Assembly: GCA_958296245.1 (NCBI GenBank)
Contig: OY282458.1
Coordinates: 2,098,197-2,162,196 of the forward strand
DNA: 64,000 bases
DNA from: an uncultured Dehalococcoidia bacterium
GTDB lineage: Bacteria > Chloroflexota > Dehalococcoidia > Lucifugimonadales > G958296245
Direction of reading: 5' to 3'
Numbering within the stretch: position 1 is the first letter of the stretch; every line of letters begins with the position of its first letter. Below, piece by piece: positions 1 through 64,000 of this stretch. Made by a program: the position numbers and the translations under genes. The notes under the pieces were generated by a model. That model searched no databases and was not told the origin of the DNA. It saw only the letters and a program-made list of their open reading frames with translations.

Positions 1-176
1 CACTCGTAGACGACGACATCCTCCTTCTCCGCGACGGGCTTCAGGGAGTAGCGGCGGTCGTTCACGTGGACGACCGGGGGGTCAACCCTGTGGTAATTCC
101 AGCCGAGTTCCACGAGGAGGGCCTCGAAGTCGAAGGCGTGGAGGTGGGGCCTTAGCTCTTCAATGGCAACCGGCAT
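1..176 (-). CDS. Eco57I-type DNA methyltransferase/restriction enzyme, N-terminal fragment cut by window edge
   Basis: The minus-strand frame starts at an ATG (174-176) that overlaps the stop of the PIN gene by one base (TGATG) and stays open to the window edge. The 58 visible residues include HLHAFDFEALLVELGWNYHR and LKPVAEKEDVVVYE. I recall this start from the large (about 1,400 aa) Eco57I-domain methylase/nuclease proteins, which are often encoded with PLD-SNF2 helicases such as the one at 868-4266. The methylase motifs lie outside the window, so the family call rests on the N-terminus and neighbours only. Confidence 0.6.
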   Translation of the reverse strand, partial: MPVAIEELRPHLHAFDFEALLVELGWNYHRVDPPVVHVNDRRYSLKPVAEKEDVVVYE

Positions 177-583
177 CAGGCGCCTTCCTGCATTAGGAGA
201 AGCCGCGCGCCGGAGAGCGAGGCCATCCGTCGGTCCAACGTCAGGACCTCCAAGCCGGCGCGGGAGTACCCATCGGCGATGAGGCGGTCGAACAGGCCGG
301 GGGCGGCGAGGGCATCGAGGGCGGCCCGTCCGTTCAGCGGGGACACCAGGCCGCTGGTCAGCACGCCGAGCAGCGCAGCGCAGGCGTCGACACTCGACAC
401 CCCATAGTGATGCCGCACGGCGGCGTATGCCTCCCCGATGACCTGGTTAGAGGCGAATGTCTCGCATGACTGTTCCTCGACCAGGACGCGGAGTCCGCTC
501 ACGCAACGCTCGAAGCCGCCTTGGGGAAGCCCGGTGACCAGACGGACAAGCACCGAGGTATCAATACCGTATCGCTGGGCCAT
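176..583 (-). CDS. PIN-domain ribonuclease toxin (VapC-like)
   Basis: A 135-residue protein of typical PIN size. Acidic residues fit the PIN active site: Asp8 in GIDTSVLVR, Glu in GEAYAAVR near 51, Asp in LFDRLIADGY near 98-103, and Asp in LTLDRRM near 117. PIN toxins are Mg-dependent RNases. The start overlaps the end of the AbrB-type antitoxin gene by 23 bp and the stop overlaps the methylase start, so all are probably translated from one mRNA. It sits inside a helicase/methylase operon rather than standing alone. The target RNA is unknown. Confidence 0.85.
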   Translation of the reverse strand: MAQRYGIDTSVLVRLVTGLPQGGFERCVSGLRVLVEEQSCETFASNQVIGEAYAAVRHHYGVSSVDACAALLGVLTSGLVSPLNGRAALDALAAPGLFDRLIADGYSRAGLEVLTLDRRMASLSGARLLLMQEGA

Positions 584-812
584 GGCCTCGCTCCCTGAGG
601 TCCCGGAACTTTCGGATATCGAAAGGCTCGACGTTGGGATCGATCAGGTCATGGAGCATTCCGAGTTTGGACAAGTCAATCCGTCTGGGCTTGAGGATAT
701 AGCCCTCGTCTCCCTTCTCCAACACCAGTTGGCCGCCGGGGCCCACGCCCAACTCGTCCAGCACGCGCGCCGGGAAGGTGACCTGCCGCTTCGACGTAAT
801 TTTGACTATCAT
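561..812 (-). CDS. AbrB/MazE-family antitoxin (SpoVT-AbrB fold)
   Basis: 83 residues. The N-terminal half (MIVKITSKRQVTFPARVLDEL, continuing GVGPGGQLVLEK) is a clear swapped-hairpin AbrB DNA-binding domain. The C-terminal half, rich in charged residues, would bind and block the PIN toxin encoded immediately downstream with a 23-bp overlap. A strong ribosome site (AAGGAGG, about 823-829) precedes the ATG. Antitoxins of this type usually repress their own operon; the AT-rich stretch CATATATACG at 841-850, just after the helicase stop, is the likely promoter/operator, which is inference. Confidence 0.88.
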   Translation of the reverse strand: MIVKITSKRQVTFPARVLDELGVGPGGQLVLEKGDEGYILKPRRIDLSKLGMLHDLIDPNVEPFDIRKFRDLRERGHGPAIRY

Positions 813-867
813 GGTCTGCTCTTCCTCCTTACTGCAAGCGTATATATGAGCGCGGAGATTGCTTCAG

Positions 868-3800
868 CTACGGATTGTGCTCGAATAGCCCCAAGGAGCA
901 GATGATCTGCGGCTCGTGGGCCTCGGCTGCGCCGTCATCCGTCAGGCACAGCCGGTCCTCCTCACGCAGTGACATGACTATATGGGCCAGTTGGGTGTCA
1001 TCCACGCCGCTGCTGAGTTGGCGATTCAGTGTATCGACCGCCGACTGGCGCAGAGGGTAGCGGTATACGTCGTTGATGGCCTTGTGGAGCGCGTCTACGT
1101 CAAACAGCTGGCCTCTGATATCGTCCGCGTACTTCTTGAGGCGGGTGTAGGTACGAAACCTTGCGCCGGAGGGCCGCCCGAGCTGCCCGCCAACCCGCTT
1201 CTCCTCCCGGACGACGTGGCGGACGCCCTCGGCGACGAGCGGGTGATGATTTTCGTGGTGCGGCTGCGCCGGGGTGTCGGGCTTGCACTCGGCGGCGGAG
1301 AGAATTTCGAGCTGCGACTCTGTGATGCTACGGCCCTCGCGGTCGACGTAGGCGAGGGCGTCGTTGCCGTCGGCGGTGCGCATGAAGACGAGGACGCCCT
1401 CGGGCCGCTGGGCGATGGGAGCGTGCTTACGCGACGAGAACACGACGTCGGGCAGGTCGGCGACGGCCTTCTCCAGCTTCGGGTCCGCGCTGATGGCGTT
1501 CTTCCATATCTGGTAGGCGTGGGATGCCAGGTCAACCTCGCCGTCGGGGTCTCCGTCCAGGATACCCGCCCGCTCGTGGTAGAGGTTCAAGATGGTCTGG
1601 TCGTCGTCCTCGTCCTCGAAGAACGCCTCGTCCGCGCCGACGACCTCGGCGTTCTCCTGAAGCCGCGTTTGCACACGGTTGCGAAGGTTGATGATGCGCT
1701 CCACGCCGTCGGCGGGCAGAAAGGAATGGCAAAGTATCTCTTCCGCCTTCTGCCCGATGCGGTCCACCCGGCCCGCCCGCTGGATGAGGCGGATGATGGC
1801 CCAGGGCAGGTCGTAGTTCACGACTACGTGGCAGTCCTGGAGGTTCTGGCCCTCGCTGAGCACGTCGGTGGCGACGAGGACGCGGAGCTCCTGTTCCGGC
1901 GCCGCTAGGCCCGGTCGCCGGTTGCTGTTGGGGCTGAATCGCCATGCAAGCCGGGTGGGGTCGTCGGAGCTTCCGGTAACGCCGGCCATGTCCTTCACGC
2001 CCCTGGCCTTGAGCTGCTCTTCCAGGTATAGAACGGTGTCGGCGAACTGGGAGAAGACCAGCGCCTTCCCGTCCGCGAACGTCTCCGTAAGGAGCGTGTG
2101 GAGGGCGTCGAGCTTGGCGTCGTGGGCAGGGTCCCAAGCCCCGTAGGTCTGGAGCAGGCCCAAGAGGGCGTTTGTGTCGGACTGGAGCTCGCTCTCCAGG
2201 GAACCGCGGAAGAGGTCGGGGCGGAGCCACTTGAAGCGCCTCTTGTAGCGATCCTCGTACTCTGAGTATATCTCGGCGGCGCGTTCTTCGAAGCCCGCCG
2301 CCGTCCGGTTTGGGCGGTCCCCTGAGGTGATTCCCTCGTCTTCCGGTCCCTGTTCGTCGTCAGGATCGGAGAGCGCTCCCCTCGCCTCGTCCGCGTCCTC
2401 GTCGGTGAAACGAGAGTCCAGCATCTCGGCGTCCTGCGTGCCGAGGGGCAGGGGCAAGTCGTTGCGGATGGCGTGGAGGAAGACGTAGTTGCGGAGGACG
2501 TGACGTTCGACGGATTGCAGGAAGGCCATGCCGCTGCTCTCAAGGCGCTTGAACAGGTTCGTGCGGCAGAAGCCCATCAGCCGCTTTCCAGCGCGAGAGA
2601 GGTCGTCTATCTGATGCTTCTCCGCAGCAGTCGGCGGCGTCCCGGGTTTGTTGGAGACGTAGTTGCCGAGGCCGTAACGCGGCAGATGCAGCGCGTTTAC
2701 GGTATCGACCACCTTCTCCGAGTAGAGCTTGGCGTACTGGTCGTCGGGGTCGGACTCGTCGATGGCGAACTTCACGGTCTTGGGCGCGCGGGTCGGGAAG
2801 AAGGATTGGGTCCCGTCCTCGTAGGTGAGGAACTTGCGCCCGGTTTCCTGGTCGGTCTCGGCGTAGTTGTCCTGGATGAAGCCGCGGGTGCGGCGCACGA
2901 GGTAGAGCCGCATCAGGTCGCGCCAGTCGTCGGCGTGCTCGCTGAGGTCGAAGGCTGCGAGCGTGCGCGGAGACGCCTGATGACGACTGCTGAACTCGAT
3001 ATCTCCAAGTTCGCGCAACAGTCTTTCGGGTCGGATGCCAAGGTCCTGGTCGTCCTCCACGAAGACGCGCAGTTGGCTGGACAGGTCCAAGTAGGTCTTG
3101 TTGTAGGGCGTCGCCGATAGGAGGATGCACCTGCTCTCGTTGGCGCGGACGTACTCCTGAATAGCGCGGTACCGCTTGCCCTCGCGGTTTCGGAGGTTGT
3201 GGCTCTCATCGATGACGACCAGCCGGTAGCGGCGCAGATTGGGCAGTTCTGAAAGCACTTTGCTGAGCGACAGCACCCTGGCCCGTAGCTGGTACTCGTG
3301 GACGTAGTCTTCCCACATGGGAACGAGGTTCTTGGGGCACAGGACCAGCGTCTCAAGGCCGTAGTCGTCCTCGAAGATCCGGGCGACGGCGGTGGCCATG
3401 AGGGTCTTGCCCAGGCCCACCACGTCGCCGATGAGCACGCCGTTGCGTTTGTTCAGATGGTGGGCCGCAATCTTGACTGCTGCGGCCTGGAAGTCGAACA
3501 GGCGGTCTCCGAAGACCTTTGGAATCCTGAACTCGGCGAGGCCGGCCCGGGCTTCGTGTGAGAGGTGGTAGGCCATCTTGAGATATACGTGGTAGGGCGG
3601 TATCAGGGCCTCCCGCGCCCAACTCTCTTCGATTATCCGAAGCAGCTCGTCCGTAATGTCCACGCAGAACCGGTCGCGCCACCTGTCCTCGAACCACTTC
3701 TGGAGCTTGAGGGCGGCGTCGTGGTCGAGCACGTCCACGTTCAACTCGCCCTGCCCGGCGAGGCCGGCGAAGGTCAGGTTGCTGCTGCCCAGGTAGCCCA

Positions 3801-4266
3801 CGATGGGGTTGACGGGGTCGCCGCGGAACAGCAGGTAGAGCTTGGCGTGCAGCGGGTGGCGCAGGAAGAGCTTGACGACGACCTTCTTGGCCCGAAGCTG
3901 GGATGCAAGTTGGCGCAGGGTCTGCTCGTCCGAGTTGGTGGGCGCTCCGATGGTGAGCTGTTGGCGCAGCTGCTCGGCCAGCTGGACTCTGAGACGGTGC
4001 GCCGTCCGGTTGTCAATGCCGGAGTGTGTGTTGAGCAGGGTCAAGGCGTCTCTGAGTTCCTCGTGGGGAAGACGCTGCATCCCGATGAGGACGCGGCAAG
4101 GGCCGCCGCCCTGGTCCCAGTCGTCCACGTAAGGCGCAAGACCGCCCCAGCCGCGCAGGTTGAAGTAGCCGACGCAGAAGTCCGCACGTGAAGAGAGCGC
4201 CAGGGTCTCCTGCAGGGCAGGCAGGAGGCCGGAGCCGGACTCAAGGTTGTCGAAGATGCGCGGCAT
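868..4266 (-). CDS. SNF2-type helicase with N-terminal phospholipase D-like domain (putative anti-phage)
   Basis: 1,132 residues. Residues about 125-195 hold one PLD half-site, HAKLYL at 140-145 followed by SSNLT at 161-165 (HxK...N). A superfamily 2 motor follows: Walker A GDVVGLGKT at 280-288, DESH at 353-356, LSATPYNKT near 385, then the second RecA lobe with VFSQFADT near 735 and motif VI QRAGRVDRIGQ near 830. PLD folds in this setting are candidate nucleases, and the motor would move along DNA. It leads the minus-strand set helicase, AbrB, PIN, Eco57I methylase. NCBI names relatives 'phospholipase D-like domain-containing anti-phage protein'; defence function here is inferred from architecture and neighbours. 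Confidence 0.85.
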   Translation of the reverse strand: MPRIFDNLESGSGLLPALQETLALSSRADFCVGYFNLRGWGGLAPYVDDWDQGGGPCRVLIGMQRLPHEELRDALTLLNTHSGIDNRTAHRLRVQLAEQLRQQLTIGAPTNSDEQTLRQLASQLRAKKVVVKLFLRHPLHAKLYLLFRGDPVNPIVGYLGSSNLTFAGLAGQGELNVDVLDHDAALKLQKWFEDRWRDRFCVDITDELLRIIEESWAREALIPPYHVYLKMAYHLSHEARAGLAEFRIPKVFGDRLFDFQAAAVKIAAHHLNKRNGVLIGDVVGLGKTLMATAVARIFEDDYGLETLVLCPKNLVPMWEDYVHEYQLRARVLSLSKVLSELPNLRRYRLVVIDESHNLRNREGKRYRAIQEYVRANESRCILLSATPYNKTYLDLSSQLRVFVEDDQDLGIRPERLLRELGDIEFSSRHQASPRTLAAFDLSEHADDWRDLMRLYLVRRTRGFIQDNYAETDQETGRKFLTYEDGTQSFFPTRAPKTVKFAIDESDPDDQYAKLYSEKVVDTVNALHLPRYGLGNYVSNKPGTPPTAAEKHQIDDLSRAGKRLMGFCRTNLFKRLESSGMAFLQSVERHVLRNYVFLHAIRNDLPLPLGTQDAEMLDSRFTDEDADEARGALSDPDDEQGPEDEGITSGDRPNRTAAGFEERAAEIYSEYEDRYKRRFKWLRPDLFRGSLESELQSDTNALLGLLQTYGAWDPAHDAKLDALHTLLTETFADGKALVFSQFADTVLYLEEQLKARGVKDMAGVTGSSDDPTRLAWRFSPNSNRRPGLAAPEQELRVLVATDVLSEGQNLQDCHVVVNYDLPWAIIRLIQRAGRVDRIGQKAEEILCHSFLPADGVERIINLRNRVQTRLQENAEVVGADEAFFEDEDDDQTILNLYHERAGILDGDPDGEVDLASHAYQIWKNAISADPKLEKAVADLPDVVFSSRKHAPIAQRPEGVLVFMRTADGNDALAYVDREGRSITESQLEILSAAECKPDTPAQPHHENHHPLVAEGVRHVVREEKRVGGQLGRPSGARFRTYTRLKKYADDIRGQLFDVDALHKAINDVYRYPLRQSAVDTLNRQLSSGVDDTQLAHIVMSLREEDRLCLTDDGAAEAHEPQIICSLGLFEHNP

Positions 4267-4416
4267 AGGTACCTCTACTCGTCACTCCGGTGGGTGTTGT
4301 TCTACACCTAGTCTAAACAAAATGGGCGGGGCAGAGTCGCTTCGTTGGAAGCCGGGTTAGGAGATGGATGATCAACCGTCTGCTTGAATAGCCCCGGTGA
4401 GATGGGCCGCGGCGGT

Positions 4417-6756
4417 CTATGGCTTTGGCATGCGGTAGCCGACATTTATCTCGGTAAAGATATACTTGGGGTTGCTCGCGTCGTCGTCCAACTTGTGACG
4501 CAGTTTCGTCACGAAAGCACGCACCAAATGTCCCTGGCCTGAATACTCCGTCCCCCAGACCCGCTGCAACAACTGGCCTTGGGTCAATACACGCCCGGCG
4601 TTGACGGAAAGCTCAAAGAGGAGCTTATACTCGGTCGAGGTCAACGGCGCCGGCCGGCCGGATACGGTCACGCTCCGTTCTGCATAGTCGATGGTCAGGT
4701 CGCCCAGGCGGTAGGACTGATTCGTCGGGGCCGCGCTGGCCCGTTCCCACTTCCGCAGGGACGCTCCGACCCTCGCCAACAATTCAGTCGCAGAGAAGGG
4801 CTTGATCATGTAGTCGTCGGCTCCCATGTCGAGAGCCTTTGCTATGTTCTCCTCCTGATCGTTCGCGGACAGGAAGATGATCGGCACGTGGGACACCTTG
4901 CGGATGCGGCTCATCAACTCGAAGCCGCTGGTCCCGGGCATCATCAGATCCAACAGGACAAGGTGAGGCTGCTCCATCTGCAACAGGTGCATCATCTCAT
5001 CCGGGTTGCCGGCCCCTAACGGCCTGTATCCGTGGCCGGAGAGTATGTTTCGGAGGAGCCGCAGAACTTGAGATTCGTCGTCCACCGCGAGAATCCGCCT
5101 TCCATCACCCGACCTAGCGTACCCGGCGTCGCCGGCGGTCTCCTGAGCGGCAACGGCTTCAGGAATCGTAAGGGTGATGCGCGCGCCTCGTCCCTCACCG
5201 TCACTCTCGGCCCTGATGCGGCCTCCATGCGCCTCGACTATCCCCTTGCAGATCGCAAGCCCCAGACCCTCGCCTGCGACCTCCCGCGCACCCATCCGAG
5301 AAAACTTCCTGAACAGGCCGGTAAATTGTTCGGCGGATATTCCCCTGCCCTCGTCCGTTACGGAGATGGTCACGTAGGGCTCGTCTCGTGATGCAGTTAC
5401 CCTGATCGTCGAGGTCTCCGCAGAGTACTTGGACGCATTGGACAGCAGATTGTTCAGCACCTGAGCGATACGCTGCTTATCCGCCTCGATTCTAGGCAGG
5501 TCCGGCGGGAGGTCAACCTCGACGGGATTCTGTGCCCCTTGGCGGGCGAACGCGGCCTTCGCTTCGTCAACCAGAGTCGCCACGGCCGTGGGTTCGAGGC
5601 TTACCGACAACGCCCCGGCTTCTATTTGCGTCATGTCGAGGAGGTTGTTGACGAGATCATTCAGGTTATCGGCCTGCTCGTCTATCATCCGGAAGTACTG
5701 AAGGAGCGCGGAGATGCCGGGGGGACGGGAGCTGCCGCTCAAGACGATGGACGTGGATCCCTTGATCGTGGTCAGGGGCGTTCTCAGCTCATGGCTCACC
5801 ATGGCGAGAAACTCGTTCCGCAGCCGTTCGGCCTCCTCCAAGGGCGTCATGTCCTGGATAACGGCGACGGCGGACGTGATCTCGCCGTCTTTGGAGTGGA
5901 TCGGCGTGGCGTTGACTAGGACCATGGTCGTCCCGCCGTCCGGGTGGTCGAGCAGTATCTCCTCTGCGCGCACCACCTCGCCATGCTCCAGGGCACGGGT
6001 CAGCGGCCGCTCGTCGATGGAGTACTCGCGCCCGTCCGTCCGCCGGTAGATCGCCATCTTCTGGAACTGCTCCATCTTGCTGCCGGGCATGGTTGGGACG
6101 CCGATGATGCGCTCCGCCTCCTGATTGACGAACTCGATGGTTCTTGTCTCGGCATCAAGCACCAGGACGCCTACCGGCGACGTCGTGACGAGAGTCTCCA
6201 AGCGCCGCCTCTCAGTCTCCGCATCCCTATGCCTGAGGGCGTTGCCGATGGCCGCCGCCGCCTGAGACGCGAACATGACGAGGGTCTCCTCGTCCTCAAG
6301 CGTGAACTCCCGTCCGCCTTCCTTCTCGGTCAAGTAGATGTTGCCCACAGACTCGCCGAGATGACGGATCGGCGCGCCGAGGAATGTCTTCATGGGCGGG
6401 TGACGCTCAGGGAAGCCAACCGACTCGGGGTGCTGAGTGAGGTCGGTGAGCCGCAGCGGCTCCCGGACCTCGTTCAGGTACCCGAGGATTCCCAACCCCT
6501 TGGGCAGGCCCCCCAGCAGTTGGCGCTCTTCAGGAGTGATGCCGGAGGTGATGAAGTCCCGTATGCGCCCTGAGTCGTCGAACACCCCGACTGCGCCATA
6601 CCGGGCGTCGGTCAGCGAGCGGGCGCCGTCCACAACCTCTTGCAGGACGGTATCGAGGTCGAGGCTTTCCGTGACGCGGAGGCTGACCTCGCTCAGCCTG
6701 GACAGACGAGCGCGCAGCGTACGGTTCTCCCGTCTGAGCCTGTCGGCTTCCTTCAT
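4417..6756 (-). CDS. GAF-PAS histidine kinase fused to receiver and OmpR/PhoB-type winged helix
   Basis: 779 residues from the ATG at 6756; an in-frame extension to 7035 is open but runs through the control region. Order: coiled N-terminus, GAF (about 25-170), PAS (185-305), HisKA with SHELRTPLTTI (near 320), HATPase with LLSNASKYS and GEGLGLAI, receiver with VDDE and LLDLMMPG (about 555-670), and a full OmpR-type winged helix ending FVTKLRHKL...NVGYRMPKP. Sensor kinase and DNA-binding regulator are one polypeptide; there is no transmembrane segment, so it should sense a cytoplasmic signal through GAF/PAS. A TATAAT -10 lies at 6820-6825. The PhoB-like boxes upstream (6894-6943) are its likely target. 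Its 5' end is duplicated at 9643-9807. Confidence 0.92.
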   Translation of the reverse strand: MKEADRLRRENRTLRARLSRLSEVSLRVTESLDLDTVLQEVVDGARSLTDARYGAVGVFDDSGRIRDFITSGITPEERQLLGGLPKGLGILGYLNEVREPLRLTDLTQHPESVGFPERHPPMKTFLGAPIRHLGESVGNIYLTEKEGGREFTLEDEETLVMFASQAAAAIGNALRHRDAETERRRLETLVTTSPVGVLVLDAETRTIEFVNQEAERIIGVPTMPGSKMEQFQKMAIYRRTDGREYSIDERPLTRALEHGEVVRAEEILLDHPDGGTTMVLVNATPIHSKDGEITSAVAVIQDMTPLEEAERLRNEFLAMVSHELRTPLTTIKGSTSIVLSGSSRPPGISALLQYFRMIDEQADNLNDLVNNLLDMTQIEAGALSVSLEPTAVATLVDEAKAAFARQGAQNPVEVDLPPDLPRIEADKQRIAQVLNNLLSNASKYSAETSTIRVTASRDEPYVTISVTDEGRGISAEQFTGLFRKFSRMGAREVAGEGLGLAICKGIVEAHGGRIRAESDGEGRGARITLTIPEAVAAQETAGDAGYARSGDGRRILAVDDESQVLRLLRNILSGHGYRPLGAGNPDEMMHLLQMEQPHLVLLDLMMPGTSGFELMSRIRKVSHVPIIFLSANDQEENIAKALDMGADDYMIKPFSATELLARVGASLRKWERASAAPTNQSYRLGDLTIDYAERSVTVSGRPAPLTSTEYKLLFELSVNAGRVLTQGQLLQRVWGTEYSGQGHLVRAFVTKLRHKLDDDASNPKYIFTEINVGYRMPKP

Positions 6757-6819
6757 TGGCCAGTCCCGGCTACGACATGTGGTTCTAGCGGCTGTACGGA
6801 GTCTCACGCCGACGCCTGG

Positions 6820-6825
6820 ATTATA
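6820..6825 (-). promoter_or_regulatory. -10 element for the kinase-regulator fusion gene
   Basis: The minus strand reads TATAAT here, about 64 bases before the ATG at 6756. There is no good -35 match 16-18 bp upstream, which suggests activator dependence. The duplicate copy downstream has TATAGT at the same place. Confidence 0.55.
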
Positions 6826-6893
6826 GCACTCGCTGCTATCGACTCGTAGAGGAACTGCCGGGGGGCGGTGGGAGCTCCGCGACACCGGGAATG

Positions 6894-6957
6894 GTGACAC
6901 GAAAGTAACACCGAGGCCCTTGACGGTGACACCAAAGTAACACGGCCCGCCTACAAT
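6894..6957 (+). promoter_or_regulatory. Tandem PhoB/OmpR-like box pair with rightward -10 (copy 1)
   Basis: Two boxes, 6894-6911 and 6926-6943, each read GTGACAC-4 bp-GTAACAC: 7-bp direct repeats with 4-bp spacers (11-bp period), and the boxes start 32 bp (about three turns) apart. Eight bases after the second box is TACAAT (6952-6957), the position a -10 takes behind a pho box. The region lies between the leftward kinase fusion gene and the rightward gene at 7126. The geometry matches known PhoB-family operators; the identity of the binding protein is inferred. Confidence 0.65.
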
Positions 6958-7125
6958 CGGCAGGGATGAATAGAGACCCAGTTTCGGTGAACCCTGGAAC
7001 TGGATGTGCTCTGAACCCCTTCGAACAATCAACATACTTGATAATAGGCTTCCACGTCGTTGGGTTCAGCGGGGGGGAGTGGGGGGCGGTCATTACGGGG
7101 AACAACGAGAGGTTGCGCTGTTGAC

Positions 7126-8454
7126 ATGATGGTCTCACCAGAGCTCCAGACCCAGATTCTGGGTTTACTGTACACGGCCCCAACACGCTTCTCAGGTCTG
7201 GACGCGACAGGGCATTCTTGGTACAGGCCAAAGGAATTGGCCGAGGCACAGCAGGCGTGGCTAGCGACTCAAGAGCCGGGCAGCGTGGCCGCCATAACTC
7301 CACCTGTCCGTCAGACCAATGAGCCCTTGGCCCCTTGCGCTGTTCACGAGAACTTTCTCGTTCGCGTCCGGACGTCTCCCCGAGGGCAGCATAGAGTAGA
7401 CTTGGTTGATCTGCGGGACGGGTCAACTACAGTTGGAGGGTTTCCCTATGGACCCATGATCCGGCCTCAAACCCTGATACCTCACGTCAAAATTAGCTCC
7501 ATCAAAGAGGTTATGGCCGGAGACCGCGAAGCCATAGAACTGCAGGCCGAGCCCAGACGGCATACCATCGAGGTTGATAGGAATCCTCTGGGCAGAATGG
7601 CAGAGGAGTACAAGCTGACAGTAGATAAGGAGCGAGGCATACTGATAAGCAACGTGTCCCTTTACAGGGGCAGGGCGTTCCTCGGTGACGAGCTACGTCA
7701 CGTCAAGTTCGAAGGAGCCGCCTTACAGCCTAACGCTCGACACAAAGGCATCACCGATGTTGTCCGCTTGTTGTATGGAGCACGGTATAGCTTCTCCACG
7801 TTGCGAGCATCCATCCGAGAGTGGTACAGGCATAGAGAAGGGACCGGCAGGCCCTCGCAATCCAAGACGGAGGAGATCAGGTCGCGACTGTGGGTCGACA
7901 ATCCATCCCGCTTTCGGCAGGAGATAGAAACTTGCGGCCCTTCCCACGGCCCCATCGTTCTTCTACTCAACGGGGACATTTGGTGGCAAGGCTACTCGTC
8001 TGGTGTGGCAGTGACAAACTCCCCGAAGGAACAGATTCCAGGCGGAGTCGAGGTCAAGGTCCTCAGCAGGCCAGTGAGTCCCTCTTACTATTGGGACGCG
8101 GATTACGCGATCCTTTCTCAGATTCCTCTAGAGCCATCCTGGCTTATTTCCGGCCTACGGATGGAGCCGGTTGGCCGAATGATGTATGCAGGCCGAGAGT
8201 CGATACGTGTTCAGGCGGAACCCGACCAGGAAGACAACAACGGTTGGTACTGGTGGGAGGGCGCGGACGAGTATGAGTTGCTCATAGATGCTGAGCGCGG
8301 CGCCCTTCTGCGGATCGAAGCCCGCAGTCAAGGCGAAGGGTTCTCAGTTATCGAAGTGGAGGATATCGAGTTCGACGTGTCGATACCGGAAAGTACATTT
8401 TCCTTTGCTGTTTCGCCTGGTATGTCGGTCGAGGTCAACCCACCGGCGCCGTAG
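7126..8454 (+). CDS. Unrecognised protein with two LolA/DUF2092-like repeat halves
   Basis: 442 residues from the ATG at 7126 (an in-frame extension to 7060 exists). I do not recognise a named family. The sequence appears to contain two related halves: IELQAEP...AEEYKLTVDKERGILI near 145-190 and IRVQAEP...ADEYELLIDAERGALLRIE near 365-410, the pattern of beta strands seen in LolA-like or DUF2092 domains. No signal peptide is evident. It lies just downstream of the PhoB-like boxes, so it may be part of the kinase regulon, although the segment between the two duplicated control regions may also be an insertion. Confidence 0.6.
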   Translation: MMVSPELQTQILGLLYTAPTRFSGLDATGHSWYRPKELAEAQQAWLATQEPGSVAAITPPVRQTNEPLAPCAVHENFLVRVRTSPRGQHRVDLVDLRDGSTTVGGFPYGPMIRPQTLIPHVKISSIKEVMAGDREAIELQAEPRRHTIEVDRNPLGRMAEEYKLTVDKERGILISNVSLYRGRAFLGDELRHVKFEGAALQPNARHKGITDVVRLLYGARYSFSTLRASIREWYRHREGTGRPSQSKTEEIRSRLWVDNPSRFRQEIETCGPSHGPIVLLLNGDIWWQGYSSGVAVTNSPKEQIPGGVEVKVLSRPVSPSYYWDADYAILSQIPLEPSWLISGLRMEPVGRMMYAGRESIRVQAEPDQEDNNGWYWWEGADEYELLIDAERGALLRIEARSQGEGFSVIEVEDIEFDVSIPESTFSFAVSPGMSVEVNPPAP

Positions 8455-8568
8455 CTCCACAGTTTGGGTCCAGGGTGAACCTGCTCCCGTTGCCGGGGTC
8501 GATCCGGTAGTAGGAGCGGTTCACGGGCTGAGGAAGCCACCACAGGCCGTAAGGTCCACTCGTCCTCT
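8455..8568 (-). pseudogene. Coding-like remnant of an unidentified gene
   Basis: No open gene of normal length is present, but the minus strand can be read without a stop as a peptide containing GLWWLPQPVNRSYYRIDPG, with mostly G/C third codon positions. This looks like a fragment of a lost gene next to the kinase-gene fragment at 8572-8647. I cannot name the parent family. Confidence 0.3.
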
Positions 8569-8571
8569 ATG

Positions 8572-8647
8572 CGCGCCGCCTTTCAGTCTCCGCATCCCTA
8601 TGTCTGAGGGCGTTGCCGATGGCCGCCGCCTGAGACGCGAACATGAT
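8572..8647 (-). pseudogene. Internal fragment of the kinase fusion gene
   Basis: About 75 bp match 6203-6278 inside the kinase gene (the GAF-PAS linker) nearly base for base, with a 3-bp deletion. The fragment has the same orientation as the full gene. Together with 9643-10020 it marks the two ends of a decayed duplicate, with the gene at 8734-9633 between them. Confidence 0.75.
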
Positions 8648-8733
8648 CGTCGACGGCATCACCTATGCTTCGAGGCTTGTCGGTCGGCGAGGGGATGTGA
8701 ATTGCAGAGGCTCATAGAAAGGAGCTGGGTCTG

Positions 8734-9633
8734 ATGGTCGATACTGACACACGAGTTGACAATCTTCTGAACTCCATCGTCGGTTGTGCATTTGTGGTCG
8801 CGATCGACGAAACTGGCCTCACGCCAGAAGACGTAGCAGATCCGAAGACCGGTCTGCAGATGGCCGCAGCGTGCGTCGAATCCGTGTTCAAGTACCGCTC
8901 GGACTATGACCTGGTCGCGCCTGGGGTGCTGACTCTCGCAAGGGAGAAGGTGGCCCAGGCGCGCGCGTTGATTGAGCACCCCGATACCGCGTGGTGGTTC
9001 GATGACGTAGACCCCCGCGCGCAGGCCTGGCTCTCCGTACACGGGACTCTGGACAAGTTCATCTATGGCATACCGCCGGATACTTTGGCGTGGCGTCAAC
9101 CGAAAAACCCACCGAGGGACTGGGAGCTTTACGCACAGAAGCCCTACGGCAACCAGATCACATCGACCCTGTACGGCCCTTACCTTACGTCCAAACTTCT
9201 GGCCTACGAAGACCGGGTGGGCGACTACCTATGCGAGTTCCCGCTGGCGTGGTGGTCTATCCGCTTCCTCGAGGACGTTCGGGTGTTCGAGATTCACGGC
9301 CCGTCCGACTGGCATGACCTATGCGTTAGGTATCCCGCAAGAGACACTGAGGACGACCGTCTGGTACCAAATTGGGGGGCTGCCTCGGAAGAGTGGGACG
9401 GCGTTCACCTGAGCTTGGGCGGACTACTGACTGCGGAGCAGAACCGATACGAATCTCCTGCCGGATGGACCATGCTGGACACGTGGCACGCTGAGCAGAC
9501 TTTCTGGTTGCGCGCGCTGAAGACCAGAACGAAGCGTCGACCGGACTTCGACATAGGGCTGGGGCCTCCCGACATCCACGGATGGCGGTTTCCTCATTTT
9601 GGCGGGGAAGACGATGCATTGGTACGCTTTTAA
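8734..9633 (+). CDS. Hypothetical protein, 299 aa
   Basis: A complete frame from ATG with AAAGGAGC a few bases upstream. I do not recognise the family. It is soluble, rich in Trp and Asp (AWWFDDVDPRAQAWL, LAWWSIRFLEDVRVFEIHG) and has no signal peptide or obvious catalytic motif. It lies exactly between two fragments of a duplicated kinase gene (8572-8647 and 9643 onward), so it has replaced or been inserted into that duplicate. Coding is supported by length, ribosome site and GC-rich third positions. Confidence 0.6.
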   Translation: MVDTDTRVDNLLNSIVGCAFVVAIDETGLTPEDVADPKTGLQMAAACVESVFKYRSDYDLVAPGVLTLAREKVAQARALIEHPDTAWWFDDVDPRAQAWLSVHGTLDKFIYGIPPDTLAWRQPKNPPRDWELYAQKPYGNQITSTLYGPYLTSKLLAYEDRVGDYLCEFPLAWWSIRFLEDVRVFEIHGPSDWHDLCVRYPARDTEDDRLVPNWGAASEEWDGVHLSLGGLLTAEQNRYESPAGWTMLDTWHAEQTFWLRALKTRTKRRPDFDIGLGPPDIHGWRFPHFGGEDDALVRF

Positions 9634-9642
9634 CTGGAGTTC

Positions 9643-9807
9643 GTCGTCGAATACCCCGACTGCGCCATACCGGGCGCCGTCCACGACCTCTTGCAGGACG
9701 GTATCGAGATCGAGGCTTTGGGTGACGCCAGGCTGACCCTCGCTCAGCCTGGACAGACGAGCGCGCAGCGTCCGGTTCTCCCGTCTGAGCCTGTCGGCTT
9801 CCTTCAT
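9643..9807 (-). pseudogene. Truncated 5' copy of the kinase-regulator fusion gene
   Basis: From the ATG at 9807 the frame repeats the first residues of the full kinase (MKEADRLRRENRTLRARLSR) and continues to VGVFDD, with a 15-bp internal deletion, then leaves the homology at about 9643 and runs antisense into the 8734-9633 gene. GAF, PAS, kinase, receiver and winged-helix parts are absent, so it cannot work as a kinase. Confidence 0.85.
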
Positions 9808-9948
9808 TGGCCAGTCCCGGCTACGGGCGACGTGTGGTTCTCAGCGGCTGTACGGAGTCTCACGCCGGCGCCTGGACTATAGCACTCGCTGCTATCGACT
9901 CGTAGAGGAACTGCCGGGGGCGGCGGGAGCTCCGCGACCCCGGGAATG

Positions 9949-10012
9949 GTGACACGAAAGTAACACCGAGGCCCTTGACGGTGACACGAAAGTAACACGG
10001 CCCGCCTACAAT
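9949..10012 (+). promoter_or_regulatory. Tandem PhoB/OmpR-like box pair with rightward -10 (copy 2)
   Basis: Boxes at 9949-9966 and 9981-9998, each GTGACACGAAAGTAACAC, again 32 bp apart and followed after 8 bp by TACAAT (10007-10012). Expected transcription starts near 10019, leaving a leader of about 40 bases before the ATG at 10060. In this copy the two boxes are identical to each other. It should drive the FtsX-type ABC operon. Confidence 0.68.
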
Positions 10013-10059
10013 CGGCAGGGTAAGGGAGCGACAGGAACCCAACGAAAGGAGAGACGGTC

Positions 10060-10350
10060 ATGACCACGCTGCTGAAGTTCGCCGCGGGACGCCAGATCCT
10101 CGTGCTGCTGTTGGTCATTGCTCTCGCGTCGGGCGCTGCCGGATTGATCCCATTCGGATCGGGTCCTATCGGACCGGAGGCGGTCTCGGCAGACTCCCGC
10201 TGCGACGAGCACTACGACCACACCCACGGGGCTGGATGGTGGATGCGCACCGACGCGTACTCAGGGGGCGGGTATGGGCTGGGTCCGCATGGCTACGTCA
10301 CCCAGTGGGCAGATCATGAGAACTCCGTAAGGGACTGGTGTTCCAGCTAG
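10060..10350 (+). CDS. Small secreted protein, first gene of the FtsX-ABC operon
   Basis: 96 residues. A signal peptide is clear: TTLLKF...RQ, then the hydrophobic run ILVLLLVIALASGAAG with small residues at the cleavage site. The mature part is about 60 residues rich in His, Gly, Trp and Asp (DEHYDHTHGAGWWMRTDAY) with two Cys, one near the start and one near the end, that could pair outside the cell. The ribosome site AAAGGAGAG precedes the ATG. I do not know a homologous family. Being first behind the boxed promoter, it may be a transported or sensed peptide, or an accessory of the ABC system; that is inference. Confidence 0.7.
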   Translation: MTTLLKFAAGRQILVLLLVIALASGAAGLIPFGSGPIGPEAVSADSRCDEHYDHTHGAGWWMRTDAYSGGGYGLGPHGYVTQWADHENSVRDWCSS

Positions 10351-10410
10351 CGGCCGTGACGTCGTGTCAGCCCTTCAGGCCGGCAACGAGCAGATTCCCC
10401 AAGGAGATAC

Positions 10411-10836
10411 ATGATCATGAACATAAGAAGCGGTGGTGGACTCATAGGCGCAGTGCTGATCTGGTTTCTCCTAGCGGCGTGTTCCTCCCAAGGCGGCCGC
10501 GAACCCACATATCCCTCAGGCGAAGCGGACAGTGAGAGAACTATGGCGTACCTCGCGGAGAACTTCCCCACACGGGACCAGATGCTCAGCGTGCGCGAGT
10601 GCGTGACTGAGAGGACAGGGTATGAGTTCTCTGAGCTGGCCGCTGACTTTGGGCCTGAGTATCTGACGAAAACGCCGCCCCCGGGTGTTCCAATCCCCCC
10701 GGGCGAGGTGTTTGATACCCAGGTTGACTGCGCCTTCGACCTTGGTCTCGAAGACAGGTTCTTCCCACCGTGGGATCACGAGGCGCTCCGCGACGATGAC
10801 GATAGCAGGACGGCCAGTAGAACTTGGAGGGAGTAG
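10411..10836 (+). CDS. Putative lipoprotein of the FtsX-ABC operon
   Basis: 141 residues. The N-terminus GLIGAVLIWFLLAACSSQ is a lipoprotein signal with lipobox LAAC, so Cys near residue 24 would be lipid-modified and the protein anchored outside the membrane. The rest is acidic and proline-rich with no family I recognise. AAGGAG at 10401-10406 supports the ATG at 10411. Its stop is 3 bp before the ATPase start, so it belongs to the transporter operon and may act as an extracytoplasmic partner. Confidence 0.75.
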   Translation: MIMNIRSGGGLIGAVLIWFLLAACSSQGGREPTYPSGEADSERTMAYLAENFPTRDQMLSVRECVTERTGYEFSELAADFGPEYLTKTPPPGVPIPPGEVFDTQVDCAFDLGLEDRFFPPWDHEALRDDDDSRTASRTWRE

Positions 10837-10839
10837 GAG

Positions 10840-11538
10840 ATGAATAACGCACAGACCGCAAGCCTCGCCCTCATGGGACGAGGGCTGGTTCAGAGCTTTG
10901 GCGAACGGAGCGTCCTGGACGGTGCCGACGTGGATCTCCACCACGGGGACGTTCTGGCCATCGTGGGCGTGAGCGGCTCTGGGAAGTCGACTTTGCTCTA
11001 CGCCCTGGCCGGGCTGCGGCAGCCGCAGGGCGGCACAGTCGCGTGGGGCGGCCACGCCGACGTCTGGAAGCTGCACGAACCCGAAATCACGCTAGTCCGT
11101 CGAGCGACGTGCGGGTTCGTCTTCCAGTTCCCCGCGTTCCTGAACGACCTTACGGTCGCGGCGAACGTCGCCGTTCCGCTCGTCGTGTCGGGAGACAAGC
11201 CGCGCGATGCTCGGGAGCGGTCGCGTGAGTTGCTTGACCGGTTCGGCCTCGGCCCTCTCGCGAAGGAGTACCCGTCGACGCTCTCAGGTGGCGAGTTGCA
11301 GCGCGCGTCGATAGCACGGGCGTTGATTATGGAGCCCAGCATCGTGTTTTGCGACGAGCCGACCGGCGCGCTGGACGAGAGCAACTCGGAGCTTGTGGTC
11401 GGCGAGGTGCAGAGGATCGCCGAAGAGTTCGGCGTCGGCGTTTTGATAGTCACCCATGATCCCTCGGTATGGGCCAAGTGCGACCGCGTGCTCCGGCTGG
11501 ACCAGGGAAGATTGGTAGAGGAGGGTACGGCGTCATGA
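10840..11538 (+). CDS. ABC transporter ATP-binding protein (LolD/MacB type)
   Basis: 232 residues, normal for this class. Walker A GVSGSGKST near 46-54, Q-loop in GFVFQF, signature LSGGELQRASIARAL near 148, Walker B IVFCDEPTGALD near 168, and the H-loop in LIVTHDPS. EPTGALD is typical of ATPases that pair with FtsX-type permeases and drive mechanotransmission or release rather than classical import. Its last codon overlaps the start of the first permease (ATGA), so the two are translationally coupled. Confidence 0.93.
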   Translation: MNNAQTASLALMGRGLVQSFGERSVLDGADVDLHHGDVLAIVGVSGSGKSTLLYALAGLRQPQGGTVAWGGHADVWKLHEPEITLVRRATCGFVFQFPAFLNDLTVAANVAVPLVVSGDKPRDARERSRELLDRFGLGPLAKEYPSTLSGGELQRASIARALIMEPSIVFCDEPTGALDESNSELVVGEVQRIAEEFGVGVLIVTHDPSVWAKCDRVLRLDQGRLVEEGTAS

Positions 11539-13754
11539 CTCTTTTCTTTCGGTTCATCCGGCCCAGATCGTGGCGTTCGCTCTCGGTCTGGATTCCACTA
11601 ATAGCGGTTGGCATCATCTCGTGCGTCGGCCTTTCGCTGGCGATGGGGTTCCGTTCCGGCGTGCTCGCCCAATACGACACTGCCACGCTGCGGGACGGAG
11701 GCAGCGGCTTCGCACCCATGACCAGGGAAGCCGGAGAAGCCCCCCTGCGGTCATCCCGGCCGGTTGCCACCGGCTACGGACCTCTTAGAGTCACGGTCTT
11801 CTGGGGAGAGGCAGGCCAGCGGCTCGACCTTCCCGGTATCCCCAAGGTCGAGGTGAGCGGCGCCATTCTGGCCTCCCCGGCTGTGCTCGCACAGTTGAAG
11901 GACGATTGGACGGGTGAGTTAGGAGCTTGGCTGGGTGACAGGCCGGCGCACGCGCTCCCCGACGAGGCGCTAGCCCACCCGCGCGAGATGGTGATTGTCG
12001 AGTTCACTGACACGGTCCCGCCAGAGAGCGCGTCGGGTTTCCAGCCGATTCGCGTCGGCAGGACTTATGCGCCTGATACCAGCTTTGTGATCGTAGGCCT
12101 TCTTGTTCTAGCGCTCCCGTCCATAGCGCTGGCGAGGGCCGGGGCTGCGATGCATCTCAACACCAGGTCCCGGCGGTACGGTCTGCTGAGGGTTCTGGGC
12201 ACACCGCCCCGGCAGCTGGCGGCGGTCATCGCGACCGACATGGCGATTCCCATACTGGCGGGCGCTCTGGTCGGCTCGGTCGTTTACGCGGCAGTCATGT
12301 CGTCATTGAGGTCGTTCACCATTGCGGGGAACTCCTACTGGGGGAGTGATCTGATCCTTCCCGTGGCGTTGGCAATCGCGCTACCGCTGGTCGTCGTCCT
12401 GGTCGGGCTGATGAGCGTCGTCCGCATGGTACTCCGCGCCAGCCGCGATCCTATTGGGATCCTGCGCGGGGACCGACGTCGGCGTGTCTCGCTGTTAGCC
12501 TATGCGGCGGCGGCCGGCATCTTGGCCGGTCCCGCCGCCGTGATCGCGGCCCCCGACGCGAATGCTACGCTGTCGCCGTGGCTGATTGTGGCAGGGATGC
12601 TCCTGATGGTCGTGGGCCTGGAGGGAGTGGCCCGCGTCGCAGTGGCCGTGTCAGGGAAGCTGCTCGTGGACCGGACGAAGGCGCAGGTGGCAGGATCGAG
12701 GATGTCAAGGTCAGGAGCCGAAGCCCTCCTGGGCGTGTCCGCCACGTCGGTGGCGGTTCTCCTAATCGTATTTGTCGTGTACTCAAACGTTGATAACCGC
12801 CCGACCCCTGTCGGCGACTTCGACGTGCTGGCTCGCCTTCCGAACCTCAGAGAGCCCGAACCAATCGTGCGCGCGATGTCTGATATAGATGGTGTAACCC
12901 GGGTCGTAGCGGTGGGACGGATCATTGCCACCTCAGACGAAGAACTGGGACAAGTGTATGCGATGACTTGCGACGATGCGCGTGGTTCGGTGAAGCTTGA
13001 CGCGCCATGCACCGCGGGGAGCATCTACTTGGGGCAAGGCCTCTCCGGCGTGGATACTGTGACGTTGGCCGCTGATACACCTGGGCCCGGAGGTGAGCCT
13101 TCCTTCATAGACGAATCGGTTCCAGGCACCTACACGGTGGGGGGGCAGGTCACCGCCTCATGGATCACCCAGACGAGAGACGATGCTGTGCTAATGGTGG
13201 AACAACCCCCCATCCCGCACCACACCCTCCTTCTGGTAACCACCGACGGTTCCCCGGGTTCTCTTCGCCGGGTCATAGAAGGTCTGCGGGTCCGCCCCGA
13301 AGAGTCGTACCCAACCACCCGGGCCGCCCTCACCGCAGGGGTCACCAACGAAGCGTTGGTCTTCTTCCCGCACCTGTTCTTCATGGCCATCACAGCCGCA
13401 GGGATGGCGGCGAGCGCGCTGCTGTTCGCGGTGCTGCTGCTCTTCCGCCAACAGCAGGTGGAGTTCAGGACGCTGCGCGCTCTGGGCGCGACCCGGCTGC
13501 TACTGGCCGTCGACCTCGCGCTACTGTTCGCCGTACCACTGATACTCGCCTTTGGGCTGGCCGTCGCCTCCGGCGTGGCTCTAGCCACTTCCTACAACAC
13601 GGCGTTCGGCGTCCCCGCGCCCCAGGTAAACTCGCAGGCTGTGTTCGTCTTAGCCTTCGTGCTGGCTACTGGCATAGCTGGGACAGCCTTCGTAGCAGGA
13701 AGGGCAACCCGCATACTGCCGCTGATAACCGACCCCGACGCAACGACCGGTTGA
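11535..13754 (+). CDS. FtsX-type ABC permease, first of a tandem pair
   Basis: 739 residues from the ATG that overlaps the ATPase stop; an upstream in-frame ATG at 11469 lies inside the ATPase gene and is rejected. Topology: one N-terminal membrane helix (WIPLIAVGIISCVGLSLAMG), an external domain of about 170 residues, a group of FtsX-like helices with SRRYGLLRVLGTPPRQL, further helices, a second external domain near 430-590, and a C-terminal FtsX block with QVEFRTLRALGATRLLLAVD. This two-FtsX-block layout resembles fused permeases of the BceB/actinobacterial type. The substrate is not evident. Confidence 0.88.
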   Translation: MTLFFRFIRPRSWRSLSVWIPLIAVGIISCVGLSLAMGFRSGVLAQYDTATLRDGGSGFAPMTREAGEAPLRSSRPVATGYGPLRVTVFWGEAGQRLDLPGIPKVEVSGAILASPAVLAQLKDDWTGELGAWLGDRPAHALPDEALAHPREMVIVEFTDTVPPESASGFQPIRVGRTYAPDTSFVIVGLLVLALPSIALARAGAAMHLNTRSRRYGLLRVLGTPPRQLAAVIATDMAIPILAGALVGSVVYAAVMSSLRSFTIAGNSYWGSDLILPVALAIALPLVVVLVGLMSVVRMVLRASRDPIGILRGDRRRRVSLLAYAAAAGILAGPAAVIAAPDANATLSPWLIVAGMLLMVVGLEGVARVAVAVSGKLLVDRTKAQVAGSRMSRSGAEALLGVSATSVAVLLIVFVVYSNVDNRPTPVGDFDVLARLPNLREPEPIVRAMSDIDGVTRVVAVGRIIATSDEELGQVYAMTCDDARGSVKLDAPCTAGSIYLGQGLSGVDTVTLAADTPGPGGEPSFIDESVPGTYTVGGQVTASWITQTRDDAVLMVEQPPIPHHTLLLVTTDGSPGSLRRVIEGLRVRPEESYPTTRAALTAGVTNEALVFFPHLFFMAITAAGMAASALLFAVLLLFRQQQVEFRTLRALGATRLLLAVDLALLFAVPLILAFGLAVASGVALATSYNTAFGVPAPQVNSQAVFVLAFVLATGIAGTAFVAGRATRILPLITDPDATTG

Positions 13755-13764
13755 CGCGCGCGGC

Positions 13765-15993
13765 ATGAGGCTGTTCTTCCAATTCATCCGGCCCCGCTCG
13801 CGGCGGTCTCTCTCCGCTTGGATGCCACTGATAGCCGTGGGTCTCATCGTGTGTGTGGGACTCTCGCTGGCGATGGGGTTCCGGTCCGGAGTGCTCGCCC
13901 GGCACGACGCCGCCACAGTACGTGACGGCCCTCCCGGCCTACCGCCGAGGACCCAGCCGGTTGAGGGGCCGCTGCGTTCGTCTGAGGTGGCCGCTACCGG
14001 CTACGGGCCTCTGGTCGTCACGGTGTTCTGGGGAGAGGAGGGACAGCGGCTCGGTCTTCCCGGTATTCCAGAGGTCGAACCGAGCGGTACCGTTCTGGCC
14101 TCCCCGGCGGTACTCGCTCATCTCAGGGACGATTGGACGGGTGAGTTGGCTGGCTGGCTGGGCGAAGGGCCTGTACGAGAGCTTCCCGATGCGGCGCTGG
14201 CCCACCCGCGTGAGATGGTGGTCGTAGAGTTTACTGATGCGGTTCCACCGGGAATTGCGCAGAGGTTCCATCCGATTCGGGCGGGTAGGAGTTGGGCGCC
14301 TGAAACGGGGTTCGTGATCATCGGGCTCATCATACTCGTGCTCCCGTCGGTGGCGCTGGCCAGAGCCGGAGCGGCTGTACACCTTAACGCCAGGTCGCGG
14401 CGCTACGGACTATTGAGGGTCCTGGGCGCGCGGCCCCGGCAGTTGGCTGTGGCAATAGCAGCCGATATGGCGATTCCCATGCTGGCGGGCGCCTTGGTTG
14501 GTTCAATCGCCTACTCGGTTGTCATGTCCTCTTTGGGATCGTTCAGCCTCGCTGGGACCTCGTATTGGGCCAGCGATCTGGTCCTTCCTGTCGCGCTGGC
14601 AATTGCCTTGCCGCTGGTCACCGTCGCCGTGGGCTTCTTGAGTGTCGCTCGAATGATCCACCATGCCAGCAGTGATCCCCTCGGGACGCTGCGGAGAGAC
14701 CGGAGAAGACGACGTGTCTCTCGCCTATCTTGTCTAATGGCGGTCGGTGCGATAGTGGGTCCTGCTGCCGTATTCGCCTCCCCCGAGGCGGACTGGCTGC
14801 TCCCCGCCGGGATACTCTTGAGCGTGGTGGGCCTTGAGGGATTGACCCGGTTAGCAGTCACTCTTGCGGGCAGTGTATTCGCCGATCGGACACGGGCTCA
14901 GATATCAGGATCGAGGATGTTGCATTCAGGGTCCGTAGCCGTTCTGGGCGTATCCGCCACTTCGATCGCTGTTCTTTTTATTGTGTTTCTTGTGAACTCG
15001 AACTTAAAGAACCTCCCATCCCCAATAGGGACTTTCGATGTTCTAGCCCATCTCCCGAACCTCGATTCGTCCGAACCGATCGTCCGTGCGATGTCTGATA
15101 TAGATGGTGTCAGCCGGGTCGTGGCGGTGGGAAGGATCATTGCCGACTCGGATCAAAAACTTGGATGGGTATACACGATGACCTGCGACGATGCGCGCGG
15201 CTCAGTGAAGCTCGACGCCCCATGCACCACGGGGAGCATCTACTTGGGGCAAGGGCTCCCCGGCGTGGATACGGTAACCTTGGCGGCCGCGCCTGATGTT
15301 GGAGCCCCGCCTGGGTATGTAATTCTGTCGCGTTCGGCAGATTACACAGACGAATCAATCCCAGGCGCCTATCCGGTTGGGGGTCGAGTCGACGCTTCCT
15401 GGATTGCATACACGAGGAGGGGAGCTGTGCTAATGGTAGACCAGCCCCCCATCCCGCACCACACGCTCCTTCTCGTCACCACGGACGGCTCCGCGGGGTC
15501 TCTGCGCCGGGTAATGGAAGGTTTTCGGAATCGTCCTGAAGAGTCGTATCCCATAACCCAGGCTGCCCTTACGACCGGTCTCGATGAAGTCTCCTTGATT
15601 ATCTATCCCTACATGTTCGTGATTGCCATCACAGCCGCCGGGATGGCGGCTGTCGCGCTGCTCTACGCGGTCATGCTGCTCTTCCGCCAACGCGAGGCGG
15701 AGTTCAGGATGCTGCGCTCGCTGGGCGCAACCCGTATGTTGCTAGCCGTGGACCTCACGTTGCTGTTCGCAGTCCCACTGATACTCGCTTTCGGCCTCGC
15801 GGTCGCCTCCGGCATGATCCTGGCTGTCTGCTACAACACGGCTTTCAGCGTCCCAGCTCCCCAGGTAAACCCGCAGGCAATATCGGTACTGGTCTTCGTG
15901 CTGGCGGTTAGCATGGCGGCAACCATCCTGGTAGCAGGAAGGGCAGCCCGAATACCGCCGCTGATAACCGACCCCGACGCAACGACCGGCTGA
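13765..15993 (+). CDS. FtsX-type ABC permease, second of a tandem pair
   Basis: 742 residues beginning 10 bp after the first permease. It is co-linear and closely similar throughout, sharing the opening LFFQFIRPRS, the phrase SDIDGV(T/S)RVVAVGRIIA, and the ending LPLITDPDATTG/PPLITDPDATTG, so the pair is a tandem gene duplication. Differences concentrate in the external domains. With one ATPase gene and two permeases, a heterodimeric channel over an ATPase dimer is the simplest model. About 190 bp without a recognisable gene follow, up to nurA on the other strand. Confidence 0.88.
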   Translation: MRLFFQFIRPRSRRSLSAWMPLIAVGLIVCVGLSLAMGFRSGVLARHDAATVRDGPPGLPPRTQPVEGPLRSSEVAATGYGPLVVTVFWGEEGQRLGLPGIPEVEPSGTVLASPAVLAHLRDDWTGELAGWLGEGPVRELPDAALAHPREMVVVEFTDAVPPGIAQRFHPIRAGRSWAPETGFVIIGLIILVLPSVALARAGAAVHLNARSRRYGLLRVLGARPRQLAVAIAADMAIPMLAGALVGSIAYSVVMSSLGSFSLAGTSYWASDLVLPVALAIALPLVTVAVGFLSVARMIHHASSDPLGTLRRDRRRRRVSRLSCLMAVGAIVGPAAVFASPEADWLLPAGILLSVVGLEGLTRLAVTLAGSVFADRTRAQISGSRMLHSGSVAVLGVSATSIAVLFIVFLVNSNLKNLPSPIGTFDVLAHLPNLDSSEPIVRAMSDIDGVSRVVAVGRIIADSDQKLGWVYTMTCDDARGSVKLDAPCTTGSIYLGQGLPGVDTVTLAAAPDVGAPPGYVILSRSADYTDESIPGAYPVGGRVDASWIAYTRRGAVLMVDQPPIPHHTLLLVTTDGSAGSLRRVMEGFRNRPEESYPITQAALTTGLDEVSLIIYPYMFVIAITAAGMAAVALLYAVMLLFRQREAEFRMLRSLGATRMLLAVDLTLLFAVPLILAFGLAVASGMILAVCYNTAFSVPAPQVNPQAISVLVFVLAVSMAATILVAGRAARIPPLITDPDATTG

Positions 15994-16179
15994 ACACCAG
16001 TATGTTCAGATAAGAAAAGATAACCAGCATCAGCCCAAATCAACCGGAGGCGCGGGAACCGTCCAATCAGTCAGTAGTTTCTTAAGGGGAGGCAACTTTA
16101 ACATGGGGGGCTCCGGGGCGGCGCTTCCGCACACCTCCCCCGCAAATTCAGATTCGGCATGGCGCCGGGGAACCGCCGG

Positions 16180-17388
16180 TTAGAGCCAGCGGAGGCGCTT
16201 TGACCGCGCCTTTTCCGAGGTGAATACCGGCAGTCCGTCCCTTTGGAGCGCGCCGTCGACCATCTCGCCGAAGTAACGCCGGTCTGAGACGGTCACTGCG
16301 GCCTGCTCGTGGGCTTCCATCAGCGCGACAGGGTATCCGCGCCCCCGCCTGCACTGGTCTATGACCAGTGCGTGGGTCAGGTCCAGCAATTCTGGGTCGC
16401 CGGCGACCCAGGACGGCGTCTCGACGCGGCCCACTTCCTCCCCGGCGTGGACGTAGAAGAAGGTCACGCCGGTGCCCATGTAGTAGTGTTCGACAGCCGC
16501 CGAGCCGGTGGCGAACAGAGCGGACCGCTCCCCCGGCTCCAGTGTGCGCGCGAAGATGTCGCGGTCCCGAACGCCGCCCACGCAGTTGCCGCACGGGTCG
16601 CGGCCAGGGCCGTAGAAGCTGCAGCGGTAACCGCCTCCCTCCAGGCCGTATGAGCACGCGGCGGCTCTGATTCCAGACACTACCTCGCTGCTGCCCGGCA
16701 GACTGACGTAGCCCGCAACCGCCAGTTGCCGCGTGCGGGCCATCTCTTCAAGCTCTTCCAGCGCACGGACGAACCCCTCCTCGACCAGTTCCCTGAGCAC
16801 GAAATCTTGGTTCAGCGGCCCGACCAAGCCCAGCATGATGAGCGAGCCGTCTACGAGCGCCAGTGTCGGGATCTCGGGCGGCGTCTGTCTCACCGCTTCC
16901 ACCAACGCGCGCATCTCCTCAACGGTGCGCTTGGCGCCGAGCACGGCGCCCTCTATGCCCTGCTGGCGGTAGGTGAGGGGGTCGCGTATTACGAGCTCGT
17001 CGCCGTCCGCGTAGAGCTTGGGGCGGCTGGTCAGCCGGGCGTCCGGCTGCGCGCCGTAGGTCAGGACGGCAACACCGGTATTGATCAGGAAACACCGGGC
17101 GGCCATATGGCGGTCGACGTCGACGTGGGAGCCGTCGGCGGCTGCTATGGTGAAGTCCGGCGGGGTTTCAGAAGGCGCACGGCGGCAGTGCGGAGACTCC
17201 AGGATGGCGGGGATAGGAGGCCCTTCACGTATGAGTCCTCGCCTTTCGCGCTCGTAGCTCTCGGCGTCGATTTGAGCCAGCGCGTCGACGGCCCTACTCA
17301 CGCGCATATCCGCTTCCCCTCGCCTTGACGCGAGGGCGTGAGACATGCTCTCTATCTGGGCGGCGGTGTCGGTGAGATCAAGAGGCAT
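16180..17388 (-). CDS. nurA: NurA-domain 5'-3' nuclease
   Basis: 402 residues. The NurA core shows FTIAAADGSHVDVDRH near 80-95 (the first metal-binding Asp), LALVDGSLIML near 172 with the second Asp, and further motifs such as DQCRRGRGYPVALMEAHEQ toward the C-terminus. NurA works with the HerA hexameric translocase to resect DNA ends. Here it sits alone upstream of selB and hemW on the minus strand, while HerA is encoded 21 kb away at 38893-40524. A CGNCVGG patch and two other Cys near 265-280 could bind a metal, which is inference. Confidence 0.85.
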   Translation of the reverse strand: MPLDLTDTAAQIESMSHALASRRGEADMRVSRAVDALAQIDAESYERERRGLIREGPPIPAILESPHCRRAPSETPPDFTIAAADGSHVDVDRHMAARCFLINTGVAVLTYGAQPDARLTSRPKLYADGDELVIRDPLTYRQQGIEGAVLGAKRTVEEMRALVEAVRQTPPEIPTLALVDGSLIMLGLVGPLNQDFVLRELVEEGFVRALEELEEMARTRQLAVAGYVSLPGSSEVVSGIRAAACSYGLEGGGYRCSFYGPGRDPCGNCVGGVRDRDIFARTLEPGERSALFATGSAAVEHYYMGTGVTFFYVHAGEEVGRVETPSWVAGDPELLDLTHALVIDQCRRGRGYPVALMEAHEQAAVTVSDRRYFGEMVDGALQRDGLPVFTSEKARSKRLRWL

Positions 17389-17463
17389 AGTTCGCCTTTT
17401 CGTATCTTAGGAACACCCTTCAGACTCCCGGCAAAGGGGGGCTGCGCCCTCTGCGCGCCGCGC

Positions 17464-19326
17464 CTATCTGAGCACGCGGGCATCGCCAACTCGGCGCGTA
17501 ATGCCCTGCTGGTCCAGGTGGTCCAGCAGAGCGATGGCGTACTTGCGGCTGGCGCCGAACATGTCTCTTACGTCGGCCACTGCGACCTCGCCGCGCTCAG
17601 CGGCGAATGCTGAGATTCGCTCGGCCATCTCGGCGTAGGCCTCAGAAGTGAATACCACCGTCTCGCTGACTCTTACGACCCTGCCCTGATCGGCCAGCAT
17701 AGTCACGAGCTCCAGCTCCGGCGGAGAGTCGGTCGGCGGGGAGTAGGGCGTCTCGGCCAGCAGGTCCAGGTAGCGGGCGGCGGCGGCGGCCTGGGCGGGC
17801 GACGGCCTTGGCGTATGGCCGGGGCGGTGGACCAGGGAGTCGCGCTCCGTCAGGACGCCGTCCTGGGCTAGACGCGGCATGGCCTGGTTGAATAGTTGGG
17901 GTTCGAGCTTCAGGCGGCTGCGGAGTTCCTCCCTGGGGGCGCCCCGGCGCAGCGGGAGGCGGGCGTGGTAGTCGTCGAGGAAGTTCTTCGCCCCACGCGC
18001 TAGGCCGGCCCAACCGGCGGCGGTATAGATCGGCTCTCCTTTGGTGAAGGCGCCCCTGCCAAGGGCGACCACCAGCCCCTCGTCCGCCATTTGGCGCAGC
18101 ACGGCGCGGGCGGCGGCGGCCTCCATGTTGGCGCGGTTGACCAGGGTTTCCAACTCGGCGGGTTCCGATGCCTCGATGCTCTTCAGGAGCACGTCCCTAT
18201 CGGAGCCGCTCAACATGGTCTCCAGCCGTTCCACGGTCGGGGCGTACCGGCGGCGGTGGCGTTTGGCGTGAAGCTCAACGACGTTGCCTCCGCCGAGCGT
18301 GGTCCGGTTGGAGCGTATTACGAAGCAATCCCCTTTGACGACGGCGATGGGCTGCCCGGTCTTGATCTGCGCCCAAGCGTCTGCGCCGGGTTCGAGTCGG
18401 TCCTGGTCGAGCAGCCGAAGTCTGCCGGCGGTCTCGCTGCTTCCGGTATGTACGGTGACGAACATGTTGTGCCGCACCGCGCGAGGTGCATCGGGGACCA
18501 CCCGGAGGCGGACGTCCATTGCGTCTGTGGGGTGCAGCCATCCCGGCGTCGTTAGCACGTCGCCGCGCGCTACGTCCGCCGGGGTGATGCCGGACAGGTT
18601 CGCGGCGGCGCGGCGGCCCGGAGGGACGCTCTTCAGCTTGTGTTTGTGCGATTGCAGGCCTCGGACGCGCGCCCGACGGCCCGACGGCACAAGCTCCACG
18701 TCCTGCCCCACCGAGACGCTCCCGTCGATCAGGGTGCCCGTGACCACCGTGCCGAATCCGGACATGCTGAACGACCGGTCTACGGGGAGTCGAGGCCGCC
18801 CCAAGTCCTTGCGGCTCTCGGTCTGTTGCAACTGGGAGTCGATGGCGGCGGCCAGTTCGTCGAGACCTTCCCCCGTGGCCGCCGACACGGGAACCAGCCT
18901 GGAGCCTTCCAGCGTGGAGCCGGCGAGGGTGTCCTCCACGTCGGCAGTTACAAGCTCCAGCCAAGCGTCGTCGACCAAGTCGCGCTTGGTGATTGCGACG
19001 ACGCCGCGCCGGACGGACAGCAGGTCGAGGATGGCCAGGTGCTCGCGGGTTTGCGGCATGACCGACTCGTCGGCAGCGACAACCAGGAGAGCAAGGTCGA
19101 CGCCGCTGACGCCGGCCAGCATGTTGCTGACGAAGCGTTCGTGGCCTGGGACGTCGACGATGCCGATCTCCTTGCCGCTGGGCAGGGTCAGCCAAGCGAA
19201 GCCCAAGTCTATGGTGAGGCCGCGTTCCTTCTCCTCGGTGAGGCGGTCCGGATCAATGCCGGTCAGCGCCTGCACGAGGGTTGACTTGCCGTGGTCGACG
19301 TGGCCGGCTGTGGCTATTACGTACAT
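17464..19326 (-). CDS. selB: Selenocysteine-specific elongation factor SelB
   Basis: 620 residues, normal SelB length. G1 GHVDHGKSTL at 7-16, G3 DVPGHE near 58, G4 TKRD near 112; then domains II and III (SGFGTVVTGTLIDG, NLSGI) and a C-terminal half of winged helices (about 400-620) that bind the SECIS hairpin, ending with FGASRKYAIALLDHLDQQGITRRVGD. It delivers Sec-tRNA to UGA codons. No selA, selC, selD or Sec-containing gene was found here. hemW follows upstream on the same strand with a 69-bp gap. Confidence 0.95.
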   Translation of the reverse strand: MYVIATAGHVDHGKSTLVQALTGIDPDRLTEEKERGLTIDLGFAWLTLPSGKEIGIVDVPGHERFVSNMLAGVSGVDLALLVVAADESVMPQTREHLAILDLLSVRRGVVAITKRDLVDDAWLELVTADVEDTLAGSTLEGSRLVPVSAATGEGLDELAAAIDSQLQQTESRKDLGRPRLPVDRSFSMSGFGTVVTGTLIDGSVSVGQDVELVPSGRRARVRGLQSHKHKLKSVPPGRRAAANLSGITPADVARGDVLTTPGWLHPTDAMDVRLRVVPDAPRAVRHNMFVTVHTGSSETAGRLRLLDQDRLEPGADAWAQIKTGQPIAVVKGDCFVIRSNRTTLGGGNVVELHAKRHRRRYAPTVERLETMLSGSDRDVLLKSIEASEPAELETLVNRANMEAAAARAVLRQMADEGLVVALGRGAFTKGEPIYTAAGWAGLARGAKNFLDDYHARLPLRRGAPREELRSRLKLEPQLFNQAMPRLAQDGVLTERDSLVHRPGHTPRPSPAQAAAAARYLDLLAETPYSPPTDSPPELELVTMLADQGRVVRVSETVVFTSEAYAEMAERISAFAAERGEVAVADVRDMFGASRKYAIALLDHLDQQGITRRVGDARVLR

Positions 19327-19395
19327 GCGCGGCGCCCCTTGGGTTCAGGGTTCCAGAATAGCACAGACGCCTTCCGGCGGGGCGGCCCCTCTGGG

Positions 19396-20595
19396 TTATA
19401 GGAACCGGCTGAAGACCTCGTTCCCGAGGAGGCGGCCCCGCGCCGTCAGCTTGACGGCGCCGTTCGAGGCGTCCAGCAGCCCCGCCGCCGTCAGTTCGTC
19501 CAGCGCAGGGCCGTACACGCTGCGCGTCGCGGCGTCGAAGCGGTCGTTGGAGACGCCGTCGCTCAGGCGCAGACCAAGCATCAGCGTCTCGGCCATTTCC
19601 GTCTTCCGATCTATGACGTTCACGTTGTCCACGACGGGTACTCCCGCGATTGCTGCGGCGGGCGCTGTGCCGGTAACGGCCCGGTGGCCGGGGCCGCAGC
19701 GGGTGAGCCTGCGGACGTATTCCCCCGGCGACCTGATGTTGGCGAACCTGCAACCGGCGAGGTACGAGTGCGAGCCGGGCCCCACGCCCAAGTAGGGCCG
19801 GTTGAGCCAGTAGACGAGGTTGTGGCGGCTCTCGCGTCCCGGTACTGCCCAGTTGGAGATCTCGTAGTGGTCGTAGCCGGAGGCGCCCAGGGCGCTCTCG
19901 GCGTGCTCGTACATGTCGGCTGCGAGGTCGGGGTCCGGTTCGGCAAGCTGGCCGAGTTCCACGCGCCGTTGCATCGGCGTGCCGGGTTCCAGGGTCAGAC
20001 AGTAGGCGGACACGTGAGCCGGCCCGAGTTCGAGGGCTTTGGATAGCGTCGCCCGCCAGTCTTCGAGCGCCTGGCCGGGGAGGCCGTACATCAGGTCGAT
20101 GCTGATGTTGGTGAAGCCAGCCCGTCCGGCGGCCTTCACCGCGTCCGCGGCTTGGGCCGCGTCGTGGCGGCGCCCCAAGCCGGCCAGGAGACGGTCGTCG
20201 AAGGACTGGACGCCGATGCTGAGTCGGTTGAAGCCGATTTCAAGCCATTCGGCGAGCCTGGACTCGTCCAAGTCTCCGGGATTGGCCTCGAGGGTGACCT
20301 CGGCGTTGGGGTCGAGGGCGAAGGCGTTTCGGATGGAGCCCATCACGGCGCGTACGGCGCCGGAGGGAATATAGGACGGCGTGCCGCCGCCGAAGAAAAC
20401 CGTGCCGACCGGCGCACGGCCCGTCAGTCCGCCCCACAGGGCGATTTCACGCCGCAGGGCATCCGAGTAGGCGGGCATGAGCGGCTCTATTCCGGCGTAG
20501 GTGTTGAAGTCGCAGTACGGACACTTGGTCTCGCAGAACGGGACATGCACGTACAGCGCGATGGTGTCGTCCGTGTGCAGCGGAGGCACCTTCAA
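19396..20595 (-). CDS. hemW: Radical SAM heme chaperone HemW-like protein
   Basis: 399 residues. The radical SAM cluster motif is CETKCPYCDFNTY at about 21-33 (CxxxCxxC), followed by FFGGGTPS, EANPGDLD and the LSIGVQSFDD signature, and the HemW/HemN C-terminal region. HemW inserts heme into respiratory enzymes and lacks coproporphyrinogen oxidase activity; the HemW rather than HemN call rests on length and motif spacing. The apparent start is TTG at 20595 preceded by GGAAGGGG. Confidence 0.9.
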   Translation of the reverse strand: MKVPPLHTDDTIALYVHVPFCETKCPYCDFNTYAGIEPLMPAYSDALRREIALWGGLTGRAPVGTVFFGGGTPSYIPSGAVRAVMGSIRNAFALDPNAEVTLEANPGDLDESRLAEWLEIGFNRLSIGVQSFDDRLLAGLGRRHDAAQAADAVKAAGRAGFTNISIDLMYGLPGQALEDWRATLSKALELGPAHVSAYCLTLEPGTPMQRRVELGQLAEPDPDLAADMYEHAESALGASGYDHYEISNWAVPGRESRHNLVYWLNRPYLGVGPGSHSYLAGCRFANIRSPGEYVRRLTRCGPGHRAVTGTAPAAAIAGVPVVDNVNVIDRKTEMAETLMLGLRLSDGVSNDRFDAATRSVYGPALDELTAAGLLDASNGAVKLTARGRLLGNEVFSRFL

Positions 20596-20692
20596 GCCCC
20601 TTCCATCACCCGGCAGATACGGCTGAGGGCGGTCTTCATAGGGCTAACCGTAGATGATGCGGGTTGATTTCATGAGACGGGTCCTGTGGTTG

Positions 20693-21451
20693 CTACTCCG
20701 GCAAGAATCTATCCAGGTCGTAGTTGCCGCTGGTGAATTGAATCAACTTGAGCCAGTCTATCGCGCCAGACTGATCACAGAAACCGTCGATGAAGTTCTT
20801 CGTGAGTCTGTTGGTCAAGCGGCCTTTCCCCAAGGCGTACAGTTCATTGTGTTCTTTAGCACGGTATCCAATCGGCTTGATGATGTCCGTGTAGAGGTCC
20901 CTATTTTCGCTGACGAGGTACCAGAAGTTCTGTCCAACGACTTTCAGATACCCTCGCTTCATGTGGGCGGTCCGAGTTTTACCGTAGCAGATGCCGAGAA
21001 CAGATTGGATGTTGATGCCGCTCCTAGATTGCCTGACTCTCATGACGGCTGTCTTGAGGTTCTGTTCGAGCTCATTGTGTTGGGCGCTGTTGCCCCAACT
21101 CGGCCCTGACTTCACAGACACTATATAGTGGATGCTCCTATTGAAGAATTCCAGGTCAACCCCAGGTGCGGTTGACTTATGGCCCCCGGAAGTCATCCCT
21201 GCGACGAAGACCGCGAGACCTTCCAAGAAATCGCCGAATAACTCTTCTTCAGAAGAAGCCAGAAACGCCTCGAGGAGGCCAGAGATAATCTCGTTTGCAG
21301 TTTCGACATTCTTGGCCCGAAACAAATATGGATTCTTCGTAAGCAGCCTCTTGAGCTGCAACTTCTTCATGGATTCGAGACGTCGCTCGTGGAAATCAAC
21401 GATGTTCTCATTCACGTACTGGTACACGGCCTCAAGGTCAAGTGGCTCCAT
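20693..21451 (-). CDS. PmeII-family type II restriction endonuclease
   Basis: 252 residues from the ATG at 21451, chosen because AAGGAGGTGG lies just upstream; the start overlaps the methylase gene by 14 bp. Recognisable family features are the opening VNENIVDFHERRLESMKKL, NPYLFRAKN near 38, the acidic SSEEELFGDFLEGLAVFV near 67, and the catalytic block GVDLEFFN...YIVSVKSGPSWGN near 97-120, a PD-(D/E)xK arrangement with the ExK replaced by VKSG. Coupling with a cognate methylase supports a complete type II system. The recognition sequence cannot be read from the sequence. Confidence 0.85.
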   Translation of the reverse strand: MEPLDLEAVYQYVNENIVDFHERRLESMKKLQLKRLLTKNPYLFRAKNVETANEIISGLLEAFLASSEEELFGDFLEGLAVFVAGMTSGGHKSTAPGVDLEFFNRSIHYIVSVKSGPSWGNSAQHNELEQNLKTAVMRVRQSRSGINIQSVLGICYGKTRTAHMKRGYLKVVGQNFWYLVSENRDLYTDIIKPIGYRAKEHNELYALGKGRLTNRLTKNFIDGFCDQSGAIDWLKLIQFTSGNYDLDRFLPE

Positions 21452-22337
21452 TGTGGTCCACCTCCTTGTCTGATGACGATGCGGCGTATGGAATTTCCCT
21501 GTGTTCTGCGACACCCGGCAGCGGGATCTGCGTGTTCTGTATCCGCTGGCGGCTCAAGTCTACGTACTCGCGGTTCGTATCGATGCCGATGTAGTGTCTG
21601 CCGAGTCGCAATGCCGCAACTGCGGTACTGCCCGAACCGATAAACGGATCCAGCACTGTATCGCTCGGTTGAGTGAAGAGCCTAATGAACCAAGCCGGCA
21701 GACCGATCGGAAAGACGGCGCTGTGGCGTTTGTTAGAAGACTCGGTAGCCATATGTATAACGTTGTTCGGATATACCATATCACGGCCAACCCAATTGGA
21801 GACATTCTTGCCGAATCCACTGCCAACGCGCGACTCATCCCTCATCTTGTCGGTATCGCTCAGACTCGACAGCCTGTGCTTTGCCCAGCCTCCAACCGGC
21901 ACCATGACTGCTTCTTGATACATGTTGAACTTCTTGTGTCTATTGAACTGAATCAGTCGTTCCCAATTGTCCCGAAATCGGTTGGGCCACTTCCCCGGGT
22001 AAGAGTTCTTCTTGTGCCATACGAATTCTTCGGTCCACAACCAGCCACGCTTCCTCATTTCGAGAATCAGATCAATCACGTACACGTGCCGCTCCCCGTT
22101 CGCGACGCGTTCCTTGATGTTCAGCACGAACGTGCCTGTTGGCTTCAATACCCTGAAGAACTGATCTGCTTTGGGCATGAACCAATCAACATAATCGTCC
22201 GGTGATATGCCGCCGTAAGTCTGTTGCCGTTGATCGGCGTAGGGTGGCGAGGTGAAGATCAGATCAATCGAGTCGCTTGGCACGTCCTTGAGGACGTCTT
22301 CGCAGTCGCCGAGGATGATGTTGTCCAGATAGTTCAT
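21438..22337 (-). CDS. Type II DNA methyltransferase (N4/N6, SPPY class)
   Basis: 299 residues. Catalytic motif TSPPYAD near 30-36 precedes the SAM-binding motif DPFIGSGSTAVAALRLGRHYIGIDT near 230-254, the order of beta-class amino-methyltransferases; SPPY fits N4-cytosine or N6-adenine methylation. The C-terminus overlaps the endonuclease gene, so host protection is made first and the nuclease by coupled translation. Low-GC codons are more frequent here than in glyS or hemW, suggesting transfer. Confidence 0.92.
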   Translation of the reverse strand: MNYLDNIILGDCEDVLKDVPSDSIDLIFTSPPYADQRQQTYGGISPDDYVDWFMPKADQFFRVLKPTGTFVLNIKERVANGERHVYVIDLILEMRKRGWLWTEEFVWHKKNSYPGKWPNRFRDNWERLIQFNRHKKFNMYQEAVMVPVGGWAKHRLSSLSDTDKMRDESRVGSGFGKNVSNWVGRDMVYPNNVIHMATESSNKRHSAVFPIGLPAWFIRLFTQPSDTVLDPFIGSGSTAVAALRLGRHYIGIDTNREYVDLSRQRIQNTQIPLPGVAEHREIPYAASSSDKEVDHNGAT

Positions 22338-22389
22338 AGTTGCTCACAGGCTCTCGACGCCGGGTAGTGGTCGGGCTGTCGCTTAGCGA

Positions 22390-22677
22390 TTACCAACTGA
22401 AATGGAGCATAACCACGTCATCCTTCCACGGCAACGCCCCCGCCCACTTACGGATTCCGTCAGCTACATCCTGAACGAGTTTCTCGTCGGTGATGTACTC
22501 CTCCATCTGCGCGATCATGTTCTCCCGTGCGTATTCTACGATCGTGTTTCCACCTGAGGAGACGCTCCAATCAGCTTCATCGGCGTTGAGGTTCAGGTGC
22601 CAGATGAAGTCGTAGACCTTCTTGTCTGGGCGCTCCAGATATTTGATGGTGGGAATTACTCCGACATCGAGGCTCAT
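22390..22677 (-). CDS. Small hypothetical protein upstream of the PmeII-type system
   Basis: 95 residues with a good ribosome site (AGAGGAGACGAACC then ATG). Acidic, with Trp-rich ends (FIWHLNLNADEADWSV, KWAGALPWKDDVVMLHFSW). I do not recognise the family. It lies 52 bp before the methylase on the same strand and shares its lower GC, so it may be a controller or accessory of the restriction system, but no helix-turn-helix is evident. Confidence 0.55.
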   Translation of the reverse strand: MSLDVGVIPTIKYLERPDKKVYDFIWHLNLNADEADWSVSSGGNTIVEYARENMIAQMEEYITDEKLVQDVADGIRKWAGALPWKDDVVMLHFSW

Positions 22678-22785
22678 GGTTCGTCTCCTCTGCGGGTTAG
22701 GGATCTGAGATTGTACGGGATCCTCTCAAGGGGGAATCGAGTTAGTCCGCCGTGATGAACGGCACAGGAGCAAAGGGGCCAGCCC

Positions 22786-24126
22786 CTACTGGGCCAGCCG
22801 TCCGCGGAGTTCCTCCACCAGCCTCTCGATGGGCACCCGATCCTGCGCCATCGTGTCGCGGTCGCGGATGGTGACGGCGTGGTCGTCGAGGGTATCGAAG
22901 TCGACGGTGACGCACAGAGGGGCGCCGATTTCGTCCTGGCGGCGGTAGCGGCGGCCGATGCTCTGGGCGTCGTCGTACTGCACGGGGCCGTCGATGGCGC
23001 GGGAGCGCCGTAGGAGGTCGTGTACGCGGCGGGCGGTGGGCGCGAGCCGCTCGTTTCGGCTGAGGGGGAGTACGGCGACCTTGACGGGAGCAAGGGCAGG
23101 GTGGAGCCTGAGGACGACGCGCTTCTCGGCCTTGCCCTTCGCGCTCACAGCCTCCTCTTCCCCGTAGGCGTCCACCAAGAAGGCCATGACCGCCCGGTCG
23201 ACGCCCGCGGACGGCTCGATGACGTATGGCGCGACGTGCTCGCGGGTGTCGTCATCGAAGTAGGCGAGGGTCTCGCCGCTGTGTTGCGAGTGAGCGCGTA
23301 GGTCGTAGTCGGTGCGGTTGGCGATGCCCTGTATCTCACCCCAGCCCCAGGGGAAGCGGTACTCTACGTCGGTGGTGGCCTTGGAGTAGTGGGAGAGTTC
23401 GTCGGGGTCGTGTGGGCGGAGCCTCAGCCGGTCCTCGCGGAGGCCCAGGGCGGAGTACCAATCCACGCATTCCCGTACCCACTCTTGGTGCCATTCCTGG
23501 TCTTCGCCGGGCCTCACGAAGAACTCTATCTCCATCATTTCGAATTCGCGGGTGCGGAAGATGAAGTTGCCCGTGGTGATCTCGTTGCGGAAGGCTTTGC
23601 CGATCTGCGCGATGCCGAACGGGGGCCTGCGGCGCATGGCCGTGAGGACGTTGTTGAAGTTGACGAATATCCCCTGGGCGGTCTCGGGCCTCAGGAAGGT
23701 GAGGCTGGCGTCGTCCTGGACGGGGCCCAAGTTGGTGGTGAGCATCTGGTTGAAGTGGCGCGGTTCGGAGAGTTCGCCGCCGCAGTTAGGGCATGCGGGC
23801 TGTTCAAGCTGGTCTTCGCGCCAGCGCATGCGGCATTGGAGGCACTCGACGAGGGGATCGGAGAAGTGGTCGGCGTGGCCGCTGGCGCGCCACACGCCAG
23901 GATGCATCAGTATGGCGGCGTCGAGGCCGATCATATCGTCCCGGCCCCAGACGAAGTGCTGCCACCAAGCCCGCTTGACGTTGTTCTTGAGCTCGACGCC
24001 CAAGGGGCCGTAGTCCCAAGTGCTGGCGAGCCCGCCGTATATTTCGCTGCTCTGGAAGAGGAAGCCGCGCCGCTTGCAGAGCGAAGTCAGGGTAGTCAGG
24101 TCGACTGGGGACACCGTCTCGGTCAT
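22786..24126 (-). CDS. glyS: Glycyl-tRNA synthetase, homodimeric class II
   Basis: 446 residues, the single-chain alpha2 type rather than the bacterial alpha/beta tetramer. Class II motifs: start with [20 protein letters not shown] and [12 protein letters not shown], motif 2 [25 protein letters not shown] near 185-210, motif 3 near 305 ([14 protein letters not shown]), and an anticodon-binding domain from about 345. A CxxC...CxxC pair ([18 protein letters not shown]) near 95-120 should hold zinc. I looked for a T-box leader upstream and saw none. Confidence 0.95.
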
Positions 24127-24309
24127 GGGCGCCTCGGGTAGTCGGAGTCAGAGCAGGGTAGCAAGGAAGGTTGGAGCAAGTCAAAGAACCTGACGAAGCG
24201 TAACTGTTCAGGGTTGATGAGGTGAAGTGAGTAGCTTGTGGGATTCGATAAGGGCGTTTAAGCCCTCTGGCGCGCCGAGGAGCAGCGTACCGTCAGCTAC
24301 CGCCGCGCC

Positions 24310-24339
24310 TTGCTGGAACCGGGCGGCCTTTGCTATATT
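24310..24339 (+). promoter_or_regulatory. Promoter of tRNA-Ala
   Basis: TTGCTG (24310-24315) and TATATT (24334-24339) with an 18-bp gap stand 22 bp before the tRNA 5' end. A decayed MITE end (GTAACTGTTCAGGG, near 24204) lies further upstream. Confidence 0.5.
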
Positions 24340-24361
24340 GCCTAACGGAGCCGGCTAGATT

Positions 24362-24437
24362 GGGGCTGTAGCTCATCTGGGAGAGCGCTTCAATGGCATT
24401 GAAGAGGTAGGGGGTTCGAGTCCCCCCAGCTCCACCA
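24362..24437 (+). tRNA. tRNA-Ala (anticodon GGC)
   Basis: A 76-base cloverleaf: acceptor GGGGCTG/CAGCTCC with one G-T pair, D arm GCTC...GAGC, anticodon stem CTTCA/TGAAG with loop ATGGCAT, T arm GGGGGTTCGAGTCCCCC, and encoded CCA. It stands at the edge of the restriction island, with a coding remnant starting right after its CCA. Confidence 0.95.
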
Positions 24438-24438
24438 C

Positions 24439-24565
24439 TCTTGACGGTAGACCGTACCGGGCCGTGCAGAACGACCTCCTCGGCGTCCCTGCCGGGTATG
24501 CTGCTGTCGTCGGGCATGGGGATGGAGTAGCGGACGACGGCGTTGCCGGGATTGTTGCGGGAGAT
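24439..24565 (-). pseudogene. Coding-like remnant abutting tRNA-Ala
   Basis: The minus strand can be read through as a peptide containing ISRNNPGNAVVRYSIPMPDD and EEVVLHGPVRSTVKSG, almost all codons ending in C or G, which is the local coding pattern. There is no start or stop of its own; the reading continues into the tRNA. It is probably the remnant of a gene cut by island insertion between tRNA-Ala and hsdR. Confidence 0.35.
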
Positions 24566-24578
24566 TGGCTTTCATCCG

Positions 24579-27569
24579 TCAGCCCGCCCCGACGTACGTG
24601 GCGGCGAAGACCATCTCGGAGAGCCACCGGTGGAATGACTTGTTGTCGCTGAATTGCTTGAACAACTCGGTCTGGTCTGCAAGCAGATAGGTCACGGCCC
24701 GTTCAAGGGCCTTGTCGTGCTCGATCCGGGCATTCTGCCGGTCGGAGTTGGCCATGGCGTTCTGGTAGGCCCTATCTTCAGCCACCTTCGCAGGAAGCTC
24801 TTCGGCAATCACCTTCTCAATCTTGTCCTGGTCCTTCCACTCGATGTTTCCGAACTGGTCGTTGAACTCCTTGATGATGTTGGAGAGCCGGTCCATATCA
24901 GGTCCCGGCGGCGGCCCTCCACCCTCAGTGGGGACCGGCCCGACCTCCGCGTCCTTGTCGGGAAGCTGGATGTCCTGCACCGCTTGCTTCTCCACCCTGT
25001 AGCTGTCCATGTCGATGGCTTCGAGAATACCCTTCGAGAGGTCGTCCTCGACGGGCGCGGGCAACTTGGGAACGAGGAAGTCCAGGAAGATGGAGAGCTT
25101 CTCCCACTCGGCGTAGGTGTAGGGCAGGATGGCCGCCAGGAAGCCATAGGCCCGAAGGAACGCCTTCGACTTGCCCTTGAAGTCCACCTGCCCGTCCTCA
25201 TCCAACTGCTCCCGGTAGACCGCAACGCAGGCGTCCAGGATGGGGTCGAGTTGGTCGCGCTCGGCTCCCGAAAGATGCCGCTCCACCAGGTCGTCCACTC
25301 GGGCTTGGCCGTAGACTTGATAGCCGTCGAGGGCCGCCTTGAGGTCGTGCAGCCGGTCGGGGTCGGTTTCCTCGGATAGGACCGTGGTGCGGTAGTAGTC
25401 GGCGAAGGCGTCCTGAATCGTGTCGGCGTCGTTGGCGAAGTCCAGCACGAAGGCGTCGTGCTTCTTGGGGTGCGCCCGGTTGAGGCGCGACAGCGTCTGC
25501 ACCGCCTTGACGCCGGACAACATCTTGTCCACGTACATCGTGTGCAGCAACGGCTCGTCGTAGCCGGTCTGGAACTTGTCGGCGCAGACCAGGAAGCGGT
25601 ACGGCTCTTCCTGGACCATGTAGGCGATCAGGTTCGACGAGAAGCCGTTGATGGACGCCTCAGTGACCTTCGCGCCGCCGTACTCGTGCTCGCCGGAGAA
25701 GGCGGCGATGGCCCGGTAGGGGCTCTTGCGCTCCGCTAGGTAGTCGCGGATGGCGTAGTAATAGCTGAGGGCGCGCCGGATGCTGCTCGTGACCACCATG
25801 GCCCGCGCCCGTCCGCCGATCTTTTGCAGGCCGGACACCTGCTCGTGGAAGTGGTCCACCATGATCTCCGCCTTGAGGCGGATGGCGTGGTCGTGGTCCT
25901 CCACGTAGCGGCGCAGCTTCTTCCCGGCCCGCTTGGTGTCGAACTCCGGGTCGCCCTCCACCGTCTTCACCAAGCGGTAGTAGCTGTCCACCGGCGTGTA
26001 GCGCTCCAGCACGTCGATGATGAACCCCTCCTGGATGGCCTGCTTCATGGTGTAGGAATGGAAGGGGACGTGTCGGGTCTTGTCTCCCTCAGAAACGGGC
26101 GCGCCGAATATCTCCAGGGTCTTGTTCTTGGGTGTGGCGGTGAAGGCGAAGTAGCTGGCGTTGGATAGCATCTTCCTGCTCTCCATCAGCCGGTTGATCT
26201 TGTCCTCGGTAGTCTCGTCTTCCTCCTTGGCGCCTGCCTCTCCCAGCACCCTGGACACCGACGCCGAGGCGCGTCCGCCCTGGCTCGAATGGGCCTCGTC
26301 TATGATGATGGCGAACTTGCGCCCGCGGTGCTCGCTGCCGATGGATTTCAGGATGAGGGGGAACTTCTGGACCGTGGTGATGACGATCCGCTTATCCAAG
26401 AGCAGGGCGCGGAGGTGGCCGGAGGTCTCCGCGTGGCCCACGACGGAGCCGACCTGGGTGAACTGCTTGATGGTGTCCTGTATCTGCTTGTCGAGCACCC
26501 GCCGGTCCGTTACGACGACCACGGTGTCGAAGACTGTCGCGCCGCCCCGCTCCAGCCCGACGAGCTGATGAGCCAGCCAGGCGATGGAGTTGGACTTGCC
26601 GCTGCCCGCCGAGTGCTGGATCAGATACCTGGGGCCGGCCCCTCTATCGGACGCGTCGGCCAACAGCTTGCGCACCACGTCCAGTTGGTGATAGCGAGGC
26701 CATATCTGCTCCCGCCGCTTGCGTCCGGTCTTGTCGTCCTTCGTCTCCACGATTTGGGCGTAGTTCTCGATGATGTCGGTTAACCCGCCCCGGGTGAGTA
26801 CCTGCTTCCAGAGGTAGTCGGTCTTGAGGCCGTTGGGGTTGGGTGGGTTGCCCGCGCCGTCGTTCCACCCCAGGTTGAACGGCAGGAACCAGGACGCCTT
26901 GCCCTTGAGATGAGTACAGAACCGCACCTCGTGGTCGTCCACGGCGAAGTGGGCCAGGCAGCGGCCAAGCTCGAAGAGCTTCTCGCGGGGATTGCGGTCC
27001 CGCTTGTACTGCTCGACGGCATCATCCACCGTCTGCTTGGTCAGGCTGTTCTTCAGCTCGAACGTGGCGACTGGCAGGCCGTTGACGAACAGGCACAGAT
27101 CCAAGGCGAGCTGCGCGTTGTCGTCGCTGTAGCGGAGCTGCCTAGTTACGCTGAAACGGTTCTGCCCGTACCGGACCTTGGCCTTCTCGTTCCCCGGCGA
27201 CGGCGTGCCATAGAACAAGTCGAACTGGCGCGGGCCGTGCTTGATGCCCTTGCGCAGCACGTCGACGGTCCCGCGCTTGGCGACCTCCCCTTCCAGCCGC
27301 GCCAGGAACTTGCGCCGCGTAGGGCCGTCCCCGTCGAGATCCAGCGATTCGGCGGCGGCGGGCTGGGTGTCATGAAGGAACGCGGATAGCTGGGCAAGGT
27401 CTACGCAGTATCTCCGGTCGTAGCCGCGCGGGTCGCCGCAAATCCAGCCGGCGCTGTAGCCGGACGGCCGCTCGCGAACCATGCCGCCCCGCTGCCCGCC
27501 GCATGGCGGCATGGTCAGCGCATCGCAGATGAGGCGCTCCAAGCCCTTCTCGCTGGTGTCGGTGGTCAC
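24579..27569 (-). CDS. hsdR: Type I restriction enzyme motor/nuclease subunit HsdR
   Basis: 996 residues. N-terminal nuclease (about 100-200) with the PD-ExK pattern around ALDLCLFVNGLPVATFELKN; motor with Walker A HSAGSGKSNS near 320, DEAH in IIDEAHSSQGG near 423, FTATPKNKT near 490 and the second RecA lobe with FQTGYDEPLLHTMYVDK and TLSRLNRAHPKK; a C-terminal helical part contacts the methylase. It cuts DNA after translocation. It is the last gene of the island, separated from hsdM and hsdS by about 4 and 8 kb of other modules, so its expression may need its own promoter. Confidence 0.95.
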   Translation of the reverse strand: MTTDTSEKGLERLICDALTMPPCGGQRGGMVRERPSGYSAGWICGDPRGYDRRYCVDLAQLSAFLHDTQPAAAESLDLDGDGPTRRKFLARLEGEVAKRGTVDVLRKGIKHGPRQFDLFYGTPSPGNEKAKVRYGQNRFSVTRQLRYSDDNAQLALDLCLFVNGLPVATFELKNSLTKQTVDDAVEQYKRDRNPREKLFELGRCLAHFAVDDHEVRFCTHLKGKASWFLPFNLGWNDGAGNPPNPNGLKTDYLWKQVLTRGGLTDIIENYAQIVETKDDKTGRKRREQIWPRYHQLDVVRKLLADASDRGAGPRYLIQHSAGSGKSNSIAWLAHQLVGLERGGATVFDTVVVVTDRRVLDKQIQDTIKQFTQVGSVVGHAETSGHLRALLLDKRIVITTVQKFPLILKSIGSEHRGRKFAIIIDEAHSSQGGRASASVSRVLGEAGAKEEDETTEDKINRLMESRKMLSNASYFAFTATPKNKTLEIFGAPVSEGDKTRHVPFHSYTMKQAIQEGFIIDVLERYTPVDSYYRLVKTVEGDPEFDTKRAGKKLRRYVEDHDHAIRLKAEIMVDHFHEQVSGLQKIGGRARAMVVTSSIRRALSYYYAIRDYLAERKSPYRAIAAFSGEHEYGGAKVTEASINGFSSNLIAYMVQEEPYRFLVCADKFQTGYDEPLLHTMYVDKMLSGVKAVQTLSRLNRAHPKKHDAFVLDFANDADTIQDAFADYYRTTVLSEETDPDRLHDLKAALDGYQVYGQARVDDLVERHLSGAERDQLDPILDACVAVYREQLDEDGQVDFKGKSKAFLRAYGFLAAILPYTYAEWEKLSIFLDFLVPKLPAPVEDDLSKGILEAIDMDSYRVEKQAVQDIQLPDKDAEVGPVPTEGGGPPPGPDMDRLSNIIKEFNDQFGNIEWKDQDKIEKVIAEELPAKVAEDRAYQNAMANSDRQNARIEHDKALERAVTYLLADQTELFKQFSDNKSFHRWLSEMVFAATYVGAG

Positions 27570-27592
27570 GCTATCCTACCGGAGCGCCATCT

Positions 27593-27718
27593 TCAAGCCA
27601 GGAAAGAATTCTTGAACTGGAGCGCGATCCCGCGTCCCATGATTCCCACGCAATTGACGCTGTTGACCAGGGCCTCGGCGTCCTCTACGAATATATCGCC
27701 GGTCTTGTAGTCGATCAT
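27593..27718 (-). pseudogene. Truncated DarG-like macrodomain antitoxin (first 41 residues)
   Basis: From the ATG at 27718 the frame reads MIDYKTGDIFVEDAEALVNS then VNCVGIMGRGIALQFKNSFLA and stops. This is the typical opening of a DarG macrodomain (ADP-ribose hydrolase), including the NCVGxMGxGIALQF motif, ended after strand/helix one. GGGAGGGG upstream would serve as ribosome site. With only 41 residues it cannot fold as a macrodomain. Confidence 0.75.
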
Positions 27719-27728
27719 GCCGCCCCTC

Positions 27729-27753
27729 CCGATTGGTCAGTAGTACCAATCGG
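27729..27753. other. Perfect 9-bp hairpin at the darT-darG junction
   Basis: CCGATTGGT and ACCAATCGG flank a 7-base loop containing the stop codon of the DarT-like remnant, just before the ribosome site of the DarG-like remnant. There is no T run, so it is not a typical terminator; it could have linked translation of the two genes. Confidence 0.6.
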
Positions 27754-27898
27754 GCTTGATGTCCTGGAGGCCGCCGCGCCAGTCCAGGGCGCGGATTGCG
27801 TCCCAGTCCAGCTTATCCAATCGGGCAAGGTCTGAGAAGTCCTTGGAGTAACTGGATCCGGCGTCGATGTTGTAAGGGCTCGGTGGGTACAAGCATGG
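27737..27898 (-). pseudogene. C-terminal remnant of a DarT-like DNA ADP-ribosyltransferase toxin
   Basis: Ahead of the DarG fragment the minus strand reads YPPSPYNIDAGSSYSKDFSD, then LARLDKLDWDAIRALDWRGG and ends DIKPDWYY-stop. LDWxAIxxxDWR and a terminal DWYY resemble the end of DarT (DUF4433) toxins, but the segment between them is missing and the N-terminal catalytic part is absent. Gene order (toxin then antitoxin) fits darTG. The DarT call is less certain than DarG. Confidence 0.6.
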
Positions 27899-27929
27899 TC
27901 AGGTCGTTGCCGCTAGACGCGGCGCCCTG

Positions 27930-28631
27930 TCATCGGCTTCCTCCGGCAGGCGCGTCCCCAAGCTGCTCCAATTCATCGAGCCATTCCCCGAAGTGAGCGC
28001 ACTTCGACCGCAAGGTAGGCAACCCTATGTAGCTTGCCACGATAGGGCCGGCCGATGCCTTGAGCCCGTCATACTCCGGTATCTCGCCGATGATTCGCTT
28101 CGATGGCGCGGTTTCGTTCCCTTCGTTGATCAGCTCCGGCGACTTGTAGCCCGACGCCATCGCTGCGAGCCTCTGTATTCCTGCGCCGCGATCGTAGAAC
28201 TGCTTTTCGAGTTTCTGGGGGTCGGCCAACAGCAGCGCCTCGAACTCATGAAGCTGGATGTAAGGAATGAATCGCGGATCGGAAATGTCTTTCCTCAGAG
28301 CGTCCTCCAAAGCCCTGACCCGCTCATAGGGATGACCTGTTAGCGGCAGGTCTTCGTTGCCTGGAAAATCTCCAGGCAGCGCGTACAGGTCGAACATGGT
28401 TGTGAAACGCGCGTCCGCGTTCCGGTCCTCGCTCATCCAGGCGGTGATGTCGCTTTTTGCTTTCGTATAGCTGCTCAGACCTCCGCGATGTACCTGGCCG
28501 CGTTTGCGGGTGGTCTCAACGCACCTGGCCGCCGCCCAGACCGACAGACTTTCCAGATGCGGGCGCAGGACCTCATTTACGAAGGCCTCCTCGGTCTGTC
28601 CCTCGACGATGAAATGCAGCCTCGCGGCCAT
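27930..28631 (-). CDS. DUF4276-family (TOPRIM-like) protein paired with an AAA ATPase
   Basis: 233 residues. The opening RLHFIVEGQTEEAFVNEVL has the Glu of a TOPRIM-like fold, with later YIQLHEFEALLLADP and a KRIIGEIPEYDG segment typical of DUF4276. Its ATG directly follows the TAG stop of the ATPase with no gap. ATPase plus DUF4276/TOPRIM pairs are common in defence islands and are thought to act as nuclease modules, in analogy to OLD-type nucleases; this function is inferred from context. Confidence 0.82.
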   Translation of the reverse strand: MAARLHFIVEGQTEEAFVNEVLRPHLESLSVWAAARCVETTRKRGQVHRGGLSSYTKAKSDITAWMSEDRNADARFTTMFDLYALPGDFPGNEDLPLTGHPYERVRALEDALRKDISDPRFIPYIQLHEFEALLLADPQKLEKQFYDRGAGIQRLAAMASGYKSPELINEGNETAPSKRIIGEIPEYDGLKASAGPIVASYIGLPTLRSKCAHFGEWLDELEQLGDAPAGGSR

Positions 28632-29738
28632 CTACGGCCGCCCCCCGAGGACGTTCTTTTCCCACAATTCGGAAAGTGAGTAGTCTTTGAGCCACTCTTG
28701 CAGCCCCTCGGTCTCTAATCGTCTGAATACGGACTTGCGGCCTTCACGCTCGACGACGACGACGTCCTCCGGCTCGAAGCAGTCCACAAGAGCCGTGGAC
28801 TGGGTGGCGACGATGACCTGAATCTTCGTGGACACGGCGCGCATCAGCCCACCGACCACGGTAATGGCGTATGGGTGCAACCCAAGCTCCGGCTCGTCCA
28901 GAATCAGAACGTCCGGCAAGCTGTCTTCAGGTTGGAGAAGGAGCATGACGAGCGCTATGACGCGCAACATGCCGTCCGAAGCCTGTGAAACGTCGAACAC
29001 CTGGTCGCTGTTCCGCTCACGCCACCCGAGAAGCAGATGTCCGTTGTCAGGCTCCAGCTCGAAATCGGAGAAGAAGGGTAGAATCAGTCGAATAGTATCG
29101 ACAATCCGCTGGTAGCATCTGCCGTCTTCCTCCTTCAGGCGAAGCAGGACCGGGGCGATGTTGCCCCCGTCTTCCTTCAGGAATCGGTTGTCGTGCGCGG
29201 CCCACTTGGTTCGGATTCGCGCTGTGGTTGAGGTGTTGTGGAATTGATATAGGACGATTTTCCGTAGGATGGTCAGGATGACGCGAGCTGTAGTATCTTC
29301 GGCGGCTTCGTCAAGGAGCTTCGGGGCGCGGTGTCCGGCGCCAGTCCCTCGCCAGTGCGCAGGGCTGTGGTAATCACTGCGAGAGAAACGGTAGCGCTCA
29401 TCGGCGAAAATCAACGTATCTCCGGCCGCGAAAAACAGCCGGAAGGCATATCGGTTCTCGCCGGCATCGGTCTCGATAGTCAACTCAGCTTCGATCTCGC
29501 GGGTGGTGTCCGGGCCGTCGTGCAAGAGCCTGCTGGCCCCGCCGTGCTGCGCCACGTGAACTTGAAGATTGTCAGGGTCCGCCAACATCCAGCTCAACAT
29601 ACGAAAGAAAGAGATGAAGTTGGATTTGCCGACTCCGTTGGGCCCGATGAGCACCGTCAGAGGAGCGGGCTCGAACCCGTCCAATTCGCGGATGGTCTTG
29701 AATCCTTTGAGGGTTATCGCGCGAAGCCTGTCCCTCAC
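28632..29738 (-). CDS. RecF/SMC-like AAA ATPase of a DUF4276 pair
   Basis: 368 residues using the GTG at 29738, chosen because GAGGAG lies 8 bases upstream and the conserved start (RDRLRAITLKGFKTIRELDG) follows at once; the longer frame to 29975 has a non-coding Arg/Ala-rich extension. Walker A LIGPNGVGKSNFISF near 28-42, ABC-like signature region SQASDGMLRVIALVMLLL near 255, Walker B DVLILDEPELGLHPYA near 283, and the D-loop/His switch in VATQSTALVD. Predicted to clamp DNA and control the partner nuclease. Confidence 0.88.
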   Translation of the reverse strand: MRDRLRAITLKGFKTIRELDGFEPAPLTVLIGPNGVGKSNFISFFRMLSWMLADPDNLQVHVAQHGGASRLLHDGPDTTREIEAELTIETDAGENRYAFRLFFAAGDTLIFADERYRFSRSDYHSPAHWRGTGAGHRAPKLLDEAAEDTTARVILTILRKIVLYQFHNTSTTARIRTKWAAHDNRFLKEDGGNIAPVLLRLKEEDGRCYQRIVDTIRLILPFFSDFELEPDNGHLLLGWRERNSDQVFDVSQASDGMLRVIALVMLLLQPEDSLPDVLILDEPELGLHPYAITVVGGLMRAVSTKIQVIVATQSTALVDCFEPEDVVVVEREGRKSVFRRLETEGLQEWLKDYSLSELWEKNVLGGRP

Positions 29739-29914
29739 GATGTGCCGTCTCCTCTTTTTTCGGGGCTGCCGGCTCTGCGGCCATGAGCGAGCTTCTCGGC
29801 GCCATTGTAGCGCACCGGCTGCTCGCCGGCCTCCTCCGGCAGGCGGCGGCGCCTCGCGCATGTTCGGTCCACCGGCGGCCCAGCGTTCGCCGGCTGCTCC
29901 CGCGTCGCGCCCGC

Positions 29915-30004
29915 ATGGGCCGGGTCGCAGGCGGCGGGCGTCAGCGCCGCGCAGATGAGGCGCTCGAAGCCCCATTCCCGGATGTCGGAGGTCATCTTAG
30001 GCAC
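29915..30004 (-). pseudogene. 5' fragment of a second hsdR-like gene
   Basis: The frame opens MPKMTSDIREWGFERLICAA followed by LTPAACDP, closely like the start of the intact HsdR (MTTDTSEKGLERLICDALTM). After about 25 residues similarity fades and the reading frame degenerates into Arg/Ala-rich sequence before the ATPase gene. It suggests an older or duplicated hsdR start, interrupted by the ATPase/DUF4276 cassette. Confidence 0.6.
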
Positions 30005-30010
30005 TGCGAA

Positions 30011-30116
30011 TCAATTGTCCGTCAATTGTCCATCAATTGAATGTAACCCCTTTGCAAAGCTGGATTTCCCTTCGGACCGGCATTCTGAAGCCATCCCGTC
30101 AATTACCCGTCAATTG
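30011..30116. repeat. Phased array of TCAATTG repeats (11-bp period)
   Basis: Five copies of the 7-mer TCAATTG (one with final A) begin at 30011, 30022, 30033, 30099 and 30110. All spacings are multiples of 11 bp, and neighbouring copies are separated by 4 bp. Each contains the palindrome CAATTG. They lie between the stop of the AlbA/RecG-like gene and the hsdR start fragment, where a promoter for the next minus-strand genes is expected. Confidence 0.7.
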
Positions 30117-30119
30117 AGG

Positions 30120-31586
30120 TCAGGCCCAGAATGGAACGTACTTCATCAGCTTTCGGGAGGCGTGCTCGTCGAACGGCTTGATCGCCCCCTCGTCCACGGC
30201 CTCACGGATGCGGCGAGAGGCGACGGCCTTGTTGCTCTCCTTGATGCCGAACCTCTCTCGGAGCGATGCATTGGTCAGGAAGTCTCGCATGACGTACTTC
30301 AGGCAAGCGTGGAGATAGCAGGCCCGCACCCGCTCCGATCCGTCCATGTCGGCCAAAGGCTTGTGGGAGAACAGTACCACACGAGTAGAACCAGGCGGGA
30401 CCTCGAAGAGCGGCGCTGGGAGCTGGTACAACTCGACCTGAGAGACAACCTTGTCGATTCCGCTGCCTCGTTCCTCGCAGATGCCAACTCGGCGCATCAA
30501 CGAGGCCAGCGTCTCGTTCCGAGACCTGGGCGGCGTGTCCAAGAAGCGTTCCGTATCCACGAGCGGCTCGCCTGGGTTCGTGATCTCAATACGATCATCG
30601 AATATCTCTATCATCGGCCCCGCGCCAGTGACTAAGAAGTCCTGATGGATGAGAGCGTTGGCGGCGACCTCGCGAACGGCCAACTCGGGGAACATGGGCA
30701 CCGTCCTCCGCAGGGCCTTCTCGACCACCTCGTTTGTCGGTAGGATCCCATTGACGTAGCCGAGCAGACCTTCAAAACCGGAGGCGTATCCCCTACCATC
30801 CTCCTGTTCCCTGATCGTCTCTGTCCGATCTCTGCCTCGGTACTGGATGACTCGTACGGCCTTGCGCCGTAGCTGAGGGAAGTCACCGAGTCTCCTGGCG
30901 AACAGAATCGCGCCCAAGTTCGTGATGTTGAAGCCGCCCGCCTCACAGGACTCGATGAGCCGGTCGCGCCGTAGGGCGTCGAGAATGGCGCTGCGGCCAT
31001 CAGGGAGCGGCGCCTCCAGCAGATCGAAGTAAGCGGGGTAGTCGAGTCTAAGGAGAACGTCTTCGCCGCTCACACGTTCAGCGGCGGCGCCGTCCTCGAA
31101 TCCTATCCGATCGAATATATGCCAGAGCTCCCGTTCCTTCTCAGGATAGTCTTTGAGCTTCCTCTTGGCGCTTCCGACGCGAATGAACTCATTTCCCATG
31201 AAGGCGACCGGCTGATGTGCCGCACGGTCGATCTCCAAGAGTGCGACGCGGAGGCCGTCGACCATGATTTCGTGAAAGCGGAAGTCGATGCGCGGACGCA
31301 GCATCTGCAACAGCCAGGACTCTAACGGTTCGTTGCCTTTCTTCTCAGCCGCCGGCGCGAAGCTCGTGCCGATGATGGCGTGCGTTCCGTCCTCGATGCC
31401 CCAGAGTACATATCCACGGGTCTTGCCGTGAAGAGCGGCCGCGTTGGCCAGCGCGGCTATGTACTCCCCGACGGTTCGCGGCTCACTGTAGCTGCCCTTG
31501 AACTCAACCCACTCGGTCTCTCGCGGCAGCTTGCACAGCTCCCGCACCAGCCCGACAAGGTAGTCGTTGCCCTTGTTACCGCTCAT
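30120..31586 (-). CDS. AlbA_2/RecG-like ATP-binding protein associated with restriction loci
   Basis: 488 residues. N-terminal Schlafen-type AlbA_2 domain with ETEWVEFKGSY near 18 and LANAAALHGKTRGYVLWGIEDG near 45; a GHKL-like HATPase_c_4 region around 290-385 with EVAANALIHQDF and ERGSGIDKVV; a C-terminal winged helix (LRERFGIKESNKAVASRRIREAVDEGAI) near 425-455. Proteins of this COG2865 family often sit inside type I restriction operons with an unclear, possibly regulatory or RNA-directed role. Its start overlaps the end of hsdS by 4 bp. Confidence 0.85.
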   Translation of the reverse strand: MSGNKGNDYLVGLVRELCKLPRETEWVEFKGSYSEPRTVGEYIAALANAAALHGKTRGYVLWGIEDGTHAIIGTSFAPAAEKKGNEPLESWLLQMLRPRIDFRFHEIMVDGLRVALLEIDRAAHQPVAFMGNEFIRVGSAKRKLKDYPEKERELWHIFDRIGFEDGAAAERVSGEDVLLRLDYPAYFDLLEAPLPDGRSAILDALRRDRLIESCEAGGFNITNLGAILFARRLGDFPQLRRKAVRVIQYRGRDRTETIREQEDGRGYASGFEGLLGYVNGILPTNEVVEKALRRTVPMFPELAVREVAANALIHQDFLVTGAGPMIEIFDDRIEITNPGEPLVDTERFLDTPPRSRNETLASLMRRVGICEERGSGIDKVVSQVELYQLPAPLFEVPPGSTRVVLFSHKPLADMDGSERVRACYLHACLKYVMRDFLTNASLRERFGIKESNKAVASRRIREAVDEGAIKPFDEHASRKLMKYVPFWA

Positions 31587-32989
31587 ACCTCGGCCGCTCC
31601 ACCACCTGTTCCGCTGCCTCCCAACGCACTACCGCCTACAGGCTCCCTGTCGCCGGCTTGCTCCGCGAGCTGCGCCGCCGCGTCGCGCACGTCCAGCTTG
31701 CCCGTCACCACGTCGGCGATCAGGCGCGCGCGGTACTCCTCCAGCAACTCGATCTGACGGCGGGCGCGGGCGGTGGCGGCGTCGATGCGTGCGGTTGCCC
31801 GGTCGACGTACTCAACGATGGCGCGCTGCTCGGCGAGCGGCGGGATGGGGATTGGTGCTCCTAGAAATGCCTCATCGGTTAATTGAAGTCGTGAAATCCA
31901 AATGCCCTTTGAGCGTACTTGTAGCTCCCATTGAAAAGGGACTGAACGGACTAACAGATGGATGAACCGAGCGTGAACCTTTGTCAGCGGACGATAGACA
32001 CCATATGCAGAACTGACGATGCCAAGGTGTTGCGAGACGCCCAGGCCGTGTGCCCAGGCCCATAGGCTGTTGATAACGAGGTCGCCTGGCCAACACAGTT
32101 TGTATCCCACATATGATTCTGCCTTGAACATCGTCACGTTGGCCGATTTTCTTGGAACGACGCCTCGCGCTGCGGAGACGGTCAGCAATTCCTCACTTCC
32201 TGTGTCGGAACGAACGTCAATAGGCTGAAACAGCATCTTGCCCCGCCGTACTTCCCAATGCGTCGGCATGTCGCCGAGCCAGGGGACGCCGGAGGGCTTG
32301 AGGCGGGCGTTGGGGTCGAGTCCTCGGGTGACGGCGCGGGCGACGACGGCCTGCCGCTCCTCCTCCAGCAGCGCGATGAGCCGTTCCTTGGCGTCGACGT
32401 AGCGGCGGATGCGCCGGTCGGCGTGGTCCAAGTAGCGCACGATGGCCCGCTGTTCGGGGAGGGGCGGGAGAGGGCAGTAGGCATTTGCGTACTTGTCTCC
32501 ATTTACATTCTCTATCGTTGATGAAATTGACATCACCCGCAGGAATCCGGCAAAGGCTTGTGTCTTGGTGTACAAGAACAAGAATCTTGGCACCACAACC
32601 GAAGCAGGAACGAATCGAACGAGATATCCGGCATAGGCGCAAGGACCATGCACCTCTGAGTTATAAAGGAAAGACCGCCCGATGGTTCCACTGCGTGAAA
32701 TAAGCAGGTCTCCGTCGCTCAGCAAGTAATCACGAACTTCCGACTTGGGCAGGAAGACACCCTGGTCTTTCAACAGCCCTTCTTCTGATATATCTGTCGT
32801 TCGGAGAAATCGGACTCCGGTAACAGCATAAGAGCTCGCTGCTACGTTTGCCCCATAGAGTGCAGACCGAACGCAAATACTCTTCAACCGCCGCACCTCC
32901 CAATGCGCCGGCACGTCGCCGAGCCACGGGACGCCGGAGGGCTTGTAGGCGGGGTAGGGGCGGAGGGTGGGGGTCACGGTTGGCGTCAC
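31583..32989 (-). CDS. hsdS: Type I restriction specificity subunit HsdS
   Basis: 468 residues with two target-recognition domains in tandem. Each half opens with the same phrase (KPSGVPWLGDVPAHWEVRRL near 14 and KPSGVPWLGDMPTHWEVRRG near 232) and ends with a conserved helix (PLPPLPEQRAIVRYLDHADR and IPPLAEQRAIVEYVDRATAR). Variable parts between them read the two halves of the DNA site. The repeated framework is a site for recombination between specificities. It is coupled by 4-bp overlaps to the Fic-derived gene upstream and the AlbA gene downstream. Confidence 0.95.
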   Translation of the reverse strand: MTPTVTPTLRPYPAYKPSGVPWLGDVPAHWEVRRLKSICVRSALYGANVAASSYAVTGVRFLRTTDISEEGLLKDQGVFLPKSEVRDYLLSDGDLLISRSGTIGRSFLYNSEVHGPCAYAGYLVRFVPASVVVPRFLFLYTKTQAFAGFLRVMSISSTIENVNGDKYANAYCPLPPLPEQRAIVRYLDHADRRIRRYVDAKERLIALLEEERQAVVARAVTRGLDPNARLKPSGVPWLGDMPTHWEVRRGKMLFQPIDVRSDTGSEELLTVSAARGVVPRKSANVTMFKAESYVGYKLCWPGDLVINSLWAWAHGLGVSQHLGIVSSAYGVYRPLTKVHARFIHLLVRSVPFQWELQVRSKGIWISRLQLTDEAFLGAPIPIPPLAEQRAIVEYVDRATARIDAATARARRQIELLEEYRARLIADVVTGKLDVRDAAAQLAEQAGDREPVGGSALGGSGTGGGAAEV

Positions 32990-33399
32990 GGCGCCTCGGT
33001 TCCCTCGTTGAGAATGGATAGATATTTGCCGTAGACGAACAACCTGCTGCGAGTCCTCCCCGTGGTCTCTCGGGCAATCCCCCGCTCCACCAGCATCTGC
33101 ATCGCCGACGAAATGGTGGGGAAGGACAATGACGTACGGGCGGATGCCCCTGACAGCGACAGGATTGGCCTCTCCTTCAACGCTTCATGCACGCGCAGGA
33201 CCGAACTGGCGCGCCGTCCAGCCCGCTGCTCGATGGCGGCTCGGTCCGATGCGAACAGTTCCGCCAGGCGGCGGGACGCGGCGGCGGCGCCATCCAGGGC
33301 CAACGGGGGTATCGGGGGCAACGCATCCGGCACGAACGCGCGGACGGCCTCCCCTCCTGGGTCGGTCACGCGGTATGCGCCAGCTCTTTCGCGCCGCAT
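32986..33399 (-). CDS. Fic-family derivative lacking the catalytic core; N-terminal strand fused to C-terminal winged helix
   Basis: 137 residues. The first 40 (GAYRVTDPGGEAVRAFVPDA, then LPPIPPLALDGA) match the start of Fic-family proteins, and residues from about 50 on (ELFASDRAAIEQ...RVHEAL...TGRTRSRLFVYGKYLSILNE) match their C-terminal helices and winged helix. The whole Fic core with HPFxDGNGR, about 200 residues in relatives, is missing while the frame is intact. AMP-transfer is therefore impossible, but DNA binding may remain. The gene end overlaps the hsdS start by 4 bp, so it may be the regulator of the specificity subunit. Confidence 0.75.
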   Translation of the reverse strand: MRRERAGAYRVTDPGGEAVRAFVPDALPPIPPLALDGAAAASRRLAELFASDRAAIEQRAGRRASSVLRVHEALKERPILSLSGASARTSLSFPTISSAMQMLVERGIARETTGRTRSRLFVYGKYLSILNEGTEAP

Positions 33400-33421
33400 T
33401 GCCTATGTTGCCTATCAAACA

Positions 33422-33470
33422 ATTTTAACTAACGAGGACTGCTATTAAACTTTCGCGGGAAAACTTTAAT
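33422..33470 (-). promoter_or_regulatory. Promoter/operator of the Fic-derived gene and hsdS
   Basis: A strongly AT-rich stretch. The minus strand has TAAAAT (33422-33427) as -10 and GTTTAA 17 bp upstream as -35. Overlapping the -35 is an imperfect palindrome at 33444-33470 (ATTAAACTTT...AACTTTAAT) holding two AAACTTT copies 14 bp apart, a plausible operator for the winged helix encoded next. Confidence 0.4.
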
Positions 33471-33484
33471 AAGGAGACCCGGGA

Positions 33485-34330
33485 TCAAGAGCCTTGCGTC
33501 TCCGTTCCGGCAACCGGTTCGCGGTCTGCGCGGCGGGATTCTGCCGAGATCCTCAGAATGTCTCCGATGGCTTTCTCTCTGAAGTTATCCAGGTCGGGGT
33601 ACTGAATGTCGGCGTTCTTGGTGAGATAGAGGCTAGGCTTCTTTCCCAACTCTTCCATATTCTCATGGACGACGAGGCTGATGAAGGGCAGCTCCGCTTT
33701 CTGGAACTCCAGCAGGCTTATGGTAACGTTCTTCGCCTTGTCGTCTCCCCCGACTCCGAACACGTAATGGTTGCGGTTGTTGTGCTTCAGGAACCAATCC
33801 ACGCTGAAGATGCCGTCACTCTCCAAGGGCGTGTGGTCTCGGACCGGGGAAAATTGTTTCATTTTGGATTCAACGTAGTCGTTCAGATCGTCGTAGAACG
33901 CGCTGCGTACCGTCTCCCTGCTCCAGTAGCGCATGTTGCAAACCTTCTGGACGCATCCCGCGAATTGGAGGATGCTTTCGTATAGAAGCCCAATCGGCGC
34001 GTCCAGATACAGGCTGCTTCCATCCAGTCCCACACGGTTGTTGATCAGAATGCTATCCAGGACTCGTTTGCGGGTTGGGGTGGATACCTCGAAGGTGTAG
34101 GAGAGTCTCATCAGGGCCATGCCGAAGTCGCAGACACGAACGTATCCTTCCCCTTTCGGGCTTTCCTGTATGTAGATGTCCACCATGTCGCCGTCTTCGT
34201 GGAGTATAGGAAGGATGATCTGGTACATCCCGGCCCGGCGTTCGTAGAAGTTGAGCTTCCCCGACATGCCGCGGCCCATGGACGCCCTGACCTTCTCAAT
34301 ATCCATCGCCTGCCCCAATGCTCCAGGCAT
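33485..34330 (-). CDS. DUF1828-like protein
   Basis: 281 residues from the first ATG; a second ATG at 34306 (MDIEKVRASMG) would give 273. The N-terminal part (VDIYIQESPKGEGYVRVCDFGMALMRLS near 45-75) fits the DUF1828 domain, small domains found in phage and defence loci. The C-terminal part (VDWFLKHNNRNHYVFGVGG...ISLLEFQKAEL) has the look of a DUF1829 or restriction-nuclease-like beta core, but I cannot name active residues. A promoter (34344-34371) lies directly upstream, so it is transcribed separately. Confidence 0.6.
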   Translation of the reverse strand: MPGALGQAMDIEKVRASMGRGMSGKLNFYERRAGMYQIILPILHEDGDMVDIYIQESPKGEGYVRVCDFGMALMRLSYTFEVSTPTRKRVLDSILINNRVGLDGSSLYLDAPIGLLYESILQFAGCVQKVCNMRYWSRETVRSAFYDDLNDYVESKMKQFSPVRDHTPLESDGIFSVDWFLKHNNRNHYVFGVGGDDKAKNVTISLLEFQKAELPFISLVVHENMEELGKKPSLYLTKNADIQYPDLDNFREKAIGDILRISAESRRADREPVAGTETQGS

Positions 34331-34343
34331 CTTTCATACTACG

Positions 34344-34371
34344 CTTATAGAAGTATTCAGGATGTTGTCAG
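34344..34371 (-). promoter_or_regulatory. Promoter of the DUF1828-like gene
   Basis: The minus strand has CTGACA (34366-34371) and TATAAG (34344-34349) with a 16-bp spacer, in a locally AT-rich stretch just before the start codon. Transcription from here favours the ATG at 34306 over 34330. Confidence 0.5.
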
Positions 34372-34530
34372 GAGACTCTTGAACCATTGTTCAATCAGTC
34401 GGTGCGATCCTGTACGTGGGGTAAGGGTTTGAATTTGGTCGTCAGGCTGGTCATGTTAGGCCGTCTCTGCCCTCAATTCTGCTAGCCCTGCAAACTTGGG
34501 CCATGGTCAGATTCCTCCTTGAAGCAGTGT

Positions 34531-34974
34531 TTACGAGGGGATGATCAGTATCCAGGCGAGGACCACCGTCACGGCCGCCAGAGGGTAGAACAGCCATATG
34601 GAAACGGAGCCGAGGCATCCCATGACCAGAGAAAAACCCATGCCCGTAGGCCTCACGCCGTACACGTCCTGCTGGGCCAGTTCGCCCCGGTGCAATCTGC
34701 GCACGAAGTCGTTGTACGAGTTGCGGAACGCCCGCTCCAAGGCCAGGTAGTAGGCGTCCAGCACCAGGAACAGCAGCGTCGGAATCAACGCTATCAGGGC
34801 GTGTTGCGGCTCCCCGGTCCGCGCCACCAGAATCAGGACGGCGGCGACGAGGATCACGCACCACACCTTGCAGGAACGGCTGTTCTCCGCCATCCGCGTT
34901 ATCACGTCCTGCACTATCTCGAGGTGCTTCTGAACGGCGGAGGACTCGTGATCTAGGCGCGGCTCTTGGGCCAT
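34531..34974 (-). CDS. Multi-span membrane protein (SLATT-like candidate effector) next to a TIR-like gene
   Basis: 147 residues. Two hydrophobic helices (VWCVILVAAVLILVA near 37-51 and LIALIPTLLFLVLDAYYLAL near 60-80), then an amphipathic, cytoplasmic segment (FRNSYNDFVRRLHRGEL), then a long hydrophobic C-terminus (about 112-146) that can hold one or two more helices. The short size and helix-pair-plus-soluble-helix layout resemble SLATT-type putative pore-forming effectors. AAGGAGG just before the ATG and a 36-bp gap from the TIR-like gene indicate co-expression. Confidence 0.65.
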   Translation of the reverse strand: MAQEPRLDHESSAVQKHLEIVQDVITRMAENSRSCKVWCVILVAAVLILVARTGEPQHALIALIPTLLFLVLDAYYLALERAFRNSYNDFVRRLHRGELAQQDVYGVRPTGMGFSLVMGCLGSVSIWLFYPLAAVTVVLAWILIIPS

Positions 34975-35010
34975 GTCGCTCCTCCTTTCCCAACAGTCGT
35001 CGGGAGTCCC

Positions 35011-35424
35011 TCATCGGCTACCAGGCGATATCTTATCCAGCTCGGCATTGATGCGGCTCCACCTCCACGGGATCGGGTCTCCAAGACGGGTTAGCCCTGT
35101 GTACCGCCTTCTCTGAGGCCTGATCTGGATGACCGGTTTCCCCAAGCTGCGGGCCATGTCCGTTTCCACTATGACGCCCTGAGCATTGTGGGTGTCTTGG
35201 CCGATCAGGACGACCACCACGTCGCACTGGCGTATGGCCGCCCGTGCCCTACTCTTCCAGGCATTATCCGGATACTCCTCATTGAGCGAGCAGTTGCGGA
35301 CTCGGTGCGGGGTGTATTTCCTTGCCTGTTCGTAAAAGTTGTTCTTGAGGTCTTTGTCCTTGTCGAACCCGAAACTCACGAAAATGTTGAGAGTGAGCAG
35401 GACGCTCCTCCGCAACAGGATCAA
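35011..35424 (-). CDS. TIR-like (DUF1863/ThsB-type) domain protein
   Basis: 137 residues. Core pattern: NIFVSFGFDKDKDLKNNFYE near 13-32, WKSRARAAIRQCDVVVVLIGQDTHNAQGV near 56-84, ETDMARSLGKPVIQIRP near 86-102. These are hallmarks of MTH538-type TIR-like domains, the fold of Thoeris ThsB, which make nucleotide signals after phage sensing. The start is TTG with AGAAGGAG seven bases upstream. It is followed by the membrane protein gene, so a signal-producer plus membrane-effector pair is likely; that pairing is inference. Confidence 0.82.
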   Translation of the reverse strand: MILLRRSVLLTLNIFVSFGFDKDKDLKNNFYEQARKYTPHRVRNCSLNEEYPDNAWKSRARAAIRQCDVVVVLIGQDTHNAQGVIVETDMARSLGKPVIQIRPQRRRYTGLTRLGDPIPWRWSRINAELDKISPGSR

Positions 35425-35499
35425 TAGAATCTCCTTCTGCCGGATTGGCCTTGCAGATGCTTTCCTGCTATTCGCTACTGAGAAGCACGCCCAGCCTCG

Positions 35500-37446
35500 T
35501 CATCCGATAATCTCCGCCAGAAGCCCCTCCGTCTCGCGCTCCACTGCCAGAATGTCGGCCCGTATCTCCTCCAGCGGGCGCAATGGCTGGGGCTTGTAGA
35601 AGTGGCGGGTGAAGCTGATCTCGTAACCGGTCTTCACCGTATCGGGTATGTACCAGGCGTCCGGCGCGTAGGGCAACACCTCGCGGCGCAGGAAGGCTTC
35701 GACGCCGCCCTCTTCCAGCAGCGGCGCCTGCTCGGTGTCCCGCAGTTCGGTGTCGGGCTCGTACTCGACGACGGCGGGCTTGCCGCCGATGGCGGCGGGG
35801 AACAGGCCGCGCAGCGGGTCGGGCTCTGCGCCGCTCTTGTGGATTTTCTTGATGACAGGCGGCGCGGTCTCCGAACGCTTGGCCTCGTCCTTGAGGGCCT
35901 TGATCTCCTTGGGGGTGTAGGCCCGTTCGGAGTCGATGCCCTCAAGCCGCAGCGGACGCTCGACCGTGACCTTCCGGTAGCCGAAGGCCGCGTTGGGGAA
36001 TATCTTCGACTGCTCCGTCTCCTCGAAGGCCAGGAATGCGTCGCAGATGCGCCGGACGTTTTCGTCCGATAGCTCGCAATTCTTACTGCCCAGGTTCTTG
36101 CGCAGCGGCCGGGACCACTGCGCGGCGTCGATGAGCTGCACCTGGCCCCGGCGGCGCTCCGGCTTGCGGTTGCTGAGCACCCATACGTAGGTTGCGATGC
36201 CGGTGTTGTAGAACATGTTGAGCGGCAGGGCGACGATGGCCTCCAGCCAGTCGTTCTCGATGATCCATCTGCGTATGTTGCTCTCCCCCTGCCCGGCGTC
36301 GCCGGTGAAGAGCGAGCTTCCATTATGTACCTCGGCGACGCGGCTGCCCAGAGGAGTATCCTGCTTCATCTTGCTAAGCATGTTGGCCAAGAACATCATC
36401 TGGCCGTCGCTGGAGCGGGTGATGAGCGAGTGCTCCGGGTTGCCGTCATGCTCAACCACGAAGCGGGGGTCCTTGATGTCCGACTTGCCGCCCATTGCGC
36501 TCAGGTCAGTCTTCCAACTCTTGCCGTAGGGCGGATTGGAGAGCATGAAGTCGAACTCCCGGGCGGGGAAGGCGTCGGCGGACAGGGTGGAGCCGTACTT
36601 CACGTTGTCGGCCTCGACGCCCTCGCCCTTGAGGATGAGGTCGGCCTTGCTGATGGCGTAGGTCTCCGGGTTGACCTCCTGGCCGTACAGATGGATGGAG
36701 ACCTCCTTGTCCCGTTCGGCGGCCAGTTGCGTTAGCGTCTCTTCGGCGACCGTCAGCATCCCGCCGGTGCCGCAGGCGCCGTCGTAGACCAGGTAGGTGC
36801 CCGACTGAATCTCGTCGGCGGCGGGCAGGAAGACGAGGCGGGCCATCAGTTGCACGACGTCGCGCGGGGTGAAGTGCTCCCCGGCCTCCTCGTTGTTCTC
36901 CTCGTTGAAGCGGCGGATGAGCTCCTCGAAGACGGTGCCCATGCTGTGGTTGTCCAGGCCTTCAAGCCGCACCGAGCCGTCGGCGTTCAGGACGGGGCGC
37001 GGGCTGAGGTTGATCGAAGTGCTCAGGAACTTCTCCAGCAGGGGCCCCAGGACGTTGTTGTCCACCAGCCTCTGGTTATGGAACTCGAACTTGCTCAGTA
37101 CCTCTTGGACGTTGGGCGAGAAGCCTTCGAGGTACGCCTGGAAGTCGGCCTGCAACCGCTGTTGATGGGCGCGGGAAGTGAGGTCGCGGAGGCGGAAGGG
37201 CGACGTGTTGTAGAAGGCCTCGCCGGATGCCTGCCGCAGCGCGGCGTCCTGGTTGGTGATGCCGGCGGCATCCATCTGGGCCTTCATGCGGAGCACCTCG
37301 CCCTTGGTCGGCTCCAGCACGGCGTCGAGGCGGCGGATGACCGTCATGGGCAGGATGACGTCGCGGTACTTGCCCCGGGCATATATGTCTCGGAGGACAT
37401 CGTCAGCGATGCCCCATATGAAGCCGCTAATGTTCAGGGCGCTCAC
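35500..37446 (-). CDS. hsdM: Type I DNA methyltransferase subunit HsdM
   Basis: 648 residues starting with GTG and an AGGAG site. N-terminal helical HsdM domain ([20 protein letters not shown]), methylase core with [15 protein letters not shown] near 190, SAM motif [12 protein letters not shown] near 225, catalytic [10 protein letters not shown] near 305 (N6-adenine), and a long C-terminal part with [13 protein letters not shown] that contacts HsdS. Unlike usual compact hsdMS operons, three unrelated genes (TIR-like, membrane, DUF1828) separate it from hsdS. Confidence 0.95.
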
Positions 37447-37577
37447 TGGCTCGTCATGCTCCTGCAGGCTGCCTTGACCAGATGGTCAAGGGCGGCGGCC
37501 TGCTCGTTGAGGAACTTTGGAGTGGTAGTAGAGTGGGCCGTTCGATTATCTCAACTGTATGGTATGACTGCAATAGC

Positions 37578-37706
37578 CATCGGTTTCAGGCGCTGCCGCG
37601 GCGATGGGTCGTTGAACGAACGTTGGCGCGGCTGGGTCGGTGTCGCAGGTTGAGCAAGGACTTCGAAGCTCTTCCTGAAACGTTTGAGGGACACCCCTTC
37701 GGGTGA
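37578..37706 (+). pseudogene. C-terminal tail of an IS5-family transposase
   Basis: The plus strand reads [20 protein letters not shown] followed by [18 protein letters not shown], the well conserved end of IS5-group DDE transposases including the catalytic Glu of the WVVERT motif. The upstream part and any inverted repeats are missing. The rest of 37447-37808 shows no gene. The fragment marks the hsdM-side edge of the island. Confidence 0.8.
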
Positions 37707-37808
37707 CCATCAGGTATAATCTACCTCCCTTCCCGGTCGGGAAGGAGGCTGTAAGGAAGCCTGAGCGTTTCACCGCAGCTTGCAAGGACAGAGGCCACCC
37801 GTTTCCTC

Positions 37809-38300
37809 ATGAACAACGTCAAGGTACGCGCTGCCAACGAAGACGACTACGAGGGCCTGCACGACGTGTGGTCGTGCAGGGGCGTTGCCAGGGGCACGCT
37901 CCAGACGCCTTACCCGTCGCTCGACTATACGAAGAGGCGACTGCAGGAACTACCCGAAGACGGCCACTGCCTCGTTGCCGAGGTGGACGGGCGCGTGGTC
38001 GGGTCCATTGCCATCATCTGCGGCAAGAACCGCAGGAGGCACGTCGGCTCGATAGGCATGGGGGTACACGACGACTTCCAGGGCCGCGGCATTGGTACGG
38101 CGCTGATGGAAGCGGTGCTGGACCTTGCGGACAACTGGCTAAGCCTGAAGCGCCTCGAGCTCACGGTGTACGCCGATAACGAGCCCGCCCTCCGTCTGTA
38201 CAGGAAAGCCGGGTTCGTGGTGGAGGGCGCCCATGAAGCATACGCCGTCAGGGACGGTAAGCTCTCGGACGTCTGCTCCATGGCCAGGCTGAAGGGATGA
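37809..38300 (+). CDS. GNAT-family N-acetyltransferase (YhhY/AaaT-like)
   Basis: 163 residues. Acetyl-CoA loop in HDDFQGRGIGTALMEAVLD near 80-98 (Q/RxxGxG/A), followed by LELTVYADNEPALRLYRKAGF, standard for single-domain GNATs. The N-terminal GVARGTLQTPYPSLDY resembles the L-amino acid N-acetyltransferases YhhY/AaaT. It is the first of three plus-strand genes joined by 4-bp overlaps with a HAS-barrel-like protein and herA, so it may be co-expressed with DNA end processing by accident of operon structure. Confidence 0.85.
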   Translation: MNNVKVRAANEDDYEGLHDVWSCRGVARGTLQTPYPSLDYTKRRLQELPEDGHCLVAEVDGRVVGSIAIICGKNRRRHVGSIGMGVHDDFQGRGIGTALMEAVLDLADNWLSLKRLELTVYADNEPALRLYRKAGFVVEGAHEAYAVRDGKLSDVCSMARLKG

Positions 38301-38896
38301 CGATGGCGGAGGACGCCCGAGTCGGGGAGGTTGTGGAGGCCGCAACGTCCGGGTTCGTCGCCCAGTGCAGCCGGCTCTACGAGGCGCCGCCGCTGGGGGC
38401 GCTGGTGCGCTGCGGCCCTTCCGCCTCCGCCGTGTACGGGGTTGTCGCCGAAGTGGAGACGCGGAGCCTCGATCCCGGCAGGCGTCCCATGGCCGTCGGC
38501 CGGGAAGGCGACACCGACGACGACGTTTACAGGCGCAACCCGCAGATCAGCCGCCTGCTCTCCACCGAGATCACGGCCGTTACGGTGGCCCACGACGGGG
38601 ACGGAGGCCGCCTGCTGCGCTATCTGCCGCCGTCCCCGCCGCGCATACACGCCTTCGTCTCGCTCTGCAGCGGCGGCGAACTGCGCCGACTCAGCGACTC
38701 CCTGGACTTCTTGCGCGGCGTCCTGAGCGCGCACGTGACCAGTCCGGACGACGTCGCGGCCGCGTTCTTGCGCCAGGCCGCCGCCGTCCATGAGGACCCG
38801 GAGGCCTTCCTAGTGGCCGCCGGCAGGGAGCTGGCCGCCCTGCTCAGCAGCGAGATCCCGCGTCTCAACTCCCTGCTCAAGAGGCTTTCACCGTGA
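38297..38896 (+). CDS. HAS-barrel-like partner of HerA
   Basis: 199 residues overlapping the GNAT gene (ATGA) and the herA gene (GTGA). The N-terminal half (VGEVVEAATSGFVAQCSRLYEAPPLGALVRCG, then AVYGVVAEVETRS) has the strand pattern of the HAS barrel found at the start of HerA-type ATPases; the C-terminal half is helical. In several bacterial lineages a stand-alone protein of this type precedes herA. A role in assembling or regulating the HerA ring is inferred from the overlap. Confidence 0.65.
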   Translation: MTMAEDARVGEVVEAATSGFVAQCSRLYEAPPLGALVRCGPSASAVYGVVAEVETRSLDPGRRPMAVGREGDTDDDVYRRNPQISRLLSTEITAVTVAHDGDGGRLLRYLPPSPPRIHAFVSLCSGGELRRLSDSLDFLRGVLSAHVTSPDDVAAAFLRQAAAVHEDPEAFLVAAGRELAALLSSEIPRLNSLLKRLSP

Positions 38897-40524
38897 ACGT
38901 TCACCGTCTCGGCATGGTCGTCGGCGGCTCGCTGACCGAGGGCGTCGAGGTCAAGCTGGACCCCGAAGCCTCCGTGGAAGACGTTAGGGCCGGCTCCTTC
39001 GTCAGCATCCAGGGTGAGCGTATGCGCTTCTTTGGCGTCGTCACGGACGTTGTCCTTGACGCGACCGACCGGGCCCTGAGAAGCACTCCCCCCGACGTAT
39101 CGAACCCGTTCATCGCCCGCGTCGTGTCCGGGGGCGCTGCATACGGCGCCCTGAAGGTCGAGCCCATGCTGACCATAGGCGGCGGCTCCGCAGTGCTTGG
39201 GGTCGACGGCCCGTCGCCCGCCAAGACCATCCCGGCGCACTTCTCGCCTGCGTCGGCTGCCACCGAAGCCGACATAGAGACGGTCTTCGGCGAACCCAGC
39301 GAGCGGAACTTCTGGATCGGCAACCCCATGGACATGGAGGCTAAGCTCTGCATAGACGTCGAGGAGCTGGTCAAGCGGAGCAACGGGGTCTTCGGCAAGA
39401 CCGGCTCCGGCAAGACCTTCCTCACGCGCCTTCTGCTCGTCGGCATCGTCCAGGGCCGGAAGGCCAGCAACCTGGTCTTCGACATGGAGAGCGAGTACGG
39501 CTGGATGGGATACAGCGAGGGGGGCAGTGAGGTCAAGGGCCTCAAGCAGCTCTTCACGTCGCAAGTCGCCCTCTTCTCACTGGATGAGACGAGTTCCAAG
39601 CGCCGGGGGATCAACCCCGACTACGTCGTGCGCATCGGCTATGAGGAGGTGGAGCCGGAGGACGTCGGCATGCTCCGTGAGACCCTCGGGCTCTCGGAGG
39701 TCGCCGCAGACGCTGCCTTCTCCCTGCAGCGCGAATACGGCAAGAAGTGGCTGGGCCGGTTCTTGGCGCTGTCGGGGCGCGACGAGGTCGGGGAGACGGC
39801 AGCTCGCATGAACGTCAACCAGAGCGCCTTGATCACGCTCCAGAACCGGTTGCGGCGGCTGGCGCGCCTCGACTTCATGGACAAGTCCGAGTCCCACGAC
39901 TCGGTGAACCGGATAATCGAGTACCTGGACCGTGGAATGCACGTCGTGTTGGAATTCGGCCGCCACGGGAGCAACCTGGCGGCCTACATCCTCGTCGCCA
40001 ACCTGCTGACGCGCCGCATCTACGGCCGGTACGTCGACCGCAAAGAGCGCTCCCTGGGCGACCCCGCGCAGGAGCCGAGGCCCTTGGTCATCACGATAGA
40101 GGAGGCGCACAAGTTCCTCACCCCGTCGGTGGCGTCGCAGACCACCTTTGGCGCCATCGCGCGCGAGATGCGCAAGTACAACGTCACTCTGCTAGTCGTA
40201 GACCAGCGCCCCAGCGGCATCGACGACGAGGTGATGAGCCAGCTTGGCACCAAGATCACCTGCCTACTGGACAACGACAAGGACATCGACGCCGTGTTGA
40301 CCGGCGTATCCGGCAGCCGGAAACTGCGCACCGTTCTGGCGCGTTTGGAGTCGAAGCAGCAGGCCCTCGCGTTCGGTCACGCCCTGCCCATGCCGGTCGT
40401 CTTCCAGACCCGCGATTACGGCTCCGCGGAGTCGTACCGAGACCTTGGTTGGCGCAACGCCGTAGACCTCAAGGCCCAGGTCGAGGACGACCTCGAAGAC
40501 CTCTTCGGCCCATCGGCTTCCTAA
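38893..40524 (+). CDS. herA: HerA-type hexameric DNA translocase
   Basis: 543 residues from a GTG start. N-terminal HAS barrel (GMVVGGSLTEGVEVKLDPEA to about 120), Walker A FGKTGSGKTFLTRLL near 167-181, Walker B/Glu in LVITIEEAHKFLTPS near 398, arginine-finger region RKYNVTLLVVDQRPSGID near 428-445, and the C-terminal region of DUF87 ATPases. HerA threads duplex DNA to the NurA nuclease for end resection and also appears in defence systems. The nuclease gene is at 16180-17388. Confidence 0.92.
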   Translation: MNVHRLGMVVGGSLTEGVEVKLDPEASVEDVRAGSFVSIQGERMRFFGVVTDVVLDATDRALRSTPPDVSNPFIARVVSGGAAYGALKVEPMLTIGGGSAVLGVDGPSPAKTIPAHFSPASAATEADIETVFGEPSERNFWIGNPMDMEAKLCIDVEELVKRSNGVFGKTGSGKTFLTRLLLVGIVQGRKASNLVFDMESEYGWMGYSEGGSEVKGLKQLFTSQVALFSLDETSSKRRGINPDYVVRIGYEEVEPEDVGMLRETLGLSEVAADAAFSLQREYGKKWLGRFLALSGRDEVGETAARMNVNQSALITLQNRLRRLARLDFMDKSESHDSVNRIIEYLDRGMHVVLEFGRHGSNLAAYILVANLLTRRIYGRYVDRKERSLGDPAQEPRPLVITIEEAHKFLTPSVASQTTFGAIAREMRKYNVTLLVVDQRPSGIDDEVMSQLGTKITCLLDNDKDIDAVLTGVSGSRKLRTVLARLESKQQALAFGHALPMPVVFQTRDYGSAESYRDLGWRNAVDLKAQVEDDLEDLFGPSAS

Positions 40525-40563
40525 CGCCCGCCGCCGCCGAAGCGGGCGCCCGAACAGAGACCG

Positions 40564-40592
40564 GCCCTTTCGCGAGAGTGAGCGCGAAGGGC
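40564..40592. terminator. Possible hairpin terminator after herA
   Basis: GCCCTTTCGCG pairs with CGCGAAGGGC around an 8-base loop, with one bulged T, 40 bases after the herA stop. No T run follows, so this may be a weak or Rho-assisted terminator. Confidence 0.3.
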
Positions 40593-40663
40593 GGCGGCTC
40601 AACAGGGCAGTCCGCACCGAACGGGGAAGGGGGTATAAGCAGATCTGGCGCGGCGAGTTCCGA

Positions 40664-41026
40664 CTAGGCCCCTAGCTCGGACAACCTGTGGTCGTCGATG
40701 CCGAAGTGGTGGGCCACTTCGTGGACCACCGTCTTCTTGATCTCCTTCACCACCTCGGCATGGCTGGCGCAAACAGACTCAATCGCCTTCTGAAACAACG
40801 TGATCCTGTCCGGCAGCACCATGCCGTAGTCCGACCGCTCAGTCAGCGGTATGCCCTCGTACAGCCCGAGTAAGACCTCCCCCTCGCCGATGACGTGGCC
40901 GCCCAGTTGGTCCCACGTCGGCCAGTCCTCCACCACTATGTCCACGTTGCTGATGAACGCCGACAGGCCGTCGGGTATCTCCCCGAGCGCCTGCCGCACC
41001 AGCCTCTCGAACTGTGGACGGTCCAT
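40664..41026 (-). CDS. Zincin-like metallopeptidase (DUF1025 family)
   Basis: 120 residues from the ATG at 41026; the longer frame to 41104 lacks conservation. The motif VVHEVAHHFGIDDHRL near the C-terminus contains HExxH plus a downstream Asp/His, the zinc site of this small bacterial zincin family. The upstream part (FISNVDIVVEDWPTW, LLGLYEGIPLTERS, LPDRITLFQ) is typical of family members. The substrate and physiological role are not known. Confidence 0.88.
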   Translation of the reverse strand: MDRPQFERLVRQALGEIPDGLSAFISNVDIVVEDWPTWDQLGGHVIGEGEVLLGLYEGIPLTERSDYGMVLPDRITLFQKAIESVCASHAEVVKEIKKTVVHEVAHHFGIDDHRLSELGA

Positions 41027-41153
41027 TACCGGAGTGTAGCAGACGCCACGCCCTCCCGTTGAGCCGCTGTATTCAATATATGGCTGAGGGACGCCCTCAG
41101 GCACCCGGCGCAGCCTCGGGGTTGGTCATCACCCAGGCAAGTTACCCCCTGTA

Positions 41154-42167
41154 GTGGATATTGTCGGTCGAATACGGGGTGATGTACACTGCCAACGGCA
41201 TGGCTCGGATACGCAGCCGCCGTTCGTGTCAGACGCTTTGGGAGGGGATACGCAGATTTCAGCCTTCAGGCACCTAATCAGCACCAGCCAGGCCGACCGC
41301 CCCTGGCTCGAGGACGAGATCTTCCCCCTAGCGGAGCGGCTCAAGGCGGGCAAGGCCCCCGGCGGCGTCTTCACCGGGCGCGCTCTCTACTGCCTCTTCT
41401 ACGAGCCGAGCTTCTTGACCCGCACCTCTTTCGAGCGCGCGATCGACCTGCTCGGAGGCTCTGCCCACCACACCGAGGACGCCTCGCAGTTCTTCCCGGT
41501 GAAGTCACCCAGCTTCATCGACAACATCATGAGTATGCTTGCCAGCCTTCACATCGACATTGTGGTGCTGAGGAGCAGCGAGCCCAGAATAGTTGAACGG
41601 GCGGCGGAGGCTGACGCGCTCCCGATCATCAACGGCGGCAGCAGCGACGACCATCCGACACAGGCCATTACGGACATCCACACCATCGGGCTGGAGCTGG
41701 GCGGCGTCGACGGCGTCACCGTGGCCGTGGTGGGGCGCCCGGACCACAGGAACGTGAGCGCGCTGCTGCGGGGCCTTGCCCTCTTTCGCAAAGTGAAGGT
41801 CCACGTCGTGCCGTTCAGCGGCCAGGCGGACCCGGACGTCGTCCTCTACTGCCAGGAGCGAGGGGTACAGATCGAGGAGGCGGGAATCGAGGCGGTGCGG
41901 GAGGCCGACGTCGTATATCTCAACGGCCCCAGGACTCTCGCGCACGTCCAGTTCCTGCGGGCCAGGGGCGGCTTCAACCTGCGCATCGACAGCGGGTTCA
42001 TGGCAATGCTGAAGCCGCATTGCGTCATACTCGACCCGATGCAGCGGAGCGGAGACTTTCCCATCGAGGTACAGGACCGCAGGCTGGCCTACTACCGTCA
42101 GGCCGAGAACTCGCTCTACGTCCGGATGGCCCTGCTGACCAAGATGCTTGGCGCTTCGGGCGTCTGA
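41154..42167 (+). CDS. Divergent aspartate/ornithine carbamoyltransferase-family protein
   Basis: Up to 337 residues; the true start is uncertain (GTG at 41226 is an alternative). Fold landmarks are present: FYEPSFLTRTSFERAIDLLGG, INGGSSDDHPTQAITDIHTI, LNGPRTL, and RQAENSLYVRMALLTKML. The carbamoyl-phosphate loop, STRTR in true enzymes, reads SFLTR, so the Thr and key Arg are lost, and HPLPR reads DPMQR. It may be inactive, a pseudoenzyme, or use another substrate. No pyrimidine or arginine genes are near. Confidence 0.75.
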   Translation: MDIVGRIRGDVHCQRHGSDTQPPFVSDALGGDTQISAFRHLISTSQADRPWLEDEIFPLAERLKAGKAPGGVFTGRALYCLFYEPSFLTRTSFERAIDLLGGSAHHTEDASQFFPVKSPSFIDNIMSMLASLHIDIVVLRSSEPRIVERAAEADALPIINGGSSDDHPTQAITDIHTIGLELGGVDGVTVAVVGRPDHRNVSALLRGLALFRKVKVHVVPFSGQADPDVVLYCQERGVQIEEAGIEAVREADVVYLNGPRTLAHVQFLRARGGFNLRIDSGFMAMLKPHCVILDPMQRSGDFPIEVQDRRLAYYRQAENSLYVRMALLTKMLGASGV

Positions 42168-42224
42168 GAGGCAGCCTCAGGCTCGCTGCATAGGGAGCGG
42201 CGCCCGTCTTGCACGCCCCGAATG

Positions 42225-43109
42225 CTAGAACACGTTGCGTCCCGGGACCCTGACTCGCACCCTGTACAGCGACGTCGAGGCGGTGATGAACATGCTGCGC
42301 AGGTCGCCGCCGCCCCAGGTGAAGTTGGATACGGCCTCGGGTATGTGGATTACCCCCAAGCCGGCGGCGTCCGGCGCGAAGTAGTGGATACCGCCGGGAC
42401 CTGTGGAGCACAGGTTGCCCTGACTGTCGATCTTCATGCCGTCGGCGACCCCGTCCCGGTCTCCGGTAAGCTCCGCCCAGACCCTGCCGTTTGAAACGGC
42501 GCCTTCCGCGTCGACGTCGAAGACGCGGATATGATTCCTCATGGTGTCGTTGATGAACAGTTGGGACTCGTCCAGTGAGAAGCACAGGCCGTTTGGCTGG
42601 TCGAAGTCCGAGGCCAAGAGCGTCAGGCTGCCGCCGGCGGGGTCGAGCCTGTAGACTCCGCGGAAGTCGAGCTCCGGCTCGCGCGGCACGCCGTAGTACT
42701 CCATTCGCCCAAATGAAGGGTCGCTGAAGTAGATGGCCCCGTCGCTCCTGACGATGACGTCATTGGGGCTGTTCAGTTCCTTGCCCTCGTAGTGCGTGGC
42801 CAGGACGGTAATCGAGCCGTCGGGCTCCGTGCGGGTCACGCGGCTGGTGGCGTGCTCGCAAGTGACCAGCCGGCCGCTCCGGTCGTAGTAGTTTCCGTTC
42901 GCCTTGTTGCTGGGCTGCCGGAAGGTCTGCACGCGCCCGTCGGGGGTCCACTTCCGCATGACGTCGCCCGGCATGTCGCTGAAAATCACGTGCTTCTCAA
43001 GATGATTCCAGATCGGCCCCTCCGTGAAGCTGAACCCTGTGCCGAGCTGTTCGACTTCTATATCGCCCACCACGTCCCGGAACCGCTCATCGCGAATCTC
43101 CACGCTCAT
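42225..43109 (-). CDS. SMP-30/gluconolactonase-family lactonase
   Basis: 294 residues from the ATG at 43109, preceded by AAGGAGG. Six-bladed propeller hallmarks: FTEGPIWNHLEKHVIFSDMP near 28 with the metal Glu, GRLVTCEHATSRVTR, LNSPNDVIVRSDGAIYFSDPSFG near 118 with the metal Asn, FDQPNGLCFSLDESQLFINDT near 168 and DGMKIDSQGNLCSTGPGG near 222 with the metal Asp. These enzymes hydrolyse sugar lactones. It is divergent from the P-loop kinase gene, with a shared 170-bp promoter region. It could serve the same sugar-acid catabolism as the dehydratase at 50036-51169. Confidence 0.92.
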   Translation of the reverse strand: MSVEIRDERFRDVVGDIEVEQLGTGFSFTEGPIWNHLEKHVIFSDMPGDVMRKWTPDGRVQTFRQPSNKANGNYYDRSGRLVTCEHATSRVTRTEPDGSITVLATHYEGKELNSPNDVIVRSDGAIYFSDPSFGRMEYYGVPREPELDFRGVYRLDPAGGSLTLLASDFDQPNGLCFSLDESQLFINDTMRNHIRVFDVDAEGAVSNGRVWAELTGDRDGVADGMKIDSQGNLCSTGPGGIHYFAPDAAGLGVIHIPEAVSNFTWGGGDLRSMFITASTSLYRVRVRVPGRNVF

Positions 43110-43281
43110 CTGTCGATCCTCCTTCGGTTGCCCTCCGGCGCCGGCGATGATACCACGTAACTTCACCGGCGGATAATCAGCGCCCGGAGACAGGACGGCC
43201 CATATCTTTGCTATCCTATTGGAGGCGGCAGCTTGCAGCCGCTCAGGGCCCGGCGTCTCCGCCGGGGAGGAGGCGCAAACT

Positions 43282-44001
43282 ATGAACATCATTATGACCG
43301 GGTGCGAGTTCGCCGGTAAGACGACCTTGGCAGACGGGATCGTGGAGTGGTGCGAGCGCAATATGGGAGGCAGCAGCCACTTCCACGATCACTTCACCAT
43401 ACCGTCATCGGAGCTGACGGGCCAGGCCGCTGAGGAGTATAAGACGGCCCACCCCCAGATCAAGGAGATGCTCCAGCGCTTCATGATCTCCTACCACGTC
43501 TCGCCGTCGTTCTACGGCAATCCCGACCACAACCTGATGGGCGCCCACGTAGAGGAGGCAGTGTACGCGCCGTTGTACTACGGGTACGGCGGTAAGGACA
43601 GCGAGGCTCCTTCACGCAGCCCCGAGGGTCAGCGTACGGAGTTGGCCCGCCATTTCGAGGAGGAGATCTTGGAGCGGGCCCCGGAGGCCGTGCTCGTGCT
43701 GGTCGAGGCCTCCCCGGAGGTCATCAAGCAGCGAATGCGGGCCAACGTCTTCCCCAGCGCCGAGACCGTCGCCGCGCAGCGGCGGTCTAAGCCGTTCGGA
43801 GAGCCGACCCGCGGCGTGGTGCGCGAGGAGGACGTTGCGCTGGTACTCGATAGGTTCCGGGAGGAGTTCGCCGCCTCGCTGCTGAGGAACAAGATGGTCC
43901 TGGACACTACCTCCGTGACGCCTGAAGAGACGTTGGCCCAGTTTCTGGAGAAGATGGAGCCGTTCTTTACGGGCGCCGACCGTCAGCGGATGTGCGGGTG
44001 A
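43282..44001 (+). CDS. P-loop kinase-like protein of unknown substrate
   Basis: 239 residues from the ATG at 43282, supported by GGGGAGGAGG upstream. Walker A GCEFAGKTTL at 7-16 begins right at the N-terminus as in nucleoside and nucleotide kinases. LVEASPEVIKQRMRAN near 156-171 resembles the LID/second-substrate region of such kinases, with a His-rich SSHFHDHFTIPSSEL near 34-48. I cannot assign the substrate. It stands alone between SMP-30 (divergent) and an ABC exporter. Confidence 0.75.
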   Translation: MNIIMTGCEFAGKTTLADGIVEWCERNMGGSSHFHDHFTIPSSELTGQAAEEYKTAHPQIKEMLQRFMISYHVSPSFYGNPDHNLMGAHVEEAVYAPLYYGYGGKDSEAPSRSPEGQRTELARHFEEEILERAPEAVLVLVEASPEVIKQRMRANVFPSAETVAAQRRSKPFGEPTRGVVREEDVALVLDRFREEFAASLLRNKMVLDTTSVTPEETLAQFLEKMEPFFTGADRQRMCG

Positions 44002-44079
44002 ATTTGCTAGAGTGGTACGCGGCAGTCTGATAAGACGCCGACTCGCCCCTGACGGGGTGGTTGAATCGGGAGCGATGGT

Positions 44080-45060
44080 TTGAACGGCAAGGCGATTGTT
44101 GCAGAGGGGCTGGTCCGCGACTTCGGCGAGGTGCGGGCTGTCGACGGCGTCGATCTGTCGGTGGCCGAAGGCGAGGTCTACGGCTTCCTCGGACCCAACG
44201 GCGCGGGCAAGTCCACCGTCGTACGCATGCTCACGACCTTGCTCCTACCGACCTCCGGGCGAGCCACTGTCGCGGGGGTGGACGTGGTCGTCCAGCCCAA
44301 GCGCGTGCGCATGCGTATTGGCGCCGCTCTTCAAGACGCCGCCTTGGACAATAAGCAGACGGGCCGGGAGCTTCTGAGGCTGCAGGCGAGGCTGTTCGGA
44401 CTGTCCGGGCGGGAGGCCAAGAGCCGCATACGGGAGCTGGAGCGCCTGATAGACATCGACGAAGCGATGGACAGGCTCATCAGTACGTATTCGGGCGGTA
44501 TGAAGAGACGCCTCGACTTGGCGGCTGCATTGATTCACAGCCCGAGAGTACTGTTCCTCGACGAGCCGACGACCGGGCTCGACCCCATCAGCCGTGTCCG
44601 TGTTTGGGAAGAGGTGCGGCGGGTCAACAAGGACCTGGGCGTGACGATATTCCTCACCACGCAGTACCTCGAGGAGGCGGATTCCCTCGCCGACAGGGTG
44701 GGGATCATCGACGCCGGCAAGCTGGCCGCCGAGGGGGCGCCCTCATACCTGAAGCGCACGGTGGGGTCGGACATCATCATCGCCGAAATAGAGGGCGACA
44801 CGTCGGCGGCTCATCACGCCGTCCGCAACGTCGAGGGCGTCAGCGAGGTCGAGGCTCACGAGACCGAGTTGACGATCAGTGTCGAGAACGGACCGGCGTC
44901 GATCAGCAGGGTGGCGCTCGCTCTTCACGAGTTGGAGGTGACGGTCCACAATCTCACACTTCGGACACCCACGCTCGACGACGTGTTCCTCAGCGTCACC
45001 GGCGCCAGGCTGGAGGTCGACGCGACTGTGGACTCGCCCGCCGGCACGGACGCGTCATGA
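44080..45060 (+). CDS. ABC exporter ATPase, DrrA-like
   Basis: 326 residues starting at TTG with GGGAG upstream. Walker A GPNGAGKSTVVRML near 38, signature YSGGMKRRLDLAAALIHSP near 140, Walker B VLFLDEPTTGLDPISR near 160, and the C-terminal extension (ARLEVDATVDSP) typical of daunorubicin-resistance-type ATPases. Its stop overlaps the permease start (ATGA). Together they form a two-gene drug or lipid exporter. Confidence 0.92.
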   Translation: MNGKAIVAEGLVRDFGEVRAVDGVDLSVAEGEVYGFLGPNGAGKSTVVRMLTTLLLPTSGRATVAGVDVVVQPKRVRMRIGAALQDAALDNKQTGRELLRLQARLFGLSGREAKSRIRELERLIDIDEAMDRLISTYSGGMKRRLDLAAALIHSPRVLFLDEPTTGLDPISRVRVWEEVRRVNKDLGVTIFLTTQYLEEADSLADRVGIIDAGKLAAEGAPSYLKRTVGSDIIIAEIEGDTSAAHHAVRNVEGVSEVEAHETELTISVENGPASISRVALALHELEVTVHNLTLRTPTLDDVFLSVTGARLEVDATVDSPAGTDAS

Positions 45061-45860
45061 GTTCTACGGCGGGTCCCCCGGCGTTGGAGCGAAAGAGGCG
45101 CTTGGCGTTCTTCTCGGACGTCGCGGCAGTGGGTGGCAGGGCGCTCCGCTCCATCCGCAGGGACCCGGAAGCGGTCATTCCCGCTCTGGTCATCCCGGTC
45201 TTCTTCTTCGTAGTCAACGTGGGCGCATTGCAGGACTTTGCCGAGGGCATACCGGGGCTCGACTACAAGGCCTTCCAGCTTCCGGTGGCGATCATCTTCG
45301 CTGTCACCGGTATGTCCAGGGCGCTGGTGGTCGTCTCAGATATTCAGAGCGGCTACTTCGACCGGCTCGCCATCACGCCCGTGAACCGGCTGTCCCTGCT
45401 CCTGGGCCTCATGGTGGCTGACTTGAGCATGGTGGTTCTTCTGACCCTGCCGGTCTTGGTCCTTGCGTTCGTAGTGGGGGTGCGGTTCGAGACGGGGTTC
45501 TTGGGGATTCTGGCGTTCATCGGCATAGCCGGGGCCTGGGCGATAGCATATTCCGGCTTCGCATATGCAATTGCCTTCAGGACTGGGAACCAGGCAGCGG
45601 TAAACACCAGCTTCCTGCTGTTCTTTCCATTCCTCTTTCTGACAACGGTCTTCTTGCCTAAGGAAGCTCTGACGGACTGGATGTCCACCATGGCGGGCTA
45701 CAATCCCGTGACGTACCTACTGGAGGCCCTTCGCTCACTGGTGTCAGGCGGCTGGGATTCCGGGGCGCTCGCCAGAGGGTTGGGATCCATAGGAGGGGTG
45801 GGCGCGCTCAGCCTAACACTCGCCCTGCTGGCGCTGCGAGGGCGCGTCAGCAGGGGATAG
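45057..45860 (+). CDS. ABC-2 type exporter permease, DrrB-like
   Basis: 267 residues from the ATG overlapping the ATPase stop; the longer in-frame reading from 44604 lies inside the ATPase gene and is rejected. Six membrane helices are visible, e.g. VIPALVIPVFFFVVNVGAL, LMVADLSMVVLLTLPVLVLAFVVG and NTSFLLFFPFLFLTTVFLP, the last close to the conserved ABC-2 signature before a PLTY-like segment (YNPVTYLLEALR). It pairs with the ATPase as the membrane half. Confidence 0.92.
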   Translation: MSSTAGPPALERKRRLAFFSDVAAVGGRALRSIRRDPEAVIPALVIPVFFFVVNVGALQDFAEGIPGLDYKAFQLPVAIIFAVTGMSRALVVVSDIQSGYFDRLAITPVNRLSLLLGLMVADLSMVVLLTLPVLVLAFVVGVRFETGFLGILAFIGIAGAWAIAYSGFAYAIAFRTGNQAAVNTSFLLFFPFLFLTTVFLPKEALTDWMSTMAGYNPVTYLLEALRSLVSGGWDSGALARGLGSIGGVGALSLTLALLALRGRVSRG

Positions 45861-45887
45861 CCGCGACCGGCTCGCATTGGGGGGCGC

Positions 45888-45963
45888 TGGCGCGCCCGGC
45901 AGGATTCGAACCCGCGACCCTCGGTTCCGAAGACCGATGCTCTATCCGCTGAGCTACGGGCGC
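45888..45963 (-). tRNA. tRNA-Arg (anticodon TCG)
   Basis: 76 bases on the minus strand: acceptor GCGCCCG/CGGGCGC, D arm GCTC...GAGC, anticodon stem TCGGT/ACCGA with loop CTTCGGA, T arm GCGGGTTCGAATCCTGC, encoded CCA. It reads CGA codons. Confidence 0.93.
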
Positions 45964-46007
45964 GCGCCGGAGGGCATGTGTGCGGCAGGTCTGCCGGCAG
46001 AGGGCGG

Positions 46008-46448
46008 CTAGGACTCGGCGTGCTCAGGGGGCGGGTTCCCGCCCACCAGGATGTACGTGAACGGGCCGTCGCCCGTGTTCTCCACGTAGTGGTCGGTGAA
46101 GGGGGGTACGAAGACCCACGTCCCTACCTCCGCGGTCCTCTCCTCGCCTCCGACGATCACCTTCGCCGTGCCTTCGATTACGTAGAAGTACTGGAAGGTC
46201 TCGTGCCTGTGGGCCTCGTAGACCCCTCCCGGGGCGAAGGAGTTGGCCCCCATCCACAGGTTGGAGCCGAACCCGAACCTGTCCTCGGCCTGGGCGCTGC
46301 CGGGCATAGTAAAGCCCCGCACTCGGGTCTGCTTGTACTTGCGTCCAGTCCTCTCCGTCGACCCCGTATACTCCTCATGGTCGTGATCGACGTACTCTTC
46401 GTTGAGCCACTTGACGTACTCGGACGGCTTCCAGATGTACTTGGGCAT
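46008..46448 (-). CDS. Single-domain cupin
   Basis: 146 residues. Motif 1 is visible as GGVYEAHRHETFQYFYVIEG near 93-112, giving HxH and the distal Glu of the metal site; motif 2 is GTWVFVPPFTDHYVENTGD near 122-140 with the fourth His. The N-terminal 60 residues are charged and not part of the barrel. Small cupins are isomerases, dioxygenases or binding proteins; no specific reaction can be read from this one. It lies between two tRNA genes. Confidence 0.88.
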   Translation of the reverse strand: MPKYIWKPSEYVKWLNEEYVDHDHEEYTGSTERTGRKYKQTRVRGFTMPGSAQAEDRFGFGSNLWMGANSFAPGGVYEAHRHETFQYFYVIEGTAKVIVGGEERTAEVGTWVFVPPFTDHYVENTGDGPFTYILVGGNPPPEHAES

Positions 46449-46593
46449 GTCTTACCTCACAACTTCCTTCACCCGTTAATCCAAGGCCTCGCAGGGGACT
46501 TCCTCGGGTAACAGCTTGGCGAGCATGCGCCGATGCCGGAGGGGCCTGCTCATCTCAGGCACGCGGGAGACCCGCCGCACGCACTCGGTTTGG

Positions 46594-46672
46594 TGGCGAC
46601 CCCGACCGGACTCGAACCGGCGATCTCCGCCTTGACAGGGCGGTGTGTTAATGCCATCTACACCACGGGGCC
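46594..46672 (-). tRNA. tRNA-Asp (anticodon GTC)
   Basis: 79 bases on the minus strand: acceptor GGCCCCG/CGGGGTC, D stem GTGT/ACAC with an 11-base loop, anticodon stem CCGCC/GGCGG with loop CTGTCAA, T arm GCCGGTTCGAGTCCGGT, discriminator G and encoded CCA. Confidence 0.92.
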
Positions 46673-46718
46673 GCGATGGTAGCCCGGCGCCTCCGAACAG
46701 CAGAGACGGAAGACGGGC

Positions 46719-46795
46719 TGGTGGGCGGTATTGGATTTGAACCAATGACCTCTGCGATGTCAACGCAGCGCTCTAGGCCGCTGAGCTAACCGCCC
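46719..46795 (-). tRNA. tRNA-Val (anticodon GAC)
   Basis: 77 bases on the minus strand: acceptor GGGCGGT/ACCGCCC, D arm GCTC...GAGC, anticodon stem CTGCG/CGCAG with loop TTGACAT, T arm ATTGGTTCAAATCCAAT, discriminator A and encoded CCA. It stands 46 bp upstream of tRNA-Asp, probably in one transcript. Confidence 0.93.
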
Positions 46796-46989
46796 CTCTA
46801 GTCGCCTAGTCTAGCTGCACTCCCTTGACGCCGCATACAGTTTAGCAAGCACGGAAGGAGACGGTCAAGCGACTGTACTCGTCCATAACAAGCGCGAGAG
46901 CCTCCCCAACCTGTCATTCCGAACGCAGCGCCAGCGGAGTGAGGAGGGCGATTCCCTGCATCCCTAACCAAGTCTGAACACGAACGAGT

Positions 46990-47171
46990 GTAACTGTTCA
47001 GACCCCGTGAGGCCTGGAGGGGGAAGGCCAGATGAGGTTCCCATCTCTGGAAGGGGGGTCTGGGGGCTGTACCCCCGGTTACCAGGGCGGGGGGGATCTA
47101 AAGACGTCTGCTTTATCAAGACGCCTGCTTTATCGGGGCCACGCCAGCCGAAATGGAGTCTGAACAGTTAC
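46990..47171. repeat. MITE-like element, copy A
   Basis: 182 bp bounded by perfect 14-bp inverted repeats, GTAACTGTTCAGAC (46990-47003) and GTCTGAACAGTTAC (47158-47171). No coding capacity. The interior is G-rich and holds two tandem 17-bp units (AAGACGTCTGCTTTATC and a one-base variant, 47101-47134). A partial inverted copy of the end (GTCTGAACA at 46972) stands just outside. The rest of 46796-47226 has no gene. Confidence 0.75.
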
Positions 47172-47238
47172 GGGTCCTGTTACGGGTCGCGCTGGATGTT
47201 GTACTATTCCATGCGCCATTTTAAAGATGGGGTTTGCT

Positions 47239-47895
47239 ATGGTTCGGATTGCTCTAGCCATGAGTTTCGCATCGTTGTTGGTGATCGCGAACGTCATCAC
47301 AGTGAAGCTCATCGGAGTGGGCGACTGGGTCCTCCCCGCGGGGGTGATCGCCTACCCATTCACCTTCTTGGTCACCGATACGGTATCCGAACTGTATGGT
47401 CGAAAGGTAGCCACGCGCATAGTGTGGTACGGGTTCGGGATCAGTGTATTCATGGTGGCGCTTGTGTACGTGGCCGGTGCGCTGCCCCCCGCTGACATCT
47501 GGACGGACCAGGACGCCTACGACAAAATTCTGGGCGGTGTGCCTCGGATCGTTCTAGCCTCGATGATCGCCGTCGTGATATCCCAGCATCACGACGTCGT
47601 GGTGTTCCACCTTCTGCGGCGCGCCACGGACGGCCGCCACCTGTGGCTGCGCAACAACGTCTCGACCATCATATCCCAGACCATTGACACTGGGCTATTC
47701 GTCTCGATCGCCTTTGCCGGCACCGTGCCGACGGGAACACTGTTCAACATAATGGCCACGCAATACGTGGTGAAGGTGGGGGTGGCCGTGGTCGACACGC
47801 CGTTGGTGTACGCCTTGGTCGGAGCGGTGAGGCGCTACTCGGAGAATGAGGACAAGGCCGCCAAGCCCCAAGCGGCCGGCTCCACGCTAACGTAA
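47239..47895 (+). CDS. Queuosine precursor transporter (YhhQ/VUT family)
   Basis: 218 residues from the ATG at 47239 (47227 is an alternative, giving 222). Six hydrophobic helices with family signatures FTFLVTDTVSELYGRKVA near 46-63 and IISQTIDTGLFVSIAF near 145-160. The family imports queuosine precursors such as preQ1 or queuine in bacteria. It stands alone behind a MITE-like repeat. Start chosen at MVRIALAMSF because the membrane helix follows directly. Confidence 0.88.
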   Translation: MVRIALAMSFASLLVIANVITVKLIGVGDWVLPAGVIAYPFTFLVTDTVSELYGRKVATRIVWYGFGISVFMVALVYVAGALPPADIWTDQDAYDKILGGVPRIVLASMIAVVISQHHDVVVFHLLRRATDGRHLWLRNNVSTIISQTIDTGLFVSIAFAGTVPTGTLFNIMATQYVVKVGVAVVDTPLVYALVGAVRRYSENEDKAAKPQAAGSTLT

Positions 47896-47921
47896 CAGGC
47901 GCGGGGGCGGCGCGGGCTGCT

Positions 47922-49205
47922 TCAATCGAAGTGGCGCAGACCTTCGTAGAACCAGGAGATGGGCAAAGATATCTCGGCGTTGGTGCTGACGCCGCGCTGC
48001 TGTTCCGGCGGCAGGTCGTAGCCGGTGACGCCCTCATCATCCACGTAATAGTAGGACCTCTCGGCAGTGTGGAAGTGTATCAGCGCAGTGTCCTTCCAAA
48101 ACGTCAGGTAGGGATACGTGCCCTCCATCTCGCATGGGGGAAGCTTTGGCGCCAGTTCCATAGCGCGGTAGTTGCCGATAGGCGGCGGCTCGACGTACAC
48201 GCGGTCATCTTCGCCGTATATGGAGAATATGTTGCGCCCGCGCAGCCAGGTCGTGCCTCCGTCCTTGCTGATGGCGGTCGAGAGCCTGTGACGCTGCAGC
48301 CCGCGCTCTATCTCGTCGGGCGACGACTGGTTCCAGATGACCAGGAGATCGCCTGTGTCCGGTACCCGTCTGAGGGCCGCAGGCGCCAACGCTGTCGCCA
48401 AGGTGCTCGGCTCGGGATGCGACCAAGTGGCGCCGTTGTCCGCCGACCACGACTGGAAGAACCTGCCTAGGGGTGTGCGCATGAGCATCAACAGACGGCC
48501 GGGGCTAACCTCCGCTACTACGGGCTCGTTGCAGCGCCAGTGGCCCCCGGCGCTGAAGTCCAGCGTGACGAACAACTCCCCGCCGCCTCCCCACTTCCCC
48601 TTGCCCTCGTTGGTGTGCCAGGTCTCCCCCTCGTCATCCGAGTAGTAAGCCCAGCAGTACGTGAAGAAGTGTTCGTAGCCGTGGTGGCCGATTAGTGCGG
48701 TCCCGTCGCCGTACAGGGCCCTGCCCTTCTCGCGGACGGTCTTGCCCACCAGAGCATACGCAGCCCCCACTACGCGGCCCGTGTCCGTAACGGTCGCTCC
48801 GAACAGCACGGCATTGTTGAACGGCTCCGACACCTGAACGGGATTGGACCACGTCTGCCCTTCGTCCGTGGACTTGGCGAACGCGACGTCGTAGCCGTAC
48901 TGCTCCCGTCCTTCAACCTGGGTGCGCGGGGGGCTCCAGAAAGCTCCCAGCGCGCCTGACTTGAGCCGCACTACGTGGCGCAGATTGCCGCCCAATTCGC
49001 GTTCGTCAGCGTCCCTTATGGGCGTGGGATCCCCCCACGTCCTACCTCCGTCCGCAGAGAACGCCTTCTTGCCGCCCAGCAGGCCGAAGAGACCGCCATC
49101 CTCCAGTTCGGCGGCGGCGAATGGGAAGCCGTCCTTGGCCAAGTGCAGGTGACCGATCTCCTTGGGTAGACAGGCGCGCAGCCGTTCCTCGAAGTTCGTG
49201 GTCAT
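47922..49205 (-). CDS. BNR/Asp-box sialidase-family protein
   Basis: 427 residues from the ATG at 49205 (GGGGAGAG upstream); the longer reading to 49307 would run through tRNA-His. Five Asp boxes, SxDxGxTW type, mark a six-bladed propeller: SADGGRTWG, STDEGQTWS, SDDEGETWH, SADNGATWS and SKDGGTTWL. There is no signal peptide, so it seems cytoplasmic. Relatives include sialidases and other glycosyl hydrolases, but I see no clear arginine triad or RIP motif, so the substrate is open. Confidence 0.85.
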   Translation of the reverse strand: MTTNFEERLRACLPKEIGHLHLAKDGFPFAAAELEDGGLFGLLGGKKAFSADGGRTWGDPTPIRDADERELGGNLRHVVRLKSGALGAFWSPPRTQVEGREQYGYDVAFAKSTDEGQTWSNPVQVSEPFNNAVLFGATVTDTGRVVGAAYALVGKTVREKGRALYGDGTALIGHHGYEHFFTYCWAYYSDDEGETWHTNEGKGKWGGGGELFVTLDFSAGGHWRCNEPVVAEVSPGRLLMLMRTPLGRFFQSWSADNGATWSHPEPSTLATALAPAALRRVPDTGDLLVIWNQSSPDEIERGLQRHRLSTAISKDGGTTWLRGRNIFSIYGEDDRVYVEPPPIGNYRAMELAPKLPPCEMEGTYPYLTFWKDTALIHFHTAERSYYYVDDEGVTGYDLPPEQQRGVSTNAEISLPISWFYEGLRHFD

Positions 49206-49264
49206 GTGATAACTCTCCCCGGACGGGTGCTCCCCGGGTTGGGGGTTGATGGTAATCGACGCCG

Positions 49265-49341
49265 TGGGGTGAGCGAAGGGATTCGAACCCTCGATCTCCA
49301 GGGCCACAACCTGGCGCCTTAACCACTAGGCCACGCTCACC
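49265..49341 (-). tRNA. tRNA-His (anticodon GTG)
   Basis: 77 bases on the minus strand, including the extra 5' G (G-1) opposite discriminator C73, the tRNA-His identity mark. Acceptor GTGAGCG/CGCTCAC, anticodon stem CCAGG/CCTGG with loop TTGTGGC, T arm GAGGGTTCGAATCCCTT, encoded CCA. Confidence 0.94.
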
Positions 49342-49676
49342 GCGCAGCATGGGGATTCTAGCACCGCCGTCTTCATACGGTCAAACAGCCGCAACTGTTC
49401 GGGGGCCTTTCCAAAGTCAGGGTGTTAGGACTCAGGTAATAGGTCTGAGCGCGCGGCGCGACAGATGCTTCGGCTTCGCTCAGTATGACAGTGACGGACC
49501 GTTGGGAAGGACCTGGAACTGTTCGGGGGATGGTTGACAGGCGAGACTTCGTTATGTTCCCCTTAAATTGGTGTCAGACATTGGGCCTGGCCGGCTCAGG
49601 CATCCGAAGAAGTTGTGGCTGCTGGACCGTAACTTGGACCTCGCGGGGTACGTACCTTAGATACAGGAGATGGCTC
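49342..49676. other. Intergenic stretch with decayed repeat pieces
   Basis: No gene seen. It holds two solitary MITE-end motifs (AACTGTTCGGG near 49392 and 49516) and the phrase CTTCGGCTTCGCTCAGTATGACAG near 49470, which looks like a dispersed intergenic repeat. Confidence 0.5.
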
Positions 49677-49868
49677 ATGATGGCACATTGGAGATTGTTG
49701 GTACTACTGATCGTCGCTGGATTCGTTTCGGGCGTCGCGGTCGAGATAGCGGGAGAGAGGTGGCCGGATGCGGGCGCCGTGGTTCACTATCCGATTGGGG
49801 TTGGCGTCGCGGTCATCATCGGACTGCTGACCGCCTGGGGTCTTTCGCTCATCAAGTCAGGGGAATAG
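49677..49868 (+). CDS. Small two-helix membrane protein
   Basis: 63 residues with CAGGAG upstream of the double ATG. Two hydrophobic helices (WRLLVLLIVAGFVSGVAVEI and YPIGVGVAVIIGLLTAWGLSL) are joined by a short GERWPDAGAVVH loop; the C-terminus is SLIKSGE. I do not recognise the family. Repeat debris on both sides means it could be an isolated conserved gene or a chance frame; the membrane-helix pattern favours a real gene. Confidence 0.5.
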   Translation: MMAHWRLLVLLIVAGFVSGVAVEIAGERWPDAGAVVHYPIGVGVAVIIGLLTAWGLSLIKSGE

Positions 49869-50035
49869 AACCACAAAGAGGACACCACTAATTCCGTCTT
49901 CCCGGCGCAGGCCGGAACCTCAGGGTGGTGCGGGCGAGACGCCCGCGCTCCTAATCTGGGGCAGACTCGAACTGTTCAGTCTCCATGAGCCGAACCGTGA
50001 GACCGGCGCGCTGGCGGCCAAGCCCTAGGGAACCC

Positions 50036-51169
50036 CTACCGGTCCGCCACGGAGCCGTCGAGTGCAATGGGCGTATCCAGGACCTTGTCTACAAAGGGGA
50101 ATCCGGCCAGCGCCTGCTCGTTCAGCTCGATCCCCAACCCCGGCCCGTCGGGGACGACAAGGCAGCCGTCGCTGACCTGAAGCGGCTCCACCAGCAGGTC
50201 GCTCTTGGGCGGCTCCGACTCTCCCGTATACTCCTGTAGCTCGAAGTTCGGTATGCACGCGTCCAGCTGCACGCAGGCGGCGGTGCTGACCGGGCTCAGC
50301 GGGTTGTGCGGTATGACCTTGACGTGGTGGGCCTCCGCCATTGCCGCAACCTTCTTCGACCCGGTGATCCCTCCGCAGAGGCACACGTCGGGCCTGACGT
50401 AGGCGCACGCCCTGTTCTCCAGAAGCTGCTGGTACTCGAAGATGGTTGTGAACCGCTCGCCTGTGGCGATGGGCAGGTTGCAGAGCCGCGCAATATCGGC
50501 CATCAGCGCCGGACTGTCGGGCAGCATCGGGTCCTCGTAGAAGTAGGGGTGAAACGCCTCCAGCCGGCGGCCCAGGGCGATCGACTCCGCGGGGTTCATC
50601 TGGCGGTGGATCTCGACGCAGATATCGACCTCGCCGCCCACCTGCTCGCGAACCGCAGCCACGCGGGCCACCGCCTCGTTGGCCCACTCGGAGTACGACC
50701 GATGCAGCCAGAACCCGGGGCCGAACGCACTGAATCTGACGGCGGTGAAGCCGGCTTGCACGGCCTGGGCGGCGTCTCGCGCCAGCTCCTCCGTCGTGTC
50801 CCCGTCGACGTGCATGTAGCAGCGCACCTTGTCGCGGGTCTTTCCGCCCATCAGATCGTGGATGGGCGCGCCGAGGCGCTTGCCCTTGATGTCCCACAGC
50901 GCTATGTCGATTGCCGACAGCGCACCGCTGATCACCGAGCCCATGAAGTGGGAGCTGCGCTGCAGGTACTGGACGTGGTGCTCCACCCTGGAGGGGTCCT
51001 TGCCGACCAGGTAGGGCTCGCAGACGTTGATCATCGTCTCCGCCGGGCGCAGCCAGCCGTGGACGCCGGCCTCCCCGATCCCGACCGTGCCGTCCTCGCA
51101 GTGGACCTTGACCAGCAACCACCGGTCCCAGGGAATCGCCTCTACCGCTTCGATGCGAGTGGCTTTCAT
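50036..51169 (-). CDS. Mandelate racemase/enolase-superfamily dehydratase (galactonate dehydratase-like)
   Basis: 377 residues. N-terminal capping domain (WDRWLLVKVHCEDGTVGIGEAG), barrel with ALSAIDIALWDIKGKRLGAP near 86-105, and the acid ligands of the Mg site in DICVEIH near 180, FYEDP near 208 and TGERF near 235, followed by IPHNPLSP near 285. The first ligand is in VEIH where relatives usually have VDxH. The pattern fits the galactonate/mannonate-type acid sugar dehydratases. This superfamily is greatly expanded in SAR202-type Chloroflexota. Confidence 0.88.
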   Translation of the reverse strand: MKATRIEAVEAIPWDRWLLVKVHCEDGTVGIGEAGVHGWLRPAETMINVCEPYLVGKDPSRVEHHVQYLQRSSHFMGSVISGALSAIDIALWDIKGKRLGAPIHDLMGGKTRDKVRCYMHVDGDTTEELARDAAQAVQAGFTAVRFSAFGPGFWLHRSYSEWANEAVARVAAVREQVGGEVDICVEIHRQMNPAESIALGRRLEAFHPYFYEDPMLPDSPALMADIARLCNLPIATGERFTTIFEYQQLLENRACAYVRPDVCLCGGITGSKKVAAMAEAHHVKVIPHNPLSPVSTAACVQLDACIPNFELQEYTGESEPPKSDLLVEPLQVSDGCLVVPDGPGLGIELNEQALAGFPFVDKVLDTPIALDGSVADR

Positions 51170-51261
51170 TTAGGGGATTTACCCCATTCTCCTTTCATGG
51201 TCATCAGCCATTGATGTGTGCTGAATTATGGGTCATCCCACTTAAGCAAATCAAGGGATTC

Positions 51262-51486
51262 CTAGAATATCGAGACAGTCGAAAGCCTCCGCCGGGTTTC
51301 AGCGGAGGCCTTTATATCCTCTATCCACTCCCTCAACTCGCCGCCCTGGGATGACAACACCCACTCCACCCGGGTCTGTGCCTCCGCCCGGACCGGTTCC
51401 ACCTGATTGGCCGACAGCGCACCTTCCACCCAAAAAACTTCCAGCACTCCTCGCCGATGACGTGCGCGTGCGCCCGATGCCGGCAC
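51262..51486 (-). CDS. Possible small hypothetical protein
   Basis: Up to 74 residues. The C-terminal part (FWVEGALSANQVEPVRAEAQ, then TRVEWVLSSQGGELREWIED) has G/C-rich third positions and a plausible helical composition, while the first 15 residues look non-coding, so a later GTG start is possible. It overlaps a hairpin at 51285-51309 near its end. Evidence is weak. Confidence 0.3.
   Translation of the reverse strand: MPASGARARHRRGVLEVFWVEGALSANQVEPVRAEAQTRVEWVLSSQGGELREWIEDIKASAETRRRLSTVSIF
51285..51309 (-). terminator. Possible terminator downstream of the CNNM/CorC gene
   Basis: GCCTCCGC and GCGGAGGC form a perfect 8-bp stem with a 9-base loop. The minus strand continues TTTCG and the plus strand CTTTATAT. 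It could end minus-strand transcription from 52769, unless the small frame at 51262-51486 is real. Confidence 0.4.
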
Positions 51487-51497
51487 TTTGGGTTTCC

Positions 51498-52769
51498 TTA
51501 CTGTCTGGTTCCCCTAATCCTCGTCAGTTTCAGAGTCTCGATTTTCAGCCCGTTCATCTTCGCCACCTCCACCTTCAGGTCCCCGTACTCGAACTGCTCG
51601 CTCTCAGTGGGTATGTGTCCCAGCCTGTCCAGCACGAATCCCGCTACCGTCTCGAAGTCGCCGTCCGGCAGCTCGATGCCGAGCTCATCCGATGCCTCCT
51701 CCGTGCTCATGCCGCCGTCGACCTGGAAGGTGTCCTTGCCCAGGGCCTCGTACTCCTCCTCGGGGCTCGCCCCCTCCTCGCCGACGCGTCCGACGACCTC
51801 CTCCAGCAGGCTCTTGAGGGTCACCAGCCCGGCAACGCCGCCGAACTCGTCGATCACGATGGCCATCTGGTTGCCTCCCTGGCGCATCCCTTCGAACAGG
51901 TCGGCGATCCGCTGGGTCTCCGGCACGAAGTACACGTCCCTGATCAGGTCGGTAATCGGCTCGTCGTGGCCGATGTCCCTGGTGGACATCGTTCTGAGTA
52001 TGTCCTTGGCCGAGAAGATGCCGACGATATCCTCGATGGACCCCTTGTAAACCGGGAACCGGGTGTGCGAATGGTCGGCGTATATCTCCAGGAATTCCCC
52101 GAGGGTGGCGCCCCTATCTACGAAGGCGATCTCCGTACGCGGGGTCATGACCTCCCGGACCTGGAGGTCTCCGAACCGGAACACCCGCTCCAGCCTCTCC
52201 GCCTCGCTCGGCTCGAACTCTCCCTCCTCCTCGCCTATGTCGATGAGCGTCCGCACCTCCGCCTCGGTCACCAAAGAGTCCTGGTCGATGCCGCCTTTGC
52301 CTATCTCGGCAATCCGGGTCGCCGATTGCAGTATCACCACTAGGGGCCACAGAGCCAGCTCGACGGCCCTGAGAGGACGCGTGAAGGTCATGGCCATGCC
52401 CATCGGATACCGGAGCGCCGCCGTCTTGGGCAAGATCTCCCCAAAGACGAGCAAGACCGCCGTGCCGACGACGGTCGCGATCAGTATCCCCGTATTTTCG
52501 TCGGCGACCGCATCCAGAATCAGAGCAGTAACGAGGGCCGTGAATGCGACGTTGACCAAGTTGTTGCCCAACAGGATGGTGGATAGGAGCCGGCCCGGCT
52601 CCTCCAACATGCGCGCCACCCGGCCGGCCGCAGGCGCCCCCTCCTTGACCAGATACGCAAGCTTGGCCGTCCCACGCACCGAGAGGAAGGCGGCCTCCGA
52701 GCTGGAGAAGAAGGCCGACAAGAACACGCATACCACGATGATAGCTAACATGGCCAAGTCAGGACCCAT
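51498..52769 (-). CDS. CNNM/HlyC-CorC family membrane protein with CBS pair
   Basis: 423 residues from the ATG at 52769. CNNM membrane domain (about 1-190) with SAFFSSSEAAFLS near 16 and FGEILPKTAALRYP near 110; a CBS pair (about 205-330) opening VREVMTPRTEIAFVD and containing IDEFGGVAGLVTLKSLLEEVVG; and a CorC_HlyC transporter-associated domain at the end (GDFETVAGFVLDRLGHIP). Relatives move or regulate Mg and other divalent cations across the membrane, not true hemolysins. Confidence 0.92.
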   Translation of the reverse strand: MGPDLAMLAIIVVCVFLSAFFSSSEAAFLSVRGTAKLAYLVKEGAPAAGRVARMLEEPGRLLSTILLGNNLVNVAFTALVTALILDAVADENTGILIATVVGTAVLLVFGEILPKTAALRYPMGMAMTFTRPLRAVELALWPLVVILQSATRIAEIGKGGIDQDSLVTEAEVRTLIDIGEEEGEFEPSEAERLERVFRFGDLQVREVMTPRTEIAFVDRGATLGEFLEIYADHSHTRFPVYKGSIEDIVGIFSAKDILRTMSTRDIGHDEPITDLIRDVYFVPETQRIADLFEGMRQGGNQMAIVIDEFGGVAGLVTLKSLLEEVVGRVGEEGASPEEEYEALGKDTFQVDGGMSTEEASDELGIELPDGDFETVAGFVLDRLGHIPTESEQFEYGDLKVEVAKMNGLKIETLKLTRIRGTRQ

Positions 52770-52949
52770 CGTATAGTCCCTCTCTCCATCCTCAGGGCGC
52801 GGCGCCCCGCGGACTCGCCCAGTGCCGAATGCCGGTACGGGGGATTCTACCATTACCCGTACCGAGCGGCGCCGTTCGCCGGCGCCAGAGAGGGATTAAC
52901 AGGCTGCGGAAATGCTGGGTGTGGAGACTGAACAGTACGAGGGAGTGCG

Positions 52950-53213
52950 AACTGTTCAGTCTCTGTGGGACTCGAAGGGGAAGTCCAGAGAGGTTCTCTC
53001 CTCGAGCACGTCCTAGGCTAGTAGGCGCCTGCTGGGAGCGCGGGCGTCTCGCCCGCTCCACCCTTTAAGATTCCGGCATGGGACAGGTTCCTCCCTACCA
53101 GGGGGTCTGGGGCTATGCCCCAGTTACCAAGGGGCGGGCGGGTGGGAATCTAAAGACGTCTGCTTATCGGGGCTACGCCAGTCGAAAAAGAACCTCACGA
53201 AGTCTGAACAGCT
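52950..53213. repeat. MITE-like element, copy B (with internal insertion)
   Basis: Homologous to copy A at 46990-47171: shared ends AACTGTTCAGTC and GTCTGAACAGC, and a shared interior with GGGTCTGGGG...GTTACCA and ATCTAAAGACGTCTGCTTATC. It is longer by a block at about 53020-53065 holding GCGGGCGTCTCGCCCGC, a palindrome also present at 49929-49945. The phrase GAACAG(C)TACGAGGGAGTGCGA occurs at both outer sides in direct orientation. An IS481-type element starts 18 bp to the right. Confidence 0.7.
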
Positions 53214-53230
53214 ACGAGGGAGTGCGATTT

Positions 53231-54338
53231 TGATCTCGTTCAGATAGATGCCGTACACAATAGAGGGCAGTGAATGGACACAGACTGAAGCGATATTCTG
53301 GCTCCAGCCTACGAGTGGGTGGAGTCATCATGCCCAAAGCCAAGCGACTGTCAGGACTGGGCGTCGAATTATCACGGGAAGCGAAACGGCGGCTGGAGTG
53401 GGTCGACTGGTACAGAGCGCACGGGAGAAACGCCCGTAAGACGTGCCGCCACTTCAGCATATCGCCGGATACCTTCTACCGCTGGCTCAGGCGCTACGAC
53501 CCCAATGACCTGACGAGCCTGGAAGATCGTAGCCGCAGGCCGAAGGTAGTCAGGCGCCCCACCTGGAGTCCTGAACTGGCCGAAGCGGTGGTGGAGATGA
53601 GGGAGCGGTATCCGAGATGGGGTAAGGACAAGCTGGTGGTGCTTCTCAGAGCCGCAGGGTGGGCGGTGTCCACGTCGATGGTCGGTCGGGTACTGAAGCG
53701 AGCGAAGCAGACAGGGGCGCTCCGCGAGCCTCCGGCTGTGGGCATATCAGCTCGTAAGCGGTCGCGCATCCGCCCGTATGCGGTCCGCAAGCCCAAGGAG
53801 TACAGGGCGACCGGACCCGGAGACCTGGTCGAGGTGGACACCCTTGATGTGCGACCGCTGCCGGGAGTGGTGCTCAAGCACTACACCGGTCGCGACCTGG
53901 CCTCACGCTGGGACGTGGTGGGAGTCTACACCCGAGCCACGGCGACCACGGCCACACGGTTCCTGGACCAGTTGATAGACAGGATGCCGTTCAAGGTCAG
54001 GGCCATCCAGGTGGACGGAGGAAGTGAGTTCGCGGCGGAGTTCGAGCGTGAGTGTGAGCGGCGCGGGGTGAGGCTGTTCGTGCTGCCCACGCGCTCACCT
54101 AAGCTCAATGGTCACGTAGAGCGTGCACAGCGCACTCACACCGAGGAGTTCTACGAAATATACGACGGAGACCTCCAAGTAGGCCCTCTCAACCGCGCAC
54201 TGCGTCAGTGGGAGCAGGTCTACAACACCGTGCGCCCTCACCAGTCCCTGGGATACCTCACCCCCAGCGAGTACCTGAAACGGACCGTGCTATCATCGGA
54301 AAGGAGGTGATGTGTACGGGATGTACTGAACGAGTACA
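53231..54338 (+). mobile_element. IS481/IS3-like insertion sequence
   Basis: About 1.1 kb. The left end (TGATCTCGTTCAG...CCGTACAC) and the reverse complement of the right end (TGTACTCGTTCAG...CCGTACAC) agree at most positions, giving imperfect terminal inverted repeats of about 27 bp around one transposase gene. The ends were set by this match; a target duplication is not evident. It sits at the edge of MITE copy B. Confidence 0.75.
53330..54310 (+). CDS. IS481-type DDE transposase
   Basis: 326 residues from the ATG at 53330. N-terminal helix-turn-helix domain (ARKTCRHFSISPDTFYRWLR) and integrase core with DDE residues in VEVDTLDVRP (near 165), IQVDGGSEFA (near 228) and GHVERAQRTHTEEFYE (Glu near 265), ending NTVRPHQSLGYLTPSEYL, the usual IS3/IS481 tail. 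The frame is intact, so the element may be active. Confidence 0.92.
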   Translation: MPKAKRLSGLGVELSREAKRRLEWVDWYRAHGRNARKTCRHFSISPDTFYRWLRRYDPNDLTSLEDRSRRPKVVRRPTWSPELAEAVVEMRERYPRWGKDKLVVLLRAAGWAVSTSMVGRVLKRAKQTGALREPPAVGISARKRSRIRPYAVRKPKEYRATGPGDLVEVDTLDVRPLPGVVLKHYTGRDLASRWDVVGVYTRATATTATRFLDQLIDRMPFKVRAIQVDGGSEFAAEFERECERRGVRLFVLPTRSPKLNGHVERAQRTHTEEFYEIYDGDLQVGPLNRALRQWEQVYNTVRPHQSLGYLTPSEYLKRTVLSSERR

Positions 54339-54413
54339 GGCTGTTGACACTAGAACGGAGCCGCCCATACCATATGATTACCCCGCAGGGGTTTACTTCA
54401 CTGGAGGGTAGGA

Positions 54414-54839
54414 ATGAGCGACCAGCCCAGCGAAAGAGCGACGGCCCGGATGCGCAAGTTCGTCGAGAAGTACACCGCGAAGTCAGGGACGTTCACCCAT
54501 CCTGATCCGGAGGTCACCGAGTCCGTGGTACTTGGGCTTGCGGCCAACGTCGACGAGGTGAAGGCGCCGCTCTGCCCGTGCCGTTTCTATCCCGACAAGG
54601 CCGAGGAGGCGAAGCACCGCACGTGGAAATGCGCGTGTGACGACATGCAGATATACAAATACTGCCACTGTCTGCTCTTCGTGAATGAGGAGGGCCTCCC
54701 CATTACCGAGTACCTTCCGGAGGAGCACGAGGGGCGGGAGATGTACGGCTTGGTGCGCGACCCTTTACCGGATAAAGGCCGTCCGCTGAGGGACAAGTGG
54801 GAAGAGCGGGAGAAAGAACGCAAGGAGCGCCCATCATGA
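54414..54839 (+). CDS. Ferredoxin:thioredoxin reductase catalytic subunit-like protein
   Basis: 141 residues. Cys motifs CPC (54-56), CAC (73-75) and CHC (84-86) have exactly the 16- and 8-residue spacings of FTR catalytic subunits. By family rules Cys54, 73, 75 and 84 hold a 4Fe-4S cluster and Cys56-Cys86 form the active disulfide; the second motif is CAC instead of CPC. No FTR variable subunit is seen. Thioredoxin follows after 49 bp, so electrons probably pass from ferredoxin to this thioredoxin. Confidence 0.9.
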   Translation: MSDQPSERATARMRKFVEKYTAKSGTFTHPDPEVTESVVLGLAANVDEVKAPLCPCRFYPDKAEEAKHRTWKCACDDMQIYKYCHCLLFVNEEGLPITEYLPEEHEGREMYGLVRDPLPDKGRPLRDKWEEREKERKERPS

Positions 54840-54888
54840 GGGAAGGTACAGCCCTTCCGGGCAGACATTCGTTACCAGGAGACCCCCA

Positions 54889-55218
54889 ATGAGCAAGCCG
54901 TTCGCAGTCACCGATGAGACCTTCGAACAAGAGGTGATACAGTCCGACACGCCGGTCGTGGTGGACTTCTGGGCCGAGTGGTGCGGCCCCTGCAAGGCCA
55001 TTGCCCCGGTGGTGGAGCAGCTGGCGGAGGAGTACGACGGCCAGGTGAAGATGGCCAAGCTGGACGTAGATTCCAACCCATCGACCCCCAGCAGCTACGG
55101 CATTCGCGGCATACCTGCTTTGCTCATATTCAAGGACGGGGTGGTTGCCAAGCAAGTGGTTGGAGCAGTGCCCAAAGCCGTCCTCAAGAAGCACATCGAC
55201 TCCGCCATCGCAGGGTAG
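54889..55218 (+). CDS. trxA: Thioredoxin
   Basis: 109 residues. Active site WAEWCGPCK at 28-36 and the cis-proline loop GIPALLIFKDG near 75. It probably receives electrons from the FTR-like protein just upstream rather than from an NADPH reductase. Its last 25 codons are repeated three more times downstream as part of a tandem array fused to the amidase start. Confidence 0.96.
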   Translation: MSKPFAVTDETFEQEVIQSDTPVVVDFWAEWCGPCKAIAPVVEQLAEEYDGQVKMAKLDVDSNPSTPSSYGIRGIPALLIFKDGVVAKQVVGAVPKAVLKKHIDSAIAG

Positions 55219-55830
55219 CTCTCCGCCTCTCTCCGGCTGCTGCGTTTGGATATCAGCACCGGCTCTTGGGGACGACTCATGATGGACGAAGACTTGGCGT
55301 TTGCGTCGGCTGCCGAGTGGTTGCCAAGCAAGCGGTTGGAGCAGTGCCCAAAGCCGTCCTCAAGAAACACATCGACTCCGCCATCGCAGGGTAGCTCTCC
55401 GCCTCTCGCCGGCCTGCTGCGTTTGGATATCAGCACCGGCTCTTGGGGACGACTCATGATGGACGAAGACTTGGCGTTTGCGTCGGCTGCCGAGTGGTTG
55501 GAGCAGTGCCCAAAGCCGTCCTCAAGAAACACATCGACTCCGCCATCGCGGGGTAGCTCTCCGCCTCTCGCCGGCTGCTGCGTTTGGATATCAGCACCGG
55601 CTCTTGGGGACGACTCATGATGGACGAAGACTTGGCGTTTGCGTCGGCTGCCGAGTGGTTGCCAAGCAAGTGGTTGGAGCAGTGCCCAAAGCCGTCCTCA
55701 AGAAGCACATCGACTCCGCCATCGCGGGGTAGCTCTCCGCCTCTCGCCGGCTGCTGCGTTTGGATATCAGCACCGGCTCTTGGGGACGACTCATGATAGA
55801 CGAAGACTTGGCGTTTGCGTCGGCTGCCGA
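55150..55830. repeat. Tandem array of the trxA-amidase junction (about 176-bp units)
   Basis: The trxA tail, the 75-bp gap and the first codons of the amidase recur in order. Stops of the trxA tail fall at 55216, 55392, 55554 and 55730, giving periods of 176, 162 and 176; the 162 unit lacks the 14 bases around TTGCCAAGCAAG. Copies of the amidase start (ATGATGGACGAAGACTTGGC) occur in the units near 55279, 55455, 55617 and the final true one at 55793. Units are nearly identical, so the array is recent. Confidence 0.92.
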
Positions 55831-57208
55831 GCTGATCGAGCTTATCGCAGCCAAGCAGATTTCGCCCGTGGAGTTGGCCGAGCTCTTCTTGGACCGCATC
55901 GAACGGCTGGACGGGCAGCTACGGTCGTTCATTCTAGTCACGGGCGACGAGGCAATGGATTCGGCTAGGGCGGCCGAGAGAGCCGTTCTCAGGGGAGACA
56001 CCCTCGGGGCGCTGCACGGTCTGCCGGTCTCCATTAAAGACACGCAGATGACCGGGGGCATCCGGACGACCCAGGGGTCGTTGCTGTTCGAGGAGCGAGT
56101 ACCCGAGCGGGACTCGGCGGTGGTGGAGAGGGTGCGGGCAGCCGGGGCCGTGGTGTTGGGCAAGACCAACGTCCCGGAGTTGGGATTCGTGGGCACGTGC
56201 CAGAACCGCCTCGGCCCAGACGGAACCAACCCTTGGGACACGAGCCGAACCCCCGGAGGCTCCAGTGGAGGCGCGGCGGCAGCCCTTGCGGCGCGCCTGT
56301 GCCCGCTGTCGACCGGCAGCGACGGGGGCGGCTCCATCCGCATACCGGCCAACTTCTGCGGCGTCTACGGCATCAAGCCCACACAGGGCAGGGTGTCCGC
56401 TTACACGGGCGCCGAGGGTCCGCCGCTGCCCAACATCTTTTCTCAGAACGGTCCCCTGAGCCGCACGGTGAGAGATTCGGCATTGCTGCTAGGCGTACTT
56501 GCGGGGCGAGACCCCAGGGACCCTTCCACGCTCCGGGAAGCGCCGCCGGACTTCGAGGGGGCGTTAGAGGCGGATGTCAGGGGTATGCGTGTGGCGTGGA
56601 GTCCGGACTTCGGCTTCGCCGACGTCGACCCGGAGGTCGCAGAGGTCACGTCGGCGGCAGCGCGCGTATTCGAGGATCTCGGGTGTCAGGTCGAGGAGAC
56701 AAAGTTGAAGTTAGACCCTCCCTACGACACTTATGGGGCGCTCATGACCGCGGACTCGTACACCAGGTACGGCAAATACTTGGAGTCGCACGGGGAGATG
56801 CTCACGGGGTACGGCAGATTCTTCCTTGAACACGGGTCGAGGGTATCGGCGAGCGAGTACGCCCGGTGCCTCGGGTTGGTGGACCGCCTGAAAGCCACGA
56901 TGAACGACCTGTTCGAAGGTTTCGACCTGCTGGTCTCGCCCACGGCGTGCTTCCCCGCGTTCCGCAACGGGGAATACCCTGGGGATGCGTCGGGCTTCCC
57001 TGACCGGTATTTCAATGGCGCGTTCACGATGCCGATCAACGCTATCGGCCACACGGCGGCCACTGTACCCGCGGGTTTTTCTTCTCAGGGGCTGCCCATC
57101 GGGCTGCAGATCGCTGGAAGGAGAGGCGGCGAGGAGGCCGTCATAGCAGCGTCGGCCTCTTTCGAGCGCGCCCGCCCGTGGGTACAGAACAGGCCGCCGG
57201 TGTCCTGA
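55793..57208 (+). CDS. Amidase-signature family hydrolase
   Basis: 471 residues from the ATG at 55793. The catalytic triad is visible: Lys in LPVSIKDTQMTGG near 78, cis-Ser in TPGGSSGGAAAALAA near 155, and the nucleophile Ser in GSDGGGSIRIPANFCG near 178. It resembles GatA and stand-alone amidases; with no gatB or gatC beside it, a free amide hydrolase is more likely. Upstream tandem copies of its start region may make short peptides or alter its translation. Confidence 0.9.
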   Translation: MIDEDLAFASAAELIELIAAKQISPVELAELFLDRIERLDGQLRSFILVTGDEAMDSARAAERAVLRGDTLGALHGLPVSIKDTQMTGGIRTTQGSLLFEERVPERDSAVVERVRAAGAVVLGKTNVPELGFVGTCQNRLGPDGTNPWDTSRTPGGSSGGAAAALAARLCPLSTGSDGGGSIRIPANFCGVYGIKPTQGRVSAYTGAEGPPLPNIFSQNGPLSRTVRDSALLLGVLAGRDPRDPSTLREAPPDFEGALEADVRGMRVAWSPDFGFADVDPEVAEVTSAAARVFEDLGCQVEETKLKLDPPYDTYGALMTADSYTRYGKYLESHGEMLTGYGRFFLEHGSRVSASEYARCLGLVDRLKATMNDLFEGFDLLVSPTACFPAFRNGEYPGDASGFPDRYFNGAFTMPINAIGHTAATVPAGFSSQGLPIGLQIAGRRGGEEAVIAASASFERARPWVQNRPPVS

Positions 57209-57210
57209 CC

Positions 57211-58539
57211 CTACGTTGTCGCCGAGGAGATAGCCTTCATCACCGAGTCGAGGTCGCCGGGCAGTTCCACCGGCCCGTTAGCCAGCAGGGGATCGACCCC
57301 GGTCAACTCTCTGCCGTGGTAGCCGATCTTGAAGTCGATGAACTTCAACCCGCTGGCCGTCGAAAGCACGACAACCCTGTCGTCCCGCCGAATTTCCCCT
57401 CGGGCCACCAGTTTCAGGAGAGCGGCCAACGCCACGCCGGTCTGCGGGCACGTAAATAGCCCAGTGGCGTCGGCCAGAGCGGCGGCGTGGGACAGTTCGT
57501 CCTCCGTGGCCTGCTCCACCACGCCGTCCAATGCCTTCACGACCTCAATGGCCCTTGAGGCGCTGACGGGATTCCCGATCTGTATGGCGGTGGCTAGGGT
57601 GGGCTTGGCGGGCATGGGTCCGAACTCCGCGAATCCCTTCAGGTAGCTCAAATACAGCGGGTTGGCATTGGCCGACTGTGCGCAGACGACGCGGGGCAGC
57701 CTCTGTATGACCCCTAGATCCAGCATCATCTGAAACCCGAGTCCCACGGCGGTCACGTTGCCGAGGTTGCCGCCGGGGACGATGACCCAGTCGGGCACCT
57801 CCCAATCGAACTGTTGCACTATCTCGAAGCTGATCGTCTTCTGGCCTTCAATGCGCAGGGGGTTTACCGAGTTAGCCAGGTAGAAGCGCTTGTCCAAGCT
57901 CAGATGCTCCACGATCTCCATGCATCCGTCGAAGTCGGTATCCAAGGCGAGGGTCAGCGCGCCGTTGGATATTGGCTGTATGAGTTGAGCAGGAGAGACC
58001 TTATCCCTGGGCAGGACGACCACTGCCGGGATGCCGGCAGCCGCGCAGTAGGCCGCGACCGATGCGGAGGTGTCGCCCGTGGAGGCGCACACAACGGCCT
58101 GCACGCTGCCGCCTCCGCTGACTATCTCCTTCACCGCCGAGACCAAGACCGTCATGCCGAGGTCCTTGAAGGACCCGGTGTGGCTGCTGCCGCACTGCTT
58201 GATCCACAGGTCATCGAGGCCAATGGAGTCCCCGAAGCGCACGGCCCTGTGCAGATTCGTCCCGCCCTCGTACAGTGAGACGACGTTTACGTCGTCAATG
58301 GCCGGGAATACGAGTTCCTTCTTGCCCCATACCCCGCTGCCATAGGGGAACTGGGTCCTCATGTATCGCTCGTCGAATAGACGCATCCACGCAGAGGGGC
58401 TTCGCCTCTTCAGAGCGTCCACGTTATGCGCGACCTCGAGCAGCCCGGAGCACCTCGGACACCTGTATATGATGTCCGTCACCTCGAAGCGGCCCTCGCA
58501 GCCGCCGGCGCACCGGAACCAAGATTCATAGGTCGGCAT
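57211..58539 (-). CDS. thrC: Threonine synthase
   Basis: 442 residues. N-terminal Zn-ribbon-like CysX pattern (CAGGC...CPRC near 10-32), PLP lysine in HTGSFKDLGM near 122, phosphate-binding STGDTSASVAAYCAAAGIP near 154 and NSVNPLRIEGQKT near 245. It converts O-phosphohomoserine to threonine. It ends 3 bp from the end of the amidase gene, tail to tail. Confidence 0.93.
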   Translation of the reverse strand: MPTYESWFRCAGGCEGRFEVTDIIYRCPRCSGLLEVAHNVDALKRRSPSAWMRLFDERYMRTQFPYGSGVWGKKELVFPAIDDVNVVSLYEGGTNLHRAVRFGDSIGLDDLWIKQCGSSHTGSFKDLGMTVLVSAVKEIVSGGGSVQAVVCASTGDTSASVAAYCAAAGIPAVVVLPRDKVSPAQLIQPISNGALTLALDTDFDGCMEIVEHLSLDKRFYLANSVNPLRIEGQKTISFEIVQQFDWEVPDWVIVPGGNLGNVTAVGLGFQMMLDLGVIQRLPRVVCAQSANANPLYLSYLKGFAEFGPMPAKPTLATAIQIGNPVSASRAIEVVKALDGVVEQATEDELSHAAALADATGLFTCPQTGVALAALLKLVARGEIRRDDRVVVLSTASGLKFIDFKIGYHGRELTGVDPLLANGPVELPGDLDSVMKAISSATT

Positions 58540-58694
58540 CGTTCACCTCGCTCATCCCGATCAAAGAACGCCGGACCGGGCAGCGTGACACGCTGGCACA
58601 AGACGCGCGTACTCGTCCCATTCTAACGAAACGGCGCGACCTGTACATAGCTCGACAACCCGCGGAGAGGCAGAGTAGCCGAGGGGAATGAGCT

Positions 58695-61600
58695 TTACGG
58701 GGTAACTACGAGTCCGGCCAGCCGTTCTCTGAACACGGCCAGACGCTCGGCCACGTCCATCAGGGGCTCTTCCCAACCGCCGCTCAGCTTGTCGAGCTCC
58801 AGGCGTAGCTGGGTGCGGCCTACCTTTACCCTGCGGCCCAGTAGCTTCCGCAGGGCAGGGCCGGCCCCGCCCACGTCGTCATGCAGACGAAATACGATGT
58901 AGTCATCCTCCCTGGTGACGGACACTACGCCGGCGCGGTGGGCGCGCAGCTTGAGCCTCGCCACGTACGTGAGGTTTTGGACCTGCTGGGGCAATGGTCC
59001 GAACCGGTCTACCATCTCCTCTTCGATCTCGCTGACCTTGTCCATCGACTCCAAGGCGCCGATGCGCCGGTACAAGTCCAAGCGGGTGGAGAGGTCCGGT
59101 ACGTACTGCTGAGGGATGTTTGCGGGAACGCCCAGGTCGACCTTAGGCTTGATCTCGGCTCCGTTCAGCAGCCGCTCTTGGAGCTGAGGGGCCTGCTTCC
59201 CTGCGCCGTCCGGGCCGGGGCTGGGGTCAGATGCGGCCCTTGCCCTCACCTCCTCCACCGCCTCACCCAGTAGGCGCGTGTATAGATCGAAGCCCAAGGC
59301 GTGTATATGGCCGCTCTGTTCGGCGCCCAAGACGTTACCGGCTCCTCTGATCTCCAAGTCCTTCATGGCGATCTGGAAGCCCGCGCCCAGTTCGGACGCG
59401 GCCAGCATGGTGCGCAGCCTCTTCTCCGCCGTCTCGGTCAGGCTGCGTGCGGGCGGTATCAGGAGATAGGCGTAGGCGCGGCGGGCGCCCCGCCCCACCC
59501 TGCCCCTCAGTTGATAGAGCTGAGCGAGGCCGAATGTGTCGGCCCGGTTGACGATGAGCGTGTTGACGTTGGGGATGTCCAGCCCGGACTCGATGATGGT
59601 CGTGCAAGCCAGGACGTCGAACTTCCCTTGGGAGAAGTCGAGCATAGCGCGCTCCAGATGCTCTTCGGGCATCTGTCCATGTGCAACGCCCACCGACGCC
59701 TCCGGGACGAGGCGCCGGACGTAGCCTGCCATGTAGTCGATGTTGTACACCCGATTGTGCAGGAAGTAGACCTGGCCCTGTCGGTCTATCTCGCGCCGGA
59801 CCGCTTCCCGGATCAGGTCGTCGCTGAATTCAGACACGTAGGTCTTGATGGGCAAACGCTCGTCCGGGGGCGTTTCAATAGTGCTCATGTCGCGGATTCC
59901 CGCGAGGGAGAGATGCAGTGTGCGCGGTATCGGAGTGGCAGTCAGGGTCAGAACGTCCACCTCGTGCCGCATCTGCTTGAGGCGCTCCTTGTGGGCTACT
60001 CCGAAGCGTTGTTCTTCGTCTATGATGACCAACCCGAGATCCTTGAATGCTACGTCCTTTTGTATGAGGCGGTGCGTCCCGATGCAGATGTCCACGTTGC
60101 CGCTCGCCAAGCCCTGAACCACGGCCCGTTGCTCCTCCCTGGACCGGAAGCGGCTCAGCACTTCAACGGAGACGGGGTAGGCGCGGAGGCGTTGAGAGAA
60201 CGTGACGTAGTGCTGCTGGGCCAGTACAGTAGTAGGCGCCAGGAGGGCCACCTGCACACCCTCCATGACTGCCTTGAAGGCTGCCCTGAGGGCGACCTCG
60301 GTCTTGCCATATCCCACGTCGCCACAGACCAAGCGGTCCATGGGCCGCCCGCGTTCCATGTCGACCTTCACGGCGACTATGGTCTCCTTCTGGTCGGGCG
60401 TTTCCTCGAACGGGAAGGAGTCCTCCAACTCGACCTGCCAGGGAGCATCGGCGGTAAAGCTCCGGCCCTCGGCCAGCTCGCGAGCAGCGTACAGGGCGAC
60501 CAGCTCCGAGGCCATCTCACGAGTTGACCTTACCACCTTCTCCTTGGCGCGTTGCCATTCCTGGGTACCGAGGCGGGTCAGCGCAGGGGGCCTGTCCATC
60601 GGTGCGACGTAGGGCGCGACCCTGTCCAGATGGTCCACCGGAACGTAGAGCACGTCGTTCTGGGCATACTGGATCATCAGGTATTCTCTGTCGCCGTCAT
60701 CCCTGGGGTTGCGCCCCGTACCCGTGAATCGCCCTATGCCGTGCTCCACGTGTACGACGTAATCCCCTGGTTTTATCTCCGAAACCAAGGTGTTCCTGGG
60801 CGCGGCGCGGCGACGGCCCGATCGCCTCTGCTTGGCTGTGCCGAATATCTCGTTGTCGCTCAGGACAACCAGCTTCCGGCTCTCGGCGGTGAGCGCGAAG
60901 CCCCCGCTCAGCCCCACGTCCGGGGCGTGCAGAACGGTAACGGCGCCTCCGGCCGGCGGTGTGTCCAGGCTGTCACGCCGGACAGGGTCCACTCCATATT
61001 CGGCGAGTATTTCCGAAAGCCGCTGCGGGACCGACGTTACGGCCAACACCCTGTGCCCCTCCCCGGAGAGACGCTCCACCTCACCGGCAAGGGCCGCGGT
61101 GTCCCCGTAGAACTCGGGCGCTGAGGCGAAGGGCATCATGAACACGTCAGCCCCGGTCAGTTCGTGGGCGCCCCAGGGCGTAACGTCCAGCCTGCGGGTG
61201 AATCTGCTAACGGCGGCCTGCACCTCCGGCCAGGTGAGGTGCGACGATGGGACCCCTCTGGGAAGCTCGCCCCGCGACTGCTTGGCGCGCTTCAGTTCCC
61301 GGGCGCGTTCGTCGTGTGCTCGTGCGGCGTCGGCAGCGTCGGCGGGGCGTAGAGTTGCTATCAGGCCGCCGTCAGGGAGATAGTCGAGCAAGCAGCCTTC
61401 GTTGAAGATCCCACTGTAGAAGTTGACCTCCTCAACCTCGCGGCCCTCGACCAGGTCGTCAAGCTCCCGAGCTATGCGCTCCTTCGCCGCATCGGCACAG
61501 CCGGAGTAGTCGATCTCCCTGACGCGCCTCTCGATCTCGTCCCGGCCTATCAAGCCGGGTAGGGACTCCTGCGCGGCAGTCACCTCGACGGCCTCAACTT

Positions 61601-62264
61601 CCTCAGTGGAACGCTGCGTCCCGGGGTCGAAGAGGCGCAACGAGTCGATCTCGTCGCCCCATAGCTCGATGCGCGCCGGCGCCGACGCCCCGACGGGGTA
61701 TATATCGACGACACCCCCGCGCCTGCTCATGAGGCCGGGCGCATCCACCACGGGTTCGAACCGGTAGCCGAGGCGCCGCCACGCTTCCATAGTGCTCTCC
61801 AAGCCCATCCGGTCTCCGCGCCTCAGGACGCGGCGGCTGGCCTCGAAGGCGCGGCGGCCTATGGTCTTCTGTGCTATAGCCGTCGTGGAGGCAACCACCA
61901 GTGGCGGGTGGTCCCCCGGGTCCAGTATCGCGGCGAGGGCGCGAAGGCGTTGTATGGTCGTGTCCGCATCGGATACCACCCGCTCGAAGGGCAGGGTCTC
62001 AGTCTCCGGGAAGTGAAGGACGTCGGCGCTGTCGACCCAGACCAAGAGCTGGTCGTACAGCCTGCGCGCGGCCTCCGGCCCGGGGGCGACGATCAGAACC
62101 GGGATGCCTGCCCGTCTCCACAATGCGGAGAGCGAGAAGGCGGCGGCCTCCGATGCAGCCTGCATCCGGCCATTCAGGCGGTCTCTACGCACGGAGGCGA
62201 GCAGGCGCTTGAAGTTCGGGCTGGCCTCCAGTAGGCTCCATAGTGCCCCGAGGCGTCTTGGCAA
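58695..62264 (-). CDS. mfd: Transcription-repair coupling factor Mfd
   Basis: 1,189 residues, normal length. UvrB-homology region at the N-terminus, CarD-like RNA polymerase interaction domain near 480-560 ([16 protein letters not shown]), RecG-like motor with Walker [18 protein letters not shown] near 643 and [15 protein letters not shown] near 743, TRG motif region near 880-900, and the C-terminal autoinhibitory domain. It removes stalled RNA polymerase and recruits UvrA. The start is TTG with AGGAGG five bases upstream. Confidence 0.96.
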
Positions 62265-62306
62265 GTAGTCCTCCTATGACCCAGCAGATGGTCTCAACAC
62301 TCCAAA

Positions 62307-62333
62307 AGGCCAGCCCCCAAACCGGGCTAGCCT
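62307..62333 (-). other. Hairpin upstream of mfd
   Basis: On the minus strand AGGCTAGCCC and GGGCTGGCCT pair (one T-G wobble) around a 7-base loop, followed by TTTTGG, 43 bases before the mfd start. It could be an attenuator or a terminator for upstream transcription. Confidence 0.35.
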
Positions 62334-62647
62334 CGCGCCATAGGATTCTAGCACGGCTGGCTTCCCGCCGTGGGAGCTAGGCGGCGCCGTAGGAGGGCGC
62401 CCCGCCGCCCCCGTGCAGGCGGCGGGGCCGCGTGGTGGCTCCTAGCAACCATCGCGGCGCTCGCGGCGGCGGTGTTGTTGGCGCGTACCCTGCTCTGAGG
62501 CCGTCAGCAAGCTGCCGAAACGTTGAAAACGGCCACCGGTACCCGCTTGAATATCCCGTCGACGCAAGAGCTATGATAGATATTGGAGTGGAGCGAACTG
62601 CCCGGGAACGATGCGCCGACAAAGCCGGGCGCTCCCAGGAGAGCAGG

Positions 62648-63907
62648 ATGGGAATGAAAGACCTCGTTGACGAATCCACCGCCAGAGGCGCCGAGGCGAG
62701 GCGAGAAACCGGCGGGCTGATCCTGTCAGAGGAACAGCTCGACGGTATGCTCAGCGAGGTGCGCCGCAGCGCCTCGGCAGCGCCTCCGCCGACCGACGAA
62801 GGGGCCGCCGGGAGCAGCTTCACCTTGGCAATTGACCGCTTGGCGCAGATGGCCGTAGATAGCGGGAGGGGCCAGCCGGGCGAGATGACGTTGTCTCTCA
62901 ACGATCTAACGCAGATGCTCAGAAAGGCCCACTCCTCCGCGATCAGCGCACAGAAACGCCGGGACCTGCACGAGAGGACGCCGCAGGGGGCACGCCGGAT
63001 CCGGCAACGAGCCGAGCTGGACATGCGGCTCGACGCGAACCTCCTCGCCAATTTGGCGCGGTGGGTTGGCTTCCACAAGCGCACGCTCGGGACGCGAACC
63101 CTACGGTCTCTCGTCGAAACCTACGCAATGACAGGACACCTCAGCCCCACTGCGGCCAAGGTGCTGGTCCGCGCGGAGGCTTTCACTTTCCTACCCGACG
63201 AGTCCTCATACCACGATGCACCCGACGACCACCTCGCCATCGCTTTGCAGAGCCTGCACGGCATCATATACGGCGCCGGCATCCTCCCGGCAGAGCCCCC
63301 GGACCCATTCGAGGTAGCCCACGCCCTGAGGTGGACCGACCATGAGGCGGACGAGGGAGAGGATGCGAAGGCCGCTGTCTCCGCCGGGCAGGACCTGAAG
63401 AAGGGCGCTGTCACGGCTGGTACCAAGCTGCCCCGCGAATACGAGAGAGCGTTGTCGGCCCTCCGGCAGGCTTTCGCCCAGCCTGGATCGAGTGAGGGTT
63501 CGGTAACGGTTCTCGACCCCGATGCGGGCGTGAAGGATGACGCACCTCCGGCGCAATCGACGCCAAGGAGCACGTCTCATCCCACGGACCTGACCGACGA
63601 GGAGTGGGAACGGATCAGGCCCATTGTCCCGGCCACCAAGGCCGGCGGACGGCCTCAGAAGTACGATAGGCGTGAGATTGTGAACGCCATCCTATTCCAG
63701 GCGAAGACCAACTGCCCGTGGCGCAGCCTGCCACCCGGTCTGCCGCCCTGGAAGATCGCCCACCACTACTACCGTACTTGGACGAACAAAGGCGTTTGGG
63801 ATCCGATAAGCGAGGCGCTCGGCCTTACCGATGCGGTGGATGGGGAACGAGGCGGCCGCGCAGCCGGAGGGGCGCCGGACGAGCTCGTCGAGGCGGGCGC
63901 CAGATAG
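62648..63907 (+). CDS. Unrecognised protein with DUF4096 (IS5 transposase N-terminal) C-terminus
   Basis: 419 residues from the ATG at 62648, chosen for the CAGGAGAGCAGG site. The first 300 residues match no family I know: charged helical segments (LSEEQLDGMLSEVRRSA, LSLNDLTQMLRKAHSSA) and a helical middle (LARWVGFHKRTLGTRTLRSLVE). The last 110 carry TDLTDEEWERIRPIVP, GGRPQKYDRREIVNAILFQA and CPWRSLPPGLPPW, the DUF4096 domain that starts IS5-type transposases. No DDE core follows and the gene stops at 63907. The region 63908-64000 shows nothing recognisable. Confidence 0.65.
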   Translation: MGMKDLVDESTARGAEARRETGGLILSEEQLDGMLSEVRRSASAAPPPTDEGAAGSSFTLAIDRLAQMAVDSGRGQPGEMTLSLNDLTQMLRKAHSSAISAQKRRDLHERTPQGARRIRQRAELDMRLDANLLANLARWVGFHKRTLGTRTLRSLVETYAMTGHLSPTAAKVLVRAEAFTFLPDESSYHDAPDDHLAIALQSLHGIIYGAGILPAEPPDPFEVAHALRWTDHEADEGEDAKAAVSAGQDLKKGAVTAGTKLPREYERALSALRQAFAQPGSSEGSVTVLDPDAGVKDDAPPAQSTPRSTSHPTDLTDEEWERIRPIVPATKAGGRPQKYDRREIVNAILFQAKTNCPWRSLPPGLPPWKIAHHYYRTWTNKGVWDPISEALGLTDAVDGERGGRAAGGAPDELVEAGAR

Positions 63908-64000
63908 CCGGAGTCAGGGACGACCTGGCGACGGGTTCTAACCCGTTAGAGACATCTACAGTCGAGCGCGGCTGTGAGGCATTCCCGCCGATGGTGCAGC

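Follow-up and report, generated by a model that had tools for sequence, protein, structure and literature searches.

A duplicated PhoB-like operator beside a fusion kinase and before an FtsX-type ABC operon in an uncultured Dehalococcoidia bacterium

Introduction

PHO-box-type operators, among them those of Escherichia coli PhoB, Streptomyces PhoP and Mycobacterium tuberculosis PhoP, are built of 7-bp direct repeats separated by a 4-bp spacer (PMC4415409, PMC4832192). M. tuberculosis PhoP occupies such repeats as a tandem dimer, observes the 4-bp spacing strictly and extends to four repeats (PMC4832192). In the hybrid two-component systems (HTCS) of Bacteroides, histidine kinase, receiver and DNA-binding domain are joined in one chain that controls envelope-related operons (PMC11253607).

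Here we describe a locus in an uncultured Dehalococcoidia bacterium that resembles both groups. The whole 64,000-nucleotide stretch of DNA that was analysed is called the window. With PHO-box operators the locus shares an 11-bp period, placement just upstream of a -10 hexamer and a related winged helix. It differs in that the presumed regulator is fused to a kinase, in that the operator letters change between species, and in its targets, which are lipoproteins, surface proteins and transporters; a separate pstS box lies elsewhere in the genome. Like the HTCS, the window fusion unites its kinase, receiver and DNA-binding domain in a single polypeptide, but its input is a soluble GAF-PAS module instead of a membrane-spanning periplasmic sensor, its DNA-binding domain is of the OmpR type (Trans_reg_C) instead of the AraC type, and its operator is a direct repeat. 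No paper on this fusion-kinase family was found within the library searched.

Results

Both 64-bp control regions of the locus (6894-6957 and 9949-10012, plus strand) were re-read, and the original prediction of four GTRACAC half-sites in each, with 4-bp spacers, a 32-bp box offset and TACAAT 8 bp behind, proved exact. Operator copy 1 (6894-6943) has its half-sites at 6894-6900, 6905-6911, 6926-6932 and 6937-6943, and operator copy 2 (9949-9998) at 9949-9955, 9960-9966, 9981-9987 and 9992-9998. Each opens with GTGACAC-GAAA-GTAACAC (6894-6911 and 9949-9966), carries a second half-site pair 32 bp on (6926-6943 and 9981-9998) and, after 8 bp, reaches its -10 hexamer, at 6952-6957 for copy 1, supported by relatives, whose boxes keep a fixed spacing of 9-10 bp as counted in the conserved frame, and at 10007-10012 for copy 2, assigned from the sequence. 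Both thus show the 7-bp direct repeats, 4-bp spacer and short fixed distance to the -10 hexamer of OmpR/PhoB-type promoters. Neither has a good -35 hexamer, and box 2 overlaps the expected -35 position. Both read on the plus strand, pointing away from the minus-strand fusion kinase gene. The copies differ at a single base (6933), and all 28 half-site bases are identical.

The exact pair GTRACAC-N4-GTRACAC occurs four times in the 2,685,284-bp genome by pattern search, each time within copies 1 and 2, and a reversed control pattern has no match in the whole genome. A looser pattern combined with a -10 hexamer at fixed spacing recovers both copies and one stray genome-wide. If up to two mismatches are tolerated, shuffling the 64-kb window yields four matches in 3 cases out of 100.

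The fusion kinase gene occupies 4417-6756 on the minus strand. Its start (ATG at 6756, giving 779 aa) was chosen by homology of the first residues in relatives. Pfam analysis of the enclosing 872-aa reading frame gives the order GAF (about residues 33-179), PAS, HisKA (His322), HATPase_c, receiver (Asp603) and OmpR-type winged helix (about residues 665-779), in agreement with the predicted position of copy 1 beside a fused kinase with such a domain. No stretch exceeds a 19-residue hydropathy of 1.25, so the protein is predicted to lack a transmembrane segment and to be soluble. The phosphorylation sites are well kept, the His in 38 and the Asp in 37 of 39 homologues, and relatives of the kinase are found in 142 of the 147 genomes searched. 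Divergent from the operator, an extended -10 element (TGCTATAAT; 6820-6828, minus strand) marks a probable kinase promoter of the form TGnTAnnAT, which recurs upstream of the kinase in relatives (loci L019, L022, L024, L027 and L028) and in 18 of 91 kinase upstream regions against 3.4 in shuffles.

The closest solved structure to the GAF domain is the heme GAF-A domain of M. tuberculosis DevS (DosS; E about 1e-39). Residues aligned with DevS His149, the proximal heme His, and with DevS Tyr171 are present in the window kinase. The aligned His is poorly conserved among kinase homologues: it is replaced by Asp in the 82% identical orthologue of genome G022 and kept in 8 of 35 homologues. Heme sensing is therefore only a lead.

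Copy 2 lies at the end of a duplicated block (9636-10019, plus strand) and hence is not an independent site. The block is 94% identical to 6574-6964 over 352 aligned columns and takes in the entire kinase upstream region and the first ~50 kinase codons. A further remnant of kinase-gene DNA (8573-8648, plus strand; 94% identical to 6202-6278) lies upstream of it, and the duplicated kinase fragment is interrupted by a 299-aa gene (8734-9633, plus strand) with 60-69% identical relatives in genomes G039, G075, G087 and G099. The operator copies are alike because a DNA segment was duplicated and not through convergence, so that their likeness by itself is no proof of common function. One of the 20 differences in the block falls within the operator (Fisher p = 0.09), and selection on the operator after duplication is therefore not significant.

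Behind copy 1 lies a gene for a 442-aa protein (7126-8454, plus strand; start at 7060 in the open reading frame list), whose start codon lacks a good ribosome-binding site. The protein matches no Pfam or NCBIfam family, has no predicted transmembrane segment and finds no relative among solved structures by sequence search; its AlphaFold model (mean pLDDT 37) is too poor for a fold search, and on plasmids it has only two partial matches (26-28% identity). Its single relative among 146 other genomes, 44% identical, is in G010, where it stands behind lipoprotein genes in an operon divergent from a 57% identical kinase and provided with the box AATCACAGGAACATCACA-N9-TACCAT. This position inside a boxed, kinase-divergent operon suggests that copy 1 likely drives a real target, one that the predicted 'sensing and export system' had left out.

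Copy 2 is followed on the plus strand by a gene for a 96-aa protein with an N-terminal hydrophobic segment, probably exported to judge by its sequence (10060-10350), a 141-aa lipoprotein with lipobox LAAC (10411-10836), which is the first gene after the operator in relatives, an ABC transporter ATPase (10840-11538) and two FtsX-type permeases assigned by Pfam (11469-13754, 761 aa from the first start codon, and 13765-15993). Lipoprotein homologues (36-49% identical) hold the same place in L019, L022, L024 and L027. The LolD/MacB-like ATPase and FtsX-type permeases liken the operon to FtsX/MacB/LolCDE-type transporters. The operon differs in that the best NCBIfam matches of the ATPase (LolD, bacteriocin-972 export and MacB models) are all below cut-offs, that the permease matches no NCBIfam model, and that such a permease is rare, occurring in 6 of 250 genomes of the order (the window genome and five others). 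Named records of its relatives are Dehalococcoidia and Chloroflexota metagenome bins, some with sponge-like isolate names; none was found in viral contigs, and the AlphaFold model (mean pLDDT 40) is too poor for a fold search. The two permeases (11469-15993) are tandem paralogues, 71% identical; in those relatives that were examined, each operon has a single permease.

In three genomes of one family (G089, G062 and G077) the kinase is divergent from a lipoprotein/ABC/FtsX operon, and the G022 kinase, 82% identical to that of the window, is transcribed divergently from a lipoprotein gene. Boxes lie at the same place in these relatives, with other letters than GTRACAC (GGTCACG/GGTCATA, GGTCATG/GGTCATA and TTTCACG/TTTCACA). 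The three same-family relatives nonetheless keep 7-bp direct repeats, the 4-bp spacer, two boxes 32 bp apart and 9 bp to the -10 hexamer, and the G022 box too retains the geometry with changed letters. Given the adjacency of kinase and operon in relatives, the order kinase-operator-operon is probably ancestral, its two halves having been pulled apart in the window. The predicted link between kinase and FtsX-type operon thus recurs in other genomes, but copy 2 is a segmental duplicate. The kinases of G089, G062 and G077 (L019, L022 and L024) lack GAF and PAS, yet operator and operon are kept.

The check suggested with the original prediction, a search of relatives for the exact boxes, fails: among 146 other genomes of the order the one exact GTRACAC hit, in G022, is an 11-bp tandem array and not an operator. 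Since these letters are not conserved, geometry was compared instead. Across the genomes searched, the letters are private to this genome and only the geometry is conserved. The G022 arrays consist of the 11-bp repeat GTGACACTTWT (L025, about 4143-4365, and L021, about 9500-9560), share a flank (GGTTTGTGGAGAGAGGCGGCTGTGTCATGGGGATACTCTAGCACAG) and may be a mobile or regulatory repeat.

G022 also holds a duplication of its own, of operator plus lipoprotein gene (739 bp, 93%). One copy lies beside the kinase and is followed by another ABC transporter; the other stands in front of the ABC-FtsX operon, about 630 kb from the first. As read from these sequences, the duplication is independent of that in the window, and operator duplication is seen in two families.

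For a test across the order, 420 bp were taken from the start of each of 93 fusion-kinase genes and searched with a strict pattern. The pattern points away from the kinase in 18 of the 93 and in the opposite direction in none, where shuffles lead one to expect 0.18; the pattern was shaped on nine of the 18 cases and the remaining nine are new. The distance to the -10 hexamer is 9-10 bp in 16 of the 18. At a score of 12, a two-fold cross-validated profile, whose seed pattern was still informed by the first nine cases, detected a box at 34 of 90 fusion-kinase genes when read away from the kinase, whereas the reverse direction gave 3, distal positions 1 of 85 and shuffles 1.3; the other 56 genes have no box above threshold. 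Of the 34 boxes, 13 have an extra half-site upstream at a distance of exactly 32 bp, and 8 have one at 21 bp (nominal P of 8e-17 and 6e-9, respectively, assuming independence of related sequences), and neither offset played a part in box detection. These results indicate that boxes of this layout belong to the fusion-kinase family and not to the genome at large, and the predicted PhoB/OmpR-family layout holds up in its conserved geometry. In another class of the phylum, a box was found at 3 of 29 fusion-kinase genes (0.3 expected), and the fusion protein therefore does not require one. Genes divergent from boxed kinases encode lipoproteins and large exported proteins, and also others; that in L030 (G001) begins, by sequence, like a sigma-70-type factor.

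The genome encodes only four OmpR-type DNA-binding domains, the fusion kinase included. A PhoB-like regulator lies near pstS, whose box reads GTTAACA-N4-GTTAACC as against GTGACAC/GTAACAC in the operators. Copies 1 and 2 therefore do not share the box of the genome's own pst operon, nor do they precede phosphate-uptake genes, their putative targets being the 442-aa protein and the lipoprotein-ABC-FtsX operon. Because boxes track fusion kinases across the order, the fusion itself is the best candidate binder, and M. tuberculosis PhoP is a relative of its winged helix. A post hoc comparison of 21 kinases suggested covariation between a recognition-helix residue and half-site position 2 (partial Mantel r = 0.29, p = 0.0005). 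The rule did not hold up in 13 held-out kinases: the residue is Lys or Arg throughout, yet G occupies the position in only 13 of 26 half-sites, and among 114 columns the residue came 4th.

Discussion

Computation established the operator geometry and its conservation, the association with this kinase family, the duplication and, for relatives, the succession of kinase, operator and operon. Together they make it likely that the single-chain fusion binds both operator copies as a private PhoB-type activator of two envelope/export outputs. We infer the binder to be the kinase's own winged helix and the control to be positive, and the signal sensed and the cargo exported are likewise inferred. In the proposed mechanism, a soluble regulator with GAF/PAS input would be made from its own promoter and its receiver phosphorylated by its own kinase part, upon which winged helices would bind the four half-sites in tandem and recruit RNA polymerase to the -10 hexamer adjoining the second box. 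Duplication of the operator together with the kinase 5' end would have given one regulator two outputs, the 442-aa gene at copy 1 and the exported-protein/lipoprotein/ABC-FtsX operon at copy 2.

One alternative is that a single copy works, copy 2 being the ancestral operon promoter and copy 1 a duplication relic with no real target, or the reverse. In its favour, the copies are part of a plain segmental duplication, the operator shows no significant purifying selection, and the gene behind copy 1 is poorly provided with a ribosome-binding site. Identity at every half-site base, the kinase-divergent relative of the copy-1 gene in another family and the duplicated operator of G022, both copies of which lie before open genes, make this reading unlikely. 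It is less likely still that the fusion binds the boxes as a repressor and keeps the promoter silent until released by a signal. The overlap of box 2 with the expected -35 region makes occlusion geometrically possible; the box-to--10 spacing, however, is held at 9-10 bp, and a good -35 hexamer is lacking here as it is in PhoB-activated promoters.

Service of the boxes by another OmpR-type regulator, such as the PhoB-like protein beside pstS, with the kinase adjacency merely inherited, we regard as improbable. Three such regulators are available, and the pstS half-site GTTAACA agrees with the half-site AGTAACA in 5 of its 7 letters, but the operators do not have the letters of the pstS box, the complete operator is confined to two places, next to the fusion kinase and before the operon, and boxes follow fusion-kinase genes across the order in one orientation. 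Chance or low-complexity repetition merits almost no credence as the source of the four half-sites: although sets of four mismatched sites do turn up in shuffled DNA, perfect matches are absent elsewhere in 2.69 Mb, the geometry is kept with changed letters in relatives, and the family-wide pattern, profile and extra half-site tests refute such an origin.

The duplicated operator is real, and the finding is more general than first thought: the fusion appears to be a single-chain regulator typical of its lineage, with a PhoB-type operator of its own that was duplicated in this genome. A wider and more tentative proposal, to which we give somewhat less than even weight, is that the soluble single-chain proteins of this order that join kinase, receiver and winged helix make up a family of private regulators. 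Each would have a divergent operator of four half-sites to itself, in which geometry is fixed, letters drift and operator duplication repeatedly adds envelope operons. Such a family would constitute a natural series of insulated regulator-operator pairs. If correct, the assignment of the fusion to copies 1 and 2 would provide a testable regulator-operator pairing, half-sites and promoters being predicted, in a group that is widespread but uncultured and whose signalling has received little study. It would also give the hybrid systems of Bacteroides a soluble counterpart that uses a PhoB-type domain. With a series of operators of fixed geometry and changing letters, one could test directly how specificity evolves in the OmpR family and how operator duplication enlarges regulons.

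Two other loci of the window deserve mention. At 868-4266 on the minus strand, a 1132-aa helicase of the SNF2 type, which carries a PLD nuclease domain at its N terminus, is similar to DrmD and to HKD+Snf2 defence models. At 20693-22337, also on the minus strand, a type II restriction-modification pair combines an EcoO109I-type endonuclease (E 2e-69) with an N6/N4 DNA methylase.
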